Shown piece after piece: positions 1-64,000 of a stretch of DNA of 64,000 nucleotides; within the stretch, counting starts at the first letter, position 1, and every line of letters begins with the position of its first letter. The translations under genes and the position numbers were made by a program. This stretch comes from Kiritimatiellia bacterium (GTDB lineage Bacteria; Verrucomicrobiota; Kiritimatiellia; RFP12; UBA1067): contig JAFQYM010000045.1 in NCBI GenBank assembly GCA_017406465.1, positions 1-64,000 of the forward strand. The letters run 5' to 3'. The notes beneath the pieces were generated by a model. It was not told the origin of the DNA. It was given only the letters and a program-made list of their open reading frames with translations, and ran no database searches.

Positions 1-241
1 CTGGCTCCGGCAGTAAGATCGACAGCTTATTCAAGACATTGAGGCAGCGAAGAACCGAAAGAAAAGAATCGAGGCGAATGCCGCCTGCGCCGTTCTCAAG
101 ACGAGAAAGCGCATAGCGCGACAGACCGGCCTTCGCGGCCAGCTCTCCTTGCTTCATCTTCGCAGAAATGCGCAAATACGCAATTCGGCGCCCAACCTCC
201 TTCAGCAGGTCTTCGTCTGATATGTCATCTATCCTATTCAT
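1..241 (-). CDS. Partial XRE-family HTH regulator (HipB-like)
   Basis: The N-terminal part of a gene that runs off the left edge of the window. The visible 80 residues contain a Cro/CI helix-turn-helix: KQGELAAKAGLS (helix 2-turn), then RYALSRLENG (recognition helix), followed by a helix ending in LLPEP. This tail is typical of small HTH proteins that precede HipA-type kinases, so it may be the antitoxin half of a toxin-antitoxin pair whose toxin lies outside the window. The start is the ATG at 241, preceded by an AGGAGTGAGG Shine-Dalgarno. The HTH fold is clear; the HipB role is inferred. Confidence 0.75.
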   Translation of the reverse strand, partial: MNRIDDISDEDLLKEVGRRIAYLRISAKMKQGELAAKAGLSRYALSRLENGAGGIRLDSFLSVLRCLNVLNKLSILLPEP

Positions 242-338
242 TAGGCCTCACTCCTGTTACATAAACCGCACATTTTAAACTTTATGCCTTGAAGATGTGA
301 CATATTAAACCAAATTTCCCTTCGCAATGCAAGAGGAA

Positions 339-929
339 TCATTGCGGGGAATCATTGCGCAGTTCCTTGTAGCGGAAGCAGAAGCGGGCGTGGTCGTTGA
401 CGAGCCCGACGGACTGCATAAAGGCATAGACCGTGACCGAGCCGAGGAACTTGAAGCCGCGCGACCTGAGTTCGTCGGCGATGCGGTCGGAAAGTTCGGT
501 GCGCGCCGGCGCGGTCCAATTGTCGGATTTCGCGTTGTCGGGATTATGAAGCGTCTTGCCGTCCGTAAACGCCCAGAGCCACTTCGAGAACGTGCCGCAT
601 TCGCGGCGGAGCGCGATGAAGCGTTGCGCATCGTGGATGATGGCATCGATTTTCCGGCGCGAGCGGATCATGCCCGGCACGGCGAGGATGCGCGCGATGT
701 CGCGCTCGCCGTAGCGGGCGATCTTCTCGAAGTCGAACCGCTCGAACGCCATGCGAAACGCCGCGCGCTTCTGGATGATCGTGTCCCAGCTCAGTCCGCA
801 CTGCAGCACTTCGTACATCAGGTACTCGAAGAGCCTGCGGTCGTTCCGGCACGGCGTTCCCCACTCCTTGTCGTGGTACGCGCGCTCCAGGTCGTTCAGC
901 TCGAAATATGGGCAGCGTATCTTTTTCAT
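339..929 (-). CDS. tag: DNA-3-methyladenine glycosylase I
   Basis: Base-excision repair enzyme that removes 3-methyladenine from alkylated DNA. The 196-residue length is normal for the family. The Zn-binding residues of Tag are present: Cys6 and His19 (in YHDKEWG) near the N terminus, and the His and Cys of VNDHARFCF near the C terminus. The family motif around GLSWDTIIQKR is also present. The gene stands alone, with no close same-strand neighbour. There is no convincing Shine-Dalgarno; the ATG at 929 gives the expected N terminus, so the start is set by homology. Confidence 0.93.
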   Translation of the reverse strand: MKKIRCPYFELNDLERAYHDKEWGTPCRNDRRLFEYLMYEVLQCGLSWDTIIQKRAAFRMAFERFDFEKIARYGERDIARILAVPGMIRSRRKIDAIIHDAQRFIALRRECGTFSKWLWAFTDGKTLHNPDNAKSDNWTAPARTELSDRIADELRSRGFKFLGSVTVYAFMQSVGLVNDHARFCFRYKELRNDSPQ

Positions 930-1075
930 TGTTTTGTTTTAGCCGCAAAGACCGCGAAGGAGATTCTCTTTCATGATTGCATTGCTTCTCCGCCCTGTCA
1001 TACAAGGTGATCGTCTACTGCTCGTTTCCGACTTAAACTTCCGCAAAAGAGGCTATTCGCAATCACAATGGAATT

Positions 1076-1426
1076 TTAATCTGTAGCTATCTCTTTCCCA
1101 CAGTGAATACACTGAATCGGCAGGCGGTTTGCTATTCGTCTGGCGCAATTGCGACCTGTTGCGTCGCGTCCCAGCCATTTTGACATGACAAACTTACCGC
1201 AGTGCGGGCAGCGTAGATTTTGAAAGACATGAAGGGAGGTGAGATTAATGATTACCCCCAGCAGGCAAATTACTCCTGCAATTCGACGAACATCGCGCTT
1301 CCCAATGTAGGCAAAATCCGAACATGTCGATAAAATGGCGGCAAGAAGAAGCACGGCCAGCAAAACACATGCGATCGCCACACAACAGCGACGCCATCTC
1401 CTGAACTTGTCAAAACCGGTTTTCAT
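1076..1426 (-). CDS. Small membrane protein with zinc-ribbon tail
   Basis: A predicted 116-aa inner-membrane protein of unknown function. Two hydrophobic segments (about residues 15-38 and 52-72) are followed by a cytosolic tail carrying two CxxC pairs (CPHC and CIHC) about 35 residues apart, a zinc-ribbon arrangement. The ATG at 1426 was chosen because upstream in-frame sequence is low-quality Arg/Gly-rich shadow coding. It lies just downstream of the TSCPD gene on the same strand (14-nt gap), so the two may be co-transcribed. I recognise no family. Confidence 0.6.
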   Translation of the reverse strand: MKTGFDKFRRWRRCCVAIACVLLAVLLLAAILSTCSDFAYIGKRDVRRIAGVICLLGVIINLTSLHVFQNLRCPHCGKFVMSKWLGRDATGRNCARRIANRLPIQCIHCGKEIATD

Positions 1427-1440
1427 ATTGCTCGCATCCC

Positions 1441-1692
1441 TTAATCTTGTTGTATCGTGCGCTCCGCCTCGAGCGCGCGGGCGAGCTGGTCTGGGCAGGA
1501 GGTGCCGTTGCGGCACTGTATGCCCTTCAGTAGCGCGACAACCTCCTCGACCTTTCGTCCGACGACGAGCTTCGCGACGCCCTGCGTGTTGCCGGGGCAT
1601 CCCCCGACGAATTCGCACTTCGTCACAACGCCGTCCGCGACCTCGTAGTTGATCGCCCGCGAACACGTTCCTTTCGTGTTGTATGTCGTCAT
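1441..1692 (-). CDS. TSCPD domain protein (TIGR03905-like)
   Basis: An 83-aa protein of the small TSCPD family (TIGR03905 type). Four conserved cysteines lie in the contexts GTCSRAI, GGCPGN, IQCRNG and TSCPDQLA. The domain also occurs at the C terminus of some class II ribonucleotide reductases. The stand-alone function is unknown, probably metal or redox related. The start at 1692 is preceded by AAGGAG at good spacing. The start codon overlaps the end of the broken fic gene, so the gene may be expressed from that gene's former transcript. Confidence 0.8.
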   Translation of the reverse strand: MTTYNTKGTCSRAINYEVADGVVTKCEFVGGCPGNTQGVAKLVVGRKVEEVVALLKGIQCRNGTSCPDQLARALEAERTIQQD

Positions 1693-2162
1693 TGTTTTCT
1701 CCTTGTTTCGATTACTTCCCAATGCTCATTCTTCGTCATCAGCGCATGCGCTCGCAAAAGCGCCCGGGACGACAGTGGATCGAACGCCTCGACCTTTGAA
1801 TAGGCCGCATGAGCGCCCTTCACTTCGTCTATTTCGCGCTTTGAGCCGACGACCCGCTTGCCGGCGATGATGTCCGTCACCTGGCCTTCCGTCAGCGTGT
1901 TGCCTTCGATTGCCGTCGTGCCGCGAATCGTGCGGATATGGTTCAGCTTTCTGAGCCGCACACCAGCCGGCCCTTCCATGACGATGCGATAGCGCCCAAG
2001 CGCCGCGGCAATGTCAATCACCAGTTGCAGCGTCCTTTCGCCCGGCGTAAAACGCGCTATCTCGCTAACGACACAACTGTGCCGCAAATACTCTCGCGGA
2101 ACAAAATGATGTCCATGTTTCGCATTGTCCATGTAATGTTGGCTCCAATGTCCACTAATCAA
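1689..2162 (-). pseudogene. Truncated Fic-family protein
   Basis: The N-terminal half of a Fic AMP-transferase. It retains the class II inhibitory-helix motif TTAIEGN and the start of the Fic fold (about residues 75-140, up to RAHALMT). The frame then runs into 14 unrelated residues and stops at the TSCPD gene. The catalytic HPFx(D/E)GNGRxxR motif, which should follow shortly after LMT, is absent. It is therefore most likely a remnant truncated by deletion and without AMPylation activity. The true start is uncertain; ATGs at 2162 and 2132 are both possible. The call rests on the Fic N-terminal motif and the missing active site. Confidence 0.75.
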
Positions 2163-2187
2163 GCGCTATCGCATACCGGATCGGCAT

Positions 2188-3810
2188 TCATCTCCGCATC
2201 TCAACCGTCACCTTGAAGAAATTGTAGTTTGCGGCGTCGCCATCTACAACCGACCACTCCGCATCCTGCAATTTGGATTTGCCATATATGGTGTATTTGC
2301 GTTTGGCTGTTTCGGACTCATTTAACTCTGGCGTGTAGCTGATTTGAGGTGCGCCGTCAACCAAAGCAATAGAAGCCCTGAAAACATCTGCCTCGTCGGT
2401 GGGATCTGTTCCTGCCACATAATCTTGCCAGACAAGCAAGGGATTTCCTTGTAAATCTTTTTTACCAGTTTCTTTTGTAAGCGCAGAAGAGAAATCATCG
2501 CCAAACTTACCGGAGAAACTGGGATAATTCTGTGCCCATGTTTCTGGTATTGCTACAGCACCGCCTTTAATCTCAGTCACTACAGTTACGAACCCAGTAT
2601 CGCCGCTGACAGGAACGGCAATTTCCGGAACAACACTGTTCAAGACATAATGAACAACAACATTGGTGACTGTCAGACAAACAGAGCTGGACGCACCCGA
2701 CCCACCACCCGAATCTCCGTCACCCGATTCGCCTCCTCCACCAGGACTTCCGACCGCAATGCCGCGTCCGTTCCAATCTTCTGGCAGCACACTGGAGATT
2801 CCGCCAGCCCACCCAATACTACCGTCTTTTACGTAAGTGACAAGTGAACGCGGCGTTCCATTATAGATATTGCTTCCTACGTCGGGTGCATCACCTTCCA
2901 TAAATACGCTTTTGAGAGAAGAACAATCCTTGAACGTCAAGTCTCCAATTCTCGTAACAGTAGAGGGAATTGTTACAGATTGCATAGCAAGACAATTTGC
3001 AAAACATGAATCTGAGATTAGGGTTACACCAAGTCGAACTGAAACATTCGTAATCGCTTTATATGAATCAAATACAGCTGAAAGCTTCGAAGAACAAATA
3101 TATTGTGGTATAGTTACACTTTTCAAATCGCTACATCCACTGAACGCCAACGAACCGATACTTGTCACTGACTCCGGAATATCCAGCATTGTCAATCCAC
3201 TACATCCTCCAAATGCATTCTCTCCGATGCTTTTAATGTTGTTGGAGAGCATCACTGTAGCAAGCCCATCGCAACCAGCAAACGCGCGAGCCCCAATAAT
3301 CGCAACATTCTCAGGAATTGACACACAAGAAAGTTCCCTAAAACCTCTAAACGCAGAGTCGCCGATGGTGGTCACCGTGTCAGGTATAGCCACATCACCA
3401 ACAATTCCCCGGATCAAGACCGTCCCATCTTTTGAAAGTAACATGCCATTAACTGACAAGTAAGCAGGGTTTGCTTCACTTACATATATTGCAAGCGACC
3501 CACTACAACCAGGGAATGCATACGAATCGATACTGGTCACGCTACTCGGCACCGTCACACTCGTGAGACTGCTGCAATTGTCAAATGCACAACTCCTGAT
3601 ACTTACAACGGGACATCCTCCCAGCGAATCTGGGATCGTCACACCGCCAGAAGTTAACACTGATACGGCGCGTGAAGCCGATGACCCATTTCCTATCGAC
3701 GCCTTACCATTGGCAACAGTATACGTCCATGTGATGCCATCAACGTATTGCGTTGCCGCATGCACCACCGATGATATCCAAATGATGCATATTGTAACGA
3801 TCTTTTTCAT
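2188..3810 (-). CDS. Secreted BspA-type leucine-rich-repeat protein
   Basis: A 540-aa exported surface protein. A signal peptide (about residues 1-19, ending VVHAA) is followed by about eight LRR_5/BspA repeats of the form IGDSAFRGFRELSCVSIP and IGENAFGGCSGLTMLDIP (about residues 60-320). A Gly/Ser-rich linker near 350-370 leads into a C-terminal beta-rich module of about 150 residues containing DYVAGTDPTDEAD. BspA-like repeats usually mediate adhesion or ligand binding; the ligand here is unknown. The start at 3810 follows a GAAAGGATT Shine-Dalgarno. The region is less GC-rich than the core genes and sits between a fic remnant and the ATPase operon, which fits an accessory region. Confidence 0.85.
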   Translation of the reverse strand: MKKIVTICIIWISSVVHAATQYVDGITWTYTVANGKASIGNGSSASRAVSVLTSGGVTIPDSLGGCPVVSIRSCAFDNCSSLTSVTVPSSVTSIDSYAFPGCSGSLAIYVSEANPAYLSVNGMLLSKDGTVLIRGIVGDVAIPDTVTTIGDSAFRGFRELSCVSIPENVAIIGARAFAGCDGLATVMLSNNIKSIGENAFGGCSGLTMLDIPESVTSIGSLAFSGCSDLKSVTIPQYICSSKLSAVFDSYKAITNVSVRLGVTLISDSCFANCLAMQSVTIPSTVTRIGDLTFKDCSSLKSVFMEGDAPDVGSNIYNGTPRSLVTYVKDGSIGWAGGISSVLPEDWNGRGIAVGSPGGGGESGDGDSGGGSGASSSVCLTVTNVVVHYVLNSVVPEIAVPVSGDTGFVTVVTEIKGGAVAIPETWAQNYPSFSGKFGDDFSSALTKETGKKDLQGNPLLVWQDYVAGTDPTDEADVFRASIALVDGAPQISYTPELNESETAKRKYTIYGKSKLQDAEWSVVDGDAANYNFFKVTVEMRR

Positions 3811-3852
3811 TGTGCAATCCTTTCAACTAGAACATTGCCAACCCTTCAGATG

Positions 3853-4779
3853 TTATCCTCGATAAGGTGAGGGACTGAATTTGATCTGAAAATTTGAATT
3901 ATATTTACGCTTCAAGTTTAGTGCATTAACAAACAACGAATCTCTTTCCCCATGGGGAGATATTATTACAGATCGTATTATATCTCGCAATAGGCCAATA
4001 TCTTCTTTAACTAATGCAGGCATGCGCACACGACCTCCTATCGAATTAATTCGCTTATACGCCTCGTCGAAATTTGCTGATATAACTAATCGCGATTCGC
4101 CTTCCATGTAAAATGATCTATCTTTGACTGCTGCCACCACCACAATGGCCATACACATAACTTCGTTAACAAGGTGATCATCTATTCGTGCAGAATGCAC
4201 ATCGCCTGAGTCTATGTGCCCTTGGAAGAATTTATCAAACTCTGCAAACACATCATCTATGCCAACGTAAATACAAGGGAGATAATAAGTAGTAACAGGA
4301 TAATGACTATCCATATTTGCCTTGTCCGAACGGATGGTCCCTAATTCTATCAATTTGTCTACCGAGAACCCGATGGCATACCCTCCATCTCTTTTGTCGG
4401 TGTAGACAGACCATTGTGGCAGAAAATCATTATACCATGAGAAAGAAAATATCCACGGCATCGACAAATCATATTGGGCAAATCCACTAATCTGTTTCGT
4501 CAATCTCGCGATCAAATCCTGATTCCAGCTCCTTGCCTTCATGTAATCTATAAAATGACCCGCACCGAAAAGAAACTCCCCGCCGTCATTTAGAGATCTA
4601 CAATGAGTACATAGCAAATCGCCATCATCAGCAAGAAATTTCTCAAGTACATCCGCAGTCGTATAATGATATACACATTTAGCTGGCGCAGTACCGTCAG
4701 CTACATTAAGGTGATCCATCAAATACGACGTCACCTGAAAGGAGTCAAAATGAGTAATGTTGTTGTTAGATTCTTCCAT
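3853..4779 (-). CDS. DUF2971 domain protein
   Basis: A 308-aa cytosolic protein with the DUF2971 signature: the N-terminal CVYHYTTADVLEKFL and RSLNDGGEF segment (about residues 35-70), then FSFSWYNDFLPQWSVYTD and GGYAIGFS (about 108-140). The molecular function is unknown; members often occur in variable or defence-type loci (family-level knowledge). The start at 4779 follows a strong GGAGG. It is the last gene of an operon, 19 nt after the 65-aa gene. It is strikingly AT-rich compared with the housekeeping genes in the window, which suggests transfer. The family call is good; the role in the operon is inferred. Confidence 0.78.
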   Translation of the reverse strand: MEESNNNITHFDSFQVTSYLMDHLNVADGTAPAKCVYHYTTADVLEKFLADDGDLLCTHCRSLNDGGEFLFGAGHFIDYMKARSWNQDLIARLTKQISGFAQYDLSMPWIFSFSWYNDFLPQWSVYTDKRDGGYAIGFSVDKLIELGTIRSDKANMDSHYPVTTYYLPCIYVGIDDVFAEFDKFFQGHIDSGDVHSARIDDHLVNEVMCMAIVVVAAVKDRSFYMEGESRLVISANFDEAYKRINSIGGRVRMPALVKEDIGLLRDIIRSVIISPHGERDSLFVNALNLKRKYNSNFQIKFSPSPYRG

Positions 4780-4798
4780 GTCCTAAACTACCTCCATT

Positions 4799-4996
4799 TT
4801 ACACCGCCTTGCACAGGTCTTCTTTGATGTAATAATTGCAGCCGTACGATTCCAGAAGCGCCGTGGCGGTGTCGCGGAATCGCGGCCAGTCGATGCCGCG
4901 CTCGACCTCCTTGTTGTGGTTGAGTTTACCGACCTTCCAGAAATCCACATAGCCGTGCACCTTACGGATAGAAGCTTCCGTGGTCAAAGGTGTCAT
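4799..4996 (-). CDS. Small hypothetical protein (65 aa)
   Basis: A 65-aa protein without recognisable domains, signal peptide or membrane segment. Its ATG overlaps the TGA of the upstream nuclease-like gene (ATGA), so it is translationally coupled to it, and it precedes the DUF2971 gene by 19 nt. The tight packing makes it likely to be a real gene and probably a functional partner in the same system. Confidence 0.55.
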   Translation of the reverse strand: MTPLTTEASIRKVHGYVDFWKVGKLNHNKEVERGIDWPRFRDTATALLESYGCNYYIKEDLCKAV

Positions 4997-5601
4997 GACG
5001 TCACCTCCGTGCCAATCAAACCCGAGCTGGCAAGCTTCTTGGTATCTACGACATTGAATACAGAACGGCCTTCACCTATGCACCACGATTCAATCGCGTC
5101 GCGCATGTCCTCAACCGCCGCGGCGTTAAATACCACAACCTCATGTCTGCGGCAAATCCGGCCTTCTCCCTCAAGGAACTTGCGCGATGAGTTGAATTTC
5201 CGGCACAGCTCTCCGTATAGGGCTCCCACTTTGCGGGTATTTCGATTGACATTTTCCGTCTGCACCCGATATTTACATTCCAGCAACACAAGAGGCACGG
5301 TCTTGTCTGCCATCTCGCCATGTCCCCACTGCACATAGGCGTCTGCACTTGGTTGTTGCTGCTCTCGCGTCCTTTGAGCGCGTTGGCGCTCTATCTCGTC
5401 GCCAGGCAGGCAAGGGACGTCCCTATCGCCGAACGTACGTTGTATCGACGCTTGTTCTTGTGCCAGGAGAGCGTCAATTCCTTCAGCACTAGCGCTCTTG
5501 GGATCTTTGCTTGGACGGCACTCATGCTCCAGCAAGCGAGCGAGCATGTTGTGGGCCGACTGCCGCCAATTGCCATGTATGTATTCGTCCAGAAATGACA
5601 T
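4993..5601 (-). CDS. Putative PD-(D/E)XK nuclease-like protein
   Basis: A 202-aa protein I cannot assign to a named family. The centre contains SADAYVQ, a short charged stretch, then VPLVLLECKYRV. An Asp followed by a hydrophobic strand ending in E-x-K is what a PD-(D/E)XK nuclease core looks like, so a nuclease fold is a reasonable inference but unproven. It starts 2 nt after the ATPase stop and overlaps the 65-aa gene by 4 nt, so it is co-expressed with both. ATPase plus nuclease pairs are common in anti-phage systems. Confidence 0.55.
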   Translation of the reverse strand: MSFLDEYIHGNWRQSAHNMLARLLEHECRPSKDPKSASAEGIDALLAQEQASIQRTFGDRDVPCLPGDEIERQRAQRTREQQQPSADAYVQWGHGEMADKTVPLVLLECKYRVQTENVNRNTRKVGALYGELCRKFNSSRKFLEGEGRICRRHEVVVFNAAAVEDMRDAIESWCIGEGRSVFNVVDTKKLASSGLIGTEVTS

Positions 5602-5603
5602 GC

Positions 5604-6962
5604 CTAATCCTCTTGATAGCTGGCAATCTCGTCCAAGGCGACATTAAAAGCCTTGAAAATAGGCGCTATGTCCGTTCCCGTAGCGCGATATGAAAATTGA
5701 TAGTCCTTGTCCTGTTCTGCAAGGTAAAAGGCTATCTTGCTTTGTGTAAGCTCTGCCGCCGACACATTTCGCAAAGCACGTATCATATACGGGCTATGAG
5801 TTGTAATCAGCAAGCGTACATTGAGTTTTTTGACGAGCTTGACAAGTATCTTCGCATACTCCACTATCCACTGCGGATGAAGATGTGCCTCTGGTTCGTC
5901 AACAATAAGAAGTGTCTTGCTGTCAAGGATTCCCCATTGATAATAGGCATTCAATATGGCAAGGGAACGAATACCCGTCGCGCAGGCTTCAAGATCAAAT
6001 GATTTTCCGTCATTTCGCCTGTACATCCATTTGAAATCGGATGTTGCGACGGCAAAAATTCTGTCCAATGCATCCATCTTTTTCTCGACAGATTCAAGCC
6101 TGCCGGACAAAACGGAAAACAGAGATTCTTCAGACTCCCTGCCTGCCCGTTTCAATGCAGGAAAACCATCATGCAAATCCAGCAATCCTCCTTCTCGCAC
6201 TATCGGCATGCTCATCCAAGGCGATTCAATGTACACTGACCTCGTTACGCCATAAAGCGGTTTCAAAGGAGAAGTTACCATCACGTCACTCGAACCGAAA
6301 TCAGTGGCGTAAACTACGCTACCTCCTTCCGCAAGAGAAATCTTGCCATTTTCCAAGAGCAAAAAACGAGACCGTGAATCACCATGCAGAAATGCGGCAT
6401 AACTTCGAGATGTTCTCGCTTCCACGTACTCCTCAAGCACTTCTCTTACTTTCGTAGAAATGAGTGCCTTTATCTGAGCTGGATCCGGTTGCTCCAAATC
6501 TTTAAATGCCGATTCAAAATCACTTTTCAACTCTCTTACAAATGCAGAGTAGGCCCGGCGCACATCATCACTTGAAGTTCGTGACTGGCACAGATCCAAT
6601 GATTCTGCCTGAAAACGATCAAACTCTTGCAGCAGCGTTTCAAACGACTTTACATGTAACTGCGGCTGGAATATGTGTTCGTTATAACGAGCTATAGATG
6701 AGCGAATTTCACCTGGATGGTCAATCTGCCACTTTAATTCCTCCACTGCATCAATCATTCGCGACAACTTGTCCCAGAAATACTTCTCCAGCGAAGTCGG
6801 ATAAACCGCATTGAGATTGATTAGTGAATGAAACAAATGCGCAAGCGTACTCTTGCCGCTGGCATTGACGCCGGCAAGGACCGTAATTTCATCCAAGCAT
6901 ATATTAGCCTTGCTGATTGCACGAAACCGCTCAACTGCCAATTGCAAAGTTGTATCAGTCAT
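5604..6962 (-). CDS. AAA/ABC-type ATPase (OLD/RecF-like)
   Basis: A 452-aa cytosolic ATPase of the AAA_21/OLD-like type. Walker A is GVNASGKST (about residues 25-33), Walker B is LLIVDEPEAHLHP (about 360-372), and the H-loop is TTHSP. A coiled, non-conserved insertion lies between them, as in SMC/RecF-like proteins. No TOPRIM domain follows, so the effector is probably the adjacent PD-(D/E)XK-like protein. The start at 6962 follows AAAGGAG, and its ATG overlaps the stop of a 30-codon leader ORF. It heads a compact operon. A role in defence is inferred from architecture, AT-richness and accessory context. Confidence 0.8.
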   Translation of the reverse strand: MTDTTLQLAVERFRAISKANICLDEITVLAGVNASGKSTLAHLFHSLINLNAVYPTSLEKYFWDKLSRMIDAVEELKWQIDHPGEIRSSIARYNEHIFQPQLHVKSFETLLQEFDRFQAESLDLCQSRTSSDDVRRAYSAFVRELKSDFESAFKDLEQPDPAQIKALISTKVREVLEEYVEARTSRSYAAFLHGDSRSRFLLLENGKISLAEGGSVVYATDFGSSDVMVTSPLKPLYGVTRSVYIESPWMSMPIVREGGLLDLHDGFPALKRAGRESEESLFSVLSGRLESVEKKMDALDRIFAVATSDFKWMYRRNDGKSFDLEACATGIRSLAILNAYYQWGILDSKTLLIVDEPEAHLHPQWIVEYAKILVKLVKKLNVRLLITTHSPYMIRALRNVSAAELTQSKIAFYLAEQDKDYQFSYRATGTDIAPIFKAFNVALDEIASYQED

Positions 6963-7051
6963 TCCAATGCTCCTTTCATTGTGCGTACGAGAAAACACTC
7001 ACGCCTCGCCCTGCCATAGAACACTTTTGCGTGTAAATATAGTACGGACAT
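6959..7051 (-). CDS. 30-codon leader ORF upstream of ATPase
   Basis: A short reading frame of 30 codons starting at ATG 7051, preceded by GGAAAGGG at good spacing. Its TGA overlaps the ATG of the ATPase (ATGA). It lies just downstream of the extended -10 at 7086-7091, so it would be the first frame on the transcript. It may encode a tiny protein or set ATPase expression by coupling. No homolog is recognised, and there is no direct evidence that it is translated. Confidence 0.4.
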   Translation of the reverse strand: MSVLYLHAKVFYGRARRECFLVRTMKGALE

Positions 7052-7085
7052 GAATGCAACCCTTTCCAGCCGGTTAAGTGTTGAT

Positions 7086-7091
7086 ATTATA
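7086..7091 (-). promoter_or_regulatory. Extended -10 of the ATPase operon
   Basis: TGGTATAATATC read on the minus strand (extended -10, TGN-TATAAT). It is predicted to start transcription near 7078, giving a leader of about 115 nt that holds the 30-codon leader ORF. This leader contrasts with the leaderless arrangement of several core genes in the window. Confidence 0.6.
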
Positions 7092-7190
7092 CCATTTTTG
7101 TGCGTTTTACGCCCACACCAGCATATATAATGCCGCTAACTTCCCAGCGCCCGCCCTTGTCGGGGCCGACGCGGCGGAGGCGCCGCGCGG

Positions 7191-7955
7191 TCACTTGAAG
7201 ATGTCCATCGGGCTGGTGGCGCTGGCGGTGGAGCGCTCGGCGGGCGGGCCGGCCTTGATGCCGATTTCGGCGGCCTCCACGGCGAGTGCGAACGCGCGCG
7301 CCATCTGGACGGGATCGTCCGCCGCTGCGACGGCGGTGTTCGCGAGGACGGCGTCCGCACCGAGCTCAATGGCCTCTGCGGCGTGGGAGGGAAGTCCGAT
7401 GCCTGCATCCACGACAACGGGAACGTGGCTCTGCTCGACGATGATCTCGATCATGTCGCGTGTGCGGATTCCGCGGTTCGAGCCGATGGGGCTCCCGAGC
7501 GGCATGACCGCCGCGGCTCCCGCGTCCTCGCAGTGGCGCGCAAGCACGGGATCGGCGTTGATGTACGGAAGCACGACCATCCCGAGCTTCGCGCACTCCT
7601 TCACGGCCTCCAGTGTCTCGACGGGGTCGGGCAGCAGGTAGCGCGCGTCGGGATGCACCTCGATCTTGATCCAGTTGTAGCCCGCGGCCTTCCCGAGCTT
7701 CGCGATCCTCACCGCCTCCGCCGCGTTGCGCGCGCCGGACGTGTTGAGCATCACCTCGACCTTCGAGCGGTCGATCACGCCCAAGATGTCGTCATGCTCC
7801 GCGTCGCCTTCGTGGACGCGCGTGAGCGCAGTCGTCACTAGCTCCGTCCCGCACGCCTCAAACGCGCGTTTGAGCATTTCGCCCGATGCGAACTTGCCCG
7901 TTCCGAGAAAAAAGCGGCTCTTGAACTTGCGGCCGCCGATAACCAGGTCCTTCAT
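7191..7955 (-). CDS. thiG: Thiazole synthase
   Basis: A 254-aa TIM-barrel enzyme of thiamin biosynthesis. It forms the thiazole phosphate moiety from deoxyxylulose phosphate, dehydroglycine and sulfur carried on ThiS. Family sequences are clear: FLGTGKF near the N terminus, the Schiff-base Lys region WIKIEVHPD, VMPLGSPIGSNRGI, and GADAVLANTAVA near the C terminus. The start at 7955 lies directly after a TPP aptamer whose 3' strand abuts GGAGGAAGG. It is separated by 20 kb from thiS and thiF, but both units carry the same type of riboswitch and should respond together to thiamin pyrophosphate. Confidence 0.96.
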   Translation of the reverse strand: MKDLVIGGRKFKSRFFLGTGKFASGEMLKRAFEACGTELVTTALTRVHEGDAEHDDILGVIDRSKVEVMLNTSGARNAAEAVRIAKLGKAAGYNWIKIEVHPDARYLLPDPVETLEAVKECAKLGMVVLPYINADPVLARHCEDAGAAAVMPLGSPIGSNRGIRTRDMIEIIVEQSHVPVVVDAGIGLPSHAAEAIELGADAVLANTAVAAADDPVQMARAFALAVEAAEIGIKAGPPAERSTASATSPMDIFK

Positions 7956-7965
7956 TTTTATCCTT

Positions 7966-8042
7966 CCTCCGCCGGCATTACCCGGTTCAGGTACGCGGGT
8001 CTGATCTCAGCCGACGCCGCACCGTGCGACGCAGCACCCCGT
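7966..8042 (-). promoter_or_regulatory. TPP riboswitch upstream of thiG
   Basis: On the minus strand the THI-box consensus is present in order: GGGGTGC, GGCTGAGA, ACCCGC, ACCTGAACCGGGTAATGCC, ending in GCGGAGG. The 3' arm runs into the thiG Shine-Dalgarno, 10 nt from the ATG, so control is probably by hiding the ribosome-binding site when thiamin pyrophosphate is bound. An extended -10 lies immediately upstream, so the aptamer begins almost at the transcription start. Confidence 0.93.
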
Positions 8043-8051
8043 TACAAGGAT

Positions 8052-8057
8052 ATTGTA
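8052..8057 (-). promoter_or_regulatory. Extended -10 of thiG
   Basis: TTTGATACAATATCC on the minus strand (extended -10, TGA-TACAAT). The predicted start, about 7 nt downstream, coincides with the first bases of the TPP aptamer. Confidence 0.6.
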
Positions 8058-8120
8058 TCAAAAATCCGTGTTGGCGTTTCACCTTTCGAAGATTACCCCA
8101 GTCATATTTTGCCTTTTAGG

Positions 8121-9509
8121 CTACGACAGGCCCGTGACGGTGAAGACTGTCCATTCGCCAGGCGTGGACTCGCACTTGACGCTCCCGCCATAGGACGTCA
8201 CGATTGCCTTCACGAGCGCAAGGCCAAGCCCGTTGCCAGGAAGTGACCTGCTGCCGTCGCCGCGCCAGAAGCGCTTGAAGACGTGCGGGATGTCCGCGGC
8301 CGGGATGCCGGGCCCCGTGTTGGCGACGGAAAGCGAGAACGGATCCGACGCAAGCCGCACCTCTATCCTGCCTCCCTTAGGGGTGAACTTGAGCGCGTTG
8401 TCGAGAAGGTTCCCGAACATCTGCTGAAGCCGCCCCTTGTGCGCTGAGACGTACAGCGGCGCGTCTGGCATTGTGGCGGACAGCGAGACCGACGACTCCT
8501 CCGCAAGGACCGAGTACAGCTCGATGACGTGACCCACGAACGCAACCATCTCGATCTGTTCACGCGGCGTGCGGCGTATGCGGCTGTCCGTCTGCGATAT
8601 GTAGAGCATCGTGTTGATCATCTCGAGCATGGACGACGCCTCCTCGCAGACGTCCTCGGCGAGCGGATGCTCCCCTTCTGCAAGCGCGGCAGTCTCCGCA
8701 GCGGCCCGGATGCGCGTAAGCGGAGTCCTAAGGTCGTGCGCGATGTCGTCCGTGAGCGCGCGCAGGTCGGAAAGCGTCTTCTCGTTCTCCGCCGCCATGC
8801 TGTTGAACGCGTTCTCGAGGTCGACTATCTCCTGCCCCTCGGACGTCACCGGAACGCGCGCGGAGTAGTCTCCGTCCGCTATGCGCCCCGCCACCGCGGC
8901 AACCTTCCTCAACGGAGCGGTAAAGCGCTGCCCGAGGAACGCACCGAGACCTGCGCCGACGAGCCACACAAAGACGAGCGACGAGCCGACGAGCGCACCC
9001 ATCCGCACCGCGTGCAGCTCGTCCTTCGTCACGTTGTACCCGACGGACAGCACGCATCCGTCGCCGAGCAACGACTTCCGCACCCGCACGGCGATTTGGC
9101 GGCTTCCGTCCGCCGACTCCCCCGCTATGCGGTATGTCGTCGATTTGGACGCAGCGTTCTCGACCATCTCCTTAAGTACCGTCCTGTTGTGCGTGCTGCT
9201 CACCTTCACCGCGCCGTCCTTGTCGGTGACGAGAAGGAATACGTTTTCGTGTCCGTGGGTCTCCGAGTCCTCCGCGAAGAACTTCGCCATCTTCGCCACG
9301 TTCCCCCCGCACCCCTCGTACTCCTGCGTCAGATCGCCCGAAAGCCGGACGAGCACCTCGTGGTAGTCGTTCGTCGTATGGCGCAGCGTCGCGAACATCA
9401 CGAGCGCCCCGACGAACGTGAAGAGGAGCCCGAACGACAGGAACGACCAGAGCGCGATGCGCACCCACATCGGACGCGCCCTGCCGCGTGGCGGCTCAGC
9501 CGAGGACAT
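8121..9509 (-). CDS. Sensor histidine kinase
   Basis: A 462-aa inner-membrane sensor kinase. One transmembrane segment lies near residues 17-40 and a second near 170-195, flanking a periplasmic sensor domain of about 130 residues. A HAMP linker follows, then the HisKA phospho-acceptor (DIAHDLRTPLTRIR) and a HATPase_c domain with N-box NLLDNALKF and G-boxes GPGIP and GNGLGLALVK. It autophosphorylates on that His and passes phosphate to the adjacent regulator, with which its start overlaps by 14 nt. It is the last gene of the arnT-like operon, so the pair may control that operon and other targets sharing its promoter block. The signal is unknown. Confidence 0.93.
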   Translation of the reverse strand: MSSAEPPRGRARPMWVRIALWSFLSFGLLFTFVGALVMFATLRHTTNDYHEVLVRLSGDLTQEYEGCGGNVAKMAKFFAEDSETHGHENVFLLVTDKDGAVKVSSTHNRTVLKEMVENAASKSTTYRIAGESADGSRQIAVRVRKSLLGDGCVLSVGYNVTKDELHAVRMGALVGSSLVFVWLVGAGLGAFLGQRFTAPLRKVAAVAGRIADGDYSARVPVTSEGQEIVDLENAFNSMAAENEKTLSDLRALTDDIAHDLRTPLTRIRAAAETAALAEGEHPLAEDVCEEASSMLEMINTMLYISQTDSRIRRTPREQIEMVAFVGHVIELYSVLAEESSVSLSATMPDAPLYVSAHKGRLQQMFGNLLDNALKFTPKGGRIEVRLASDPFSLSVANTGPGIPAADIPHVFKRFWRGDGSRSLPGNGLGLALVKAIVTSYGGSVKCESTPGEWTVFTVTGLS

Positions 9510-10164
9510 AGCCCACCCCCCTCACCGTCGAGATCAGCTTGCGCGGAGAGTTCCTGTCGATCTTCTCGCGGAGACGGCAGACGCGCGCCTCGACGACGTT
9601 GGTGTGCGGATCGAAGTCGTAGTCCCACACGCGCTCGAGGATGGTGTTGCGCGACACGACCCTGCCGCGGTTGCGCATGAGGTACTCGAGAAGCTGGTAC
9701 TCGAGCGGCTGAAGGCTTATCCGCTCGCCGCCGCGCGTCACCTTGTGCGAGACGAGGTCCATCTCGAGGTCCTCGACCTTCAGCACCGTCAACTCGGCGT
9801 GGCGCGTCGCGCGCCTCATCAGCGCCTGCACGCGCGCCAGCAGCTCAGCGACGGAGAACGGCTTCGCAAGATAGTCGTCCGCTCCCGCCTCCAGCCCCTT
9901 GATCCGCGCGTCTACCTCGCCTCGTGCGGAAAGGACAATCACGGGCAGGTTCTTCCCGGCAGCGCGCAGCGAGCGGATTATTGAGAGCCCGTCCTTGCCG
10001 GGGAGCATTATGTCGACGACTGCCGCATCGTAGTCGTTTGCTAGCGCGGCGGCGGATCCCTCCAGACCGTCCGCGCATATCGTGCAGACGTACCCGGACT
10101 GCCTGAACGCGCCAGCTACGAAATCGGCCGTCTTCGCGTCGTCTTCTATGATCAGAACGTGCAT
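9496..10164 (-). CDS. OmpR/PhoB-family response regulator
   Basis: A 222-aa two-component regulator. The receiver domain (1-115) has the acidic pair in IIEDD, the phospho-acceptor Asp in VVDIMLPGKDG and the conserved Lys in DDYLAKPFS. The winged-helix DNA-binding domain (about 125-222) ends in VVEARVCRLREKID and TVRGVGYVL, typical of OmpR/CusR-type regulators. The ATG at 10164 gives a canonical N terminus. It overlaps the GT2 gene upstream and the kinase downstream. Regulators of this family bind direct repeats with 10-11 bp period, and such repeats lie in the promoter of its own operon and of the Na/Pi cotransporter. Confidence 0.94.
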   Translation of the reverse strand: MHVLIIEDDAKTADFVAGAFRQSGYVCTICADGLEGSAAALANDYDAAVVDIMLPGKDGLSIIRSLRAAGKNLPVIVLSARGEVDARIKGLEAGADDYLAKPFSVAELLARVQALMRRATRHAELTVLKVEDLEMDLVSHKVTRGGERISLQPLEYQLLEYLMRNRGRVVSRNTILERVWDYDFDPHTNVVEARVCRLREKIDRNSPRKLISTVRGVGYVLG

Positions 10165-10892
10165 GTACGTGATTCTACCAAAGATTCCCTGCAAATGGAA
10201 GGTAGCAACAGAAGTTCTCCGAGTGCGCCAAGCCCCACCTTCGAGCCCGGGACGTCGAACCACTCGGCAAGCGGAAGCTCCAGCACATCGCGGCGCAGGC
10301 GCCTTCTCCCTATGCGGGCGAGAAGCTCCACGTCGAAAAGCCAGCGCGATCTGAACGGTGCGCGGAAGATCTCCCTCGCGACGTCGCAGGCGAATACCTT
10401 TGCCCCGCACTGCGTGTCCCACACCGGCACGCCGAGGGAGCGCCTGATGAGCCACTTCGCGAGTGCGCCCGCAAGTCCGCGCGCCACCGAGCGCCGTATG
10501 TCCGTCCCGAGATGCGGCCAGCGCGAGCCTATCACGGCCTTCAGCGGACCCTGCTCCTCGAACGCGCGCATGAACGACGGAATCTCCCCGAGCGGCGTCG
10601 CGAGATCCGCATCCCAGAACCCGACGCAGTCCGCGCCGGAGTACGAGCAGACGTGCAGGACCCCGCGCCTCACGGCCTCGGCCTTGCCGACGTTTTCGTT
10701 GATGTATATCGCATGCATCGACGGAGACAGGTTCGCCATGTGCGCGAGGATCTCCGCCGTGGCGTCCGTCGAACCATCGTCGACGAAGCAGAACGATATC
10801 CACGGCCACTCCTCCGCCGCGCGGACGAACGCGTCGACGTCCAGTCTCTTCGCCTCGTTGTGGCAAGGCACGACAAGCGCAAGCGTCTTCAT
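10152..10892 (-). CDS. GT2 family glycosyltransferase (DPG synthase-like)
   Basis: A 246-aa cytosolic family 2 glycosyltransferase. The nucleotide-sugar fold is marked by LALVVPCHNEAKRL at the N terminus, FVDDGSTD, GKAEAVRRG and the metal-binding DADL (in GFWDADLATP). Overall it resembles dolichyl/undecaprenyl-phosphate glucosyltransferases. The expected job is to load a sugar onto a polyprenyl phosphate, which the GT83 enzyme encoded just upstream would use on the periplasmic side. The start at 10892 overlaps the end of the GT83 gene (ATGA). The lipid-carrier role is inferred from family and context. Confidence 0.85.
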   Translation of the reverse strand: MKTLALVVPCHNEAKRLDVDAFVRAAEEWPWISFCFVDDGSTDATAEILAHMANLSPSMHAIYINENVGKAEAVRRGVLHVCSYSGADCVGFWDADLATPLGEIPSFMRAFEEQGPLKAVIGSRWPHLGTDIRRSVARGLAGALAKWLIRRSLGVPVWDTQCGAKVFACDVAREIFRAPFRSRWLFDVELLARIGRRRLRRDVLELPLAEWFDVPGSKVGLGALGELLLLPSICRESLVESRTCTF

Positions 10893-12058
10893 TTCGGCGC
10901 CCCCTCTCCCCAAGGTCCGTTGTAGAACTCGTACGAAAAATAATGGTCGCTGACCTTCATCGGAGCGGACGCGCCCGGCATCTTCTTGCGGTTGAATGCG
11001 TACGTGTATGACAGCGCCCCGCAGAGTACGACGCACGCAAGCGCCGCGGCGAACGGGACAAGCCTCCGAAGTCGCGCGGGTTCAATCCCGAACTCTTCAG
11101 GACGCGTCGCGAGGTGCGCGGCGAAGAGCGGCGCTACTGGAAGGAGGTACGTGAACGGAACCCTGCTCGTGAGGCACCAGAACAGCGTGATGCATAGAAT
11201 CGAAAGCATGTGGAACGAAAGCGACGGCAACCGACGCCTGAAGAACGGGACGAGCGACCACGGAAGCGTCGCGACAAGCGTCCACACCACCGCCATGCCG
11301 CGGAACGTCTCGCGTCCCGCCCCATACCTGTCGCCGTAGTCATGCACAAGGAAGCGCATGATGTTCTCGTTGACGATGAAGTACCTGAGAAACCCGGGCT
11401 GGTTCGCCTCCACGGCGGCGAAGTACGAAACGACGACAGCGAAGAAGAGGAACAACGAGAGAAGCGTGCGCTTAAGCGGCAGCGCAGGCAGCCTGCGCGC
11501 GATTACTGCATCGGCGAGCGCTGGGAGCCCGAACAGCGCCAGAGCGACAGGTCCCTTCACGACTGTTCCGAGTGCAAGGAGCAGCGCGACAGCCGGATAC
11601 AGCGAAGTGTCGCGCGTTGCGTACAGAAGCAGGGCGCCCGATACGCAGCAGACGAGCAGTGCGTCGGTCATGCAGATGCCGGACATCATGTACAGCGACA
11701 CGGTCGTCGCGCAGAGCCCCACCGCAAGCATCGCCGCGTCGCGCGACGATGTCCTGCGCACCGAACAGTACAGGATTGCGAGAAGCGCAAGCCACGAGAC
11801 GAGTGACGGAAGACGCACCGCGAACTCGTTCACGCCGAGCGCCTTGCATGAGAGCGCCGACGCCTGGAACGCGAACGGAGGCTTCCCCGCGAACGGCTGG
11901 TAGACGCCCTTGTACGTAAAGCTCGGGACAAACCAGTCTCCTGTCCGCGCCATGTTCGCGGAGATCGCAGCGTAGCGCGCCTCGCTCGGCTCGAAGACGG
12001 GGGCAACGAACATCGCGGCGACGCGTACCGCTACAAGAATCAACAGCACTTTCCTCAT
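10889..12058 (-). CDS. ArnT-like GT83 lipid-linked glycosyltransferase
   Basis: A 389-aa polytopic membrane protein of the ArnT/PMT_2 superfamily. The first periplasmic loop has the family pattern FEPSEARYAAISANMARTGD, with the acidic residue needed for catalysis. About nine to eleven hydrophobic segments follow. It is shorter than ArnT (about 550 aa) because the large C-terminal periplasmic domain is reduced. It probably moves a sugar from undecaprenyl phosphate onto lipid A or another envelope glycolipid. It is first in an operon with GT2, response regulator and kinase, reminiscent of pmr/arn loci. There is no Shine-Dalgarno; the -10 lies 10 nt before the ATG. Confidence 0.82.
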   Translation of the reverse strand: MRKVLLILVAVRVAAMFVAPVFEPSEARYAAISANMARTGDWFVPSFTYKGVYQPFAGKPPFAFQASALSCKALGVNEFAVRLPSLVSWLALLAILYCSVRRTSSRDAAMLAVGLCATTVSLYMMSGICMTDALLVCCVSGALLLYATRDTSLYPAVALLLALGTVVKGPVALALFGLPALADAVIARRLPALPLKRTLLSLFLFFAVVVSYFAAVEANQPGFLRYFIVNENIMRFLVHDYGDRYGAGRETFRGMAVVWTLVATLPWSLVPFFRRRLPSLSFHMLSILCITLFWCLTSRVPFTYLLPVAPLFAAHLATRPEEFGIEPARLRRLVPFAAALACVVLCGALSYTYAFNRKKMPGASAPMKVSDHYFSYEFYNGPWGEGAPK

Positions 12059-12124
12059 ATCTGCGCACAGTATACAGAATGAGGATTACGGACTCATTAC
12101 CGAAAGATGACCATTTGGTAACGA
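12056..12124 (-). promoter_or_regulatory. arnT-like promoter block with 11-bp direct repeats
   Basis: Near-identical over about 69 bp to the promoter of the Na/Pi cotransporter (27400-27468), with only about three differences. It contains the -10 TATACT (12069-12074), 10 nt before the ATG. Immediately upstream are three direct 11-mers: GTCATCTTTCG (12101-12111), GTAATGAGTCC (12090-12100) and GTAATCCTCAT (12079-12089). CTCATTACC and GGTAACGAG flank them as an imperfect inverted repeat. No -35 is visible, so activation by a PhoB/OmpR-type protein is likely. Confidence 0.7.
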
Positions 12125-12215
12125 GCGGTTCATGTGATCTCTTCACAGCGCACCTGTTTCACCGCCCGCCCGGAAACAGCCGCTTCGCGGGGTTTCTACC
12201 CGATTTCGAGGTCAT

Positions 12216-13661
12216 TCAAAGGGTTGAGATCGCGGAAAGCTCTGTAAAACGCGCGTTTCGCGGGGGCTTGTCCCCCACCCGTTCAATTTTTTGTGAAGCC
12301 GACAATGCCTTGTCTGCAAAGTCAAGCGCCCACTTCCAGTCATATGGCGAAAGGCCGTGTTCCTCCGTGCGACGGACATAGCCAAAAGGAGGGCCAACAG
12401 CGCAGTCGTCGTAGGGCTCCGGCCAGTCATCGAGCCCAAGCCCCTTCCCAGCCAAAAACTCCCAAACCGGCGAAGCCGCCCTTGCCGAAAGCCATTCGCC
12501 ACGAGGATCGAACCACTTCTTGTGATAGCATTCCAAAAGCAACGCCCTCGGCGCGACGCAGGCAAGAAGCATATGCTGATCAAACGGCATCTCCCTTTCT
12601 CGCCCAGTCCACTTCCAGACACCGGAGCAATACCACCACGGGAAAAGAAGTCGTTGCACCGCAAGATTCTCTCCATAATCGCGCTTCATGAGCTGGACGC
12701 CAATCGCGCCTGTCTGGTTTGCAACGCAGACCTTGAAGCGCTCGTCGAACGCCGCCGCCAGAAGCGCAGTCTTGCCAAGTCGCGACGAACCGATGACGAC
12801 GTTGCGCGACGCGTCAATTTCCCCGATCCTCTCCGCGAGGTCGAGTCCGCGGCAAAGCCCCCACGCCCACGCCATAATGGAACCCGTGTTGTCCGTGCGC
12901 GAAGGATCGCGCCTGCCCCACAGCTCAAACACGCCGTCTAACGCCTCGCCGGGATTGCCAGGACCGTCGGAGGTTATCTGCGTGTAGTGCGCGGACATGA
13001 ACGCGTACCCCCTCGCGGCGAATTCGCCGAGCGGCAGCAGGAAGTGGTTGGTTCGTCCCGACGCGACAAGGTCGTTGCCCTTGTAGTTGAGGTGCAAGAT
13101 CACCGGGCACGGCTTCCTGGCATGGACAGGGACAAAAAGGATCCAGTCAACGCATGGTCCGCTCCTGTCCTCGCGGAACCACTGCCGATAGCGGCGCTCA
13201 ACCAAAAAGCGATCCTCCGTCAGCTTCTCCGAAACGAGGTCAAACACCATCGCATTCGGCTTCGGGGGCATCCGGCCGTAGACCTCCCGTTCGAAGATGC
13301 TGAGGATCTCCCTGCGCCGCGCCGACCAGTCAGAGGCATTTGCGACCCGCCGTCCGTCAACGAAGACGAGCGGATCGGGAATCGTGTAGTCCCTGCCGAG
13401 AACGCCGGCCTTGTCCTCGTCATAGTTAATCTGTACAAAGCCCGTGTCGTTGGTATAGAACCTCTCCGAATCACCTTCCGGCGTTCCGGGAACACCTACG
13501 ATCTTGCGGAACTTGAACGGCTCAATTCTCTCGCGCTCCGCATCGCTTACCCACGGCACGGAAGATCTATCGCATTTCACCGCAGCCACGGGATCTGCGC
13601 CATTCGCCACCGCCACAATCACAACCGCAACCAGACACAAGATAACTCTTCTGCTTTTCAC
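12216..13661 (-). CDS. CE15-like glucuronoyl esterase
   Basis: A 481-aa exported alpha/beta-hydrolase. A signal peptide (about residues 1-22) precedes a CE15-type domain with the nucleophile elbow GSSRLGKTAL (the family GCSRxGK motif) and a C-terminal catalytic-His region EEHGLSPYDW. CE15 enzymes cleave the ester between glucuronic acid and lignin or other alcohols on xylan. The start is a GTG at 13661 with AAAGGTGA upstream. Residues near 55-90 (PGTPE, RFYTND, INYD) recur at the C terminus of the 794-aa protein 3 kb away. It is followed by the GH-rich region, so a role in plant or algal polysaccharide breakdown is likely. Confidence 0.85.
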   Translation of the reverse strand: MKSRRVILCLVAVVIVAVANGADPVAAVKCDRSSVPWVSDAERERIEPFKFRKIVGVPGTPEGDSERFYTNDTGFVQINYDEDKAGVLGRDYTIPDPLVFVDGRRVANASDWSARRREILSIFEREVYGRMPPKPNAMVFDLVSEKLTEDRFLVERRYRQWFREDRSGPCVDWILFVPVHARKPCPVILHLNYKGNDLVASGRTNHFLLPLGEFAARGYAFMSAHYTQITSDGPGNPGEALDGVFELWGRRDPSRTDNTGSIMAWAWGLCRGLDLAERIGEIDASRNVVIGSSRLGKTALLAAAFDERFKVCVANQTGAIGVQLMKRDYGENLAVQRLLFPWWYCSGVWKWTGREREMPFDQHMLLACVAPRALLLECYHKKWFDPRGEWLSARAASPVWEFLAGKGLGLDDWPEPYDDCAVGPPFGYVRRTEEHGLSPYDWKWALDFADKALSASQKIERVGDKPPRNARFTELSAISTL

Positions 13662-13677
13662 ATGGAATCACCTTTCA

Positions 13678-16248
13678 TCAATTATGGCGACAAGCGGTAA
13701 AACCCACAGAAAAAAGCCCTGGCGACATGTCGGCGTCGTGTTGGGGATTCCAGAACTTCATGTCCCACTTCGCGCCTGGGCGGTCGTGGTCGCCGAAGAT
13801 GTTCAGGACATTCGTGTAGACCGTCACTTCGAGGCGTCCACGCGACGCCGCGACAGGAGGAATCTGCCATGCATACGGCCCCCACGCGCACGTGCCGAGA
13901 TCGGAACCGTTCCATCGCACGTGCGCGAAGGCGTTGCCGACGTCAAGCACCAGAGCCGACGCGCCCTGCGGAATTTCTACTCCGTCAAGCGTATACGTGA
14001 CTGCACCGCAGAACCCGGCGAGGCCCTGCTCGGCAACGGCGCCCAGCGCGAGCGTCGTCGGCAGCGCACTGAGGACGCCGCCCTTCTCCGCAAACGCGCC
14101 CGCAGCGAACGCCGCCGGCAGAAAGTAGTTGACGTCCGGCTCCCCCGTGACGAGCCGCAGCACGTGCTCACCTGGACCAAGCTCAAGTGCTGCCGTCTCG
14201 GCGTAGAGCGGTTGGAATTCGACTGGCAACGATGTGCAGGGACGCTCTGCGGCAATCGGCTTGCCGTCCAGCTCAAAGCGATAGGGAGCCGCCGTGTGCC
14301 GCAGGACTTTCTCGTCCGGCGGCTCGCCCTCGCCGTCGTCCACGGGTCGCCCCGAGGCTGTCACTGCATACGACATCGCGCATGTCCGCAACACAAGACG
14401 CACACCGCCAACGCCCTCCGCGACAGTGAAACGCGCCTCGCCGTTCTCTGCGAACGGCATGCGGAAGACGGAATCGCGGTCAAGCGAGTAGGCGAGGTGC
14501 CCGAACTGAAGCTGCGTTGCGGGCGCGGGTGGCGGCGGCGGCATTTCGCCCGGGCCAAGCACCAGTACGCCGCGCGACTGAATCACGCAGGGACGGCGGA
14601 CGTCGCCCGACACGGCGACCAGGGTCCGCGGCCCTTTGCACATGAGATCGAGCGCTGCGATTGTGCCGTCCGCCCATTCGCGGACAACGAGGCCGTCGGA
14701 CGGCGTGCCGTCCTGCTCTAAGAAGCGGACACGCCGCGAGGTGTGCTGCACTGCCCATCGCCCGGCCTCGGCCATGTTGGCGAAGAACGTGCCGCTCTTC
14801 GCATCGACAAAGCCGCCGTCCTTCGCCTCGAAGACGATTGGCAGGTCGGAAGTCTCCTCGTCCGCAAGCAGATCGACCGAGATCTGCCGACCGTCCAGTT
14901 CGCGCAGCAGCCACGAGATCGGCGGACATTTCCGCCGAGCCAGACACGCAATCGAGCCTTCACGACGCGGATAGCGCACGGCCACCTGATAGACTGTGTC
15001 CTGACGGATGGCCAACCTCGCCGCATGTTTCGCGTCGGCGATGAAGTCCGCCAGCTCCCCGTGCCAGGGCTGGCCTTCCATGAGCGGCGAAAGGTAGCCG
15101 TGCTTCTCGACGAGCCCGCGCTGGTCCATAACCTGCAAGCCCGTCAGATAGTGGTCTATGCCGTGGAGCGCCGCCAGCCACACCATCTGGCGCATCCGCG
15201 CCGCAGTCATATCGTTCGGGCCGCAGCCGTAGAGCTCGATGAGGCCGCCATTCCGATTGCGCGAGGTCGCGTGCTGCGCCGTCGCGAAAGTCAGCCACTC
15301 CGGCTCGGACTTCCTTATGTCGTAGCCCTTGCCGAGGCTTGCCCACGAAAATATCTCGTCGATGCCCGGAAGCGACTCACCCTTGAGCACCAGAAGCGGA
15401 TCGCCGTTGCAGAGGCAAGCGCCCGAAAGTGCAACTTCGTTGATCATGTGCCCGGTGAAAAGAATGCCCATCCGGTCGCACCATGCGCGAATCTGGTCGA
15501 AATAGGCTGTGCGAAAGCGCCGCCCCATCAGCTTCGCGTAGGTCGACCACACCTCGGCGGCGGAGTTGTCCAAGAGGAAGCGCTCGACGTCGGCGCGGAA
15601 GTCGCGCCCGGTCTCGGCGCGGTATTCGTCCTCCATTCCGATCCAGCGGCGGAAATGCGTGCGGCAGCCAGGCTTCAGGGAGACGGAGGTGTGGTGGCCC
15701 GGCTCGTCGGTAAAGATGCCGACGATGGTCTTCGAGGCGAAGTACTTCGCAAGGCGCTTCCCGTAGACTTCGTGCGTCATCTGGATGAAGAGGCGGATTG
15801 CCTCCGGCTCGCAGACGTTCACCCAGCCTCGCGGTGCCTTCACGACCTCCCATCCGAAGCCGCCGCCGTCCTTCGAATAGACCGCCCACTCGCTGTAGCG
15901 GAAGCGCTCGTCTGCGGCGGGGACTCGGCCCTTGCACGTGCCGCTCGGCCAGTTGTACTCGTCGTAGAGCCACACCTTCATGCCGTGCGCCTCGGCTTCG
16001 CGGCAGAGCGTCTCGACGGCATGGAGCCACTCCTCTCCCATGTACCTGTACTGGAGGCCGCTCCTTGCGTAGACGAGGAACTGATCGAAGCCGTCCGCCT
16101 TGAGCGCGGCGACCTTCCTCGACAGTTCGGCGTCGGTCGGCCGGCCCGTCACCGCAAGGAACGGTGTGATTGGGTTGCATTCAACTGACGCGCAGACCAC
16201 GCATGCGGCGAGCATGGCGGCCGAGAACAGAATGAGTCGTTTCGTCAT
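13678..16248 (-). CDS. Secreted GH106-like glycoside hydrolase
   Basis: An 856-aa exported protein. A signal peptide (about 1-19) leads into a TIM-barrel-like half with YRYMGEEWLHAVE, MKVWLYDEYNWPSG and a possible catalytic carboxylate in GIFTDEPGHH, features of GH106-type and related putative alpha-L-rhamnosidases. The C-terminal half is beta-rich, ending in a jelly-roll module (GNAFAHVRWNGSDLG, CAWGPYAWQIP) of the kind attached to GH2/GH106 enzymes. The ATG at 16248 is chosen because it begins the signal peptide. It lies between CE15 and the DUF4091-like gene on the same strand. The substrate is not certain; rhamnosidase is a best guess. Confidence 0.75.
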   Translation of the reverse strand: MTKRLILFSAAMLAACVVCASVECNPITPFLAVTGRPTDAELSRKVAALKADGFDQFLVYARSGLQYRYMGEEWLHAVETLCREAEAHGMKVWLYDEYNWPSGTCKGRVPAADERFRYSEWAVYSKDGGGFGWEVVKAPRGWVNVCEPEAIRLFIQMTHEVYGKRLAKYFASKTIVGIFTDEPGHHTSVSLKPGCRTHFRRWIGMEDEYRAETGRDFRADVERFLLDNSAAEVWSTYAKLMGRRFRTAYFDQIRAWCDRMGILFTGHMINEVALSGACLCNGDPLLVLKGESLPGIDEIFSWASLGKGYDIRKSEPEWLTFATAQHATSRNRNGGLIELYGCGPNDMTAARMRQMVWLAALHGIDHYLTGLQVMDQRGLVEKHGYLSPLMEGQPWHGELADFIADAKHAARLAIRQDTVYQVAVRYPRREGSIACLARRKCPPISWLLRELDGRQISVDLLADEETSDLPIVFEAKDGGFVDAKSGTFFANMAEAGRWAVQHTSRRVRFLEQDGTPSDGLVVREWADGTIAALDLMCKGPRTLVAVSGDVRRPCVIQSRGVLVLGPGEMPPPPPAPATQLQFGHLAYSLDRDSVFRMPFAENGEARFTVAEGVGGVRLVLRTCAMSYAVTASGRPVDDGEGEPPDEKVLRHTAAPYRFELDGKPIAAERPCTSLPVEFQPLYAETAALELGPGEHVLRLVTGEPDVNYFLPAAFAAGAFAEKGGVLSALPTTLALGAVAEQGLAGFCGAVTYTLDGVEIPQGASALVLDVGNAFAHVRWNGSDLGTCAWGPYAWQIPPVAASRGRLEVTVYTNVLNIFGDHDRPGAKWDMKFWNPQHDADMSPGLFSVGFTACRHN

Positions 16249-16267
16249 ATCGTAGAGGTATGTGGCT

Positions 16268-18652
16268 TTAGTGTTCGAAGATGTCGAGAACGCCGGTCTT
16301 CTCCATGTCGTAGTTGATTTCGACAAAGCCGACGTCGTTCGTGTAGAATCGGACAGCATTGCTTTCGGGTGTACCGGGAATCGTCTCAGTCCTGAATTTG
16401 ACGAACGCTCCGAGCGCCTTGTCGTGCAACGACTGGAAGTCGGAGTGGTTTGGAACGCTCTCCATGTCGGCGTAGTTGGTTGCGCCTTCGTATGACTTCA
16501 GAAGTTCGTCGAGAAGCTTGTCATTCCCGGCGCGGCGGAGCGCTTCCAGCATGCGGTAGTCCTCCCACGCCTCGCGCATCGTCTCGTAGATGGGCGTCAC
16601 GGCCACGTCGTTCTCCAGCGGAAACACCATCTGGTAGCTGTAGTCGAGGCTCGTCCAAGTGCGGATGTCCCACGGGTTGCCGCGCGGCGAGTAGTAGCAG
16701 TAGTAGGCGAAGCCATTCAGCCCGTTCATGAAGCTCGACCACGCGATGGAGCGTCCAGCCCGCCCCGGCGGATGGATATACTGTGCATTGACGCGCCGCT
16801 TCGCAGTCCAGAGCTCCTTCGTGAGAAGGTTGTCAGGGCGGACGAGGTTGCGGAGAGGGCACGAGATGTCGATGACTTCGTTATAGTAAGGCGCAAGGCA
16901 GTCGCGGATCGCCACGTGCGGCGGGAAGCCACGCTCCCAGAAACAGGGGTTTTCGTAGATCATCAGCGTCGGCTCGGCCTCCTTGGCGATTCGTGCCAGT
17001 TCACCCGCAAGGGCGGCGTTGTGGCGTCCGGGCTCGTCGGGCAGGAAAACGCAGTATTCGTCTGGCTTTAGCCCGAGCGACTCCGCCTCGCGGACGATCT
17101 TGTGTGCGCTTTCGGCTATTGCGGCACGGTTGGTGGAGTCGAAGTGCTCCCATTTGCCCCTGGCCGTCCCGTGGAAAATGTCGCTTTGAAGCCACCATGG
17201 ATTCGCGCAGATGGTATGCGGCGCGAGCGTCTTGAGAAAGGCTTGCTTTGTCCGTGGACGTGGCAGCCCGTAGCAGGAACTGACGCCCAGCGCGGCAAGA
17301 CGCCTGGCATCCGTCTTCATGCGGCTTTCGCTCTCGAACGGAAACTGGCTCGTGAACGGCGAGTATGCGTGAATCCAGAGAGGCAGATCCGGCAGCGTCG
17401 CGTCAACCACGGTAGTTGAAAGTTGAAGGTTGAAAGTTGAAGGTTGAGTGTTTGCCGCTTTTGAACTTTCAACTTTCAACTTTGAACTTTGAACTTTCAA
17501 CTGCGTCCTTCGCCGTCCGGGCGCGGCGCCGTCCGTCGTTACGCGCAGCATAACGACGCACCCTTCGCCTGGCGCAAGCGGCACGGCGGCCGGGAAGCCC
17601 AATATCTGCGCGGCGTTCGCAAGATATCTCCGTGCGAAGTTCGGCGCGGGCAGCGCCTCGGCGCGGAAGAATGGAAGAACCTCAAGCCGCTGCGGCCTTT
17701 GCTCGTATAGCTTCGACTCGTCCGTGATGAGCAGGTCGATGATCTGCTTCTGCGTCAGCTTCTCCTTCGGCGCAGGCTTCTCCATGCGCACCACGCCGCC
17801 GATGAGCAGTTCTGCCGCAATCGCCTTGTCACCGAAGTCCGGCGCAGACAACGTGACCGTCACGGCTTCGGTCGAGATATTGGCGACGGCGAAGTAGCGC
17901 ACTTCCGTCTCGTTGCGGGCGAGAAGGATTTCACGGGGAATGCCGCCCACCTTTGCGGCAGCAAGCGTGGGCTTCGCAATCGGACGAATCTCAATCCCGC
18001 CGCCCTCGCGCGGCGCGGCCATCCGCAGCGCATCGCCGGGATTGATTGGCGCGTATGCCTCTGGGTAGGTGTCTGACACCTCGCCCTCGCCCCAGACAAG
18101 CACCTCGTCGAGGAAGGTCACGCCCTTGTCAGCCTTGGCGGAGAAGCGCATGAAGCGACCCTTCGCACCATCGACACCGAAGCGACCCATTTTGGCGGCA
18201 AGTTCAAATGAGCAGATCGCCGTCCAGTTCGTGCCATCATCACCAACTTCGACCTTGCCGTGTAGTCCGGGAGCGCGGGTGAACAAATCGACTTCCGAGA
18301 AAACGCACGGTCGCTTGAAGTCGAAGACAGCGGCAATCCGTCCGTCCCCGCCTTTGCCGACCGTGGTGATCCAGGCCTCCCCAAACATCTTGGCGTCGAT
18401 GAGGCGGCGGCCCGTGTTGTCGCCTGGGTTCGTCGGCTTTCCACCCTCCTCGTAGGAGTATGTGACGCCCGTGAAGACGCTCCGCCCCCACCAGCCAGGA
18501 TTGTCCGTGAGAAGCGCACCCTTCGGCACACCGGCTTCATCCCAACCGCCGCCCGACCAGTAAATCGGCTCAGCGGCAATCGCCACCGAGCCAAAATGCA
18601 GGATGCACAATCCAGAATGAAGAATAAAGGGCGCGAATGAAGATAATTTCAT
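16268..18652 (-). CDS. Secreted DUF4091-like glycoside hydrolase-type protein
   Basis: A 794-aa exported protein. After the signal peptide, residues about 30-190 look like a discoidin/F5-F8 carbohydrate-binding region (VEVGDDGTNWTAI, GRFMRFSAKADKG). Residues about 430-760 resemble DUF4091 glycosidase-like proteins (WIHAYSPFTSQ, YCVFLPDEPGRHN, AYYCYYSPRGNPWDIRTW). Two odd features stand out. A 90-bp heptamer array (17413-17502) is translated in frame near residue 390. The last 35 residues match the N-terminal part of the CE15 protein (PGTPE, RFYTND, FVEINYD), as if the gene had fused to a CE15 fragment. Catalysis is unproven. Confidence 0.7.
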   Translation of the reverse strand: MKLSSFAPFILHSGLCILHFGSVAIAAEPIYWSGGGWDEAGVPKGALLTDNPGWWGRSVFTGVTYSYEEGGKPTNPGDNTGRRLIDAKMFGEAWITTVGKGGDGRIAAVFDFKRPCVFSEVDLFTRAPGLHGKVEVGDDGTNWTAICSFELAAKMGRFGVDGAKGRFMRFSAKADKGVTFLDEVLVWGEGEVSDTYPEAYAPINPGDALRMAAPREGGGIEIRPIAKPTLAAAKVGGIPREILLARNETEVRYFAVANISTEAVTVTLSAPDFGDKAIAAELLIGGVVRMEKPAPKEKLTQKQIIDLLITDESKLYEQRPQRLEVLPFFRAEALPAPNFARRYLANAAQILGFPAAVPLAPGEGCVVMLRVTTDGAAPGRRRTQLKVQSSKLKVESSKAANTQPSTFNLQLSTTVVDATLPDLPLWIHAYSPFTSQFPFESESRMKTDARRLAALGVSSCYGLPRPRTKQAFLKTLAPHTICANPWWLQSDIFHGTARGKWEHFDSTNRAAIAESAHKIVREAESLGLKPDEYCVFLPDEPGRHNAALAGELARIAKEAEPTLMIYENPCFWERGFPPHVAIRDCLAPYYNEVIDISCPLRNLVRPDNLLTKELWTAKRRVNAQYIHPPGRAGRSIAWSSFMNGLNGFAYYCYYSPRGNPWDIRTWTSLDYSYQMVFPLENDVAVTPIYETMREAWEDYRMLEALRRAGNDKLLDELLKSYEGATNYADMESVPNHSDFQSLHDKALGAFVKFRTETIPGTPESNAVRFYTNDVGFVEINYDMEKTGVLDIFEH
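17413..17502 (-). repeat. In-frame heptamer repeat array, inverted halves
   Basis: Five copies of GTTGAAR-type heptamers are followed, after a short spacer, by six copies of TTTSAAC, so the two halves are inverted relative to each other and could pair. The total length is 90 bp, exactly 30 codons, and the array is read through in frame by the DUF4091-like gene. A related TTCAAC array lies at 60711-60812. Confidence 0.8.
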
Positions 18653-18684
18653 GGTCGCTTCACCAGTATGCACTATGCGTTGCG

Positions 18685-20043
18685 CTATAGTTCGCCGTCG
18701 TCATTGTCGCCAATCCAGATGCAAAGGCGCCCTCCGTTGTCGACATACGAGTCGGAGAAACTACGCATCTTTTGCACACGCGCCCCGACGTTAACGCCAC
18801 CAAAAGTTGTGTTAGCGCTTCCGCCGCGCCCCACGCAATAGTTTTTCGCAGTGCTGTCAGTGGAAGTGGTTCCAACGGGGTCTGTGCCGCCGGAAGGCGA
18901 GTTCGACCAGCGGTCGAGGCAAAGCTCCAAGGCGTTGCCGAGCATATCATAGAGGCCGAACGCGTTTGGCAGATAGGTGCCGACAGCCGCAGTGCAGTCC
19001 GAAAGATTGCTGTTTCTGGTGCTGGCGTCGTTGTTGTAGGCTTTGTCCGCCCTGTTTACATACCGTCCACGGTAGAGCAGCTTCGAGAACCATAGGTTGG
19101 CAGAGTTGACAGGATTGTCGGTGCCGCCGTACAAGGTGTTGGTAGTCCCGGCGCGGCAGGCATATTCCCACATCGCTTCGGTCGGCAGGTCGATCCTCAG
19201 CCCCGTCGCCTTCTGCATATTGCCCGCAAGGCAGTCGTAGTCCTGACAGTCAGTGTGCGTCTGGTTGTCCGGCCACGTTCCGCTTCCGCGCAGGGTTGCT
19301 ATTGAAAGCCTCGTGGCGGGCCGCTTCGCCGCGTAGAGGGCGTTCGTCTCCCAGCTCTCGCGGCTGTAGAACTTGGCCTGCTGGCTCTGCGTGACCTCGA
19401 AGACGCCGATGTAGAAGTCCTTCGTGAAGGTGACGACCTTGTTTGTGTTGTTCTGGAAGTTGAACGACTTCCCGGCGGCGGGGATGCGGCGAAAGACCAT
19501 CTTGTCCGTCTTGTAGATGTCGTTCGTGACGCCCCTCCAGATCAGGACATCGGGAAGCGAGGTTGTGAAGGTGGAATAGATGTCGGAGTAGGATGTGACG
19601 AAATCCTGGTACGTGCCGTTGTAGAAGTCCTTCCGCTTGACATTCGTGATGGTGTAGGGCGGGTCGAGGTCGACGATTTTGTAGAGGATGTCTTCCATCG
19701 CGTCAGAAAGCAAAAGACGGACCCTGAAATTGCCGAGCGCAACCTCGGAGGTTCCGAACGCCGCGACAGGGTCTATCATGAACGATCCAACAGGTGACGT
19801 GATCAAGTTGAGACGACCGGTAATCGCGGACGCAAGCGCGGCGGAGTCAAGCTCCGTGTCGCCGTTGAAAGCGCGAACCGAGATGTTTACGGGGTGCGAC
19901 GCATCAACGCCGGAGAGGGCGTACTCCACCTTGACGTCGCTAGACCACGGCCATTGCTGGCGAACGATCACGCGCTCGACCTGCGGGTCGGCGAAGAGCG
20001 CGGCGGGGGTGAGTAGCAGGGCGAGCATTGCTGGCTTGTTCAT
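18685..20043 (-). CDS. Secreted FGE/SUMF1-fold protein, probably non-catalytic
   Basis: A 452-aa exported protein. A signal peptide (about 1-18) and an N-terminal beta-rich region of about 170 residues precede a formylglycine-generating-enzyme-like domain: DFYIGVFEVTQSQ, LPTEAMWEYACRAGT and NAFGLYDMLGNALELC. In active FGE, paired cysteines sit in the C-terminal RGGS segment. Here RGGSANTTFGG has none, so it is unlikely to mature sulfatases and may bind ligands instead. The start follows AAAGGAAC. It lies between a hypothetical secreted protein and the glycosidase cluster. Confidence 0.8.
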   Translation of the reverse strand: MNKPAMLALLLTPAALFADPQVERVIVRQQWPWSSDVKVEYALSGVDASHPVNISVRAFNGDTELDSAALASAITGRLNLITSPVGSFMIDPVAAFGTSEVALGNFRVRLLLSDAMEDILYKIVDLDPPYTITNVKRKDFYNGTYQDFVTSYSDIYSTFTTSLPDVLIWRGVTNDIYKTDKMVFRRIPAAGKSFNFQNNTNKVVTFTKDFYIGVFEVTQSQQAKFYSRESWETNALYAAKRPATRLSIATLRGSGTWPDNQTHTDCQDYDCLAGNMQKATGLRIDLPTEAMWEYACRAGTTNTLYGGTDNPVNSANLWFSKLLYRGRYVNRADKAYNNDASTRNSNLSDCTAAVGTYLPNAFGLYDMLGNALELCLDRWSNSPSGGTDPVGTTSTDSTAKNYCVGRGGSANTTFGGVNVGARVQKMRSFSDSYVDNGGRLCIWIGDNDDGEL

Positions 20044-20087
20044 GATATTGTTCCTTTCGTTAAGATTTTGAATTCGGGAGAATGATT

Positions 20088-20780
20088 TTACCGTAGAATC
20101 AGGAAGAAACCCGTAGCGGCGCCTTTAAGCAACGCTGTCCAGGAATCTTCGCCCACGAGCCCTGAAAGGGCAGCAGAAACATTGCTCTTGAGCTTGAGGA
20201 CATACCAACCCTGAGCACCGTCGAGGCCAGTATCGGTAGATGTTCCGTTTATCTCAAATGATGTCATGCCGTAGGGAATCGGAATGGCGACTTGTCCTTT
20301 CACCTTCTCCCATGCGCTGCCAGACGCCGGTGCAAGGCACCGCGTCTGACCTTCTCCATCGCCAAGACCTGCTATCAGCCCCAGCTTCGCCGTCCGCACC
20401 GTGCCGTCGTTGAACGTCAAGGTGAAATCGTAAACGTCCTCTGTGGCAGGGTCGTTTTCAGGCATCACTGCTTCAGGCAATGCAACCGTCACTGATGATG
20501 ACGTTATGTCATTGATCGTCTGGGAGTAGTTGAACGCGCCCGTAACGGTCAAGGTCGCAGAAGACGCGCCGACCGGAAACTCCACAGGCAACGTCATCGT
20601 CGAGTTTGTGGCAGTGTGCCAAAACGAACTCGTCTCTGGGCGCAAATACACAAGCGCCGGATCGCTCGTGTCACCGTCAGCAAGCGCCGTCACCGACGCG
20701 AATAGCGCACTTAGGCAAACTGCGACGGAGCGCAGGCGCAACCCGCCGCGACCGAGGTTTGCGACACCTCTTGTTTCCAT
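20088..20780 (-). CDS. Secreted hypothetical protein
   Basis: A 230-aa exported protein of unknown function. An Arg-rich n-region and a hydrophobic core (about residues 14-35, ending TALADGD) form a signal peptide. The rest is beta-rich, Ser/Thr-rich and without cysteines, apart from one. The ATG at 20780 is preferred over the one at 20786 because GGAGG lies 7 nt before it. It precedes the FGE-fold gene by 44 nt, so the two are probably co-transcribed. Confidence 0.6.
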   Translation of the reverse strand: METRGVANLGRGGLRLRSVAVCLSALFASVTALADGDTSDPALVYLRPETSSFWHTATNSTMTLPVEFPVGASSATLTVTGAFNYSQTINDITSSSVTVALPEAVMPENDPATEDVYDFTLTFNDGTVRTAKLGLIAGLGDGEGQTRCLAPASGSAWEKVKGQVAIPIPYGMTSFEINGTSTDTGLDGAQGWYVLKLKSNVSAALSGLVGEDSWTALLKGAATGFFLILR

Positions 20781-20813
20781 AGGCATTCCTCCTTTTGCGA
20801 ATTATTTGCAGAC

Positions 20814-20819
20814 AGTATA
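20814..20819 (-). promoter_or_regulatory. Extended -10 before the secreted hypothetical gene
   Basis: TGTGGTATACT on the minus strand (TGG-TATACT). It leaves a leader of about 27 nt that holds a strong GGAGG. It serves as an internal contrast to the leaderless promoters in the window. Confidence 0.5.
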
Positions 20820-20909
20820 CCACACCTCGCCGCAAAGCGCAATAGGGAAAATGTAGTTTTTATAGTTTATAGGGCGGCGACGGAGTTGCGTTCGATGTGG
20901 GATATTTGG

Positions 20910-20915
20910 TATAAT
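20910..20915 (+). promoter_or_regulatory. Extended -10 of the DUF6922/AbiEii-like pair
   Basis: TTTGGTATAATATT on the plus strand. The -10 ends 11 nt before the ATG at 20927, leaving a leader of about 5 nt without a Shine-Dalgarno. Confidence 0.6.
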
Positions 20916-20926
20916 ATTTATGAATT

Positions 20927-21193
20927 ATGATATCCAGCAGGCAAGACTTCATTAAAAAACACAGCAACCTATTCTGGTACACGCCGGAACAGGCGAAGCA
21001 GTCCATTAGCGACGACCTGCTCGTGGAAACCACGCTCAACTACGGAACGCTCGACGACTTCCGCGAGCTGAAGCGCATAATGACACCGAAACGACTTGCA
21101 AAGGTCTTTTTCTCCGCGACTGGAAGGAAAGCGGGGAACTACTATCCCGAGATTCGCAACTTCTTCTCTCTCGTTCTCCAACCCTATGCATGA
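20927..21193 (+). CDS. DUF6922-like protein, putative antitoxin
   Basis: An 88-aa protein with FWYTPEQAKQSISDDLLVE followed by YGTLDDFRELKR, the pattern of DUF6922-like proteins found directly upstream of AbiEii-type nucleotidyltransferases. It is presumed to be the antitoxin or regulator of the pair. Its TGA overlaps the downstream ATG. The promoter is nearly leaderless. The family assignment is by recall of the motif and was not searched. Confidence 0.7.
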   Translation: MISSRQDFIKKHSNLFWYTPEQAKQSISDDLLVETTLNYGTLDDFRELKRIMTPKRLAKVFFSATGRKAGNYYPEIRNFFSLVLQPYA

Positions 21194-21803
21194 CGAGATA
21201 CTAAATACCTCCCAACGAGAATTGCTTCCGCTGATGAAGCAATTCAAAAGAGAATACTATCTTGTTGGCGGCACCGCCATCGCGCTGCACATCGGGCATC
21301 GCCGATCTGTGGATTTCGACATGTTCAAGGAGACCGCAATAAACCACAAGAAGAACCTTGAGAAGATATCTGCCGAAGGTTTCACGCACCAAGTCACGCG
21401 GCGAGTCTATGAGCAGATGAACTTGCTTGTAAATGGCGTGAAGCTGACCTTCTTCCAATACCCATTTCCGATAGTCCCAGAATGCTCGTTCGAGAACATC
21501 TTTCGCTTGCCGTCGCTCTTGACCCTTGCAGCAATGAAAGCATACGCTCTGGGACGGCGGTCAAAATGGAAAGACTATGTAGATTTGTATTTTCTCCTGA
21601 CAAAACACTTCTCCATCGCGGAAATATCCGCAAAGGCATCATCCATATTCGGCGAACTGTTTTCTGAAAAACTCTTCCGGGCGCAACTCTCATTTTTCGA
21701 CGATATTGATTATACAGAGGCCGTCGAATTCCTGATACCCGATCCACCGTCGGACGCGACTATAAAGGCAGAACTCGCCAGAATTTCAATTGCCAGCATA
21801 TAG
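21186..21803 (+). CDS. AbiEii/AbiGii-like nucleotidyltransferase toxin
   Basis: A 205-aa nucleotidyltransferase-fold protein of the AbiEii/DUF1814 type. The core motif YYLVGGTAIALHIGHRRSVDFDMF (about residues 19-42) gives the GG...DxD pattern of the fold, and PSLLTLAAMKAYALGRRSKWKDYVD follows. The family includes type IV toxin and abortive-infection effectors. The start at 21186 overlaps the DUF6922-like stop. The 3' end overlaps the convergent MFS gene by 18 nt. The pair sits as an island inside a carbohydrate-use region, which fits horizontal acquisition. Confidence 0.82.
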   Translation: MHDEILNTSQRELLPLMKQFKREYYLVGGTAIALHIGHRRSVDFDMFKETAINHKKNLEKISAEGFTHQVTRRVYEQMNLLVNGVKLTFFQYPFPIVPECSFENIFRLPSLLTLAAMKAYALGRRSKWKDYVDLYFLLTKHFSIAEISAKASSIFGELFSEKLFRAQLSFFDDIDYTEAVEFLIPDPPSDATIKAELARISIASI

Positions 21804-22997
21804 CCGCCGAGCCGCAAGCGCGAAATACATGGCGGCGGCGAGGGCGAAGGCGAAGAATAGCGGCGCGTAGCCGAAGCGCGAGGCAACGGGGAGGAATACG
21901 GACGCTATTGCCGCCGTCACGATCTGGTTGCCGAGAAGCGCAAACGACATCCCCTTCGCACGGACGGACGCGGGGAGTAGTTCTGCCGCAACAACCCAGA
22001 CGCAGACCCCGGGCCCAAACGAAAAGAACGCCACAAACAGGCACAGAAGCGCCGCAACGCCAAGCCCCGCAACGGGGACAGACCCCGCAAACGTGAGGAC
22101 AGACCCCGTTTTAAGCCCGAAAAACATGGCTCCTGCGGCAAAAAGGGTCACGGTCGCCCCTGCCGTTCCGATTTTCAGGACAAACGCCCTCCCGCGTCTG
22201 TCGATGAACACAGCCGAGAGAAGCGCGGCAACAAGACCGCATACGCGCATCACGGCATCAGCCGCATTTGCACTCGATCCCGTCAGCCCCGCCTCTGTCA
22301 TCATAGTCACAGAGTAGTGCATCACCGAGCCAATGCCAGTGGCGGAAGTGAGGGCAAGAACAACCATCGCAAGGACAAGTCTGCGCCAATGACCCATTGC
22401 TCCGCCGCCCGTCCCCTCCGTCTCGAACGTCACGCATGTCACGTCCGTCACGTTCGCCACCTTGAGGACATGGCTCCCGACAAGAAAGACCACCAAAATC
22501 GGCGCGACCATCAACACGTCCAATCGCCACGCCACCGACTGCGACAACCCAGCGCCAGCAACGGCAAAGCCGCAGAGTGCGCCTACTATGCCGCCAAGGG
22601 AGTTGGAGAACTGATAGAACGCCGTCGCCCTTCCGCGTCGGTTGTCTGGCTGCGTCTCGGCGATGTAGAGCGGCAAAAGCACAGAAAAGAGTCCGAGCCC
22701 AAAGCCCTGCACGAAGCGACCGGCAAACGCGAACGCAAAGAACAGCTGCGACACACAGAGGAACGGCGTCGCAAGAAGCGCGATCCATCCGGCGAGACGC
22801 ATGGCGCGAACGCGCCCCAGCCGATCTGCGAGAAATCCACCTGCGATAGACGCCGCAATCATTCCGCACATCGCGGCAGAGACGAAAGTGGATTTCGCTG
22901 CATCACCCGTCGAAAGAAACGCAAGCGCTGCGGCAACAAGCCCAGGCACCATGCCTGACGCAAACGCGCCAACGAGAGGAACCGCAAGTCGCCTCAT
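21786..22997 (-). CDS. MFS transporter, sugar-porter type
   Basis: A 403-aa inner-membrane permease with about 12 hydrophobic segments. The major-facilitator loop motif FLADRLGRVRAM lies between segments 2 and 3, and AETQPDNRRGRATAF after segment 6 resembles the PETK/PESPR region of the sugar-porter subfamily. The likely role is uptake of a mono- or oligosaccharide or uronate. Its ATG overlaps the TGA of the GntR/LacI-type regulator (22994-22997), so regulator and porter form one operon. The GH28 gene upstream suggests pectin-derived substrates; this is inference. Confidence 0.85.
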   Translation of the reverse strand: MRRLAVPLVGAFASGMVPGLVAAALAFLSTGDAAKSTFVSAAMCGMIAASIAGGFLADRLGRVRAMRLAGWIALLATPFLCVSQLFFAFAFAGRFVQGFGLGLFSVLLPLYIAETQPDNRRGRATAFYQFSNSLGGIVGALCGFAVAGAGLSQSVAWRLDVLMVAPILVVFLVGSHVLKVANVTDVTCVTFETEGTGGGAMGHWRRLVLAMVVLALTSATGIGSVMHYSVTMMTEAGLTGSSANAADAVMRVCGLVAALLSAVFIDRRGRAFVLKIGTAGATVTLFAAGAMFFGLKTGSVLTFAGSVPVAGLGVAALLCLFVAFFSFGPGVCVWVVAAELLPASVRAKGMSFALLGNQIVTAAIASVFLPVASRFGYAPLFFAFALAAAMYFALAARRLYAGN

Positions 22998-24103
22998 GGA
23001 AACGACTCGCCGACGATATACTCAGGCGCCAGCTCGCCATCACGCATCTTGCGCCCGGCGAGAAAACGCGCAACTGCCTCGGCAAGCATCTCGCCATGGC
23101 GCATGGGGTCGTTCTCAACGCGCGTGAGCGACACAGGATAGACGGGGCCGATACCCTTGTTCGCAAGCGAGATAACCTTGACGTCTTCGGGAATTCTTAC
23201 GCCCTCCATCAGCATGGCGATGAGCGCACCGGCGGCGACGAAATCGTCCGTAAACACGAAAAGGTCGGGCAGCCACTTGCGGCCCTCCTTCGCAAAGCGC
23301 CCGCGGAACGCGGCGAATGCGCCGCGCTCGGTCCCCTCGGCGCGTCCGCACTCGAACACGACAGGAGTCAACCATTCCGCCACATCGAAGCCGAATTTCC
23401 TAAGCTGTGGAACGGCGTCGAAATATCCGCCTGTCTCCTTCGTGACTTGGAGGATCCGCTTCACGCCCGCCTTTTCGCAATGCGCGACGATCTCTGGAAC
23501 CGCCGCGTCGTTGTTACGGTAGAAGTTGGCAACGCAGCCAGCAAGCGCACAACGGTCCTTGCCGAACACGCCGAACGCGACGCCGGACTTCGAAAGAAGC
23601 CGCTCGATCTCCGGTCTGTTCTCGACAAGAAGCGTGAAGTCTGGACGCGACTTCAGCTCGTGTGCAAGCTGCTTGAAGTCGTAGTGCCCATTCTCCTTCC
23701 TGACAACCGTCACCTGCGAGAACATGTACCCGGCCTCACAGACGCGTGCACGAATCCTGCCGACAAGGACATTATGGTAGTAAACATGGTCGCCGTCAGG
23801 AACGACGACAAGGACGCGCCCATTCCACACGTTCTGCCGCCTTGGGTTCACGACACAGCCGATGCGCTTCTGAACAGTGATAAGCCCTTCCTTGGCAAGT
23901 GCAGCGACCGCTGCCTCTGGGACGCGAATCGAGACATCGAGAAGATTCGACCACTCGAGGATCGTCGGAAGCACATCGCCAGGCTTGTAGCGCCCCGAGA
24001 CGATTGCCTCTCTCAAGCCGTCGGTCATCTGCTTCGAGAGACTTCCCGCCGCAGAGCGCTCGACCCTAAACGGAAGATCGGATTTTCTCAATTTCGCACC
24101 CAT
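22994..24103 (-). CDS. GntR-type regulator with LacI-like sensor domain
   Basis: A 369-aa transcription factor. The N-terminal winged helix of the GntR family (about residues 15-80: GLREAIVSGRYKPGDVLPT, then AALAKEGLITVQKR) is joined to a periplasmic-binding-protein-like sensor (about 95-365, e.g. DLFVFTDDFVAAG and IPEDVKVISL), as in AraR-type sugar regulators. It probably controls the adjacent porter and perhaps GH28 in response to a sugar. The start is the ATG at 24103, 6 nt after an extended -10. Upstream in-frame codons would lie in the promoter, so this mRNA appears leaderless. Confidence 0.88.
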   Translation of the reverse strand: MGAKLRKSDLPFRVERSAAGSLSKQMTDGLREAIVSGRYKPGDVLPTILEWSNLLDVSIRVPEAAVAALAKEGLITVQKRIGCVVNPRRQNVWNGRVLVVVPDGDHVYYHNVLVGRIRARVCEAGYMFSQVTVVRKENGHYDFKQLAHELKSRPDFTLLVENRPEIERLLSKSGVAFGVFGKDRCALAGCVANFYRNNDAAVPEIVAHCEKAGVKRILQVTKETGGYFDAVPQLRKFGFDVAEWLTPVVFECGRAEGTERGAFAAFRGRFAKEGRKWLPDLFVFTDDFVAAGALIAMLMEGVRIPEDVKVISLANKGIGPVYPVSLTRVENDPMRHGEMLAEAVARFLAGRKMRDGELAPEYIVGESFP

Positions 24104-24109
24104 GCCGAT

Positions 24110-24115
24110 ATTATA
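24110..24115 (-). promoter_or_regulatory. Extended -10, leaderless, GntR-type gene
   Basis: GTGGTATAATATCGGC then ATG: the -10 ends 6 nt before the start codon, so the expected +1 is the A of ATG. There is no Shine-Dalgarno. Confidence 0.65.
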
Positions 24116-24170
24116 CCACTTTCTTGACCAACAGGGATGTGCAGCTACATATTCTGCACATTCACCACGG

Positions 24171-25463
24171 CTATCTGCAATCATCGAAGACGAGCGGCTT
24201 GCGAGCGTCTGGCGAGACCGTCTTCACATCGAGATTCTCGAACACAACCCCGTCGGCATGCCTGACATAGAACCCGTATGCCGGAAGCGGCATCTTGTCA
24301 AACATAAACGACTCTGGGTAGGCGCGTTCCATTTCTGGCACTCGGGCCGCAGCATCCTCCTTCGTTCCGCCGCCTGGAACGACAAGCGAAACATTCCGCA
24401 ACGTTATCCCGTGCGGACGCAGACCGGGAACGCCGGTTATGGACGACGCTATGCGGCTGTCGGCAACACCGTGAAAATTCTCTATCAGCACGTTCCTGAG
24501 ATACGTCTCCCCGCCCGCAGGGGGATCGCGCCGCCTTCCAAGCCGTACGAATATCGGCGTCTGGTAGCCGTCCATCTCGATGTTGCGCACCACGATATTG
24601 TCCATTCGCCCACCGTCCACGACTTCAAGCGCAAGCGCCGCGATGCCGCAAATACGATTCGTGACGCCGGGAATCGACTTCCACCAGTTGAAACGGTGGT
24701 TACCCGTCGCACGGACGAGCGAGCAGTCCTCTATAGTGACATCGCGAAAATCGGCATAGCTGCCAGTGCCGAACTTGACCGCATTGCAGCAACTCGCAAG
24801 ACGGCAGTTGCGGACAGTCACATTCGTCACGGCAAACGACTTGTCGCTCTCGGTCTTGAACGCAATCGCGTCATCGTCCGCATCGATGTCGCAGTCCTCG
24901 ATCGTCACATTCGCGGACTCGATGTCTATGCCGTCGTTCGTATTGTTCACGTGGTTGAAGCACTTTACCCTGCGCATAGCGACTCCATCGCAGTTCCTGA
25001 GATGGCACCCCCACGCCGCGCCGCAACGATATGTGAAATCCTCAAGTCGAAGATCGCGGCACCGCGTAAATCGCATCAGCACAGGAAGCGCCTGCGGCTG
25101 GCTCTCGCCTTTTAGCCCGTCTATCTCGCGGAACACCGCGCCGCGCCCGTCGATAACACCGCGTCCGACAATCGCGATGTTCGTCGCGCCCTCCGCACCG
25201 ACGAAGCAGCGCTCCCCAAGAGCCGCCGCGTAATCGGCGATATTAGTGCTGGCGAGAAGAACTGCGCCTTCCGCAAGTTCAAGCGTGACATTGCTCCTAA
25301 GGACAAACGGGCGTACCTCTCGCTCGCCCGTCGCAACGCGCACGACTCCGCCGCCGCACGCCGCTACGTCATCTATCTCGCGCTGCAGATCCAGCATGCC
25401 CGCGACCGTCGCGCGGCCCGCAACCAATACAACAAAAGCAAAAGAAATAATCTTGAAATCCAT
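24171..25463 (-). CDS. Secreted GH28 polygalacturonase-like enzyme
   Basis: A 430-aa exported right-handed beta-helix enzyme of family GH28. A signal peptide (about 1-21) precedes the helix. Family signatures are NTNDGIDIES (the catalytic NTD motif), DADDDAIAFKT (second Asp pair), and GNHRFNWWKS where the GHG motif would be expected, a possible variation. The expected activity is hydrolysis of galacturonan or rhamnogalacturonan linkages. The promoter is its own, with -10 TATCAT 7 nt before the ATG. The adjacent GntR-type regulator and sugar porter suggest a small pectin-use locus. Confidence 0.86.
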   Translation of the reverse strand: MDFKIISFAFVVLVAGRATVAGMLDLQREIDDVAACGGGVVRVATGEREVRPFVLRSNVTLELAEGAVLLASTNIADYAAALGERCFVGAEGATNIAIVGRGVIDGRGAVFREIDGLKGESQPQALPVLMRFTRCRDLRLEDFTYRCGAAWGCHLRNCDGVAMRRVKCFNHVNNTNDGIDIESANVTIEDCDIDADDDAIAFKTESDKSFAVTNVTVRNCRLASCCNAVKFGTGSYADFRDVTIEDCSLVRATGNHRFNWWKSIPGVTNRICGIAALALEVVDGGRMDNIVVRNIEMDGYQTPIFVRLGRRRDPPAGGETYLRNVLIENFHGVADSRIASSITGVPGLRPHGITLRNVSLVVPGGGTKEDAAARVPEMERAYPESFMFDKMPLPAYGFYVRHADGVVFENLDVKTVSPDARKPLVFDDCR

Positions 25464-25470
25464 GTCTGAT

Positions 25471-25476
25471 ATGATA
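25471..25476 (-). promoter_or_regulatory. Extended -10, leaderless, GH28 gene
   Basis: TTTTGATATCATATCAGAC then ATG: the -10 TATCAT lies 7 nt before the start codon, with no Shine-Dalgarno. Confidence 0.5.
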
Positions 25477-25590
25477 TCAAAACATCATGGCACATTCAAC
25501 GACAAACTGTAGTGTATGTAGTTTAAACTCGGAGCCCCCCGCGAAAGACTCATTTTTCAAAGGCTTTACGCTTCTCGCCGCCGGCAGCGC

Positions 25591-25720
25591 TCATGGCAGC
25601 ATTTCCAGCAGCTTGGGAATCTCCTTCGCGTCGCGGGTGGTGTAGGAGGTGACACAACGGCCGGAGATTGCTCTATTTCTTGTACTCCTGCATAGGCGAC
25701 ATCGGATTTGGCGTCTTCAT
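25591..25720 (-). pseudogene. Small frameshifted ORF after the Na/Pi cotransporter
   Basis: An ATG at 25720 overlaps the cotransporter stop (ATGA). Read directly it stops after 15 codons in AAGAAATAG. Skipping one base there opens a frame of about 42 residues that includes SGRCVTSYTTRDAKEIPK and ends at 25591. This looks like a short coupled gene inactivated by one indel, or a sequencing error. The family is not recognised. The rest of the interval 25464-25590 holds only the GH28 promoter and nothing else recognisable. Confidence 0.4.
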
Positions 25721-27402
25721 CCCTTGCCTCCCGCAAGCGTCTCGGCGATGTTGAGGTAGTATCCGCGGATCCTCTCGTATGCGTTTAGGATGTCGAGCTC
25801 GACCAACACGCGGACGGGCGAGCTGGGATCGTCAGGGCCTACGCGGTCGAGCTGTCGCCTGCGGCTGTCGCGCACGAGGTCGCGAAGCCCTGCAGACTCC
25901 GCCTGGACGGCCAAGAGGTCGAACTTCGGACGCGGCGACTTGAGGTACCCGGAGACTTTCGCCGCAAAGGAAGTGATGCCGTCGTGCACGCCAAGCAGCA
26001 CGCCGAGCGACTGGGCGGAGAAGTTCTGTCCGCCCTTCCTCAATCGCCGAGTCACCTTGAGGATCGTCGACGCTTCGTCCGAGACGGACTCCAGTTCGTC
26101 TGACATCCTGAGGAGCCTTCGCGCACGCGCCGCGACTGCACCCGAAAGCCGCCGCGACATGACCTTTCCGAGAAACTCGGTGACTTCGCGCTGGACGTTG
26201 TCGAGGACTTCCTCGCGGTGGGCGACGTGTTCCTCCGTCCGCTCGTCTGCCTCCCCCGAAAGCACCTTGCGCACGCATTCGAGCAGCTCTATGTCGCTGT
26301 CGCGCATGAACGTCACCTCCATCAGCGCCTGGTCGCAGGCAATGACGGGAGAAAGACGGCTCGTCATGTCGAGCGCACTCAAGTGCGGCTTCTCCGATTC
26401 CGGCGCGCGGATGACGCGCGAGACAAACCTGGCGAACGGCTTCACGAACGGGACGAACATCGCCGTCGTAACGAGGTTGAAGAGCGTGTGCACCGCCGCC
26501 ATCGGCGCGGCCATGTGCGGATAGCTCGTTACGCCGTCGACAACAACCGCGTCCGCGTAGTGCGGGAAGAACGACGTAGCGGCCGGAAGCATGACGGGCA
26601 CGAAAAACGGAATCAATATGATCGTTCCGACGACATTGAAGAGCGTGTGGGCCAGGGCCGTCTGCCGGGCTTCGGCAGATCCGTTGAATGCGGCGAGCCA
26701 GGCGGTCGCGGTAGTTCCGATGTTCATTCCGAAGACTGTCGCCGCAGCGGCCTCGAAGGAGAGGAGCCCTTGCTGCGCGAGTGTCATCGCGATCGCCGTC
26801 GTCGCGGCGGAGGACTGCACGACGGCCGTGAACGCGAGCGAGACGAGGACGCACTTGGCGAGCCCCCACGCCGTCGTCGCGTCGAGCGACCTGAACGCGT
26901 CAACCACCGCCGGCATCGTGCGGACCGGCTCCATGCCCTCCTTCATCCAGTATAGGCCCATGAAGACGAAGCCGAGCCCCATCAGCGCGAGGCCGAGGTT
27001 GTGCAGCCACTCCCGCTTCTGGAAGAAGTAGAGAACGGCGCCAAGCAGCACGACGAGGAGTCCGAGCGTCTTGACGTCCGGCGCGAACGCGATAATCCAC
27101 GCCGTGGCGGTCGTGCCGATGTTCGAGCCGATGATGACGTTGATCGCCTGCGGCAAGGTCATGAATCCTGACGTCACGAACCCGACGACCATGACGGTGA
27201 TGATCGACGACGACTGGACGATCATCGTCGAGACGACGCCCGTGCCGATTCCGGCCAGGCGGTGCGTGGTCGCGAGCGACATGAACCTGCGAAGGCCCGA
27301 TCCGCTGACGGACTGTAGACCCTCGGACAAATGCTTCATACCCAGCAGAAACGTGCCGAGTCCACCGCCGACCATTACAAGAATTGACAATACCTCTCTC
27401 AT
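25717..27402 (-). CDS. Na/Pi cotransporter with PhoU-like domain
   Basis: A 561-aa inner-membrane phosphate transporter of the NptA/PhoU-fusion family. Two inverted repeats carry the QSSS-type motifs (VQSSSIITVMVVGFV and VQSSAATTAIAMTL) among about nine membrane segments in residues 1-330. The cytosolic C-terminal part (about 345-561) is helical and PhoU-like. It imports phosphate driven by sodium. There is no Shine-Dalgarno; the -10 is 10 nt before the ATG. The upstream block is nearly identical to that of the arnT-like operon, which suggests both are driven by the same regulator, plausibly under phosphate limitation. Confidence 0.93.
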   Translation of the reverse strand: MREVLSILVMVGGGLGTFLLGMKHLSEGLQSVSGSGLRRFMSLATTHRLAGIGTGVVSTMIVQSSSIITVMVVGFVTSGFMTLPQAINVIIGSNIGTTATAWIIAFAPDVKTLGLLVVLLGAVLYFFQKREWLHNLGLALMGLGFVFMGLYWMKEGMEPVRTMPAVVDAFRSLDATTAWGLAKCVLVSLAFTAVVQSSAATTAIAMTLAQQGLLSFEAAAATVFGMNIGTTATAWLAAFNGSAEARQTALAHTLFNVVGTIILIPFFVPVMLPAATSFFPHYADAVVVDGVTSYPHMAAPMAAVHTLFNLVTTAMFVPFVKPFARFVSRVIRAPESEKPHLSALDMTSRLSPVIACDQALMEVTFMRDSDIELLECVRKVLSGEADERTEEHVAHREEVLDNVQREVTEFLGKVMSRRLSGAVAARARRLLRMSDELESVSDEASTILKVTRRLRKGGQNFSAQSLGVLLGVHDGITSFAAKVSGYLKSPRPKFDLLAVQAESAGLRDLVRDSRRRQLDRVGPDDPSSPVRVLVELDILNAYERIRGYYLNIAETLAGGKG

Positions 27403-27468
27403 ATCTGCATACAGTATACAGAATGAGGATTACGGACTCATTACCGAAAGATGACCATTTGGTAATGA
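27400..27468 (-). promoter_or_regulatory. Na/Pi cotransporter promoter block with 11-bp repeats
   Basis: The -10 TATACT is at 27413-27418. Three direct 11-mers lie upstream: GTCATCTTTCG (27445-27455), GTAATGAGTCC (27434-27444) and GTAATCCTCAT (27423-27433). A perfect CTCATTACC / GGTAATGAG inverted repeat overlaps the outer parts. No -35 hexamer is recognisable. The block is shared with 12056-12124. Confidence 0.7.
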
Positions 27469-27504
27469 GCAAGGGCGGCAATGCGATCTACCGACGCTTT
27501 GCGG

Positions 27505-28101
27505 CTAAGGCTCGCAGCCCAGAAGGAGCGAGACCACCGCGTTGGCCTCCATCGCCGCGGCGATTCCGACGCGGGGGGAGACGGGCGCAGCGCCATCGCC
27601 GACGGACGTCTCGCCGTCGCCGATGGCCACTATGTTGCCCATCTTCCTGACCCTCATCGCGTTGGAGCGCCCCCATCCGGCAAGTCCGCTCGCCGTGACG
27701 AGCTTCTTGCCAGACGATGCGAAAGCAGAGACCAGCATCACCTTCGCGTCCACGGCATCAAACGCCTCAACGACAATGCCGCAGTCCGCGAAGATTTCCC
27801 GCGCAGAGGATGCGTCAAGCCGCATGTCCACGGCTCTGATGTCCGCATCCGGCTCAATGCGCAGGAGGTTCTCCTTGACCGCCTCGACCTTCTTCTGTCC
27901 GATCTGGTCGCGGAAGAAGAACTGCCTGTTGAGATTCGACTCGTTTACGACATCGAAGTCGGCGATCGTGATGTGCTTCACGCCCGAGCGCACGAGATGC
28001 ATCGCGCAGTTGGAACCGAGTCCGCCAGCGCCCGCGATACCGACGCGCACAGACTCAAGCGCGGCGCGTTCCTCGGGAGTGAGATAGGTATTTGCAGACA
28101 T
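27505..28101 (-). CDS. thiF: ThiS adenylyltransferase, short form
   Basis: A 198-aa E1-like enzyme that adenylates the C terminus of ThiS for sulfur transfer in thiamin thiazole synthesis. The nucleotide-binding GIAGAGGLGSN (about residues 21-31) and the Arg of the ESNLNRQFFF motif are present. It is of the short ThiF class lacking the extended C-terminal region and CxxC zinc pairs of Escherichia coli ThiF/MoeB. It starts 1 nt after thiS and is co-regulated by the TPP riboswitch ahead of thiS. Confidence 0.92.
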   Translation of the reverse strand: MSANTYLTPEERAALESVRVGIAGAGGLGSNCAMHLVRSGVKHITIADFDVVNESNLNRQFFFRDQIGQKKVEAVKENLLRIEPDADIRAVDMRLDASSAREIFADCGIVVEAFDAVDAKVMLVSAFASSGKKLVTASGLAGWGRSNAMRVRKMGNIVAIGDGETSVGDGAAPVSPRVGIAAAMEANAVVSLLLGCEP

Positions 28102-28102
28102 C

Positions 28103-28303
28103 TCAGCCCCCAGCCGTCATCTTGAACACATCGAGCGAAGCGCCGTCAACAAGCGCAAGCGCCGAAAGGTCGGCTCCTGGTGCATACACTTCGCCAGCGT
28201 ATTCGACAATCGCCTTCGCCGGGTCTACGCCACGCGCCGAGAGAAACTCGGCAACCGTCTTCGCCGTCGTATCGACGGCCTCGCCTTGGTACTTGATCTT
28301 CAT
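28103..28303 (-). CDS. thiS: Sulfur carrier protein ThiS
   Basis: A 66-aa ubiquitin-fold sulfur carrier. The C terminus ends in TAGG, the diglycine that is adenylated by ThiF and converted to a thiocarboxylate used by ThiG. The ATG at 28303 is set by the family N terminus MKIKYQG and by the Shine-Dalgarno GGAGGAAG at the end of the TPP aptamer. thiF follows 1 nt downstream. Confidence 0.94.
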   Translation of the reverse strand: MKIKYQGEAVDTTAKTVAEFLSARGVDPAKAIVEYAGEVYAPGADLSALALVDGASLDVFKMTAGG

Positions 28304-28310
28304 TTTTCTT

Positions 28311-28387
28311 CCTCCGCCGGCATTACCCGGATCAGGTTCTGCGGGTCTCATCTCAGCCGCCGCGCACCATGCGCCGCAGCACCCCGT
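28311..28387 (-). promoter_or_regulatory. TPP riboswitch upstream of thiS-thiF
   Basis: A minus-strand THI box: GGGGTGCTGCGG, GGCTGAGATGAGACCCGC, ACCTGATCCGGGTAATGCC, then GGCGGAGG. The aptamer abuts the thiS ribosome-binding site and is nearly superimposable on the thiG copy at 7966-8042. Confidence 0.95.
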
Positions 28388-28396
28388 TTGGCGAAT

Positions 28397-28402
28397 ATTA
28401 TA
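28397..28402 (-). promoter_or_regulatory. Extended -10 of thiS-thiF
   Basis: ATGCTATAATATTC on the minus strand (TGC-TATAAT). It lies a few bases past the murCB stop codon, so upstream promoter elements overlap the murCB 3' end. The expected start is immediately before the TPP aptamer. Confidence 0.6.
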
Positions 28403-28408
28403 GCATAT

Positions 28409-30250
28409 TCAGGCGAGTCCGGTCACCTCGGTCTCAAGGCGGATGCCGAACTTGAAAAGAACCTTGTTTCGCATAAGCCGCGAAAGCGCAAGGAAGTCAC
28501 TCGGCGTCGCGCCAGGACCAGAGACGATGACATTCGCATGCTCCTCCCAAATGTATGCGCCGCCGACTCTAAGGCCCTTCGCGCCAGCCTCTTCGAGAAG
28601 CCGCCCCGCAAAGTCGCCAGGAGGGTTCTTGAATACGCTCCCCTTCGTTCCAGGCGGGAAGTTCTTGCGCCTTGCGAGAAAGTCCGCAGGCGTTCCCTCT
28701 TCGCAGACGGAATTGCACCACTTCACATCCTGTATCTCGCCGTTGATCGCGCTTGTGCGGTAGCCAAAGCCACATTCCTCGGCCGGGATCCATTTGCCAT
28801 CGACCTTGACTTCCGAGATGACTTCGGAAATCGAATGTCCAAACGCACCAGCGTTCATCTTCACCCAGCCGCCGATCGTTCCCGGGATTCCCGCCATCCA
28901 CGGACATAGCGACGGATACGCGGCAAGAAGCGAGGCGCCGCTCTCCCCTGCGGGACCATTGGCCTTGACATATTCGACAGAGAGGTTCAAGTCGCTCTTC
29001 CAGGTGTTTGAGCCGTGTCCGATAAGGATTTTCTTAAGCACCGCATCCGCTCCACGCCTGACGATCGGCGCGAGCGCGATTATGTCGCCAGCGCCAAGAA
29101 GAAGCGTGACGTCCTCAATCCCCATTGAATTGCGAGCGTGTTCCCACGCCTCTTCGCAGCTTCGCGCGAGCTTCACATTGACGCCCGCATCGCGCGTCGC
29201 CTTGTAGAGATCGGCAATGTCGCCGCCTTCAATCGGCGGTTCGAATGCCGCATAAACAGGGCAAAGCACGACTTCGTCCGCAAGCGCAAAGGACGCCGGG
29301 AAGTCAGCAAGCAGCGCCTTCGTGCGCGAATAGCGGTGCGGCTGGAAAAGAACACGCAGGACTCCGCGGCAGATTTGCCGCGCCATCGCGACTGCACACG
29401 CCATCTCCGCAGGATGATGTGCGTAGTCGGTGTATACGCCGTCTATTAGTTTCTGGAAGCGCCTGTCGGGAAGCGCCGCGACTGCCTCTGGAAGCGCCGC
29501 GGCTATTGCCCCCGGAGAGTGTCCGCGGCGAAGAGCGACTTCAACTGCGGCGCGGGCGTTTTTCCTGTTGTGCTGCGCAAGGGCGGCAAAAGCGTCTACC
29601 GCATCGAGAAACTCAAGCGGCGCGAGTTGTTCGCCTTCTACGACATCGCCAGACTGTCGCCGCGCCGTATTGAAGCAGGCGTCGTAGTCGGCTCTCGTCT
29701 TGAAATGGTCTGGGTGGTCGTAGTCGCAGTTCGTGACGACGAGCGTCTTGGCGCGATAGAGCGCGAGGGTGCCGTCCGATTCGTCCGCTTCGACGACAAG
29801 TACGCCCTTCCCGCCTGCGACGGGAAAATCGCCTGTCTCGCCGCCAATCGCCCATTCAACGTCTTCGCCAAGAGCGAGAAGAAGTTTCGCAACAAAAGTC
29901 GCCGTCGTTGTCTTGCCGTGGCTGCCGCATACGGCGATCGAGTCGGGCGCGGCGTTTACGATTTCGGCAAGCACTTCTCCGCGCATCCGCACGCGTCCAG
30001 CAGAGGCGACAAGCTCAGTGTTGTCGCAAGCGACGGCAGGAGTCGCAACTACTTCATCAACGCCGTCAACATGGGCTGGGTCATGCCCCAAGGAGACCTG
30101 AATGCCAAGCGACTCAAGCCAGTCGGTGCGCGCGCTTCGCGAGAGGTCGCAGCCCGACACCGTGCAGCCTCTGTTTTTGAGAAGCACGGCCAGCGCGGCC
30201 ATCCCGACCCCGCCTATGCCAATGAAATGCACTGTCCTCCGCCCGTTCAT
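28409..30250 (-). CDS. murCB: MurC-MurB fusion, both halves shortened
   Basis: A 613-aa cytosolic fusion for peptidoglycan precursor synthesis. The MurC part (UDP-MurNAc:L-Ala ligase, about 1-395) has GIGGVGM (11-17), P-loop GSHGKTTT (109-116), EADESDG (154-160), the HN at 227-228, DYAHHPAE (275-282) and QPHRYSRT (303-310). The MurB part (UDP-GlcNAc-enolpyruvate reductase, about 405-613) has HGSNTW, AGIPGTIGG (453-461), FGYRTS (495-500), GSVFKNP (537-543) and EEHANV. Motifs are intact but spacing is not. The MurC central domain is about 70 residues short around 196-226, and the MurB FAD-binding region before 450 is cut to about 45 residues. The near-leaderless start is at 30250. Confidence 0.9.
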   Translation of the reverse strand: MNGRRTVHFIGIGGVGMAALAVLLKNRGCTVSGCDLSRSARTDWLESLGIQVSLGHDPAHVDGVDEVVATPAVACDNTELVASAGRVRMRGEVLAEIVNAAPDSIAVCGSHGKTTTATFVAKLLLALGEDVEWAIGGETGDFPVAGGKGVLVVEADESDGTLALYRAKTLVVTNCDYDHPDHFKTRADYDACFNTARRQSGDVVEGEQLAPLEFLDAVDAFAALAQHNRKNARAAVEVALRRGHSPGAIAAALPEAVAALPDRRFQKLIDGVYTDYAHHPAEMACAVAMARQICRGVLRVLFQPHRYSRTKALLADFPASFALADEVVLCPVYAAFEPPIEGGDIADLYKATRDAGVNVKLARSCEEAWEHARNSMGIEDVTLLLGAGDIIALAPIVRRGADAVLKKILIGHGSNTWKSDLNLSVEYVKANGPAGESGASLLAAYPSLCPWMAGIPGTIGGWVKMNAGAFGHSISEVISEVKVDGKWIPAEECGFGYRTSAINGEIQDVKWCNSVCEEGTPADFLARRKNFPPGTKGSVFKNPPGDFAGRLLEEAGAKGLRVGGAYIWEEHANVIVSGPGATPSDFLALSRLMRNKVLFKFGIRLETEVTGLA

Positions 30251-30259
30251 TTTTCGGAT

Positions 30260-30265
30260 ATTATA
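30260..30265 (-). promoter_or_regulatory. Extended -10 of murCB
   Basis: TTTGATATAATATCC on the minus strand (TGA-TATAAT), 9 nt before the murCB ATG, with no Shine-Dalgarno in the remaining leader. Confidence 0.65.
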
Positions 30266-30297
30266 TCAAATTGGCGTCTATCAAGGACACGAGCGAA

Positions 30298-30386
30298 GGC
30301 GGTGGAGCGAAGGTTCTAGCGAGCGGATACGGCGTATTCGCCGAGGCTCCGCGAGGAGAAGCCTTCGGCCACCGCCAGCCTCGACG
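30298..30386. repeat. Long imperfect inverted repeat between murCB and ddl
   Basis: GGCGGTGG-ag-CGAAGG on the left matches CCTTCG-g-CCACCGCC on the right, about 50 bp apart. The intervening GC-rich sequence has smaller dyads. It lies between the two divergent -10 boxes and outside both predicted transcripts, so it could be an operator region or an intergenic palindromic repeat. Confidence 0.5.
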
Positions 30387-30414
30387 CGAAGTCCTCCTCT
30401 TTGCATATTTTTGG

Positions 30415-30420
30415 TATAAT
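30415..30420 (+). promoter_or_regulatory. Extended -10 of ddl-fts operon, leaderless
   Basis: TTTTTGGTATAATATCC on the plus strand. The -10 ends 7 nt before the ddl ATG, so transcription should begin at or next to the start codon. There is no Shine-Dalgarno. Confidence 0.7.
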
Positions 30421-30427
30421 ATCCGCA

Positions 30428-31339
30428 ATGAAGAAAATTGCTGTTTTGATGGGTGGAACTTCGAGCGAGCGCGAGGTCTCGCTACAGAGCGGACGGAATG
30501 TCGCAGAAGCGCTCGCTAGCCTCGGGAAATACGAGGTCGTTCCTGTTATCCTCGACGCCGACAACCTCGACGCAATGCCAAAGGACGTTGACGCCGCCTA
30601 TATCGCCTTGCACGGCGGCTGGGGCGAAAACGGCGGTGTCCAACTCGCTCTCGACAAGATCGGCATTCCCTACACCGGTCCTGGTGCCGCGGCTTCGCAA
30701 ATCGCGATGGACAAGGTCAAGACCAAGATGGTCCTCGAGATGAATGGTGTCCCGACTGCTGCGTGGGGGCTTGCCAACCCCGACACGGAAAAATCCCCTC
30801 TTCCCCTTCCAGTAGTCGTGAAGCCACCGTGCGACGGCTCTTCCGTAGGCATCTCCAAAGTCTCGAAGCAAGAGGAATGGAAAAGCGCACTCGAAGACGC
30901 GTTCAAGGCCATCAGCGCCGAGAACGCAAAATCCTCGCCGCCTACCGTCTTAGTCGAGGAATACATTCCAGGGCGCGAATTTACCGTCGGCGTGATCGAC
31001 GGCGAACCGCTTCCCGTCCTCGAGATCGTCGCGCCCAACGGCTGGTACGGCTACCACGAGAAGTACGACTCGAACGAGACACGCTACCCCTTCCTCGAAG
31101 ACGGCGAGCTCGCGCAGAAGATGCAGAAGATCGCCGTGGACGCCTACAAGTCAGTCGGCTGCCGCGGAGTTACACGCGTTGACTTCCGCGTGTCTCCGCT
31201 CGGGCGCTGCTACGTGCTTGAACTAAACACCTCTCCCGGCTTCACCTCCCATTCGCTCGTCCCGAAGGCGGGAATGAAGACGGGACTCACCTTCGCCGGC
31301 GTCTGCGACCGCATACTCGCAAGCGCAAAACACGACTGA
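30428..31339 (+). CDS. ddl: D-alanine--D-alanine ligase
   Basis: A 303-aa ATP-grasp enzyme making the D-Ala-D-Ala dipeptide for peptidoglycan. The family N terminus MKKIAVLMGGTSSEREVSL, ALHGGWGENG, PVVVKPPCDGSSVGISKV, YHEKYDSNETRYP and LELNTSPGFTSHSLVP are all present, including the Mg and substrate residues. The start at 30428 is fixed by the N-terminal motif and the -10 just upstream. It is the first gene of a ddl-ftsQ-ftsA-ftsZ-mutL operon transcribed away from murCB. Confidence 0.96.
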   Translation: MKKIAVLMGGTSSEREVSLQSGRNVAEALASLGKYEVVPVILDADNLDAMPKDVDAAYIALHGGWGENGGVQLALDKIGIPYTGPGAAASQIAMDKVKTKMVLEMNGVPTAAWGLANPDTEKSPLPLPVVVKPPCDGSSVGISKVSKQEEWKSALEDAFKAISAENAKSSPPTVLVEEYIPGREFTVGVIDGEPLPVLEIVAPNGWYGYHEKYDSNETRYPFLEDGELAQKMQKIAVDAYKSVGCRGVTRVDFRVSPLGRCYVLELNTSPGFTSHSLVPKAGMKTGLTFAGVCDRILASAKHD

Positions 31340-31348
31340 CATACATAG

Positions 31349-32170
31349 ATGAAAGAGAACAAGATAACCGCCCCGCACGGAGCACGCCGAGTGCTGATAC
31401 TCCTCGGCATAGTCGTATGCATTGCCGCCATCGTCGGTATAGCCGTCGCCTACGGCAAACTTCGCGACATCTGGCTTGAGCAGTGCGTCATAACCGACGT
31501 CGCCTCGCAGGTTTCAATTACCGACGGAAAGATGGTCCGCGCCGACGTGATCGCATACGAGTTCGGACTGAAGAATGGCGCAAACCTCGCTCTCATCGAC
31601 TTCGCGGAAAAGCGCGTGGAGACGATGAAGAAGATCCCGAACATACGTGACATCTCGATAGCGAGACATCTTCCGGACAAAGTCTCGATAACGGTCGAAG
31701 AACGCGTTCCCGCCGTTCGCCTCGGCATCATGGGGCAAAAGACCGATAGCGGCCGCGTGGCGGACACCGAGGGCGTCGTGTTCATCTCGTCGAGCGGAAC
31801 GCAGATGCTTCCCATGATTCGAGAAGCCACAGCCCCCGGAACGAAGAAAGGCCAGCGCCTTTCGGGGCGCGCACTTGCGGCGCTCAGGCTTCTCGAGACA
31901 TGCCGCGACAAGTTCCGCGAACTTGCCGCAATAGAGGCCGACACATCAAAGCCGGACTACATAACGATCGTGCTCGGAAACGACTACAGCACGGCAAAGA
32001 TAGCATGGGATGGAATGGACGACCCGTCTGACGCGACACAAAGCAAACTTGAACGACAGCTAAACGAGCTCACAAAAGCCTACTGCTCGCACGTCGACAG
32101 CGGCATACGCATCTGGAACGCCACGCAACCAGGAAAAGTCTACGCCGACACTCAGAAAGGATCGCTATGA
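31349..32170 (+). CDS. ftsQ: Cell division protein FtsQ
   Basis: A 273-aa bitopic membrane protein. A short cytosolic N terminus and one transmembrane helix (about residues 14-36) are followed by a periplasmic POTRA-type region (IPNIRDISIARHLPDKVSIT, VEERVPAVRL) and a beta domain. FtsQ links FtsA/FtsZ to the later divisome. Sequence similarity is modest, but length, topology and position between ddl and ftsA make the assignment solid. It overlaps ftsA by 4 nt. Confidence 0.88.
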   Translation: MKENKITAPHGARRVLILLGIVVCIAAIVGIAVAYGKLRDIWLEQCVITDVASQVSITDGKMVRADVIAYEFGLKNGANLALIDFAEKRVETMKKIPNIRDISIARHLPDKVSITVEERVPAVRLGIMGQKTDSGRVADTEGVVFISSSGTQMLPMIREATAPGTKKGQRLSGRALAALRLLETCRDKFRELAAIEADTSKPDYITIVLGNDYSTAKIAWDGMDDPSDATQSKLERQLNELTKAYCSHVDSGIRIWNATQPGKVYADTQKGSL

Positions 32171-33366
32171 GCAACTTCTACGCAGCATTGGAGATCGGCA
32201 CGACGCGCACCGTCCTCGCCATAGGCGAGACCGAGACAGGCGGCCGGCTCAAGATGACATGCCATGCCGAGATACCGTCTACAGGCGTGCGCAAAAGCCA
32301 GATACTCGACATCAACCAGGCGACGAGCTCCATCAAGAGCGTGCTAAGCGCCATCGAGAAAAAGCAGCTTGAGGCCGGAAGCAAGATAACTCTCGGCAAT
32401 GCCTATCTCGTCGTCTCCGGCCAGCACATAAAGGCCGGGCCCTTCCAGGGAATGGTGCCGATCGAGGGCGCCAAGGTCGGCACGGAAGAACTCGACGCCG
32501 TATTCAGGAGCTCGCGGACGATGCAGATCCCGAAGGATCGCGAGTTCCTCGACATCGTCGATCAGGACTACGAGGTTGATTCCCTTCGTGGCATAACAGC
32601 GCCACGCGGCATGTCAGGACGCATACTAAAGCTGAATACCCTCCAGATCCACGCCGACAAGAACAGGATCGACGACGCTCGCACGGCCGCCGACGCGGCA
32701 AAGCTCGAGATACGGGAACCCCTCTTCGCTGCCACATGCGCAGCCGAGGCAGTGCTCGAGGAGCACGAAAAGCGCAACGGCGTACTCGTCCTCGACATTG
32801 GCGGCGGCTCGACTGGCTATGCGGTCTACTCCGACGGCCACCTTGCGATGACAGGTGTCGTAGGCGTAGGCGGCGACCATGTGACGAACGACATCGCCCA
32901 TGCGTTCCAGACGACAAACGCGCAGGCGGAACAGCTAAAGACGGAATCCGCCTCGGCCATCATCGGAACCCCAGGCGAGACGCGCGTCAAAGTGCCTGGC
33001 TCTTCGCCACTCATGGAATCGCGCACTATCTCGCGCCGTGCGCTTGACACCGTGGTGAATGCGCGACTTAGGGAGCTTTTCGCAGTCATACGAGAGACGC
33101 TCGAAGACCAGGACCTGCTGAACCGCCTGCATGCGGGGGCAGTCCTCACCGGAGGCGGCGCCGCCATGCGCGACATCGACGCCCTCGTCCAGCGAGAGCT
33201 CGGCATGCCGACGAGAACGGGTAAGCCCATCCACGTCGACGGACTCTACGGCGAGAAGAATCCGGCATCTTTCGCAGCCATGGCCGGCGCGATCATTTAC
33301 GCAAGCCGAAACGACGACGACAAGTCGTCAATCCTCAGCGGACTCATAGGGAGGTTTTTCACATGA
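32167..33366 (+). CDS. ftsA: Cell division protein FtsA
   Basis: A 399-aa actin-fold ATPase that anchors FtsZ filaments to the membrane. Phosphate-binding motifs are ALEIGTTRTVLAIGE at the N terminus and LVLDIGGGSTGYAVY near 205. The 1C domain follows the first motif. The adenosine loop AVLTGGGAAM is near 320. The tail ends in SSILSGLIGRFFT, a plausible amphipathic membrane-targeting helix. It overlaps ftsQ and ftsZ by 4 nt each, so the three are coupled. Confidence 0.94.
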   Translation: MSNFYAALEIGTTRTVLAIGETETGGRLKMTCHAEIPSTGVRKSQILDINQATSSIKSVLSAIEKKQLEAGSKITLGNAYLVVSGQHIKAGPFQGMVPIEGAKVGTEELDAVFRSSRTMQIPKDREFLDIVDQDYEVDSLRGITAPRGMSGRILKLNTLQIHADKNRIDDARTAADAAKLEIREPLFAATCAAEAVLEEHEKRNGVLVLDIGGGSTGYAVYSDGHLAMTGVVGVGGDHVTNDIAHAFQTTNAQAEQLKTESASAIIGTPGETRVKVPGSSPLMESRTISRRALDTVVNARLRELFAVIRETLEDQDLLNRLHAGAVLTGGGAAMRDIDALVQRELGMPTRTGKPIHVDGLYGEKNPASFAAMAGAIIYASRNDDDKSSILSGLIGRFFT

Positions 33367-34469
33367 GCGATTCATCGTCCATGATGCTCATCGGCATCGG
33401 AGGCGGCGGCTCGGCCATCGCGCGCGGCGTTCGCCGCGCCTTCGGCGAGGGGCTCAGGTTTCTCACGATCGACACAGACGCCGCAACGGCGGCGGACGGA
33501 GATGAATTCCTCCTCATTGGAGGCGACCGGCTTTCGGGTCGCGGCTCAGGCGGCGACGTCGTGGCGGCGCGTCTTGCCGCCGAGGACTCGATCGATTCAC
33601 TCGACCCAGAGATGGAGGGAGTACGCCTCGCCGTCATCGTTACGTCGCTCGGCGGCGGCACCGGCGGCGGCGCAACGCTTGAGACTGTCAAGCGGCTCGA
33701 CTCGCTCGGGATACCGTCAATCGTCTTCGCTACTACGCCCTTTACGTTCGAGGGCGAGGACCGCCAGCGCTCGGCACGCGGCGTCATGGCGATGATAGAG
33801 GAGGCCGCAGGAGCGACTTTCTTCGTGCCACTGGACAAACTTGTCGGAAACGCGGAGCGCTTCGACGACGCGATGCGACGCGCTGTCGACACGATGGCAT
33901 CGGCCGTCACGCTCTTCTGGCGCCTCGTCGAAAAACCAGGGTACCTGAGGCTTGACGCCGAGCGCATCCGCCACCTGGTCGCAAAGGCCGGACGCGGCAG
34001 ATTCGCCGCGGTCTCGTCGCAGGGTCCCGAACGTGCCCGCGACATAGGCGACATGCTCACGCGTGCGCCGCTCCTTACGACCGGCTCAGGCCCCGTGAGG
34101 GCGATACTTTGCGGAGTGCTCGCAGGAGACGACCTGCGGCTCAGCGAAATCGGCACGATATCAGAAAGCGTCCGTTCAGCATTCGGCAATCAGGCGACTT
34201 CCTTCGAACTCGCCACTGTAAACGACGAAGATACGTTCTCCGGGCGCATTTCCACCGTCCTCCTGCTCTTCGAGGCGAACACAAAGGACGATTCTGGCGA
34301 AAGCCCCGGCGGCGTCATCGCCAACAAGCGCAAAAAGCGTGTTTCGAAACCGCTCGGCGTAGGCCCTCAGGGACGCGGGCGCTTCAACAATGCCGAGCCA
34401 ACCATCTGGAATAACGAGGACCTCGACATTCCGACGTTCCTGCGGCGCGGCATTAACCTGGATATCTGA
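33363..34469 (+). CDS. ftsZ: Divergent FtsZ
   Basis: A 368-aa tubulin-fold division GTPase. The glycine-rich loop GIGGGGSAIA (11-20), the tubulin signature GGGTGGG (97-103) and a C-terminal tail DIPTFLRRG that would bind FtsA are clear. The T7 synergy loop, normally NVDFADV, reads RLDAERI (196-202). The Asn and the second catalytic Asp are replaced, only the middle Asp being kept, so GTP hydrolysis may be slow or organised differently. It overlaps ftsA by 4 nt; mutL starts 1 nt after its stop. The identity is firm and the catalytic consequence is inferred. Confidence 0.93.
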   Translation: MSDSSSMMLIGIGGGGSAIARGVRRAFGEGLRFLTIDTDAATAADGDEFLLIGGDRLSGRGSGGDVVAARLAAEDSIDSLDPEMEGVRLAVIVTSLGGGTGGGATLETVKRLDSLGIPSIVFATTPFTFEGEDRQRSARGVMAMIEEAAGATFFVPLDKLVGNAERFDDAMRRAVDTMASAVTLFWRLVEKPGYLRLDAERIRHLVAKAGRGRFAAVSSQGPERARDIGDMLTRAPLLTTGSGPVRAILCGVLAGDDLRLSEIGTISESVRSAFGNQATSFELATVNDEDTFSGRISTVLLLFEANTKDDSGESPGGVIANKRKKRVSKPLGVGPQGRGRFNNAEPTIWNNEDLDIPTFLRRGINLDI

Positions 34470-34470
34470 G

Positions 34471-36313
34471 ATGGCCGCCCGAGACGGACACGTCCATGTT
34501 CTCCCCTTGCACGTCGCGAACAAGATCGCGGCGGGCGAGGTCGTGGAACGCCCTGCATCCGTCGTGAAGGAGCTCGTTGAGAACTCGGTGGACGCAGGCG
34601 CCACCAACATAAAGGTCTCCATCGCGCAGGGCGGGCGCAAGCTCGTCTCAGTGCGCGACGACGGCTGCGGGATGACGAAGGATGACGCCCTTCTCTCGCT
34701 TGAGAGACAGGCGACGTCGAAGATCCTCGACGTAGACGACATAGAGAACATCGACACTCTCGGCTTCAGGGGAGAGGCGATTCCATCAATCGCGTCAGTG
34801 TCGCGCTTTTCCCTCGTGACCCGCCGCCACGACGCGGACGAGGGAACGCAAATCGTCGTGAACGCAGGAGAACTCGTCGAGACGAGCACGGCGGGATGCC
34901 CGCCGGGAACGCTCGTGGAAGTGCGCGACCTCTTTTGCAATGTCCCGGCGCGTCGTAAGTTCCTGCGCTCATTCGCTACGGAAGAAGGTCGTGTAAAGGG
35001 AATATTCACAGTCCACGCGCTCGCGCACCCTGGCATCGGATTCTCTCTTGTCGTAGACGGACGAGAGCTCTACCGCCTCGCGCCCGCGACTTCACTCGCC
35101 GACCGCCTGCTCGATATCTACGGCGCTGACTTCGTCGAAAGCTTAATCCCCCTTCCACCGCCGTCCGATGCGCAAAGAAACGCCGTGCGCGTCTCTGGCT
35201 ACATAGAAAAGCCAAACCTCTCTATGCCGACTCGGCGCGACCAATATGTGTTCGTAAACGGACGCCCTGCAACTGCGCCTTCTATCGCCTACGCCGTACG
35301 CGAGGCGTACCCGCACAGGCAGGGAGACATAAAGCCCGCGCTTTTCCTTTTCATCGAGCTGCCAGCGAACCAAGTTGACGTCAACGTCCATCCGACAAAG
35401 AGAGAAGTTCGCTTTCGCGACAACATCGCACTAAAGCGCGCGATTACAGAGGCGATTGAAGGAGCGCTTGGGCTTAGACCGACGGCGAGCAATGTGGCAG
35501 CGAGCGAAATGGCGACAAGCGAGACGACCGGGACGAACAGGACGAACGGGACAGACGATACTGACGAGACAAAAATTCCACATTCCCCAACTCCCCAACT
35601 TTCCCCCACTCCCCCCACTCCCTCACTCCCCCACCACCACTCTAACTCCCGCACCCGCGCCGACCCTAATTGACCCTAAGCCACAACCTGTGGCAGTAGA
35701 GCTTCCTCTCGCTGCCGACGATACAGGCGCAAGGCCGTGGAAGTGGTTCAAGTTCCTCGCGACGACGGCGAGCGGCTATCTTCTCGTCGAGACCGATGCA
35801 GGACTCGTCACGATAAATCCACACGCCGCCCGCGAGCGCATCGCGTTTGAGCAGCTTCTCTCACGCTCCGGCCAAGGCGACGCCCTTTCGCAACAGCTTC
35901 TTATTCCAGAGACAATCCACCTCTCGCCTGTCGACGCGGCGCGAATCACGGCCGCGCTCGGTGATATCGAACCGATGGGCTTCAAGATCGAACCCTTCGG
36001 TCGTGACACCTTCAAGATTGACGCCGTCCCGCAGCTTATCGGCTCTCTCTCCCCTGCAGACGTCATTTCCACAGTTGCGCGCGATCTCTCGGAAGGCGGG
36101 GCAAGGCGAGGCGAACGCTGGCGCGAAGAGCTTGTAGCAAAATCGATAGCGCGTTCCTTCGCGGGAACGTCGCTTGCGCTCGACGAAGCCGGCGCGACGC
36201 GGCTCGTAGAGGAGCTTGCAGCATGTCGCATGCCCTACATAAGCCCCGGCGGAAAGCCGACGATGATATTCACGTCGACGAGAGAACTCGACAGAAAGTT
36301 CGCGAAGAACTGA
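34471..36313 (+). pseudogene. mutL: MutL interrupted by frameshift in linker
   Basis: A mismatch-repair ATPase read in two frames. Frame 1 (34471-35673) gives the GHKL ATPase: KIAAGEVVERPASVVKELVE, DDGCGM, GFRGEAIPSI, and NVHPTKREVRF near 315-325. It then enters a Thr/Pro-rich linker and stops at 35673 after 400 aa. The C-terminal dimerisation domain (INPHAARERIAFE, CRMPYISPGGKPT) continues in the +1 frame to 36313. The shift must occur in 35575-35670, which holds C-runs of 4, 4, 5, 6 and 5. Removing one base would give a normal MutL of about 610 aa. It could be a phase-variable switch, programmed frameshifting, a true mutation or an assembly error. Confidence 0.85.
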
Positions 36314-36340
36314 GGCGTTCGTCCGCGCAGGCCTCCAAAA

Positions 36341-37072
36341 TTACTGCCCGACGGCGAGGCGGGAGGCAAGGCGTTCTGGAAGGTCTGCGAGTCGGATGCG
36401 CTCCTGCGCGGCCTCAATGTCGTATTCAAGGCGGCGGTAGCGGATGGTGCGCGCCTTCTGGTCGTAGATGACATACGATGCGCGCGGGTCACCGTCGCGC
36501 GGCTGTCCTACGGAACCGACGTTCACGAAGTACTTGCGGCCAATCGGCAACGTGAAGTCCTGAGCGTCAATGCGGAAGACGCCATTCATCGACTTCTCGT
36601 AGATCATCGGGCAGTGCGTATGGCCGTGGAAGCATATCGGCGTAAGCTGCCTGAGGAAGTTGGCCTCGGCCTGGAGATTGTCGAACACGTACCCGAAGTT
36701 CTCGGGCCTGTCCATCGTCGAATGGACAAGCGTCACACCCATCTGCGTGTACGTAAACGGCAGGTTTCTGAGCCAGTATATCTCTTCCATGGACAGCTGC
36801 TTGCGCGTCCACTCCACGACTGCGGCGGCGGCCGGGTTGAAGTCGTCGAGATTCTGGCGTGACGACACGTAGTAGTCGTGGTTGCCAACGACGACCGGGC
36901 AGCCGAGCGCGCGTACGATCTCCATGCACTCGTGCGGGCAGGCGTTGTAACCGACGACGTCACCAGTGCACAGGAAGTCGGTCACGCCCTGGGCGCGGCA
37001 GTCGTCGAGAACGACGTTCAGTGCGTCGAGGTTGGCGTGTATGTCGCCGAGTATGGCAAAGAGCTTTGACAT
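36341..37072 (-). CDS. Calcineurin-like metallophosphoesterase
   Basis: A 243-aa cytosolic phosphoesterase of the YfcE/MJ0936-like group. Metal-binding motifs are in order: GDIHANLDAL, CTGDVVGY, VVGNHDYY, CFHGHTHCP and VNVGSVGQPRD. The substrate is unknown; relatives hydrolyse phosphodiesters or nucleotides. The ATG at 37072 overlaps the ispD stop (TGATG), so it is translated from the secA-ispD transcript. The 3' end faces mutL with 27 nt between stop codons. Confidence 0.88.
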   Translation of the reverse strand: MSKLFAILGDIHANLDALNVVLDDCRAQGVTDFLCTGDVVGYNACPHECMEIVRALGCPVVVGNHDYYVSSRQNLDDFNPAAAAVVEWTRKQLSMEEIYWLRNLPFTYTQMGVTLVHSTMDRPENFGYVFDNLQAEANFLRQLTPICFHGHTHCPMIYEKSMNGVFRIDAQDFTLPIGRKYFVNVGSVGQPRDGDPRASYVIYDQKARTIRYRRLEYDIEAAQERIRLADLPERLASRLAVGQ

Positions 37073-37739
37073 CACTTTACGAGCAGCGCGCTCGCTATCT
37101 GAAGGTCTTCGACGGTTGTTATCTTGAAGTTGGGCGCCCTGTTCTCGTAGATGCGCACGGTCTCGCCGGAAAGCTCGACGGCCTGGCAGTCGTCGGTAAC
37201 GTCGTTCTTGCCGAGGTTCTTGTATGCATTTGCGAGAATCTTGAAATGGAAGGCCTGCGGAGTCTGCACCGCCCAGAGCTTATCGCGGTCCTCAGTGCCG
37301 GAAACCGCCGTGCCCTTCTCGACGCGCTTCACGGTGTCGGTGATGCGACGGCCTACCGTCGCGGCGCCCACGCGCTTCGCGAGCTTCACGACCTCGGAGA
37401 CGACATCAGGCGTAATGCAGGGCCTCGCACCGTCATGGACGACGACAAAGCGCGTATCCGCGTCGCATGCAGCGAGCCCCGCCTGCACGGATTCCTGGCG
37501 CTTGTTGCCACCGGGGACAATCGCAATAAGCTTGGAGATGCCAAACATCCTGGCGACCGCCTTTGCGGCGAGCTGCTGCTCCTTGCGGACGACGAGGACG
37601 ATCCTGTCTACGTCGGCGCACCTCTCAAACGCGAGAAGCGACCATGCCACGACAGGCTTGTTGCCCAAGCTCAGAAACGCCTTGTCCGTTCCTGTTCCCA
37701 TCCGCTCGGACTTTCCGGCGGCCACTATTATCGCAGTCG

Positions 37740-37743
<4 letters not shown>
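37072..37743 (-). CDS. ispD: 2-C-methyl-D-erythritol 4-phosphate cytidylyltransferase
   Basis: A 223-aa enzyme of the non-mevalonate isoprenoid pathway that joins CTP and methylerythritol 4-phosphate. The N-terminal [12 protein letters not shown] nucleotide loop, [10 protein letters not shown] and the PQAF motif of [11 protein letters not shown] are diagnostic. [10 protein letters not shown] aligns with the usual DDAS region. The start at 37743 overlaps the secA stop (ATGA). Confidence 0.95.
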
Positions 37744-40757
<3,014 letters not shown>

Positions 40758-40767
40758 ACTACGCGAT

Positions 40768-40773
40768 ATTATA
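40768..40773 (-). promoter_or_regulatory. Extended -10 of secA
   Basis: AATTTGGTATAATATCGCG on the minus strand, 10 nt before the secA ATG. The predicted leader is only about 3-4 nt. Confidence 0.65.
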
Positions 40774-40909
40774 CCAAATTTTTCGGCACAGCGGGGAAAA
40801 TAAGCGCAATCCGCGCTTATCCCATGCCATGCCTGGACTTTCGCCCGCTACAAGGCCTTCTGTGACTGAAGGAAACAGAGGGCTTTGTCGTGATTTCGCA
40901 AAGCCACCG

Positions 40910-43006
40910 TCAGTCGGTGGTGAGCTTCTCCTCAAGCCATTCGCGGCGCAAACGTGCGATTTCGTAGTCAAAGTTGAGCATCGCCACACCGGCCTTGTCG
41001 TAGATTTCGACAACCTCGGCGTCCGTAAGCTCGCGCGAAATGCGGTCTGCAAACGGCTTAAGCTCCTCGACAAGCGGCTTGACCTTCGCGAGATAGAACG
41101 CCTGGTCGCCGAGCACGGGGTCGGACCACCGCTCGGCGTCGCCGTTCGAGCGCGGATTGATCGAGTTCCTAAAGACATTGCGCGCCGGAAGGAGCAGCGT
41201 ACGCTTGATCGCGGCAAGCGCCTTGGCGTCCACGCCCTCGAAGCGCATCTCTGCGAACGACGAGCGGTTGTGGACCGAAATCGACCCGCCGAGGCTCATG
41301 CCGCCGTGAGACCAGTTGAGGAACTCGACGTACCAGGCGTTCTTCCCGTCGGGGAGCGAATCAAAAACCGCGGCCCAGGGAATCTCCACGAGCGTCGCCG
41401 TGCCGTCGGCGAGATAGAGACTCGAGCAGGCAAGCGTCCCGCGCTTCTCCTGCGTCACGCGGTAGCCCGTCCCGTTGTCGTACTGAGTGAGGAAGTTGTC
41501 GGCGACCTCTGCCCCCTCGTTCGCCCCGAACATGATGCAGTGGTAGGGACTGTCGATTCCTGTCGCCACATACGATTCGACGCCCGGGGCGTTCGCGAAG
41601 CCGGCCCGGATGTCGTCCATGTTGTCGAGATACTGGCGGAGGAGGAACTTGACGCCACGCTCGTCGCAAAACGCGAAGAGCTCCGACGGACGGAACTTCT
41701 CGCCCTTGTCGGTCGTCATCTCGCGGCCCGTGAGCGCGGAGTCCGTCTCGATGAGGAACTTGAGGTTGTCGCCATACTTGTAGACGAGCGGCGTCTTTTC
41801 GGCCTTTGCGAAAAAGCCCGACTCGACGATGCCGCGAATGTCGTGCGGCGCACCGCTCCACCACTTGCACGCGAACTTCACCGGCTTGCGCGGCGGCACG
41901 ATCTTCTCGCGCGCCTGCCAGATCTTCCGCGCCCCTGCCTCATTGCCGCACGTGAGGAAGTCCTGCGCCTGTTCGGCGAGGAGCTTGGCGAGCTCGACCT
42001 TGTCGTCGGCCTTGTCCTGGGCCTTCAGCCAGTCTTTGCACGCATCGATTGCACGGCCCGCGTTGTCGCCGACCTTGCAGAAAGCGAGGAATCTCTCTGC
42101 CGCCTTGAGTGCGTTTGGATTCACCTTGTTATTCGGATCCTTCGCCTCCTCGACGACAGCGCGCGCATACTTCTCCGACAGGGCGTCGAGGTCGTGGGTC
42201 TTGAAGCCGCGCAGATACTGGAACTTGTCGGCGGAGGAGGGCTTGATCTGCGCGTTGGGGAACGAATCGACGAACCCGACAAGCCATGCCGCGAACGCAG
42301 GGGACTTGAAGGCCTTGTCGCCCGCACGGTTCCGCCAGTTCCAAGTCGCCGACTGGAAAGCCTGCCGCACGCAGTCGGACTTTTCGTCGGCCGCAAGCTT
42401 GCCCTTCACGAGGTCCGGCACCTTCGCCTTGAAATACGCGGCATCCCTTTCGGCGCAGAACTTGAAGTAATCGTTAAGCGCGCGGGAGTAGGCGCCCGAC
42501 TTCACTTCGTTCTTCGCGAGCTCCGCGAGATACCACGCTTCGTCGCGTTTTTCCTGCTCCGGCTTGGGGTCGAGGCCCATCAACCTGCGGAGGTCGCCTC
42601 TGCGCGACTCGGCGTATTTCCTGTCGTCGTCCGAAAGATCCTTGAACGCGAATGGCTTCTCGACCTCGGCGATCGCCCCCTTCTCGTCGCGTGTCGCCTC
42701 GAGGCGGTACTGGGCGATCTGGCGGCAGATGTCGATCTTCTCCCTGTTCTTGAACACGGGGTCTTCAAGCGCCTTTTCGAGCTTCTCTCGCGCGGCGTCG
42801 ATGCTGTCGTGCCAGTAGTTGGCGAAGCCGCCTTTAAAATCCTTATTGGCGATTTCCTCTGCCTCTTTGCGAAGCGTCTTCCACGCCTCGGCGCTCGCCT
42901 TGGCCTCTGCGCGCGCCTTTTCCTGCGCGGACTTCTCCTCCGGCGTGAGCGCCAGGGCGAACCCGGCAGCCAGAACAGCAACTGCAATGATAGCGATCTT
43001 CTTCAT
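40910..43006 (-). CDS. Secreted hypothetical protein, helical plus beta module
   Basis: A 698-aa exported protein not assigned to a family. A signal peptide (about 1-20) is followed by about 350 residues of charged alpha-helical sequence rich in Lys, Ala and Glu with TPR-like spacing. A beta-rich region (about 440-600) with AWYVEFLNWSHGGMSLGGSI resembles CBM9/DOMON-type sugar-binding modules, and a short helical tail ends the protein. It starts after GGGAGA and follows two glycosidase-like genes in one operon from the promoter at 46990. A hairpin, CCACCG-ACTGA-CGGTGG (sense strand), spans the stop codon. The role is probably glycan handling, inferred from context. Confidence 0.7.
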   Translation of the reverse strand: MKKIAIIAVAVLAAGFALALTPEEKSAQEKARAEAKASAEAWKTLRKEAEEIANKDFKGGFANYWHDSIDAAREKLEKALEDPVFKNREKIDICRQIAQYRLEATRDEKGAIAEVEKPFAFKDLSDDDRKYAESRRGDLRRLMGLDPKPEQEKRDEAWYLAELAKNEVKSGAYSRALNDYFKFCAERDAAYFKAKVPDLVKGKLAADEKSDCVRQAFQSATWNWRNRAGDKAFKSPAFAAWLVGFVDSFPNAQIKPSSADKFQYLRGFKTHDLDALSEKYARAVVEEAKDPNNKVNPNALKAAERFLAFCKVGDNAGRAIDACKDWLKAQDKADDKVELAKLLAEQAQDFLTCGNEAGARKIWQAREKIVPPRKPVKFACKWWSGAPHDIRGIVESGFFAKAEKTPLVYKYGDNLKFLIETDSALTGREMTTDKGEKFRPSELFAFCDERGVKFLLRQYLDNMDDIRAGFANAPGVESYVATGIDSPYHCIMFGANEGAEVADNFLTQYDNGTGYRVTQEKRGTLACSSLYLADGTATLVEIPWAAVFDSLPDGKNAWYVEFLNWSHGGMSLGGSISVHNRSSFAEMRFEGVDAKALAAIKRTLLLPARNVFRNSINPRSNGDAERWSDPVLGDQAFYLAKVKPLVEELKPFADRISRELTDAEVVEIYDKAGVAMLNFDYEIARLRREWLEEKLTTD

Positions 43007-43042
43007 TTCAAGTCTCCCGTCTGTAAGTCGTTTCCTGTTTCT

Positions 43043-44851
43043 TCACTTCCCGAGTGCGCCGCGCAGCTCGAGAATCTTTGCAATCATCTCGAGACGCACC
43101 GCGTCGAGATCCATCGTCTCGCCCTTGAGCATAGCGAGGTACATCCGCGCCTTCTTGCCGAGAATGCGCACGTCCACGTCCTTCGATGCGGCCGCCTCGT
43201 CAGCGAGGTCGAGCAGGTACGACGCATAGCGGATGTCGTCGCAGGCCTCTCGGAAGCCCGCGTACTCGATCGTCTCCATAAGCCCCTGCGAATTGCAGTA
43301 GCTGACGACCATCGGGCGGTAGAGGATGTTCGCGCGGTCGTTGAAGCTACCGATGGCGAACTCGTAGTTGTGCGCCATCGTAAGGCCGTTGAGCCAGCCG
43401 AGGATGCCGTGCTGGCGGCGCGTGTACTGCGGGTTTTCGCTGCCAGTGTGCTGAGAGGCGTAGAAGCCAATTGGATACGCGCCGATCTCGCGCCACGGGC
43501 GTGACTTCAGGTAGGCGTTCTCCGGCTCGCCCGCCATTGGGTAGTGCCCGTAGGCGTAGCCGCCCTTGTAGAGAAGTCCCTCGTGCCCGGCGCAGCCGAT
43601 CGAAATGCCATACTTCTCGTATTCGCGGAAGAGCTCGCGGTGTGCCGTCACGAACGCCGTCCCCTGCTCGTCGCCGTGCCCGCAGCAGATCTTCGCGTCG
43701 CCGAGGACCTTCTTGTAGAACGCGCTGCACTTCTTCGCCGCGTCCTGCGCCCAGCGAAGATGCTCGTACTTCATGCGCCCTCCGAAGTTCAGCCCGAACC
43801 ACGGCACCATGTTGGAGCCCCACACGACGTCGAGCGGGAAGCCGATTTCGCGCAGCAGCGGGACGCACCAGGCGTTGTTCTCGCCGATCCAGACGGCATG
43901 GAACATCGAATGGTCGTAGAGAGACTGGAGCCATGCGCGGAAGCACTTCTTCGCCTTCGCCTCGTCGCCATCGAAGTTGCCGACGAGCCGCTCGAGGTTC
44001 GGCATCGCGCCCATGCATGAATGCATGTACGCCTTGTCCCTCTGGAGATAGCCCTTTGGAAAGGGAAGCGCAAACGGCAGGACGCGCACGGCAAGCGGTA
44101 TCTTCGCGAGCTCCTTCCCCTTGCGCGAGACGGTCACGGAACCCTTGTAGACGCCGGGCTTCTGGTTCTTCGGCGGATGGATCGTCAGGAAGAACTGCTT
44201 GAAGGAATTCTTCTCGAGCGTGACGGGCAGAAGCCGGTCCGCGTCGGCAAAGCCGTCGGAATACTGCCACTTTTCCTTCTCGGGATTCATCTCCTTTGGC
44301 GACGAAATCCAGACGAACTCGTCCTTTCCGCCCTTCCGGACGCGGGCGTAGTTTGCGGGGCCGTCGCCGTCCTTGACGACCTTGATCAGGTTCTCGTCGT
44401 GGAGCAGGAGTTCCGGGACAAGCTTGAGCCCGATGTCGTCGAAATAGCTCACCCAGCCGTTGCCGTTCTGGAACCAGAGCTTGACGACGCGAAGGTCGTT
44501 AGGCAAGCCGAGATCGACCTTGAGCTCGATGCCGTCGATATCGCTGAAAGAAAAGAGCTCGAACGAACAGGCCTCGAACTCGTCCTGGGCAAGGACGCAG
44601 CGGACAGTCCCGCCGAGCGTCCCGTCGTCCGGCCAGGTGTCGTCGAGGCGCATGAGGTCGCTCAACGCCGGAACGGCAAAGAACGCCACGTCGTCCTTTA
44701 CGCCGAGCTCGCGCAACCGCTTCGCGTTTTCTGCCTTCAGCGTCTTCGCACGCTCTTTCTGCGCGTTCCAGACGGTGTCTTCCACGCCTGCGCTCGTCGC
44801 GCCGGACGCTATTGCGCACATGGCGCAAACCAACATGTACCTTGCTTTCAT
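43043..44851 (-). CDS. Secreted glycosidase-like protein
   Basis: A 602-aa exported protein. A signal peptide (about 1-20) is followed by a beta domain of about 240 residues (VSRKGKELAKIPLAVRVLPF ends it), then an alpha/beta region with HAVWIGENNAWCVPLLREIG, CCGHGDEQGTAFV and MAHNYEFAIGSFNDRANI. The architecture resembles DUF4091/DUF6067-type glycoside hydrolases, with a beta module followed by a TIM-like barrel. Catalytic residues cannot be assigned. The start at 44851 follows AAAGGA, 8 nt after the preceding gene, so it belongs to the 46983-40910 operon. Confidence 0.6.
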   Translation of the reverse strand: MKARYMLVCAMCAIASGATSAGVEDTVWNAQKERAKTLKAENAKRLRELGVKDDVAFFAVPALSDLMRLDDTWPDDGTLGGTVRCVLAQDEFEACSFELFSFSDIDGIELKVDLGLPNDLRVVKLWFQNGNGWVSYFDDIGLKLVPELLLHDENLIKVVKDGDGPANYARVRKGGKDEFVWISSPKEMNPEKEKWQYSDGFADADRLLPVTLEKNSFKQFFLTIHPPKNQKPGVYKGSVTVSRKGKELAKIPLAVRVLPFALPFPKGYLQRDKAYMHSCMGAMPNLERLVGNFDGDEAKAKKCFRAWLQSLYDHSMFHAVWIGENNAWCVPLLREIGFPLDVVWGSNMVPWFGLNFGGRMKYEHLRWAQDAAKKCSAFYKKVLGDAKICCGHGDEQGTAFVTAHRELFREYEKYGISIGCAGHEGLLYKGGYAYGHYPMAGEPENAYLKSRPWREIGAYPIGFYASQHTGSENPQYTRRQHGILGWLNGLTMAHNYEFAIGSFNDRANILYRPMVVSYCNSQGLMETIEYAGFREACDDIRYASYLLDLADEAAASKDVDVRILGKKARMYLAMLKGETMDLDAVRLEMIAKILELRGALGK

Positions 44852-44859
44852 TTGTCCTT

Positions 44860-46983
44860 TTACTCCTTGTTAAGTTTCTCTTCCGGGCGCAGCCGGACCG
44901 ACTCGACAAGACGGAACTCGCCGGGTGCGAGGGTCACGAAGTCCTTGTCGCCGAACTGCTGCAGGACGAAGCTGCGCTCGTGCGCGTAGTCGAGGTTCAG
45001 CAGACATATCTTCCCCTCGTCGGGGAAATACGAATAGACGATCCAGCGGCAGTCCTCGTCGGGATTCTCGAAGTCCCGGCCTGTGATCCACACGTTCCCC
45101 CGCCCAAGCGTCGCCGCATAACGGTAGAGATAGCCGACGAGCCCGACGTCCTCGACCTCCGCACCGCAGCCGACGTCCATGTTCGCGGCCGCAGGATAGG
45201 CGTACCAGTTCATAAGCAGTACCTGCCCCTTCCCGTTGCGGCAGCGCAGGATGAACGGCTCGCCATCCTCGTCGTCAACCGCGATCGGCTCGAAGGCCTC
45301 CTCCGGCGCCGCGTATTCGAGCTTCCCAAGCGGCAGACACATGTAGCCGAAACGCCGACGCGCCGCGAACCCGAGGCAGTTCGGCGTCACGGACGGGGCT
45401 GTAGCCCAATACTTGCGCTTCGTCTCCCCAACGACCTTGAGCCCGCACAGTTCCGTCAGGTCTCCCCCGTTGATGAGCTTCGCGGCCGACATGTCCGTGT
45501 AACTACGCGCATTGTCCGTCGAAAGATGGCATAGCCCGATTACGAGCGTGCCGCCGCCCTTGACGTAGTCGCACAGAACGGCATACTGGCGCGGCGTGCA
45601 TGTATTCCACCCCGAGAACATGACAACCTTGTAGTTCGAGAGCAGATGCTCCGCCGACGGACCCTCACCCGCGAACGAAACAATGTCGCAAAGACCATAC
45701 GGCGTCGCGGAGAAATGGATGTTCTTGTTAGGCGCGAGCATCGGCGGAAGCGGCATGACGGCCTTCCGCACCGTCTCCCAGCTCGCCTCAGGCAGGCCAT
45801 GCATCCAGTTGGGGTTCTTCCGAGCGAGTGCGTACGCAGCGCAGATCGCCGCGCCCGGGATGCAGCGCGAGTCGCCGAGGTCCAGATAGCCCTTCGCAAG
45901 CGCCCACGTCGCCTCGGGCTGGCCCTTCGGCGCAGGGTGTGCACGGCAGTACGCGTAGAAGTCCGCGAGCGTGCGGCGGTACTTGACCGCGACCGGGGAG
46001 CGCCAGTCTATCGACGGAAACTTCTTCCTCGCCTCGTCCATCACGGGCTCCACCTGCTCCGCGACGACCTCTTTCGTCAACCGCGTGGAGAGCTTGCGAA
46101 TCGGCTTGGGCATGCGCGACATCGGCGAATCCTCGCACAGCGAGCTCTGGAGCTGGAAGCATCCTGACTCGTTGATAATGACCTTCGCGCCGGTCATGTA
46201 CTTGAGGTAAAGCGCCGTTTCGAGCGTCTTCGCCTTGTAAGGGTTTTTATGGGGAATCCAGCTGTACCACTCGTGCGCGAGGTGCGACCCCCAGAGCGGC
46301 AGGTCGTACTGGCGATAGAGACCGCGCCCGAGCGCCGAAGAAAGAGTGAGGTCGCCGAACGGGAAGTCCTCGGTGCAAGGAACCTCGACCCCCGCGGCGA
46401 CTTCGTAGTCGAGCGAGAAATTCGCCGATGTCGCCATAACCTTTCCCCAGCCCTCCGCGTGGAGCTTGGCGACATGCTCGCGCACACGTCCCATGTATTC
46501 GGCCGCGACGGACTCGAGTGTGCCGCCGCGCTCGCCCAGGTCGTTGAGCGCGAAGTTGTAGCGCTCGCCAAAGTCATAGCCGATCCAGAAAGTCCCGAGT
46601 TCGTCCACGAGGGCCCGCGCGAGGCCGTTCGTCGCCGTCGAGTAGATGCAGGTGGAGTAGATGCCCTTCTCCTTCGCGAGGCGGCAGAGGTCGCGCAGCT
46701 TCTCGCCGCGCTGCCAGAACTGGAGCGTGTTGCAGAAGCCCTCTTTGGCACACAGCTCTACGGCGCCCGTCGGATCGAGCGTGCCGGGCTCCCAGTAGGT
46801 GAAGCAGAACCCGCCGCAGAGCATTCCGCCGATCGGCGAGTAGACGCCCGCGCCAAGGTACAGCCCCGCGTCTTCGGGGACAGGGACCTTCTCACCGGCG
46901 CAGCATGGCGATGCCAAGAAAAGAACGAATGCGGCCGACGCCGACAAGCGGACAAGACTCTTTCTGCAATATTTCGATTTCAT
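44860..46983 (-). CDS. Secreted putative glycoside hydrolase
   Basis: A 707-aa exported protein. A signal peptide (about 1-29, ending CCAG) and a TIM-barrel-like half (LQFWQRGEKLRDLCRLAKEK, SANFSLDYEVAAGVEVPCTE, KVIINESGCFQ with possible acid residues) are followed by a Rossmann-like segment (YKVVMFSGWNTCTPRQYAVL, CDYVKGGGTLVIGLCH) as in the middle domain of GH42-type beta-galactosidases. A beta module completes the protein. The substrate is unknown. It is the first gene of a three-gene operon. No Shine-Dalgarno; the extended -10 lies 6 nt before the ATG. Confidence 0.62.
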   Translation of the reverse strand: MKSKYCRKSLVRLSASAAFVLFLASPCCAGEKVPVPEDAGLYLGAGVYSPIGGMLCGGFCFTYWEPGTLDPTGAVELCAKEGFCNTLQFWQRGEKLRDLCRLAKEKGIYSTCIYSTATNGLARALVDELGTFWIGYDFGERYNFALNDLGERGGTLESVAAEYMGRVREHVAKLHAEGWGKVMATSANFSLDYEVAAGVEVPCTEDFPFGDLTLSSALGRGLYRQYDLPLWGSHLAHEWYSWIPHKNPYKAKTLETALYLKYMTGAKVIINESGCFQLQSSLCEDSPMSRMPKPIRKLSTRLTKEVVAEQVEPVMDEARKKFPSIDWRSPVAVKYRRTLADFYAYCRAHPAPKGQPEATWALAKGYLDLGDSRCIPGAAICAAYALARKNPNWMHGLPEASWETVRKAVMPLPPMLAPNKNIHFSATPYGLCDIVSFAGEGPSAEHLLSNYKVVMFSGWNTCTPRQYAVLCDYVKGGGTLVIGLCHLSTDNARSYTDMSAAKLINGGDLTELCGLKVVGETKRKYWATAPSVTPNCLGFAARRRFGYMCLPLGKLEYAAPEEAFEPIAVDDEDGEPFILRCRNGKGQVLLMNWYAYPAAANMDVGCGAEVEDVGLVGYLYRYAATLGRGNVWITGRDFENPDEDCRWIVYSYFPDEGKICLLNLDYAHERSFVLQQFGDKDFVTLAPGEFRLVESVRLRPEEKLNKE

Positions 46984-46989
46984 CTTTTA

Positions 46990-46995
46990 ATTGTA
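46990..46995 (-). promoter_or_regulatory. Extended -10, leaderless, glycosidase operon
   Basis: ATTTGATACAATTAAAAG then ATG on the minus strand: TGA-TACAAT ends 6 nt before the start codon. It shares TTTGATACAAT with the thiG promoter. The remaining bases up to 47161 hold no recognised gene. Confidence 0.62.
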
Positions 46996-47161
46996 TCAAA
47001 TCTCGGCGAGTTGCACAACCTGCGGTCCTTTCAAGCCGTACCCTGTCTCCAATGTAAGAATGCGCCACACGTTCAAAGCGTTCAAAATTTTTGCATCCAT
47101 TGCCGGCAACGCACGACGCATGACGCGGCAGATGCGCAGAGGCACAGTACGACAAATGCGA

Positions 47162-48160
47162 TCAGCAAAGGGAGATTTTCATCTCAACCGACTGTATAAG
47201 GGGGCGGACGGGCCTGTCCCTCATGGTTAGCTGGGCCATCTCTGGCGACACGCCGAAGAGATACCCGGCCTCGCTTCCCTCGACTTTGAGATATCCGTCC
47301 GCGCCAATCGTCAGCACGGCGCTAAGAGGCGCGTCCCATGCAATAGTGTGTCCGCAGCCCGAATGAGTCCTTCGATATTCCTCTGGATAGAGTTCGTGGC
47401 TCTTGTGGTAATACTTGTAGTTCGCGGAATTAAGGTCGAGGTAGGGAATTCCGTCAATGAAACGCAAACCGTCGGTATGGTGGTGCCCATTCACGACAAG
47501 ACGCACCTTCGAGCCCTTTTCGCGATTCAGGCGCGCAAAGAGCGAACGAAGCCTGCTCCAGTCCGGCATTCCATGCTGCTCGCGCTCGCAGCTCTGGTGC
47601 ATGAACACGACGCATGGATTGGGAGAGCTTGATATTACGTTCTCCGCCCACGCATACTGCTCCTCACCGAGCGTCCAAGAAAGTTCGCGCGGCACATCAA
47701 AGTAGTTGGAGCCCTGGAAATGGACGAACGAGTCTCCTTTGCGGAAATAGTTCGTGTCGAGGACCACGAAGCGAAAACCGCCGCGGTCGAAACAGTAGTA
47801 TCCACGCTCCATGCGATACGCCTCAAGCGTCTTCTCCACCGGACAGCATTCCGTGTCGTGGTTTCCGAGCGTATGGAAAGTCGGCAGCGGCGCGTCGTTG
47901 TACAACTTCACGTAGTCGGCGTTGCGCACCGGATCGTGGGTGAAGTCCCCCGCGTGAATCGCGAATTCGCAGCGCGCCGAAACCGCCCTCGCAAGTATTC
48001 GCTCAAGCCATTCGCGCGAGTCGTTCGGATAGACTCCCGGCATGTAGTGGATGTCGGCGAACGCGAGAAACCTGACACGGTCCGCGGAAGGCGCGGCGGC
48101 CGGAATCGCGGCGGTCGCCGCCACTGCACCGAGGAATCCCCTTCGCGTAGATAACGCCAT
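47162..48160 (-). CDS. Tat-exported metallophosphoesterase
   Basis: A 332-aa secreted phosphoesterase. The N terminus STRRGFLGAVAATAAIP is a twin-arginine signal. Calcineurin-type metal motifs follow: AFADIHY, HAGDFTHDP, LGNHDTE, and VNGHHHTDG near the C-terminal third. The substrate is unknown; a periplasmic sugar- or nucleotide-phosphate is plausible. The ATG at 48160 was chosen because it starts the Tat signal, with GGAGG 11 nt upstream; an ATG 18 nt earlier is an alternative. It is 50 nt downstream of the GHL10-like gene on the same strand. Confidence 0.85.
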   Translation of the reverse strand: MALSTRRGFLGAVAATAAIPAAAPSADRVRFLAFADIHYMPGVYPNDSREWLERILARAVSARCEFAIHAGDFTHDPVRNADYVKLYNDAPLPTFHTLGNHDTECCPVEKTLEAYRMERGYYCFDRGGFRFVVLDTNYFRKGDSFVHFQGSNYFDVPRELSWTLGEEQYAWAENVISSSPNPCVVFMHQSCEREQHGMPDWSRLRSLFARLNREKGSKVRLVVNGHHHTDGLRFIDGIPYLDLNSANYKYYHKSHELYPEEYRRTHSGCGHTIAWDAPLSAVLTIGADGYLKVEGSEAGYLFGVSPEMAQLTMRDRPVRPLIQSVEMKISLC

Positions 48161-48210
48161 GTTCACTTTTTCCTCCATTGACGCATTTCGCGGCGCAGAC
48201 ACAGCACCGC

Positions 48211-49809
48211 TCAGAGTTTGACCTCAAGCCAGACAAAATCGCGGGATTTGAGGTCGACAGGCCCGCGATTGAAGATTTCCACGCCGTTCCAGCCGTCGTG
48301 CAGGACGCCGGGCGGAACGACTGCCGCGACGTAGCAGAGGGCATCGCCTTCCTTGGCTTCCGGCAAGTCCTTGAGGCAGACTGAATCGAGGCTGACGGGA
48401 GCGCACTTCACGGAATTCACAATAACGTCGACGTCAAGCGACGTCTTAGCGCCAATGACTACCACGGCACGTCGCCCGGAGACGCCCTCGCCGCAATTGA
48501 CCTTGACGCAGCCGTTGCAGCAGTTGCGCCACACAGCGTTCCAGTACGGCGACGACGGGAACACTCCCTCTCCTATCGGCGCATGGCTCGTGAACACATG
48601 GCGGCGCGGCATGCGGGCCAGGGCCTCGCGGTCGCCAAGCGACGCGATGTAGGCGGGATAGCCGTCGTGCCTCTCCTTCGCGTGTCGCGGGAAGTGATTG
48701 TAGAGATAGGCCGCATCAGCCCCGTCATGATACCATCCGGACACGAAGCCCCTGTCTATGTCTGCGGAAAAGGCAAGGACGTACCTCTTGTCGTCGCTCG
48801 ACCGGCAATAGTAGTCGACGTCAGGCGCAAGGACTATAGGCTTAGGGCATATCGCCCTGTAGAGCGCGACATCGCAATCCATTTCGGTCGACGTGTCGCG
48901 CGGCGACGGGACGACGACGTCCACAAGCCCTTCACGCACCCACGTCGCGATGTCCATCCCTACGCCGTACGCCTCGCGAACGCGCGCGGGCACGCGCACG
49001 GCGATCTTTACCGGATGCCCCCACTTCGCCGCGGCCTCGGACGCCGTCTTACGCGTCTCGCGCATGAAGTGCGTGAGAACATGCGCGTTCGATTCGTCGT
49101 GTCCTGGCGCGAACAGCGGAACGCACCGCATCCAGTCGAGCTCTATGCCGTCCGACTCGTAACCAAGCAGATATTCGCGCATAAGCGCGAGATGGGCGTC
49201 AAGCACCTCTCTCTTCGCGTAGTCGAACCCGTTGTCGCGCCATTCACCGCGCCACGAATGGCGATACCACGCCCGAAGAAGGTCCTTTCGGTCAAGCCAC
49301 ATGTCGGAATGAAGAGGGATCCACTCGCTGCCGAGATACGTGTAGTGGATGTCATTCATGCGCATCGAATGCCACATCTCCACGCCTCGTGCGCGGCAGC
49401 GCGCGTAGCGACGGGCAATGAAGTCCGGCATGAGCTCGCTCACCCTGTGGGCGCGGTTCGCCATCGCAAGGATGCGCCTGCCGTCCTGGTCAGTGACGAA
49501 CGGCTTGCCGCGAAGAAGCGGACGGCCGTCCTCCCCGACCGATACGTCCTTCCACAGCGGAGTCGCCGTCTTTGAGCCGAAAAGCGCGCGCTGGGCGTTC
49601 AGGTTGTAGAACACCGCCGTCGCACCAGCATCGGCGTAGAAGTCCACGTCGGCGTCTATTGCCGCGGCGATTGCGCCGCGGTCCTTTAGCTCGTTGTCGG
49701 AAAAGAAGTTCCAGGCGTCTGAATTGACGTAAACGGCGGAGGCGCATGCTAGCGGAGCCGTAAACGCCATCACGACACAGCTGACGGCGAAAACATTCAT
49801 TGCATTCAT
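48211..49809 (-). CDS. Secreted GHL10-like putative glycoside hydrolase
   Basis: A 532-aa exported protein. A signal peptide (about 1-24) precedes a TIM-barrel-like domain: CRARGVEMWHSMRMND, YLLGYESDGIELDWMR (a likely acid pair at a strand end) and HPVKIAVRVPARV. The pattern is that of GHL10/family-10-like bacterial glycosidases; no catalytic assignment is firm. A beta-rich C-terminal module follows. The ATG at 49809 lies 7 nt after a -10-like TATACT; a second ATG three codons later is possible. Confidence 0.68.
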   Translation of the reverse strand: MNAMNVFAVSCVVMAFTAPLACASAVYVNSDAWNFFSDNELKDRGAIAAAIDADVDFYADAGATAVFYNLNAQRALFGSKTATPLWKDVSVGEDGRPLLRGKPFVTDQDGRRILAMANRAHRVSELMPDFIARRYARCRARGVEMWHSMRMNDIHYTYLGSEWIPLHSDMWLDRKDLLRAWYRHSWRGEWRDNGFDYAKREVLDAHLALMREYLLGYESDGIELDWMRCVPLFAPGHDESNAHVLTHFMRETRKTASEAAAKWGHPVKIAVRVPARVREAYGVGMDIATWVREGLVDVVVPSPRDTSTEMDCDVALYRAICPKPIVLAPDVDYYCRSSDDKRYVLAFSADIDRGFVSGWYHDGADAAYLYNHFPRHAKERHDGYPAYIASLGDREALARMPRRHVFTSHAPIGEGVFPSSPYWNAVWRNCCNGCVKVNCGEGVSGRRAVVVIGAKTSLDVDVIVNSVKCAPVSLDSVCLKDLPEAKEGDALCYVAAVVPPGVLHDGWNGVEIFNRGPVDLKSRDFVWLEVKL

Positions 49810-49816
49810 TGAATTC

Positions 49817-49822
49817 AGTATA
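49817..49822 (-). promoter_or_regulatory. Extended -10, leaderless, GHL10-like gene
   Basis: TTTGATATACTGAATTCA then ATG on the minus strand: TGA-TATACT lies 7 nt before the start codon. Confidence 0.5.
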
Positions 49823-49855
49823 TCAAAGCCAGTCTGCTTGGTCAAGATCGCGGCG

Positions 49856-51877
49856 TCAGAAGGAAAGGCGCAGGACGACTGGCTCGCAGCAGACGACGCG
49901 AACATCGATCTCAACGACGAGCGCCCCCTTCCGCCGGAAGGAGACGCCCTCCCATACGCCTGTCGGAGCAAGCCGCTCGACCGCCTTCGGCGTCCGCGCG
50001 AGGCGCAGCGGCAAGACATCGTCTGCGTCGAAGGAAAGCCTCGTCACAGCAAGTATCTCCCGCCCGTCCGGCAGGACGCCGTGGCGGACGAATTCCTGCT
50101 CGCCGGACTCGACGGCCATTTCAAGCGGCGAACCGTTCAGCTTGTCGAGAAGTGAGAGAAAGAGCCGCCTACGCTGGGGGCGAAACATCTTGTGGTCCAC
50201 GAGGTCGAGATGCCAGCCGAGGACGGCGACGCGGCCGCCGAGGCGGTTCGCGAAGAGCGTATGCGATGGTGCTACGACCTCGGGCGAGGCGAAGCAATCG
50301 CCTCGGCAGAAGTTCGCGAGAACCTCCACGTCGCCGGAGACAGGCTTCAAGTGAGACATGGAATCGTCCCAGTGACAGCGGTTGACGACGGCGCCGTCGG
50401 ACGAGACTTCGCCGGAGAAGGCGAAACCATCGCCGCCGGGCGTGGCCTCGACGCCGAGAAGCGACGCAAAGCCGCGCGTCGTAAGCTTGCGCGCGGCGAA
50501 AGAATCGACAATGGTCTTCTTTGAAAGGACTGTCTCGACCTGCGCATCGGTCATGACGTCGACATCCTCCCCGCGAAGGGCGAAGATTCCGTCCGTCTCG
50601 ACGCCCTCGTAGCGCAGCGGGATGCCGTAGACCGCCTCGATTGGCGTGTTCCAGGGTCCGGGATGGAGTCCGCGCAGCGTATGGAGGGGATGTCCGCCGT
50701 ATCCTTCGGGCGGGCGGGCGACATAACCGGAAATCCCCTGCCACCGAATGCTGGGCGCAAGGGCGTGAAGTGTTTCGTAGAAGCCCCTGAAGTCGCGTAA
50801 CCGCGCCTCGTAGCGGCTTTGCGAGCCGGTGTGGACCGGCTGCTGGAACTCGCTCGTCCAGAGCTTGCACCCCGACAGCCCGGACAGCATGGCCAACGCG
50901 ATGTGCGAATGGAACATCGCAGCAGACTCGCTCATGTAGTTCTGCGGAAAGGTGTCAGTTTCGTCCCAGGCCTCAGCCACGCCGTCGCACTGGTAGAGGA
51001 CGCGCGACGCAATGGCGAAGTCGTGGACGAGATGCGACGGACGCTGGTCCCCGTAGGCCGCGTTGTTCACGCGCATGAACGGCTTTGTCCGCGTACCGGC
51101 GAGCGCATGCGCGATGTCGGCGTTCTCCCAGTAGCCGCCCCAACAGGCGCAGATGCCGCATCGCATCGACGGATCGACCGCGTCGACTGCCTCGCGGATC
51201 GTCTTTGCAAAGTCCACGATCGTCCGGCGAAGAGTCCTGGACGCGGCGACGGAGACGGCGCCAGTCGGCGCCTCTTCGCGAAGAGCCCGCTCTATCTCCG
51301 CCGCGGAACGTCCGAGGTCTCGGCTCATCTCGGCAAGGTGTAGGGGGCAGAAGCACTCGCCGACGCGAATGCCGACGTCGTCGTCAATGAGAAGAAGCGA
51401 CGGACGCTCCGCGGCGATTGAAGAGATGCATTCGCGCACGTAGCCGCGGAAGCCCGGGTCGAGGACACAGAAACGCGGGCTCTCCTTTCCGTCGAAAAGG
51501 ACGACATGCTGCCATTTTTCCTGCGTCAGCGGGACTTTCCCGTTCCAGCCGTGGCCGAGCGTGCTCTGGACAAGAACGCCGAGTTCGACGCCCGATCCCG
51601 CGACGCCATCGCGAACCTTGCGGAAACGTTCGCACAGGACGGGGACGAGGTCGCGCGCAGGCGTCGTCTGCGGATGAAAGCTCAGGCTCAGGAGAAAGCG
51701 GTCTAGCCCGACCTCGCGATGCTGCCGGAGGATTTCGGACACTGCGAAGTCCTCGCGACCGGGGAACACCGGCACAATGTTGTAGAACAAGGGGCGATCC
51801 TCGCGAGCAACAGACGCAAACGGGAAGCCGGCGGCAAGCGCAAGCCCGAGGAGCGTTCCCGCTGTCAAGACCTTCAA
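49856..51877 (-). CDS. Secreted putative glycoside hydrolase, TTG start
   Basis: A 673-aa exported protein. A signal peptide (about 1-25) is followed by a barrel-like region with VLVQSTLGHGWNG, RPSLLLIDDDVGIRVGE and GICACWGGYWENADIAHAL, and a Rossmann-like/beta C-terminal part. No family was named with confidence. The start is a TTG at 51877 overlapping the acyltransferase TGA (TTGA), with GGAGG 7 nt upstream. No ATG is available near the signal peptide; upstream in-frame sequence is antisense shadow. It is translationally coupled to the acyltransferase. Confidence 0.62.
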   Translation of the reverse strand: MKVLTAGTLLGLALAAGFPFASVAREDRPLFYNIVPVFPGREDFAVSEILRQHREVGLDRFLLSLSFHPQTTPARDLVPVLCERFRKVRDGVAGSGVELGVLVQSTLGHGWNGKVPLTQEKWQHVVLFDGKESPRFCVLDPGFRGYVRECISSIAAERPSLLLIDDDVGIRVGECFCPLHLAEMSRDLGRSAAEIERALREEAPTGAVSVAASRTLRRTIVDFAKTIREAVDAVDPSMRCGICACWGGYWENADIAHALAGTRTKPFMRVNNAAYGDQRPSHLVHDFAIASRVLYQCDGVAEAWDETDTFPQNYMSESAAMFHSHIALAMLSGLSGCKLWTSEFQQPVHTGSQSRYEARLRDFRGFYETLHALAPSIRWQGISGYVARPPEGYGGHPLHTLRGLHPGPWNTPIEAVYGIPLRYEGVETDGIFALRGEDVDVMTDAQVETVLSKKTIVDSFAARKLTTRGFASLLGVEATPGGDGFAFSGEVSSDGAVVNRCHWDDSMSHLKPVSGDVEVLANFCRGDCFASPEVVAPSHTLFANRLGGRVAVLGWHLDLVDHKMFRPQRRRLFLSLLDKLNGSPLEMAVESGEQEFVRHGVLPDGREILAVTRLSFDADDVLPLRLARTPKAVERLAPTGVWEGVSFRRKGALVVEIDVRVVCCEPVVLRLSF

Positions 51878-52998
51878 GACGCGGCCTCCTTGGACCGCAT
51901 CGACAGCTGGCGCATCTCGCGACGAACGTAAAGCACAGCGACGAGGAGAAGCGATGCCGCCAGCCATTCGACGACCGGCCCGGCCCACGCGCCAAGCAGA
52001 TGTGCGGCACCGGGCGCGAAGATGTCTCCGAACGCTCGGAACGGCTTGCCGAAGACGCCGTGGCACATGTATGCGAGAAGCGACGTCTGCCCGAAGAGGG
52101 TGAATATCCAAAGGCACTTCCCGAGCATGGCGGACCCTGCCCCGAGAATGTCTACGAGCCAGTAAAGCAAGGCAAGGGAGAGACAGCACCAGCCCATCGC
52201 CTGAGCCGTGAAGGAGACAGTGAAGATGTGCTTGATCGGCGGCACGACCGGCACAAGCGCCCAGCCGACCGCGAGGAGGGCAAGCCCAAGCGCACCAAGC
52301 GCAAGCGCCCGGCGCACAGGCGCCGCGGAAGACCGCAGAATCATCGTCGCCTCCATGCCGCAGAGCCCCATCGCGGCGAACATCGGGATCGTCGCCCACC
52401 ACGTGTAGCCGCCATCGGCCAGCTTCAGTGCATTGGAACCCTCTGGGGTAAGGATCGGGACGATCCACCTCTCGAAGCGGATCGCGACGTTCATGTCCTT
52501 AGAGTAGTCGCCGCAGAAATGCAGTAGAAGCGCATAACCGACGGCAAGAACGACTGGGATAGCCGCGCGAATCTTGCGAGACGGCACGAGGAACGCGACG
52601 GCACAGGCGACATACGCGCAGGCAATCGTCTGCAGCGTGTTGTTGAACGGGCTCATCTTCATGACGTCAAGCGTGAGGAGACGCCCCTGGGCCATCATGC
52701 CGAGAACCCAAAGAAGCGCGAAGCGCGAGAGGACGTGCCGCCAGTAGCGCCAGCCGGCCCTGCCGTCGTCAAGGCGCTTTCCCATCGCGAAGGGAACGGC
52801 GGCGCCGCTCATGAAGATGAAGAGCGGCATTATGATGTCCCAGAGGGTAAAACCGCCCCAGCCGTGGCTGAACTGGCGCATGAGCGCGTCCGGCAGGTCG
52901 AACGCCCTGTCAAGCGCGTAGAAGAGCGGACCTGCCACGGCAAGAAGGAACATGTCCAGTCCGCGAAGGACATCCAGCGATGCGAGCCGCCTACCCAT
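51874..52998 (-). CDS. HGSNAT/DUF5009-type membrane acyltransferase
   Basis: A 374-aa inner-membrane protein with about ten hydrophobic helices. The N-terminal RLASLDVLRGLDMFLL and WDIIMPLFIFMSGAAVPFAM match the COG4299/DUF5009 family, related to heparan-alpha-glucosaminide N-acetyltransferase, which passes acetyl groups across the membrane to amino sugars. The substrate is likely a glycan in the periplasm. The start at 52998 is 5 nt after the beta-helix gene stop. It sits among a beta-helix protein, FabG, KAS III and a glycosidase-like gene, all co-directional. Confidence 0.85.
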   Translation of the reverse strand: MGRRLASLDVLRGLDMFLLAVAGPLFYALDRAFDLPDALMRQFSHGWGGFTLWDIIMPLFIFMSGAAVPFAMGKRLDDGRAGWRYWRHVLSRFALLWVLGMMAQGRLLTLDVMKMSPFNNTLQTIACAYVACAVAFLVPSRKIRAAIPVVLAVGYALLLHFCGDYSKDMNVAIRFERWIVPILTPEGSNALKLADGGYTWWATIPMFAAMGLCGMEATMILRSSAAPVRRALALGALGLALLAVGWALVPVVPPIKHIFTVSFTAQAMGWCCLSLALLYWLVDILGAGSAMLGKCLWIFTLFGQTSLLAYMCHGVFGKPFRAFGDIFAPGAAHLLGAWAGPVVEWLAASLLLVAVLYVRREMRQLSMRSKEAAS

Positions 52999-53003
52999 GG
53001 TGT

Positions 53004-55751
53004 TTATCTCCCGTTCTTCCTTATGCGCGTGACGACCCAATGCGGCAGCTTGTCGCGAACAGGCGTCACGCCCTTCTCGGTGAATTTGTTGGCCTTGAAA
53101 ACGAATTCAAGCTGCTTTCTCTTCGTGTCGCCCTGCACGGCCTTGACGACGCAGACCGCCGATTTCACGCCGGCGCCGAACTTGCATTCGGCGAAGGTCA
53201 TCGTCCCCTTGACGTCTTCCGCCTTCGGCTTCAGGTCAAATATGTCGACGAACGCCGCGGCATCGCCGACGTCGCCGGCAATCTCGCAGCCGGCAAACGT
53301 CACGTCGCGGATTCCGCATGCCGAAAAGCCCACCGCTGGCATGCCAGACATCTCGAAGCGGCATTGCAGAAATTCGACCGAGGCCGGCGAATCCCCTTCC
53401 AGGCCGCGCGTCGCCCCGCCCTTGAACACGCAGTTGCTGAAGACGACCGTCGAGCCGCTGAGACCGTCGACGCGGCAGTTTTCGAACGTGCATTCCGTGA
53501 AAAGCTGTAGACCCTTGTCGCCGACCTTGCGGAGGGCGACGTCGCGAAAAGAGCACTTGAGGAAGAGGTTCGAGGCGGAAGGCGCCTCCATCGCGCCCCC
53601 GGCCATCTCGACGCCATACCACCGCCCGAACCCCGGCTTAGACACAGTGCAGTTCGAGAACTTCGAGGCCGTGACGATGGCGGGCGACACGACTTCGGCA
53701 TTGGAGAAGCTGCATTCCCTGATGCGCGAGGACGGGCCGAACGCGAACGATGTCTTTCCGTGCCCGTCGAGATCGAGGCCTGCAAGCGCGAAATCCCATC
53801 CGCTCCAGCTCTTTCCGCCGCGCAGCGAAACCGAGCCGGTGTAGACGTTGCGCTCGAAGCGGCCGTATCCAGAGCGGTTGCGCGTTTCGCACATCATGGT
53901 AGCCGTGTCCATCTCGTTGTCGCGCACGCAGGGCGAGTTCGTGCGCGGCCAGAGGTATATGCCGCACTTGTTGCGCTCGAAGACGAAGTTATGCCCCGCG
54001 CAAGTAAGAAGGCGGCTGTTGAACGGGTTGTCCTTGCACCGGTTGCCGCGGAATGTCACGTCCTGCATCATGTCCCAGCCGTCCTCCGCGTCGAACGCGC
54101 ATTTCGCGGCGGCTTCGCCGCTGTGCGTGAAGAAGTTGTTTTCGAAGAGCATGTTCTTCATCGCGCTCGCGGCGTAGCCGACGCAGCGGCAGCGGTCGAA
54201 CGTGCAGTTTTTGACGGCGCAGTTCTGGGGGATGAAGAAGCATGTCAGCGAGAGATCGTCCTTCCCGGCGGCCTTCGCCGACACGTTGACCTGCGAGAAG
54301 CGGAGGAACATCGCGTCCTTCGGCCGCGGCACGACGCGATACTGCCACAGCGTCTCGCCGCAGAGGAAGTTCTTGTCCTTGTCGTACCAGCACGCCGCGA
54401 GCTGCCACTGGCGCGAGCGGATGCCCTGGTAGCCGAGGTAGGCCGAGACCTGCAGCCGGTCGGCCTCGGGCGGGAGCTTGATGAAATCCGTCGTGAATCG
54501 CCCTTCCTCCGCCGCATCGACAGTCCCGTCCTTTATGTTCAGTCCGCCAGGCAGGTAGCGTCCCGCGCCTTTCAGGAAGGTCACCTGCTTGTCGTTGAAC
54601 TTGCCCATGCCGTTCCCGCCGCCATAGCCCGTGATGTCCCTGACCGTCACGTTCTCGACGGAGCAGTAGAGCGCCTTGCCGCTGATGCCGAAACCCGTCG
54701 GCCATTCGGAATTCGACGGCGAGTTCTTGTAGTCGTGCTCGTAGTAGTCGCCCTCAAGCGTGCCGTTCACGAGATGGGCGTCGTAGACGTTCGAGAGAGA
54801 GACCATGAGCGCCCCCGCCCCGGTAAAGGCGTTCTCCTTCAGCGTCGCGCCGTTGAGGTCGAGCGTCATGCGGTTGGGGATCTTGACCTTGCGGAACGCG
54901 CTGATGCGATAAGTCCCGGGAAGAAGGACGACTTTGCGGAATCCCGCCTCCGCCTTGTCGTCAAGAAGCTTCTGGAGGCCCTCGGCCGTCGCGATCGCCG
55001 CCTGCTCGACGGCGTTCGTGTCGTAGCCCTCGTCGTAGACGATCTTTGAAAGGCGCCACGCGCCGGCCGGTATTTTCCCGCCTGGCGCGGGGATGAACAC
55101 CGTGTAACCAGGACTGCCGTCGCGCGGCGTCGCCTGCGGCTCGTAGTCCTCGAGCGATGGCGCGTCCACGAGGACACGCCGACCAAGGTCGCCGTCGTTC
55201 CGGATGCCGTAGGTCTCGAGGTCGTCGGCAGCCATGGCATAGGTCTCGCTCGGTGGGATCTCCAGCGCCTCTGGCGTCATCACGCGGAACTTGTGCCAGA
55301 CGCGGTGCGATTCAAGGCCCTTGGCGTCGACAGCCCACACGCAGAACTCGTATTCGCCCTCGGGAAAGGGGTCGAACTCGAACGCGCCGTCGCCGGACGG
55401 CACGTTCTCCAACGTCTCCTCGCGCACCTTTCCGTCGGCGCCGAGGCACTTGAACTTGACGGTGAATCGGAACGACTCGTCTCCAAAGCGGATTTTCGAG
55501 TTGTCGTAGTCGGTGACGAAGAACGGAATGGTCACCTTCTCGCCCGTCTTGACTGTCGGCGTTATGTAGTAGGTGGAGATGTACGGATACTTGAGGTGGT
55601 CTGGCGCGACGTACCACCAGCCCTGCTGGTCGTCCGTCAGCTTCCTGACGTTCGTCGGATCGGTGAATTCGCCGGGAACCACCGCATCAGCAAGAACAGC
55701 CGACGACAAGGCGACGGCAGCGCCTGCGAAAAGGACAGTCTTGATAGCCAT
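53004..55751 (-). CDS. Secreted right-handed beta-helix protein
   Basis: A 915-aa exported protein. A signal peptide (about 1-21) and two beta-sandwich-like regions (about 30-260) precede a long parallel beta-helix of repeated strands: KIPNRMTLDLNGATL, CAVKNCTFDRCRCVG, CTFENCRVDGLSGSTVVFSN. Proteins of this type are often polysaccharide lyases or epimerases, or act as binding scaffolds; no catalytic set can be identified. The ATG overlaps the fabG stop (TAATG), so it is coupled to fabG, an unusual association for a secreted beta-helix protein. Confidence 0.78.
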   Translation of the reverse strand: MAIKTVLFAGAAVALSSAVLADAVVPGEFTDPTNVRKLTDDQQGWWYVAPDHLKYPYISTYYITPTVKTGEKVTIPFFVTDYDNSKIRFGDESFRFTVKFKCLGADGKVREETLENVPSGDGAFEFDPFPEGEYEFCVWAVDAKGLESHRVWHKFRVMTPEALEIPPSETYAMAADDLETYGIRNDGDLGRRVLVDAPSLEDYEPQATPRDGSPGYTVFIPAPGGKIPAGAWRLSKIVYDEGYDTNAVEQAAIATAEGLQKLLDDKAEAGFRKVVLLPGTYRISAFRKVKIPNRMTLDLNGATLKENAFTGAGALMVSLSNVYDAHLVNGTLEGDYYEHDYKNSPSNSEWPTGFGISGKALYCSVENVTVRDITGYGGGNGMGKFNDKQVTFLKGAGRYLPGGLNIKDGTVDAAEEGRFTTDFIKLPPEADRLQVSAYLGYQGIRSRQWQLAACWYDKDKNFLCGETLWQYRVVPRPKDAMFLRFSQVNVSAKAAGKDDLSLTCFFIPQNCAVKNCTFDRCRCVGYAASAMKNMLFENNFFTHSGEAAAKCAFDAEDGWDMMQDVTFRGNRCKDNPFNSRLLTCAGHNFVFERNKCGIYLWPRTNSPCVRDNEMDTATMMCETRNRSGYGRFERNVYTGSVSLRGGKSWSGWDFALAGLDLDGHGKTSFAFGPSSRIRECSFSNAEVVSPAIVTASKFSNCTVSKPGFGRWYGVEMAGGAMEAPSASNLFLKCSFRDVALRKVGDKGLQLFTECTFENCRVDGLSGSTVVFSNCVFKGGATRGLEGDSPASVEFLQCRFEMSGMPAVGFSACGIRDVTFAGCEIAGDVGDAAAFVDIFDLKPKAEDVKGTMTFAECKFGAGVKSAVCVVKAVQGDTKRKQLEFVFKANKFTEKGVTPVRDKLPHWVVTRIRKNGR

Positions 55752-56434
55752 TAGTATATTCCTCCGTTTATTGAAACGACCTGACGCGTCAAATACGCCG
55801 CGCCGTCAGAAAGAAGGTAGGAAACGAGCGACGCCACCTCCTCGGGTTTCCCGAAGCGCTGCATTGGAATCGACTTTCTTGCGGTTTCGGCGGCTTCGCC
55901 GTCCATCGCGGCCGACATCCCGGCGTCGATGAACCCTGGGGCGATCGCGTTCACGGTTATGCCGCGCGCGGCGACCTCCACGGCAAGCGACTTGACGGCG
56001 CCAACAAGCCCCGCCTTGGCCGCCGCATAGTTTACCTGGCCGCGGTTTCCTGCGACGCCGGACGCAGACGAGATGGCGACGATCCTGCCGCGGATCCTGC
56101 CAAGGACCATCGGCAAGAGGCACGGCTTCACGACATTGTAGAAGCCGTCAAGGTCCGTACGGACAACCTCGTCCCAAGTTTCGCCATCCATCTCGGCAAA
56201 GCCGCAGTCTCGGCACACGCCGGCATTGAGCACAACGGCGTAGTACGGCCCGTTTGCCGCTATGTCGGCGTCTATGGCCTTCTTCGCCGCGTCGCGGTCG
56301 GCAACATCGAAGACAAGATCGGTTCCACCAGACTTCACGGAATGCGTCACGACCGCATAGCCCTCGGCGCGAAGGACGTCGGCGACGACCTTCCCGACGC
56401 CGCGGGAACTACCAGTGACAAGCACTCGCTTCAT
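55751..56434 (-). CDS. fabG: 3-oxoacyl-ACP reductase-like SDR
   Basis: A 227-aa short-chain dehydrogenase. The NAD(P) loop is TGSSRGVGK (about residues 7-15), followed by NAG in VVLNAGVC. The catalytic Ser-Tyr-Lys set is AISSASG, YAAAK and the C-terminal INGG. The FabG-type ending makes an acyl-ACP reductase likely, although sugar or other carbonyl substrates are possible. It overlaps the KAS III gene upstream (ATGA) and the beta-helix gene downstream (TAATG). It is probably not the only FabG of the organism; the symbol is by similarity. Confidence 0.82.
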   Translation of the reverse strand: MKRVLVTGSSRGVGKVVADVLRAEGYAVVTHSVKSGGTDLVFDVADRDAAKKAIDADIAANGPYYAVVLNAGVCRDCGFAEMDGETWDEVVRTDLDGFYNVVKPCLLPMVLGRIRGRIVAISSASGVAGNRGQVNYAAAKAGLVGAVKSLAVEVAARGITVNAIAPGFIDAGMSAAMDGEAAETARKSIPMQRFGKPEEVASLVSYLLSDGAAYLTRQVVSINGGIY

Positions 56435-57249
56435 AGCACCTTCCCTTCGTAATCGCCTGCGATCCTGACAATCCCCGCCGAGGCGGAATATCCCGCGCCA
56501 AAACCGGCGACTAGAACGCGCAAACCTGGAATGCGCGCGGCGTTGTGCGCGAGTGCAAGCGGAACGGAGCACGAGCCCGGGTTCTTCAACGCCTCGGGGA
56601 TCGTCAAAAGCCTATCCTTCAATTCAAGCGCGTCGGCGAGCTGTCGCACCATGTAGGGATTCGCCTGGTGCGGCGCGAAGAAGTCGGGCGCGGATGTCGA
56701 CAAGAGGAAATCCTTGAGGAACTTCGACACTTCCGTGGCGACGAAGGAAAAGACCTTGAAGCCGTCCATCTTTATGGGGCCCTGCGACCCGCAGACAAGC
56801 GCCTCGTCCTGGCGCGTGAGAAAGTCGAAACTGCTTGCGCCATCGGGATTCGCGGAGACGACTGTCGCGGTGCAGGCGTCGGAGAAAATCTTCCCCGTGG
56901 CGTGGTCGCTTTCGTCTACAAGCGGAGACTGCACGTCGCCGTCGATGACGAGCGCCTTGCCGCCAAGGTCGGCCGAGAGGCGCCCCGCGAGATAGAGGGC
57001 ATACGGATAGGCGCTGCACGCCATCTGGAGGTCGAAGGCGGCAACCGACGGAGGAAGTCCAAGTGATGCGGCGACGCGCACGGCGAGCGAGGGGAACCTC
57101 TCGGGATTCGAGAAAGTCGCCGCTACGACTGCGACGATCCCGTTAGCGCCGACTGCGCGCGCCGACCTTGTCGCGAGGTCCACGAGCGATTCGCCGGAGC
57201 CGATAGCCGCGGCTACGCGCTCTACTACGACTTCGGGAACGGAAATCAT
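56431..57249 (-). CDS. Short KAS III-like ketoacyl synthase
   Basis: A 272-aa thiolase-fold enzyme. The KAS III triad is visible: Cys in QMACSAYPYAL, His in APHQANPYMVRQ and Asn in KNPGSCSVPLAL, which aligns with the GNTSAAS loop. It is about 50 residues shorter than FabH at the N terminus, so the first strand region is missing. It may use an unusual acyl-CoA or serve a secondary lipid pathway with the neighbouring FabG. The ATG overlaps the ptsI stop (ATGA), tying it to the PTS operon. The fold is sure; the substrate is unknown. Confidence 0.8.
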   Translation of the reverse strand: MISVPEVVVERVAAAIGSGESLVDLATRSARAVGANGIVAVVAATFSNPERFPSLAVRVAASLGLPPSVAAFDLQMACSAYPYALYLAGRLSADLGGKALVIDGDVQSPLVDESDHATGKIFSDACTATVVSANPDGASSFDFLTRQDEALVCGSQGPIKMDGFKVFSFVATEVSKFLKDFLLSTSAPDFFAPHQANPYMVRQLADALELKDRLLTIPEALKNPGSCSVPLALAHNAARIPGLRVLVAGFGAGYSASAGIVRIAGDYEGKVL

Positions 57250-59015
57250 ATCAGTATGTCTTCGAGGTTCGGTATTTTCGCGGCAAGCCAGGAATGGCAG
57301 ATGTCGTAAATCTCGTGCGCGGTTTCTCCCGGTGGAACGTTTTCGGGAACGCGCGCATACTCGTCGAGATCCTCGCGCGTAAGCCGTGCAAGTATCTTTG
57401 AAATGAGCGGGATGTAGGTCGGCGACATAGAGAGCGTGTCCACACCCATCGCCGCCCAAAGGACGCCTACTATCGGATCGGCGGCGGACTCGCCGCAGAC
57501 GCCTACGCTTATCCCCGCCCGCTTCGCCGCATCAACCGTCATGCGCATAAGCTTGAGCACGGCGGGATTCGTCGGCTGGTAGAGGTGGGCGACCGACTCG
57601 TTGCCGCGGTCGGCAGCCATCGTGTACTGCACGAGGTCGTTTGTGCCGATCGAGAAGAAGTCGACGTGGCGTGCGAGCTCGTCGGCATTGAGCGCAGCCG
57701 ACGGCACCTCGATCATCGCGCCTACGCGAATGGAGCGGTCGTAGGGAACGCCTTCGTCGTCGAGCTTCGCCTTGACGTCGTTGAGCACCATCGAGGACGC
57801 AACGAGTTCGTCTACGCAGCTGATCATCGGGTAAAGTATCGAGACTTGCCCGTAGGCGGACGCCCGCAGGATTGCCCTGAGCTGCGTACGAAAGACGTCG
57901 CGATGCGAAAGGAGATAGCGTATCGATCGGTTGCCGAGAAAGGGATTTGCCTCCTTCGAGGATATTCCCCTGACGAGCTTGTCGCCGCCGATGTCGAGAG
58001 TACGAATCGTTATCGCGCCCCCGTTGGGAAGAGTAGCGGCAAACTTCGCCGCATCGCGGTAGGCGGCAAACTGCTCCTCCTCGGTCGGCTCCATCTCGCG
58101 GTTGAGCCAGAGGTATTCGCTGCGGTAGAGACCGATGCCGCGAGCGCCCTGCTCGCGAATCCCGGCAAGCGGAACGCCGGGATGGATGTTCGCGTATATG
58201 GGAACGTCGCCGCCAGACTTGAGAGTCCCTGCCGGCGCACCGCGTGTCGCATCCTCGGTGAGCTCGAGCTGGCGTTCGACGAGATCGTTGAACTGGCGTA
58301 TCGTGGACTCGTCGGGGTTGAGCGTCACTGCGCCGTTCGTGCCGTCAAGAAGGACGACTTCTCCCGGCTTCACGCGCGCGGTGATGTCCACGAGCCCCGT
58401 GACGGCCGGGATGGCGAGGGCTCTTGCAAGAAGCGCTACATGGCTCGTCGTGGAGCCACCGTTTGTGGCGAAGCCGAGGACAAGCTCGCGTGGAAGCTGA
58501 ACAGTCTCGGAAGGCGTAAGGTCGTCGGCGACGACAATGGACGGCGTCCTTATCTCGATATGGGCGCCGGACGAAAAGCCGGTGAGCGCCTTGAGGACCC
58601 TTCGCTCAATGTCGTCGAGATCGCGCACGCGTTCGCGGAAATACGGGTCGTTCATGCGCTCGAACTGCTGGCGCGCGCCGTTGGCGGTCTTCCTGACCGC
58701 GGCCTCGGCGTTCAGCCGGTCGCGGACCACGTACCCTTTAGTCTCCTCCTTGAGCGCCTCGTCCTCGAGAATCATCAGATGGCACTCGAACACGCGCACG
58801 TCGCTGCGGCCAGTGCGCTGGCGGAGAACGGAGATCAGCGTCTCGAGGTCGCGTTTCGTCTCGACGACGGCGCGCTTAAGGCGCATCAGCTCGTCGTCCA
58901 CGCGGTCCCTCTCGACGAGATACTCCGGGACGGGCACCTGCCCGTCGCCTCGGTACACGAAGACTGGACCGGACGCGAAGCCTCGCGCGGTAGCCAGTCC
59001 CGCAATCGTCGTCAT
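57246..59015 (-). CDS. ptsI: PTS enzyme I
   Basis: A 589-aa phosphoenolpyruvate-protein phosphotransferase that phosphorylates HPr. The N-terminal swivelling domain has the active His in GGSTTSHVALLARAL. The C-terminal PEP-binding barrel has GIGLYRSEYLWL, GTNDLVQYTMAADRGN and GVCGESAADP. The start at 59015 is chosen for AAGG 5 nt upstream and the usual N terminus; an ATG at 59033 inside ptsH is an alternative. No enzyme II genes are nearby, so the system is likely regulatory. The gene overlaps the KAS III-like gene. Confidence 0.95.
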   Translation of the reverse strand: MTTIAGLATARGFASGPVFVYRGDGQVPVPEYLVERDRVDDELMRLKRAVVETKRDLETLISVLRQRTGRSDVRVFECHLMILEDEALKEETKGYVVRDRLNAEAAVRKTANGARQQFERMNDPYFRERVRDLDDIERRVLKALTGFSSGAHIEIRTPSIVVADDLTPSETVQLPRELVLGFATNGGSTTSHVALLARALAIPAVTGLVDITARVKPGEVVLLDGTNGAVTLNPDESTIRQFNDLVERQLELTEDATRGAPAGTLKSGGDVPIYANIHPGVPLAGIREQGARGIGLYRSEYLWLNREMEPTEEEQFAAYRDAAKFAATLPNGGAITIRTLDIGGDKLVRGISSKEANPFLGNRSIRYLLSHRDVFRTQLRAILRASAYGQVSILYPMISCVDELVASSMVLNDVKAKLDDEGVPYDRSIRVGAMIEVPSAALNADELARHVDFFSIGTNDLVQYTMAADRGNESVAHLYQPTNPAVLKLMRMTVDAAKRAGISVGVCGESAADPIVGVLWAAMGVDTLSMSPTYIPLISKILARLTREDLDEYARVPENVPPGETAHEIYDICHSWLAAKIPNLEDILI

Positions 59016-59022
59016 TGGAGCC

Positions 59023-59310
59023 TTACTGCTCATCAGGAATGTCGAACTTGCGTCCGACGAGCGCCTCAAGCTCGTCAAGGACCTCGGCGGCCTGCGGGCC
59101 GGAGGCCGTGACCTTCAGTACGGTTCCGCACGTCGCCTCGAGCGTCATGAGGGCCATGATCGACTTGCCGGAGACGACGTTGCCGTCCTTCTCGACTTCG
59201 ACGCTGGCGTCGTATCGGCTCGCGACCTTGGCGAAAAGCCCGGCCGGCCTGACGTGCATCCCGTACCTGTTGAGCAGGGTCAGCTCCCTTGTCATCTTCC
59301 CTTCTGCCAT
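59023..59310 (-). CDS. ptsH: Phosphocarrier protein HPr
   Basis: A 95-aa HPr. The active His is in YGMHVRPAGLF, and the regulatory Ser phosphorylated by HprK is in GKSIMALMTLEA. Both are present, consistent with the hprK gene immediately upstream. The ATG at 59310 has GGGGA 7 nt before it; an internal ATG at 59295 would give the more usual length of about 90 aa. Confidence 0.94.
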   Translation of the reverse strand: MAEGKMTRELTLLNRYGMHVRPAGLFAKVASRYDASVEVEKDGNVVSGKSIMALMTLEATCGTVLKVTASGPQAAEVLDELEALVGRKFDIPDEQ

Positions 59311-59326
59311 TTGCGTTCCCCTTTTT

Positions 59327-60313
59327 TTACCGCTTGGATAGAGCGCCGTCCGCCCGCCGACGGAGTCGCTCGGAAAGTTCACCTACCGGGTCCTGCCCGG
59401 CGATTATAAGCTTCTGCTGCTGGGCGGCCGTCTCGACCAGGTTCACGAGGTCCCGGCCCTCGCTCACCGGCATGATCAAGTGCGGCACGTCCACGCCGAG
59501 TATGTTCGTGTACATGCGGCGCTGGCCCACCCTGTCGATCTCGCCCTCGATGTCCTTGAGCCGCTTGAAAGTCACGACGAGCTGAAGCTGCTTCTCGCCG
59601 CGGACGGCGTTTATGCCGAAGACACTTGCAACGTGTATTATGCCGATGCCGCGGATCTCCATGAAGCCGGCGGTGGACTCGAACGACGACCCGTAGAGGA
59701 TGTCGTTTGCGACGTCCTTCCGTATGCACGTGAGATCGTCCGCGACGAGCGCATGGCCGCGCTTGATGAGGCCAAGCGCCGTCTCGCTCTTGCCCATCCC
59801 TGGATCGCCTTCGAAGAACACGCCGAGACCGCACACCTCGACCATCGTCCCGTAGAGCGAGGTCTTCGGCGCGCACAGCCGTTCCATGACAAAAGCGCTG
59901 TGGTGCATCAGCTCACGGGTCTTCAGCGCCGACGACATCACGATGGCGCCCGCCTCCTCGGCGAGGCGCATGACGTCGCGGCGTGGCTTGTGCCCGTTCG
60001 TGTAGATAATGCAGAACGCCTTGTGATCGAAGAGGGCGCGTATGCGCGCAAGGCGATCTTCATCGGAAAGCGAGCGCAGATACGCTATCTCGGCATTGCC
60101 GAAAAGCTGCATCCGCCGCCACGCGAAGTGCTCGAAGAAGCCCGTAAGGGCAAGCCCCGGCCTGTTGACCATGGGCCTTTCGACTTCGCGCGAAAGCCTG
60201 TCGCCGCCCACGACAACCGAAAGGCGAAGCCGATCCGCGCCGACTTTCAGGAAGTCGGCGAAGGTGATCTTCGCAGAACGGGAGAGCGTGGATGACGGCA
60301 GGCGCTTCATCAT
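59327..60313 (-). CDS. hprK: HPr kinase/phosphorylase
   Basis: A 328-aa bifunctional enzyme acting on the HPr regulatory Ser. The Walker A is FEGDPGMGKSETALGLI and the HprK signature is MEIRGIGIIHVASVFG. The N-terminal domain (about 15-145) is of the usual type. It lies between hpf and ptsH, all on one strand. In Gram-negative bacteria without a full sugar PTS, this set generally controls metabolism and envelope functions rather than uptake. Confidence 0.95.
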   Translation of the reverse strand: MMKRLPSSTLSRSAKITFADFLKVGADRLRLSVVVGGDRLSREVERPMVNRPGLALTGFFEHFAWRRMQLFGNAEIAYLRSLSDEDRLARIRALFDHKAFCIIYTNGHKPRRDVMRLAEEAGAIVMSSALKTRELMHHSAFVMERLCAPKTSLYGTMVEVCGLGVFFEGDPGMGKSETALGLIKRGHALVADDLTCIRKDVANDILYGSSFESTAGFMEIRGIGIIHVASVFGINAVRGEKQLQLVVTFKRLKDIEGEIDRVGQRRMYTNILGVDVPHLIMPVSEGRDLVNLVETAAQQQKLIIAGQDPVGELSERLRRRADGALSKR

Positions 60314-60321
60314 CTTTCCGA

Positions 60322-60657
60322 TCAGTTCTTGGCCGACGCCGCACGCTGCTTGCGGACGGCGCCCTTGCGCGCCTTCACGCGCATCCTCAGGAGCTGGCGC
60401 TCGGCGCGCGCCGCGGCGGCGTCGATGACGCCCTTCCCGCTCTCGGAAAACTCCTTCGCGCCGACAGCGACCTCACCGAGGCGGTTCGCGACGACTTCGG
60501 CCATGTACATGTGCTTCTTGACATCGACGTCGATGACGATGGCGACCTTCGTCACCTTAGGAAATTTCTCCTTCAGCTTGGCCATGCGGGTCTCCGCATA
60601 TTCCTTCAGCGACTCAATCTTCACGTCGCTGTGCCTCATCGTAACTTCTATGCTCAT
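60322..60657 (-). CDS. hpf: Ribosome hibernation-promoting factor
   Basis: A 111-aa short HPF/RaiA-type protein. The beta-alpha-beta fold is marked by VTMRHSDVKIESLKEYAETR, KVAIVIDVDVKKHMYMAEVV and a basic C-terminal helix rich in Arg and Lys. It binds the small ribosomal subunit and stabilises idle ribosomes. The start at 60657 follows AAAGGAGA. It lies 8 nt ahead of hprK. Confidence 0.93.
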   Translation of the reverse strand: MSIEVTMRHSDVKIESLKEYAETRMAKLKEKFPKVTKVAIVIDVDVKKHMYMAEVVANRLGEVAVGAKEFSESGKGVIDAAAARAERQLLRMRVKARKGAVRKQRAASAKN

Positions 60658-60710
60658 GTTCTGTCTCCTTTCCTTTGGTTTCTGTATCTAACTAAAAAAT
60701 TGTTTGATTT

Positions 60711-60812
60711 CCAACTCTTCAACTTTTCAACCATTCAACCATTCAACTTTTCAACTATTCAACTATTCAACTATTCAACTTTTCAACTATTCAACTATTC
60801 AACTATTCAACT
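60711..60812 (-). repeat. Octamer tandem array between lptB and hpf
   Basis: About twelve tandem copies of an 8-bp unit, NWTTCAAC on the plus strand (mostly TATTCAAC, CATTCAAC and TTTTCAAC). It fills the gap between the lptB stop and the hpf leader, on the same transcript, and is strongly AT-rich in a GC-rich setting. 8 bp is not a codon multiple. It is related in sequence to the heptamer array at 17413-17502. Confidence 0.9.
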
Positions 60813-60818
60813 CTCTTA

Positions 60819-61610
60819 CTACATCCTGAACCCATCGCCAAGATACCTCGCCTTGACCTCTGGGTCGTTCACAAGTTCCGCGGTGCGACCCTCCTTGAGA
60901 AGCCGGCCGTTGTAGACCATGTATGCGCGGTCGACTACCGACAGGGTCTCGCGCACATTGTGGTCGGTTATTATGATTCCGAGGCCCTGCTTGGCAAGCC
61001 GCCTCACGATGTCCTGTATCTCGTTCACGCTCAGGGGGTCGACGCCTGCGAACGGCTCGTCGAGCATCAGGATCGCCGGGTTCCTGACGAGGGCGCGGGC
61101 TATCTCCAGCTTGCGCCGCTCGCCGCCGGAAAGCGTGTAGGCGGGCTGTTTCGCCACCTTCATGAGGTCAAACGGGGACAACAGCTCCTCGGCCCTCGCC
61201 TTGCGCTCCTTCCGCGACATGGGCAATGTCTCGAGAATCGCCATCACGTTTTCCCACACCGTGAGCTTGCGGAAGATCGACGCCTCCTGTGCGAGATAGC
61301 CAAGCCCCTTCCTCGCGCGCATGAACACCGGAAGCCGCGTTATGTCCTCGCCGCGGAAAACTACGCTCCCCGCATCCGGCTTGACGAGCCCGACGACCAT
61401 GTAGAACGTCGTCGTCTTGCCGGCGCCGTTAGGTCCGAGAAGCCCCACGATCTCGCCGCACGAGCAGCAGACGTCCATGCCGTTCACCACGGTGCGGTCG
61501 CCGTATGCCTTGACGAGACCGGATGCGCGCAGGTCCGGCTCGACGGCCGTCTTGGCCACAGCTTCCTCCGCCATCTCGTTCATGGCCTTTGTCACTAGGT
61601 CTTCCATCAT
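60819..61610 (-). CDS. lptB: LPS export ABC transporter ATPase LptB
   Basis: A 263-aa cytosolic ATPase driving LPS extraction from the inner membrane. Walker A GPNGAGKTTTFYMVVGL, Q-loop LAQEASIF, signature LSGGERRKLEIARAL, Walker B ILMLDEPFAGVDP and switch His TDHNVRETL are present; the last two are characteristic of LptB. The N terminus carries an extra helix of about 20 residues. The start at 61610 overlaps the lptA-like stop (ATGATG). The tandem array follows. Confidence 0.96.
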   Translation of the reverse strand: MMEDLVTKAMNEMAEEAVAKTAVEPDLRASGLVKAYGDRTVVNGMDVCCSCGEIVGLLGPNGAGKTTTFYMVVGLVKPDAGSVVFRGEDITRLPVFMRARKGLGYLAQEASIFRKLTVWENVMAILETLPMSRKERKARAEELLSPFDLMKVAKQPAYTLSGGERRKLEIARALVRNPAILMLDEPFAGVDPLSVNEIQDIVRRLAKQGLGIIITDHNVRETLSVVDRAYMVYNGRLLKEGRTAELVNDPEVKARYLGDGFRM

Positions 61611-62566
61611 TTCACCGCCTGTCCAATGAAGTCGTCCATCCCGCCCGAGACACCGTCGACGGTCAGCGTCGAACCCTCGACCTCGACCTGCTCGGAATCG
61701 AGCCAAAACGAAATCTTCCTGCCCTCGACGTCGCTGTGCCGACGACCGTCGTCCGCGAGCTTCGCCGGCTTCCCCGGCTCTCCGTACATCGTCACGCGGC
61801 CGAGGGACTTGACGTAGGCCGCGCGAGGGCAGCTGCCGGAACGTGTTCCGTTCGTCACCACGACGGAGCCGTCGGCCACGATGCGCTTCAGGGAATTCGT
61901 GCCGTCGAGAAAGGCGTAGAGCATGTCCGCCCCGAGCGAATACTCGGAATCCGCAACGCGCACTGCGCCATCGAACAGCACGACTCCGTCCTTGCGGTCG
62001 AAGTCTGTGCGCCTCGCCGCTATCTCTGCGTCGCGCTTTGCGTTCTTGCCGCCGCCGCCAACTATCGCCTTCGTGTCGAACTTTTGGTCCTTGACCCTAA
62101 TCTTGGTATTTGCGTATATTGTAACGAATTCTTCCTCGAAAGAAAAGTAGATTCCGTCGCCTTCCACTTCGTTGCCGAGGTAGAACGCCTTGGCGTGGCC
62201 CTCAACCCACCCCGACTTCGTTGTCCTGTCTATGACGCAGTTGTCCGCCTCGACACGCGCCTCAACGACGCCATTCGTCGAGAACTGCGTTACGACGACC
62301 TCGGTGCCCCATATCATTCCCACTTCGAGAAACACCTGCGCCTTCTTCGCCGTCACAGACGCCTTCACCGATCCGTCGGGATGCCGCTCGATGGGAATCG
62401 TAACGTCCGTCGCCGGCTCGTCGATGCGCGCGACGCACGAGGTGTAGGCGGCCTGCAGGCGCTCAGCCTCGCGCGACAGCACCTCGCGCTTCGCGAGCCA
62501 GTCATCCGACTTGAACGCGAACGCGGCGGCAGGCGCCATCACGAGTGCTATCAGGACCTTTCTCAA
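61607..62566 (-). CDS. LptA/OstA-like periplasmic LPS transport protein
   Basis: A 319-aa exported protein. A signal peptide (about 1-18, ending AFAF) is followed by helical and beta segments. A C-terminal OstA-like beta-jellyroll stretch has FDGAVRVADSEYSLGADMLYAF, IVADGSVVVTNGTRSGS and RVTMYGEPGKPAKLADDGR. It is longer than E. coli LptA (185 aa), so an N-terminal LptC-like part may be fused. It forms or extends the periplasmic LPS bridge and lies directly before lptB. The start is taken as TTG 62566 with GGAG 9 nt upstream; TTG 62581 is possible. Confidence 0.82.
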   Translation of the reverse strand: MRKVLIALVMAPAAAFAFKSDDWLAKREVLSREAERLQAAYTSCVARIDEPATDVTIPIERHPDGSVKASVTAKKAQVFLEVGMIWGTEVVVTQFSTNGVVEARVEADNCVIDRTTKSGWVEGHAKAFYLGNEVEGDGIYFSFEEEFVTIYANTKIRVKDQKFDTKAIVGGGGKNAKRDAEIAARRTDFDRKDGVVLFDGAVRVADSEYSLGADMLYAFLDGTNSLKRIVADGSVVVTNGTRSGSCPRAAYVKSLGRVTMYGEPGKPAKLADDGRRHSDVEGRKISFWLDSEQVEVEGSTLTVDGVSGGMDDFIGQAVK

Positions 62567-62588
62567 GCCGATGGACTCCAATCTGCGC

Positions 62589-63410
62589 TCACGCGCCTTT
62601 TACGACCTTGTGGATGGCGAGGAGCGTCTTCCACAGCTTCTCGACCTCGGAGAACTTGATTGCGTTCGCGGCGTCGGACTTCGCGACCTTCGGGTTCACG
62701 TGCGTCTCCATGAAGACGCCGTCGACGCCCGTCGCGACCGCGGCGCGAGCGAGCGCAGGCGCGTACTTGCCGTCGCCGCCAGAGCCGGTGCCAAGGCCGC
62801 CCGGCCTCTGCACCGAGTGCGTCGCATCCATCACGACGGGATAGCCGAGTTCGCGCATCACGAGAAGCGAACGCATGTCGGCGACGAGATTGTGGTAGCC
62901 GAAGCTGGCGCCGCGCTCGCACAGGACGATGCGCCTGTTGCCGGTCGACTCGATCTTGCGAATCACCTGCGACATGTCCTCGGGGGCCATGAACTGGCCC
63001 TTCTTGACGTTGACAACCGCGCCTGTCTCGCCGGCCGCGACGACGAGGTCTGTCTGCCGCGCGAGGAACGCGGGGATCTGCAGCACGTCGCAGACCTCCG
63101 CGACGACCTTGCACTGCCACGGCTCGTGGACGTCTGTGAGAACGGGAACGTCGAACTTCGCGCGGATCTCGGAGAGGATCTCGAGCCCCTTCTCGATGCC
63201 GGGGCCGCGGTAGGAATCGACGCTCGTGCGGTTCGCCTTGTCGAAGCTCGCCTTGAAGATGTAGCCGACCTTGAGCTTCCGCGCAAGGGACGAAAGCCGC
63301 CTCGCGAGGTCAAGCGCCATTTCGCGCGATTCTATGACGCACGGCCCCGCTATGAAAACGAGTCCTCCGTCGCCGAACGCAACACCCTTGTCGACAGGAA
63401 TTTTCTTCAT
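62589..63410 (-). CDS. kdsA: 3-deoxy-D-manno-octulosonate 8-phosphate synthase
   Basis: A 273-aa enzyme that makes KDO-8-phosphate from PEP and arabinose 5-phosphate for LPS core. Motifs are FIAGPCVIESRE, FKASFDKANRTS, GPGIEKGLEIL, LCERGASFGY and MDATHSVQRPGG. The first gene of a kdsA-lptA-lptB-hpf-hprK-ptsH-ptsI run. The extended -10 lies 6 nt before the ATG, and the mRNA appears leaderless. Confidence 0.97.
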   Translation of the reverse strand: MKKIPVDKGVAFGDGGLVFIAGPCVIESREMALDLARRLSSLARKLKVGYIFKASFDKANRTSVDSYRGPGIEKGLEILSEIRAKFDVPVLTDVHEPWQCKVVAEVCDVLQIPAFLARQTDLVVAAGETGAVVNVKKGQFMAPEDMSQVIRKIESTGNRRIVLCERGASFGYHNLVADMRSLLVMRELGYPVVMDATHSVQRPGGLGTGSGGDGKYAPALARAAVATGVDGVFMETHVNPKVAKSDAANAIKFSEVEKLWKTLLAIHKVVKGA

Positions 63411-63416
63411 GTTGAT

Positions 63417-63422
63417 ATTATA
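63417..63422 (-). promoter_or_regulatory. Extended -10, leaderless, kdsA operon
   Basis: TATGGTATAATATCAAC then ATG on the minus strand: the -10 ends 6 nt before the start codon, so +1 should be the A of ATG. The promoter region overlaps the stop end of the GH20 gene. Confidence 0.7.
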
Positions 63423-63437
63423 CCATAATCGACGGGA

Positions 63438-64000
63438 CTATTCGAGCGGAGCGCAGTTAACGCCGTGGCGGACGAGCCAGCTCCTCTGCGCTGCGGCGCG
63501 CTTCTTGAAGTCCGCGAAGCCGGGCTTCGCCTCTCCGAGCCAGAACACCTCGGAAAGCGCGAGCATGCGCGGCCACGCCTTCCATTCAAGGTCGTATTCG
63601 TTCCAGGTATACTCGGTCCAGTTGTTGCCCTGGCCACCGAGGATATGCGCCTTGGCATTGTCGGGAACGCCCGCGCACGGATCGAACGAGTAGCACCGCT
63701 CAAGCGTCACCTTGCCGCCGATGTAGAAGAACGGATCTTCCTTGAGCCCCTGTCCGTAGTCAAGGTAGCAATAGCTGCACGGCGTCATCACTACGTCGTG
63801 CCCGCGCGTCGCAGCCGCCGCGCCCGAGACGAGCTCGTGTCCCGCGCCGCTGCGGCTCTCGCGCCAACTCATGCCCATCGCGCTCTTCGGAATGTCGCCG
63901 AGAAGATACTCGTCCCAGCCAAGCGTTCGCTTGCCCCTGTCGGCGAGGAACTTCACGAAATGACGCGTGATCCACGGCTGGAGCCCGTGGTGGTCGCCAA
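63438..64000 (-). CDS. GH20 beta-hexosaminidase-like, 5' part outside window
   Basis: The C-terminal 187 residues of a glycoside hydrolase; the gene enters from the right edge. Typical GH20 barrel features are GKRTLGWDEYL, NNWTEYTWNEYDLEWKAWPRM and LALSEVFWL. The catalytic Asp-Glu pair would lie upstream, outside the window. It probably releases N-acetylhexosamines from glycans. The stop is at 63438, 27 nt before the kdsA start on the same strand. Confidence 0.85.
   Translation of the reverse strand, partial: GDHHGLQPWITRHFVKFLADRGKRTLGWDEYLLGDIPKSAMGMSWRESRSGAGHELVSGAAAATRGHDVVMTPCSYCYLDYGQGLKEDPFFYIGGKVTLERCYSFDPCAGVPDNAKAHILGGQGNNWTEYTWNEYDLEWKAWPRMLALSEVFWLGEAKPGFADFKKRAAAQRSWLVRHGVNCAPLE

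Follow-up and report, generated by a model that had tools for sequence, protein, structure and literature searches.

Introduction

GTP hydrolysis that depends on the T7 aspartates drives the treadmilling of FtsZ, and this mechanism is regarded as conserved across species. In Staphylococcus aureus FtsZ (SaFtsZ), D46, Q48, R143, N208, D210, and D213 are named as conserved residues with key roles in hydrolysis or assembly; a swing of D210 puts the water in place, a potassium ion is contacted by Q48 and N208, and the substitutions D213N and N208L abolish assembly (PMC8936486). For Escherichia coli, 7% of GTPase activity is cited as remaining in the D212A protein (PMC8142252), and cells carrying FtsZ-D212G divide only with suppressors (PMC5405962). 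A natural FtsZ proposed to work at low GTPase activity is that of "Candidatus Thiosymbion oneisti," which keeps its catalytic residues (PMC8953583). In tubulin, the T7 residue K254 of beta-tubulin leaves the GTP of alpha-tubulin unhydrolyzed, while the corresponding residue of alpha-tubulin, E254, has a catalytic role (PMC13394414).

Few bacterial FtsZ groups are as divergent as that of the Verrucomicrobiota (PMC9871819), and division in the PVC group is diverse (PMC5147048). The protein described here is a member of this already known divergent group, and the sequence-only reading of the locus was right about the PVC setting. For a loss of T7 catalytic residues in Verrucomicrobiota FtsZ we found no published description in a literature search that reached few subscription journals. 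Compared with FtsZ from E. coli and S. aureus, our protein has the same predicted fold, the same dcw position by ftsA, the T4 loop, D209, E138, R142, and the FtsA-binding peptide, but it differs in having arginine in place of both D212 and N207 and in having lost N165, F182, N186, and the potassium ligand Q47 (E. coli numbering). Unlike the Thiosymbion protein, it has catalytic residues replaced.

An apparently single, divergent ftsZ in a conserved division cluster

The window, a stretch of 64,000 nucleotides, is positions 1 to 64,000 of the forward strand of contig JAFQYM010000045.1 from Kiritimatiellia bacterium GCA_017406465.1, a rumen-type gut bacterium (Verrucomicrobiota; Kiritimatiellia; RFP12; UBA1067). 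Its division genes are as follows.

31349-32170, plus strand: ftsQ, with an FtsQ-type POTRA domain
32167-33366, plus strand: ftsA, canonical (TIGR01174, 272.8 bits, above the cut-off of 175.9)
33363-34469, plus strand: ftsZ, 368 amino acids, PF00091, the only gene of the FtsZ/tubulin family found in this assembly
34416-34445, plus strand: conserved C-terminal peptide EDLDIPTFLR, the FtsA-binding tail, from the phylum alignment

The ftsZ product carries the GTPase domain, scoring 59 bits against PF00091 (Tubulin; cut-off, 33). Against the NCBIfam FtsZ equivalog TIGR00065 it reached 108.5 bits, below the cut-off of 295.2, and FtsZ was nonetheless the sole match in the NCBIfam search; since that cut-off is a naming threshold and no biological feature, the shortfall marks divergence. 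An AlphaFold model (mean pLDDT, 85) matched FtsZ structures in the PDB with an E value of 2e-30 at about 22 to 28% identity to solved FtsZs and placed the start of helix H8 at residue 199, so that the modeled fold and H8 start are FtsZ-like. The order ftsQ-ftsA-ftsZ is conserved, with ftsZ beside ftsQ-ftsA as in the dcw cluster, and ftsA lies on the same strand as ftsZ in 78 of 80 related loci. The tail, rightly described from the sequence as remaining, is conserved across the phylum, its D, P, and R being invariant in a 56-row alignment.

Three further observations concern this neighborhood. A 276-amino-acid open reading frame overlaps ftsZ on the opposite strand (33359-34189, minus strand), and nothing marks it as a gene. 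MurC and MurB are fused into one 613-amino-acid protein (28409-30250, minus strand), and 17 of 20 matching open reading frames in related loci span both parts. Slower evolution of FtsA than of FtsZ was considered and found unsupported, the median difference being 0.6% identity.

A profile search with PF00091 found one gene above the cut-off in the organism's own genome (3.5 Mb, 83% complete), and a clade-derived profile also gave one match; a second, weak tubulin-like match (C69) lies inside an AccD-like gene and is a chance hit. The search also covered 58 related genomes, of which 21 reach a completeness of 90% or more; 52 had a match and none had a second FtsZ/tubulin match above the cut-off. 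The second canonical ftsZ that could have overturned the initial reading was therefore found neither in the genome itself nor in close relatives. A canonical FtsZ might still lie in sequence missing from the MAGs, making the gene at 33363-34469 a paralog, but we consider this very improbable given the 58 genomes and the adjacency of the same gene to ftsA across the related loci. The open reading frame is the genuine, vertically inherited, and apparently only FtsZ of this ruminant-gut Kiritimatiellia lineage. FtsW/RodA genes are present in this genome and its relatives, while MinC and ZapA were not detected in it or in 20 relatives (21 genomes).

A further FtsZ/tubulin-like protein, distant from the first and roughly 367 amino acids long, is encoded by some members of the class and phylum and has the motifs GIGGAGSKLAS and SxGGGTGNG (L137:687-1787, plus strand; L138:435-1538, minus strand; also L139 to L142). 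It was not found in the window's genus and possibly represents an FtsZ-like family outside division.

The T7 loop is rebuilt and fixed

The T7 (synergy) loop lies within the interval 33945-33975 that had drawn attention to this gene.

33948-33968, plus strand: T7 loop core RLDAERI, residues 196 to 202 (E. coli 207 to 213), from gap-free alignments
33948-33950, plus strand: R196 (E. coli N207), R or K in 60 of 81 clade sequences
33954-33956, plus strand: D198 (E. coli D209, S. aureus D210, the swinging catalytic Asp), D in 78 of 81
33960-33962, plus strand: E200 (E. coli A211), a conserved new acid, E or D in 79 of 81
33963-33965, plus strand: R201 (E. coli D212, S. aureus D213), basic in 78 of 81

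Alignments with solved FtsZ structures (phmmer; E. coli and Klebsiella FtsZ) and with 190 phylum FtsZs both cross the loop without a gap. The phmmer alignment pairs pgylrlDaeRirhlv with pglmnvDfaDvrtvm of a solved FtsZ, and the E. coli stretch PGLMNVDFADVRTVM runs ungapped against PGYLRLDAERIRHLV of this protein, so that N207-V-D209-F-A-D212 corresponds to R196-L-D198-A-E200-R201. The canonical N-x-D-x-x-D is replaced by R-L-D-A-E-R, and the alignment shows no conserved copy of that motif elsewhere in the protein. These alignments bear out the original description of the loop, in which Asn and the last Asp had each become Arg and a Glu was shifted by one. The accompanying claim that catalytic residues were lost holds for N207 and D212 but overlooked the equivalent of D209, which is conserved as D198.

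Position 212 is arginine in 29 of 30 genus members and histidine in the other. Across 81 clade sequences, all from metagenome-assembled genomes (MAGs), it is R in 72, H in 5, K in 1, Q in 2, and S in 1, and never acidic; position 207 is R in 45 and K in 15, position 209 is D in 78 (96%), and position 211 is E in 72 and D in 7. Named matches in this clade are mostly MAGs from ruminants and other gut sources labeled Kiritimatiellae, Lentisphaerae, or Verrucomicrobia. On the tree, the window's clade, in which residue 165 is mostly not Asn and residue 212 is mostly basic, takes in five families of the order (f1 to f3, f5, and f6), with position 212 mixed in f6. One MAG titled Akkermansia muciniphila (L223) has an FtsZ near the Kiritimatiellia type (36% identity to the window FtsZ) and is probably a misnamed record.

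Neutral decay, or an error of assembly or alignment, would be one way to account for so divergent a protein (108 bits against a cut-off of 295), but we give it almost no credence, as it is already contradicted by strong purifying selection and by recurrence of the motif in some 80 MAGs or more. Sharing of the 212 substitution by genus and clade MAGs means that it is neither chance nor an assembly error. The arginine is written with five or more synonymous codons among 16 genus members, and dN/dS for ftsZ is about 0.07 to 0.2 in the closest pairs, which together indicate that the new state is selectively kept and not decaying. Among 297 core columns, D198 ranks 49th in conservation, E200 78th, and R201 85th. 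The T7 loop is rebuilt and fixed: D212 has become Arg, N207 has usually become Arg or Lys, and D209 is kept.

The nucleotide pocket is altered on its guanine side

33471-33485, plus strand: T2 loop DTDAA; D39 (E. coli D45) kept, A41 replacing the potassium ligand Q47
33651-33674, plus strand: T4 phosphate loop GGGTGGGA (GGGTG), conserved in the genus comparison
33831-33833, plus strand: L157 in place of the guanine contact N165, L in 79 of 81
33873-33887, plus strand: start of H7, MRRAV, with F182 replaced by M171 and N186 by V175 (guanine side)

N165, F182, and N186 contact guanine in FtsZ structures. All three have been lost across the clade, which means that the nucleotide side has changed as well, and N24 has also become Ala at this site. 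On the phosphate and ribose side, the T4 loop, D45 of T2, E138 (80 of 81), and R142 (75 of 81) are nearly invariant. Retention of the nucleotide-binding loops, as stated early on, thus holds for T4, E138, and R142 but not for N165, F182, N186, N24, and Q47, now L, M, V, A, and A. By the SaFtsZ list of six key residues, three are kept (D46, R143, and D210) and three are lost (Q48, N208, and D213). Loss of both potassium ligands and a positively charged side chain at 207 would be consistent with the protein supplying its own substitute for the ion.

Such a pocket could mean that the protein has for the most part given up its nucleotide switch, with assembly on FtsA and membranes proceeding without GTP or with another nucleotide. 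Clade-wide loss of the guanine contacts speaks for this, as does the rarity of the step, with just 6 changes of N165 counted on the tree of the phylum. Near-invariance of the phosphate and ribose side speaks against it, and we regard it as improbable. A link between a basic 212 and loss of N165, sought by independent pairs, was set aside because there were too few pairs.

Most of the phylum has a broken T7 motif

We surveyed 190 FtsZs of the same phylum, Verrucomicrobiota, taking T7 conservation outside the phylum from the literature. N-x-D-x-x-D is complete in only 17. Both acids are present in 36 proteins, the acid at 209 only in 118, that at 212 only in 29, and neither in 7, where about 24 would be expected if the positions were independent and the rows unrelated; at least one acid is therefore kept in 183. 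Position 212 is T, S, or A, and not basic, in many members. In the complete, high-quality genomes of family f27 (L054 to L067), T7 reads NLDFATL, D212 having become Thr, and the rest of the site is canonical; other complete genomes of the phylum also have N-L-D-F-A-T there, and FtsZ of this type would be easier to test than that of the window's clade. Breakage of the motif is not local but spans most of the phylum.

When the T7 columns are left out of the tree building, the acid state changes a minimum of 18 times at each of the two positions, 212 and 209. With a quick tree, long branches, and the root fixed as DxxD, a Pagel-type likelihood test of correlated evolution favored dependence between 209 and 212 (LR 17.9, 4 df, p = 0.0013), and in that model the rate of losing 212 falls almost to zero after loss of 209. 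The pattern favors a single-Asp reading: D209 alone would position the water, the new arginine would reach the gamma-phosphate of the neighboring subunit as a trans-acting arginine finger, and hydrolysis and treadmilling would continue by an altered mechanism. The movement of D210 in SaFtsZ and the conservation of D209 in the clade agree with this account. However, a sister-pair (independent-pairs) test of the single-Asp pattern was not significant (median p = 0.625), and many phylum members have T, S, or A at 212 in place of a basic residue. Beta-tubulin, moreover, keeps the matching Asp, yet its Lys254 site is nonhydrolyzing. We judge this explanation unlikely, although more plausible than loss of the nucleotide switch.

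A proposed tethered filament with slow or blocked hydrolysis

The reading we prefer, with a probability of roughly 0.48, is that this FtsZ forms an FtsA-tethered filament in which interfacial GTP hydrolysis is slow or blocked, the arginine acting like K254 of beta-tubulin. Tubulin residue 254 is the position matching FtsZ D212. Filaments would still assemble head to tail and be tethered by FtsA through the kept C-terminal tail; R201 of the top subunit would face the gamma-phosphate of its neighbor and stabilize the interface without supporting fast hydrolysis, much as Lys254 does at the nonhydrolyzing site of alpha-tubulin. Turnover of the ring would then be slow or powered by something besides canonical GTP hydrolysis. 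Altered filament turnover, proposed at the outset, remains the most reasonable inference in light of the E. coli D212A activity.

Several points count against the preferred reading. Because D213N and N208L abolish assembly of SaFtsZ, mere loss of these residues should be harmful. Retention of D209 in the clade and of at least one acid in nearly all of the phylum suggests that some catalysis is still under selection. The comparison with tubulin is one of analogy, the two proteins being distantly related: both would have a basic residue where the partner-activating subunit has its catalytic acid (K254 versus E254), but here every interface of a presumed homopolymer would carry it, there is no heterodimer, and kinship is at the level of the superfamily.

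Overall, the sequence-only reading was partly supported, having missed the conserved basic replacement, the changed guanine pocket, and the phylum-wide breakage of the motif.

Implications for division in the Verrucomicrobiota

Apparently sole FtsZs in which one acid has been lost many times while the other is nearly always kept, together with one clade bearing a basic residue, make up a large natural set, with which the need for GTP-driven FtsZ turnover in division becomes directly testable using natural proteins. The set is also a caution against generalizing from model species alone about how FtsZ works and how conserved it is as a drug target. In its widest form, the idea is that a whole bacterial family has every FtsZ interface locked in beta-tubulin style by a basic T7 residue and carries out cytokinesis without hydrolysis-driven treadmilling, within a phylum that has repeatedly dropped one of two catalytic Asp residues taken to be essential; we hold this combined claim to be doubtful. 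The clade may run its division ring without the usual GTP-hydrolysis motor.
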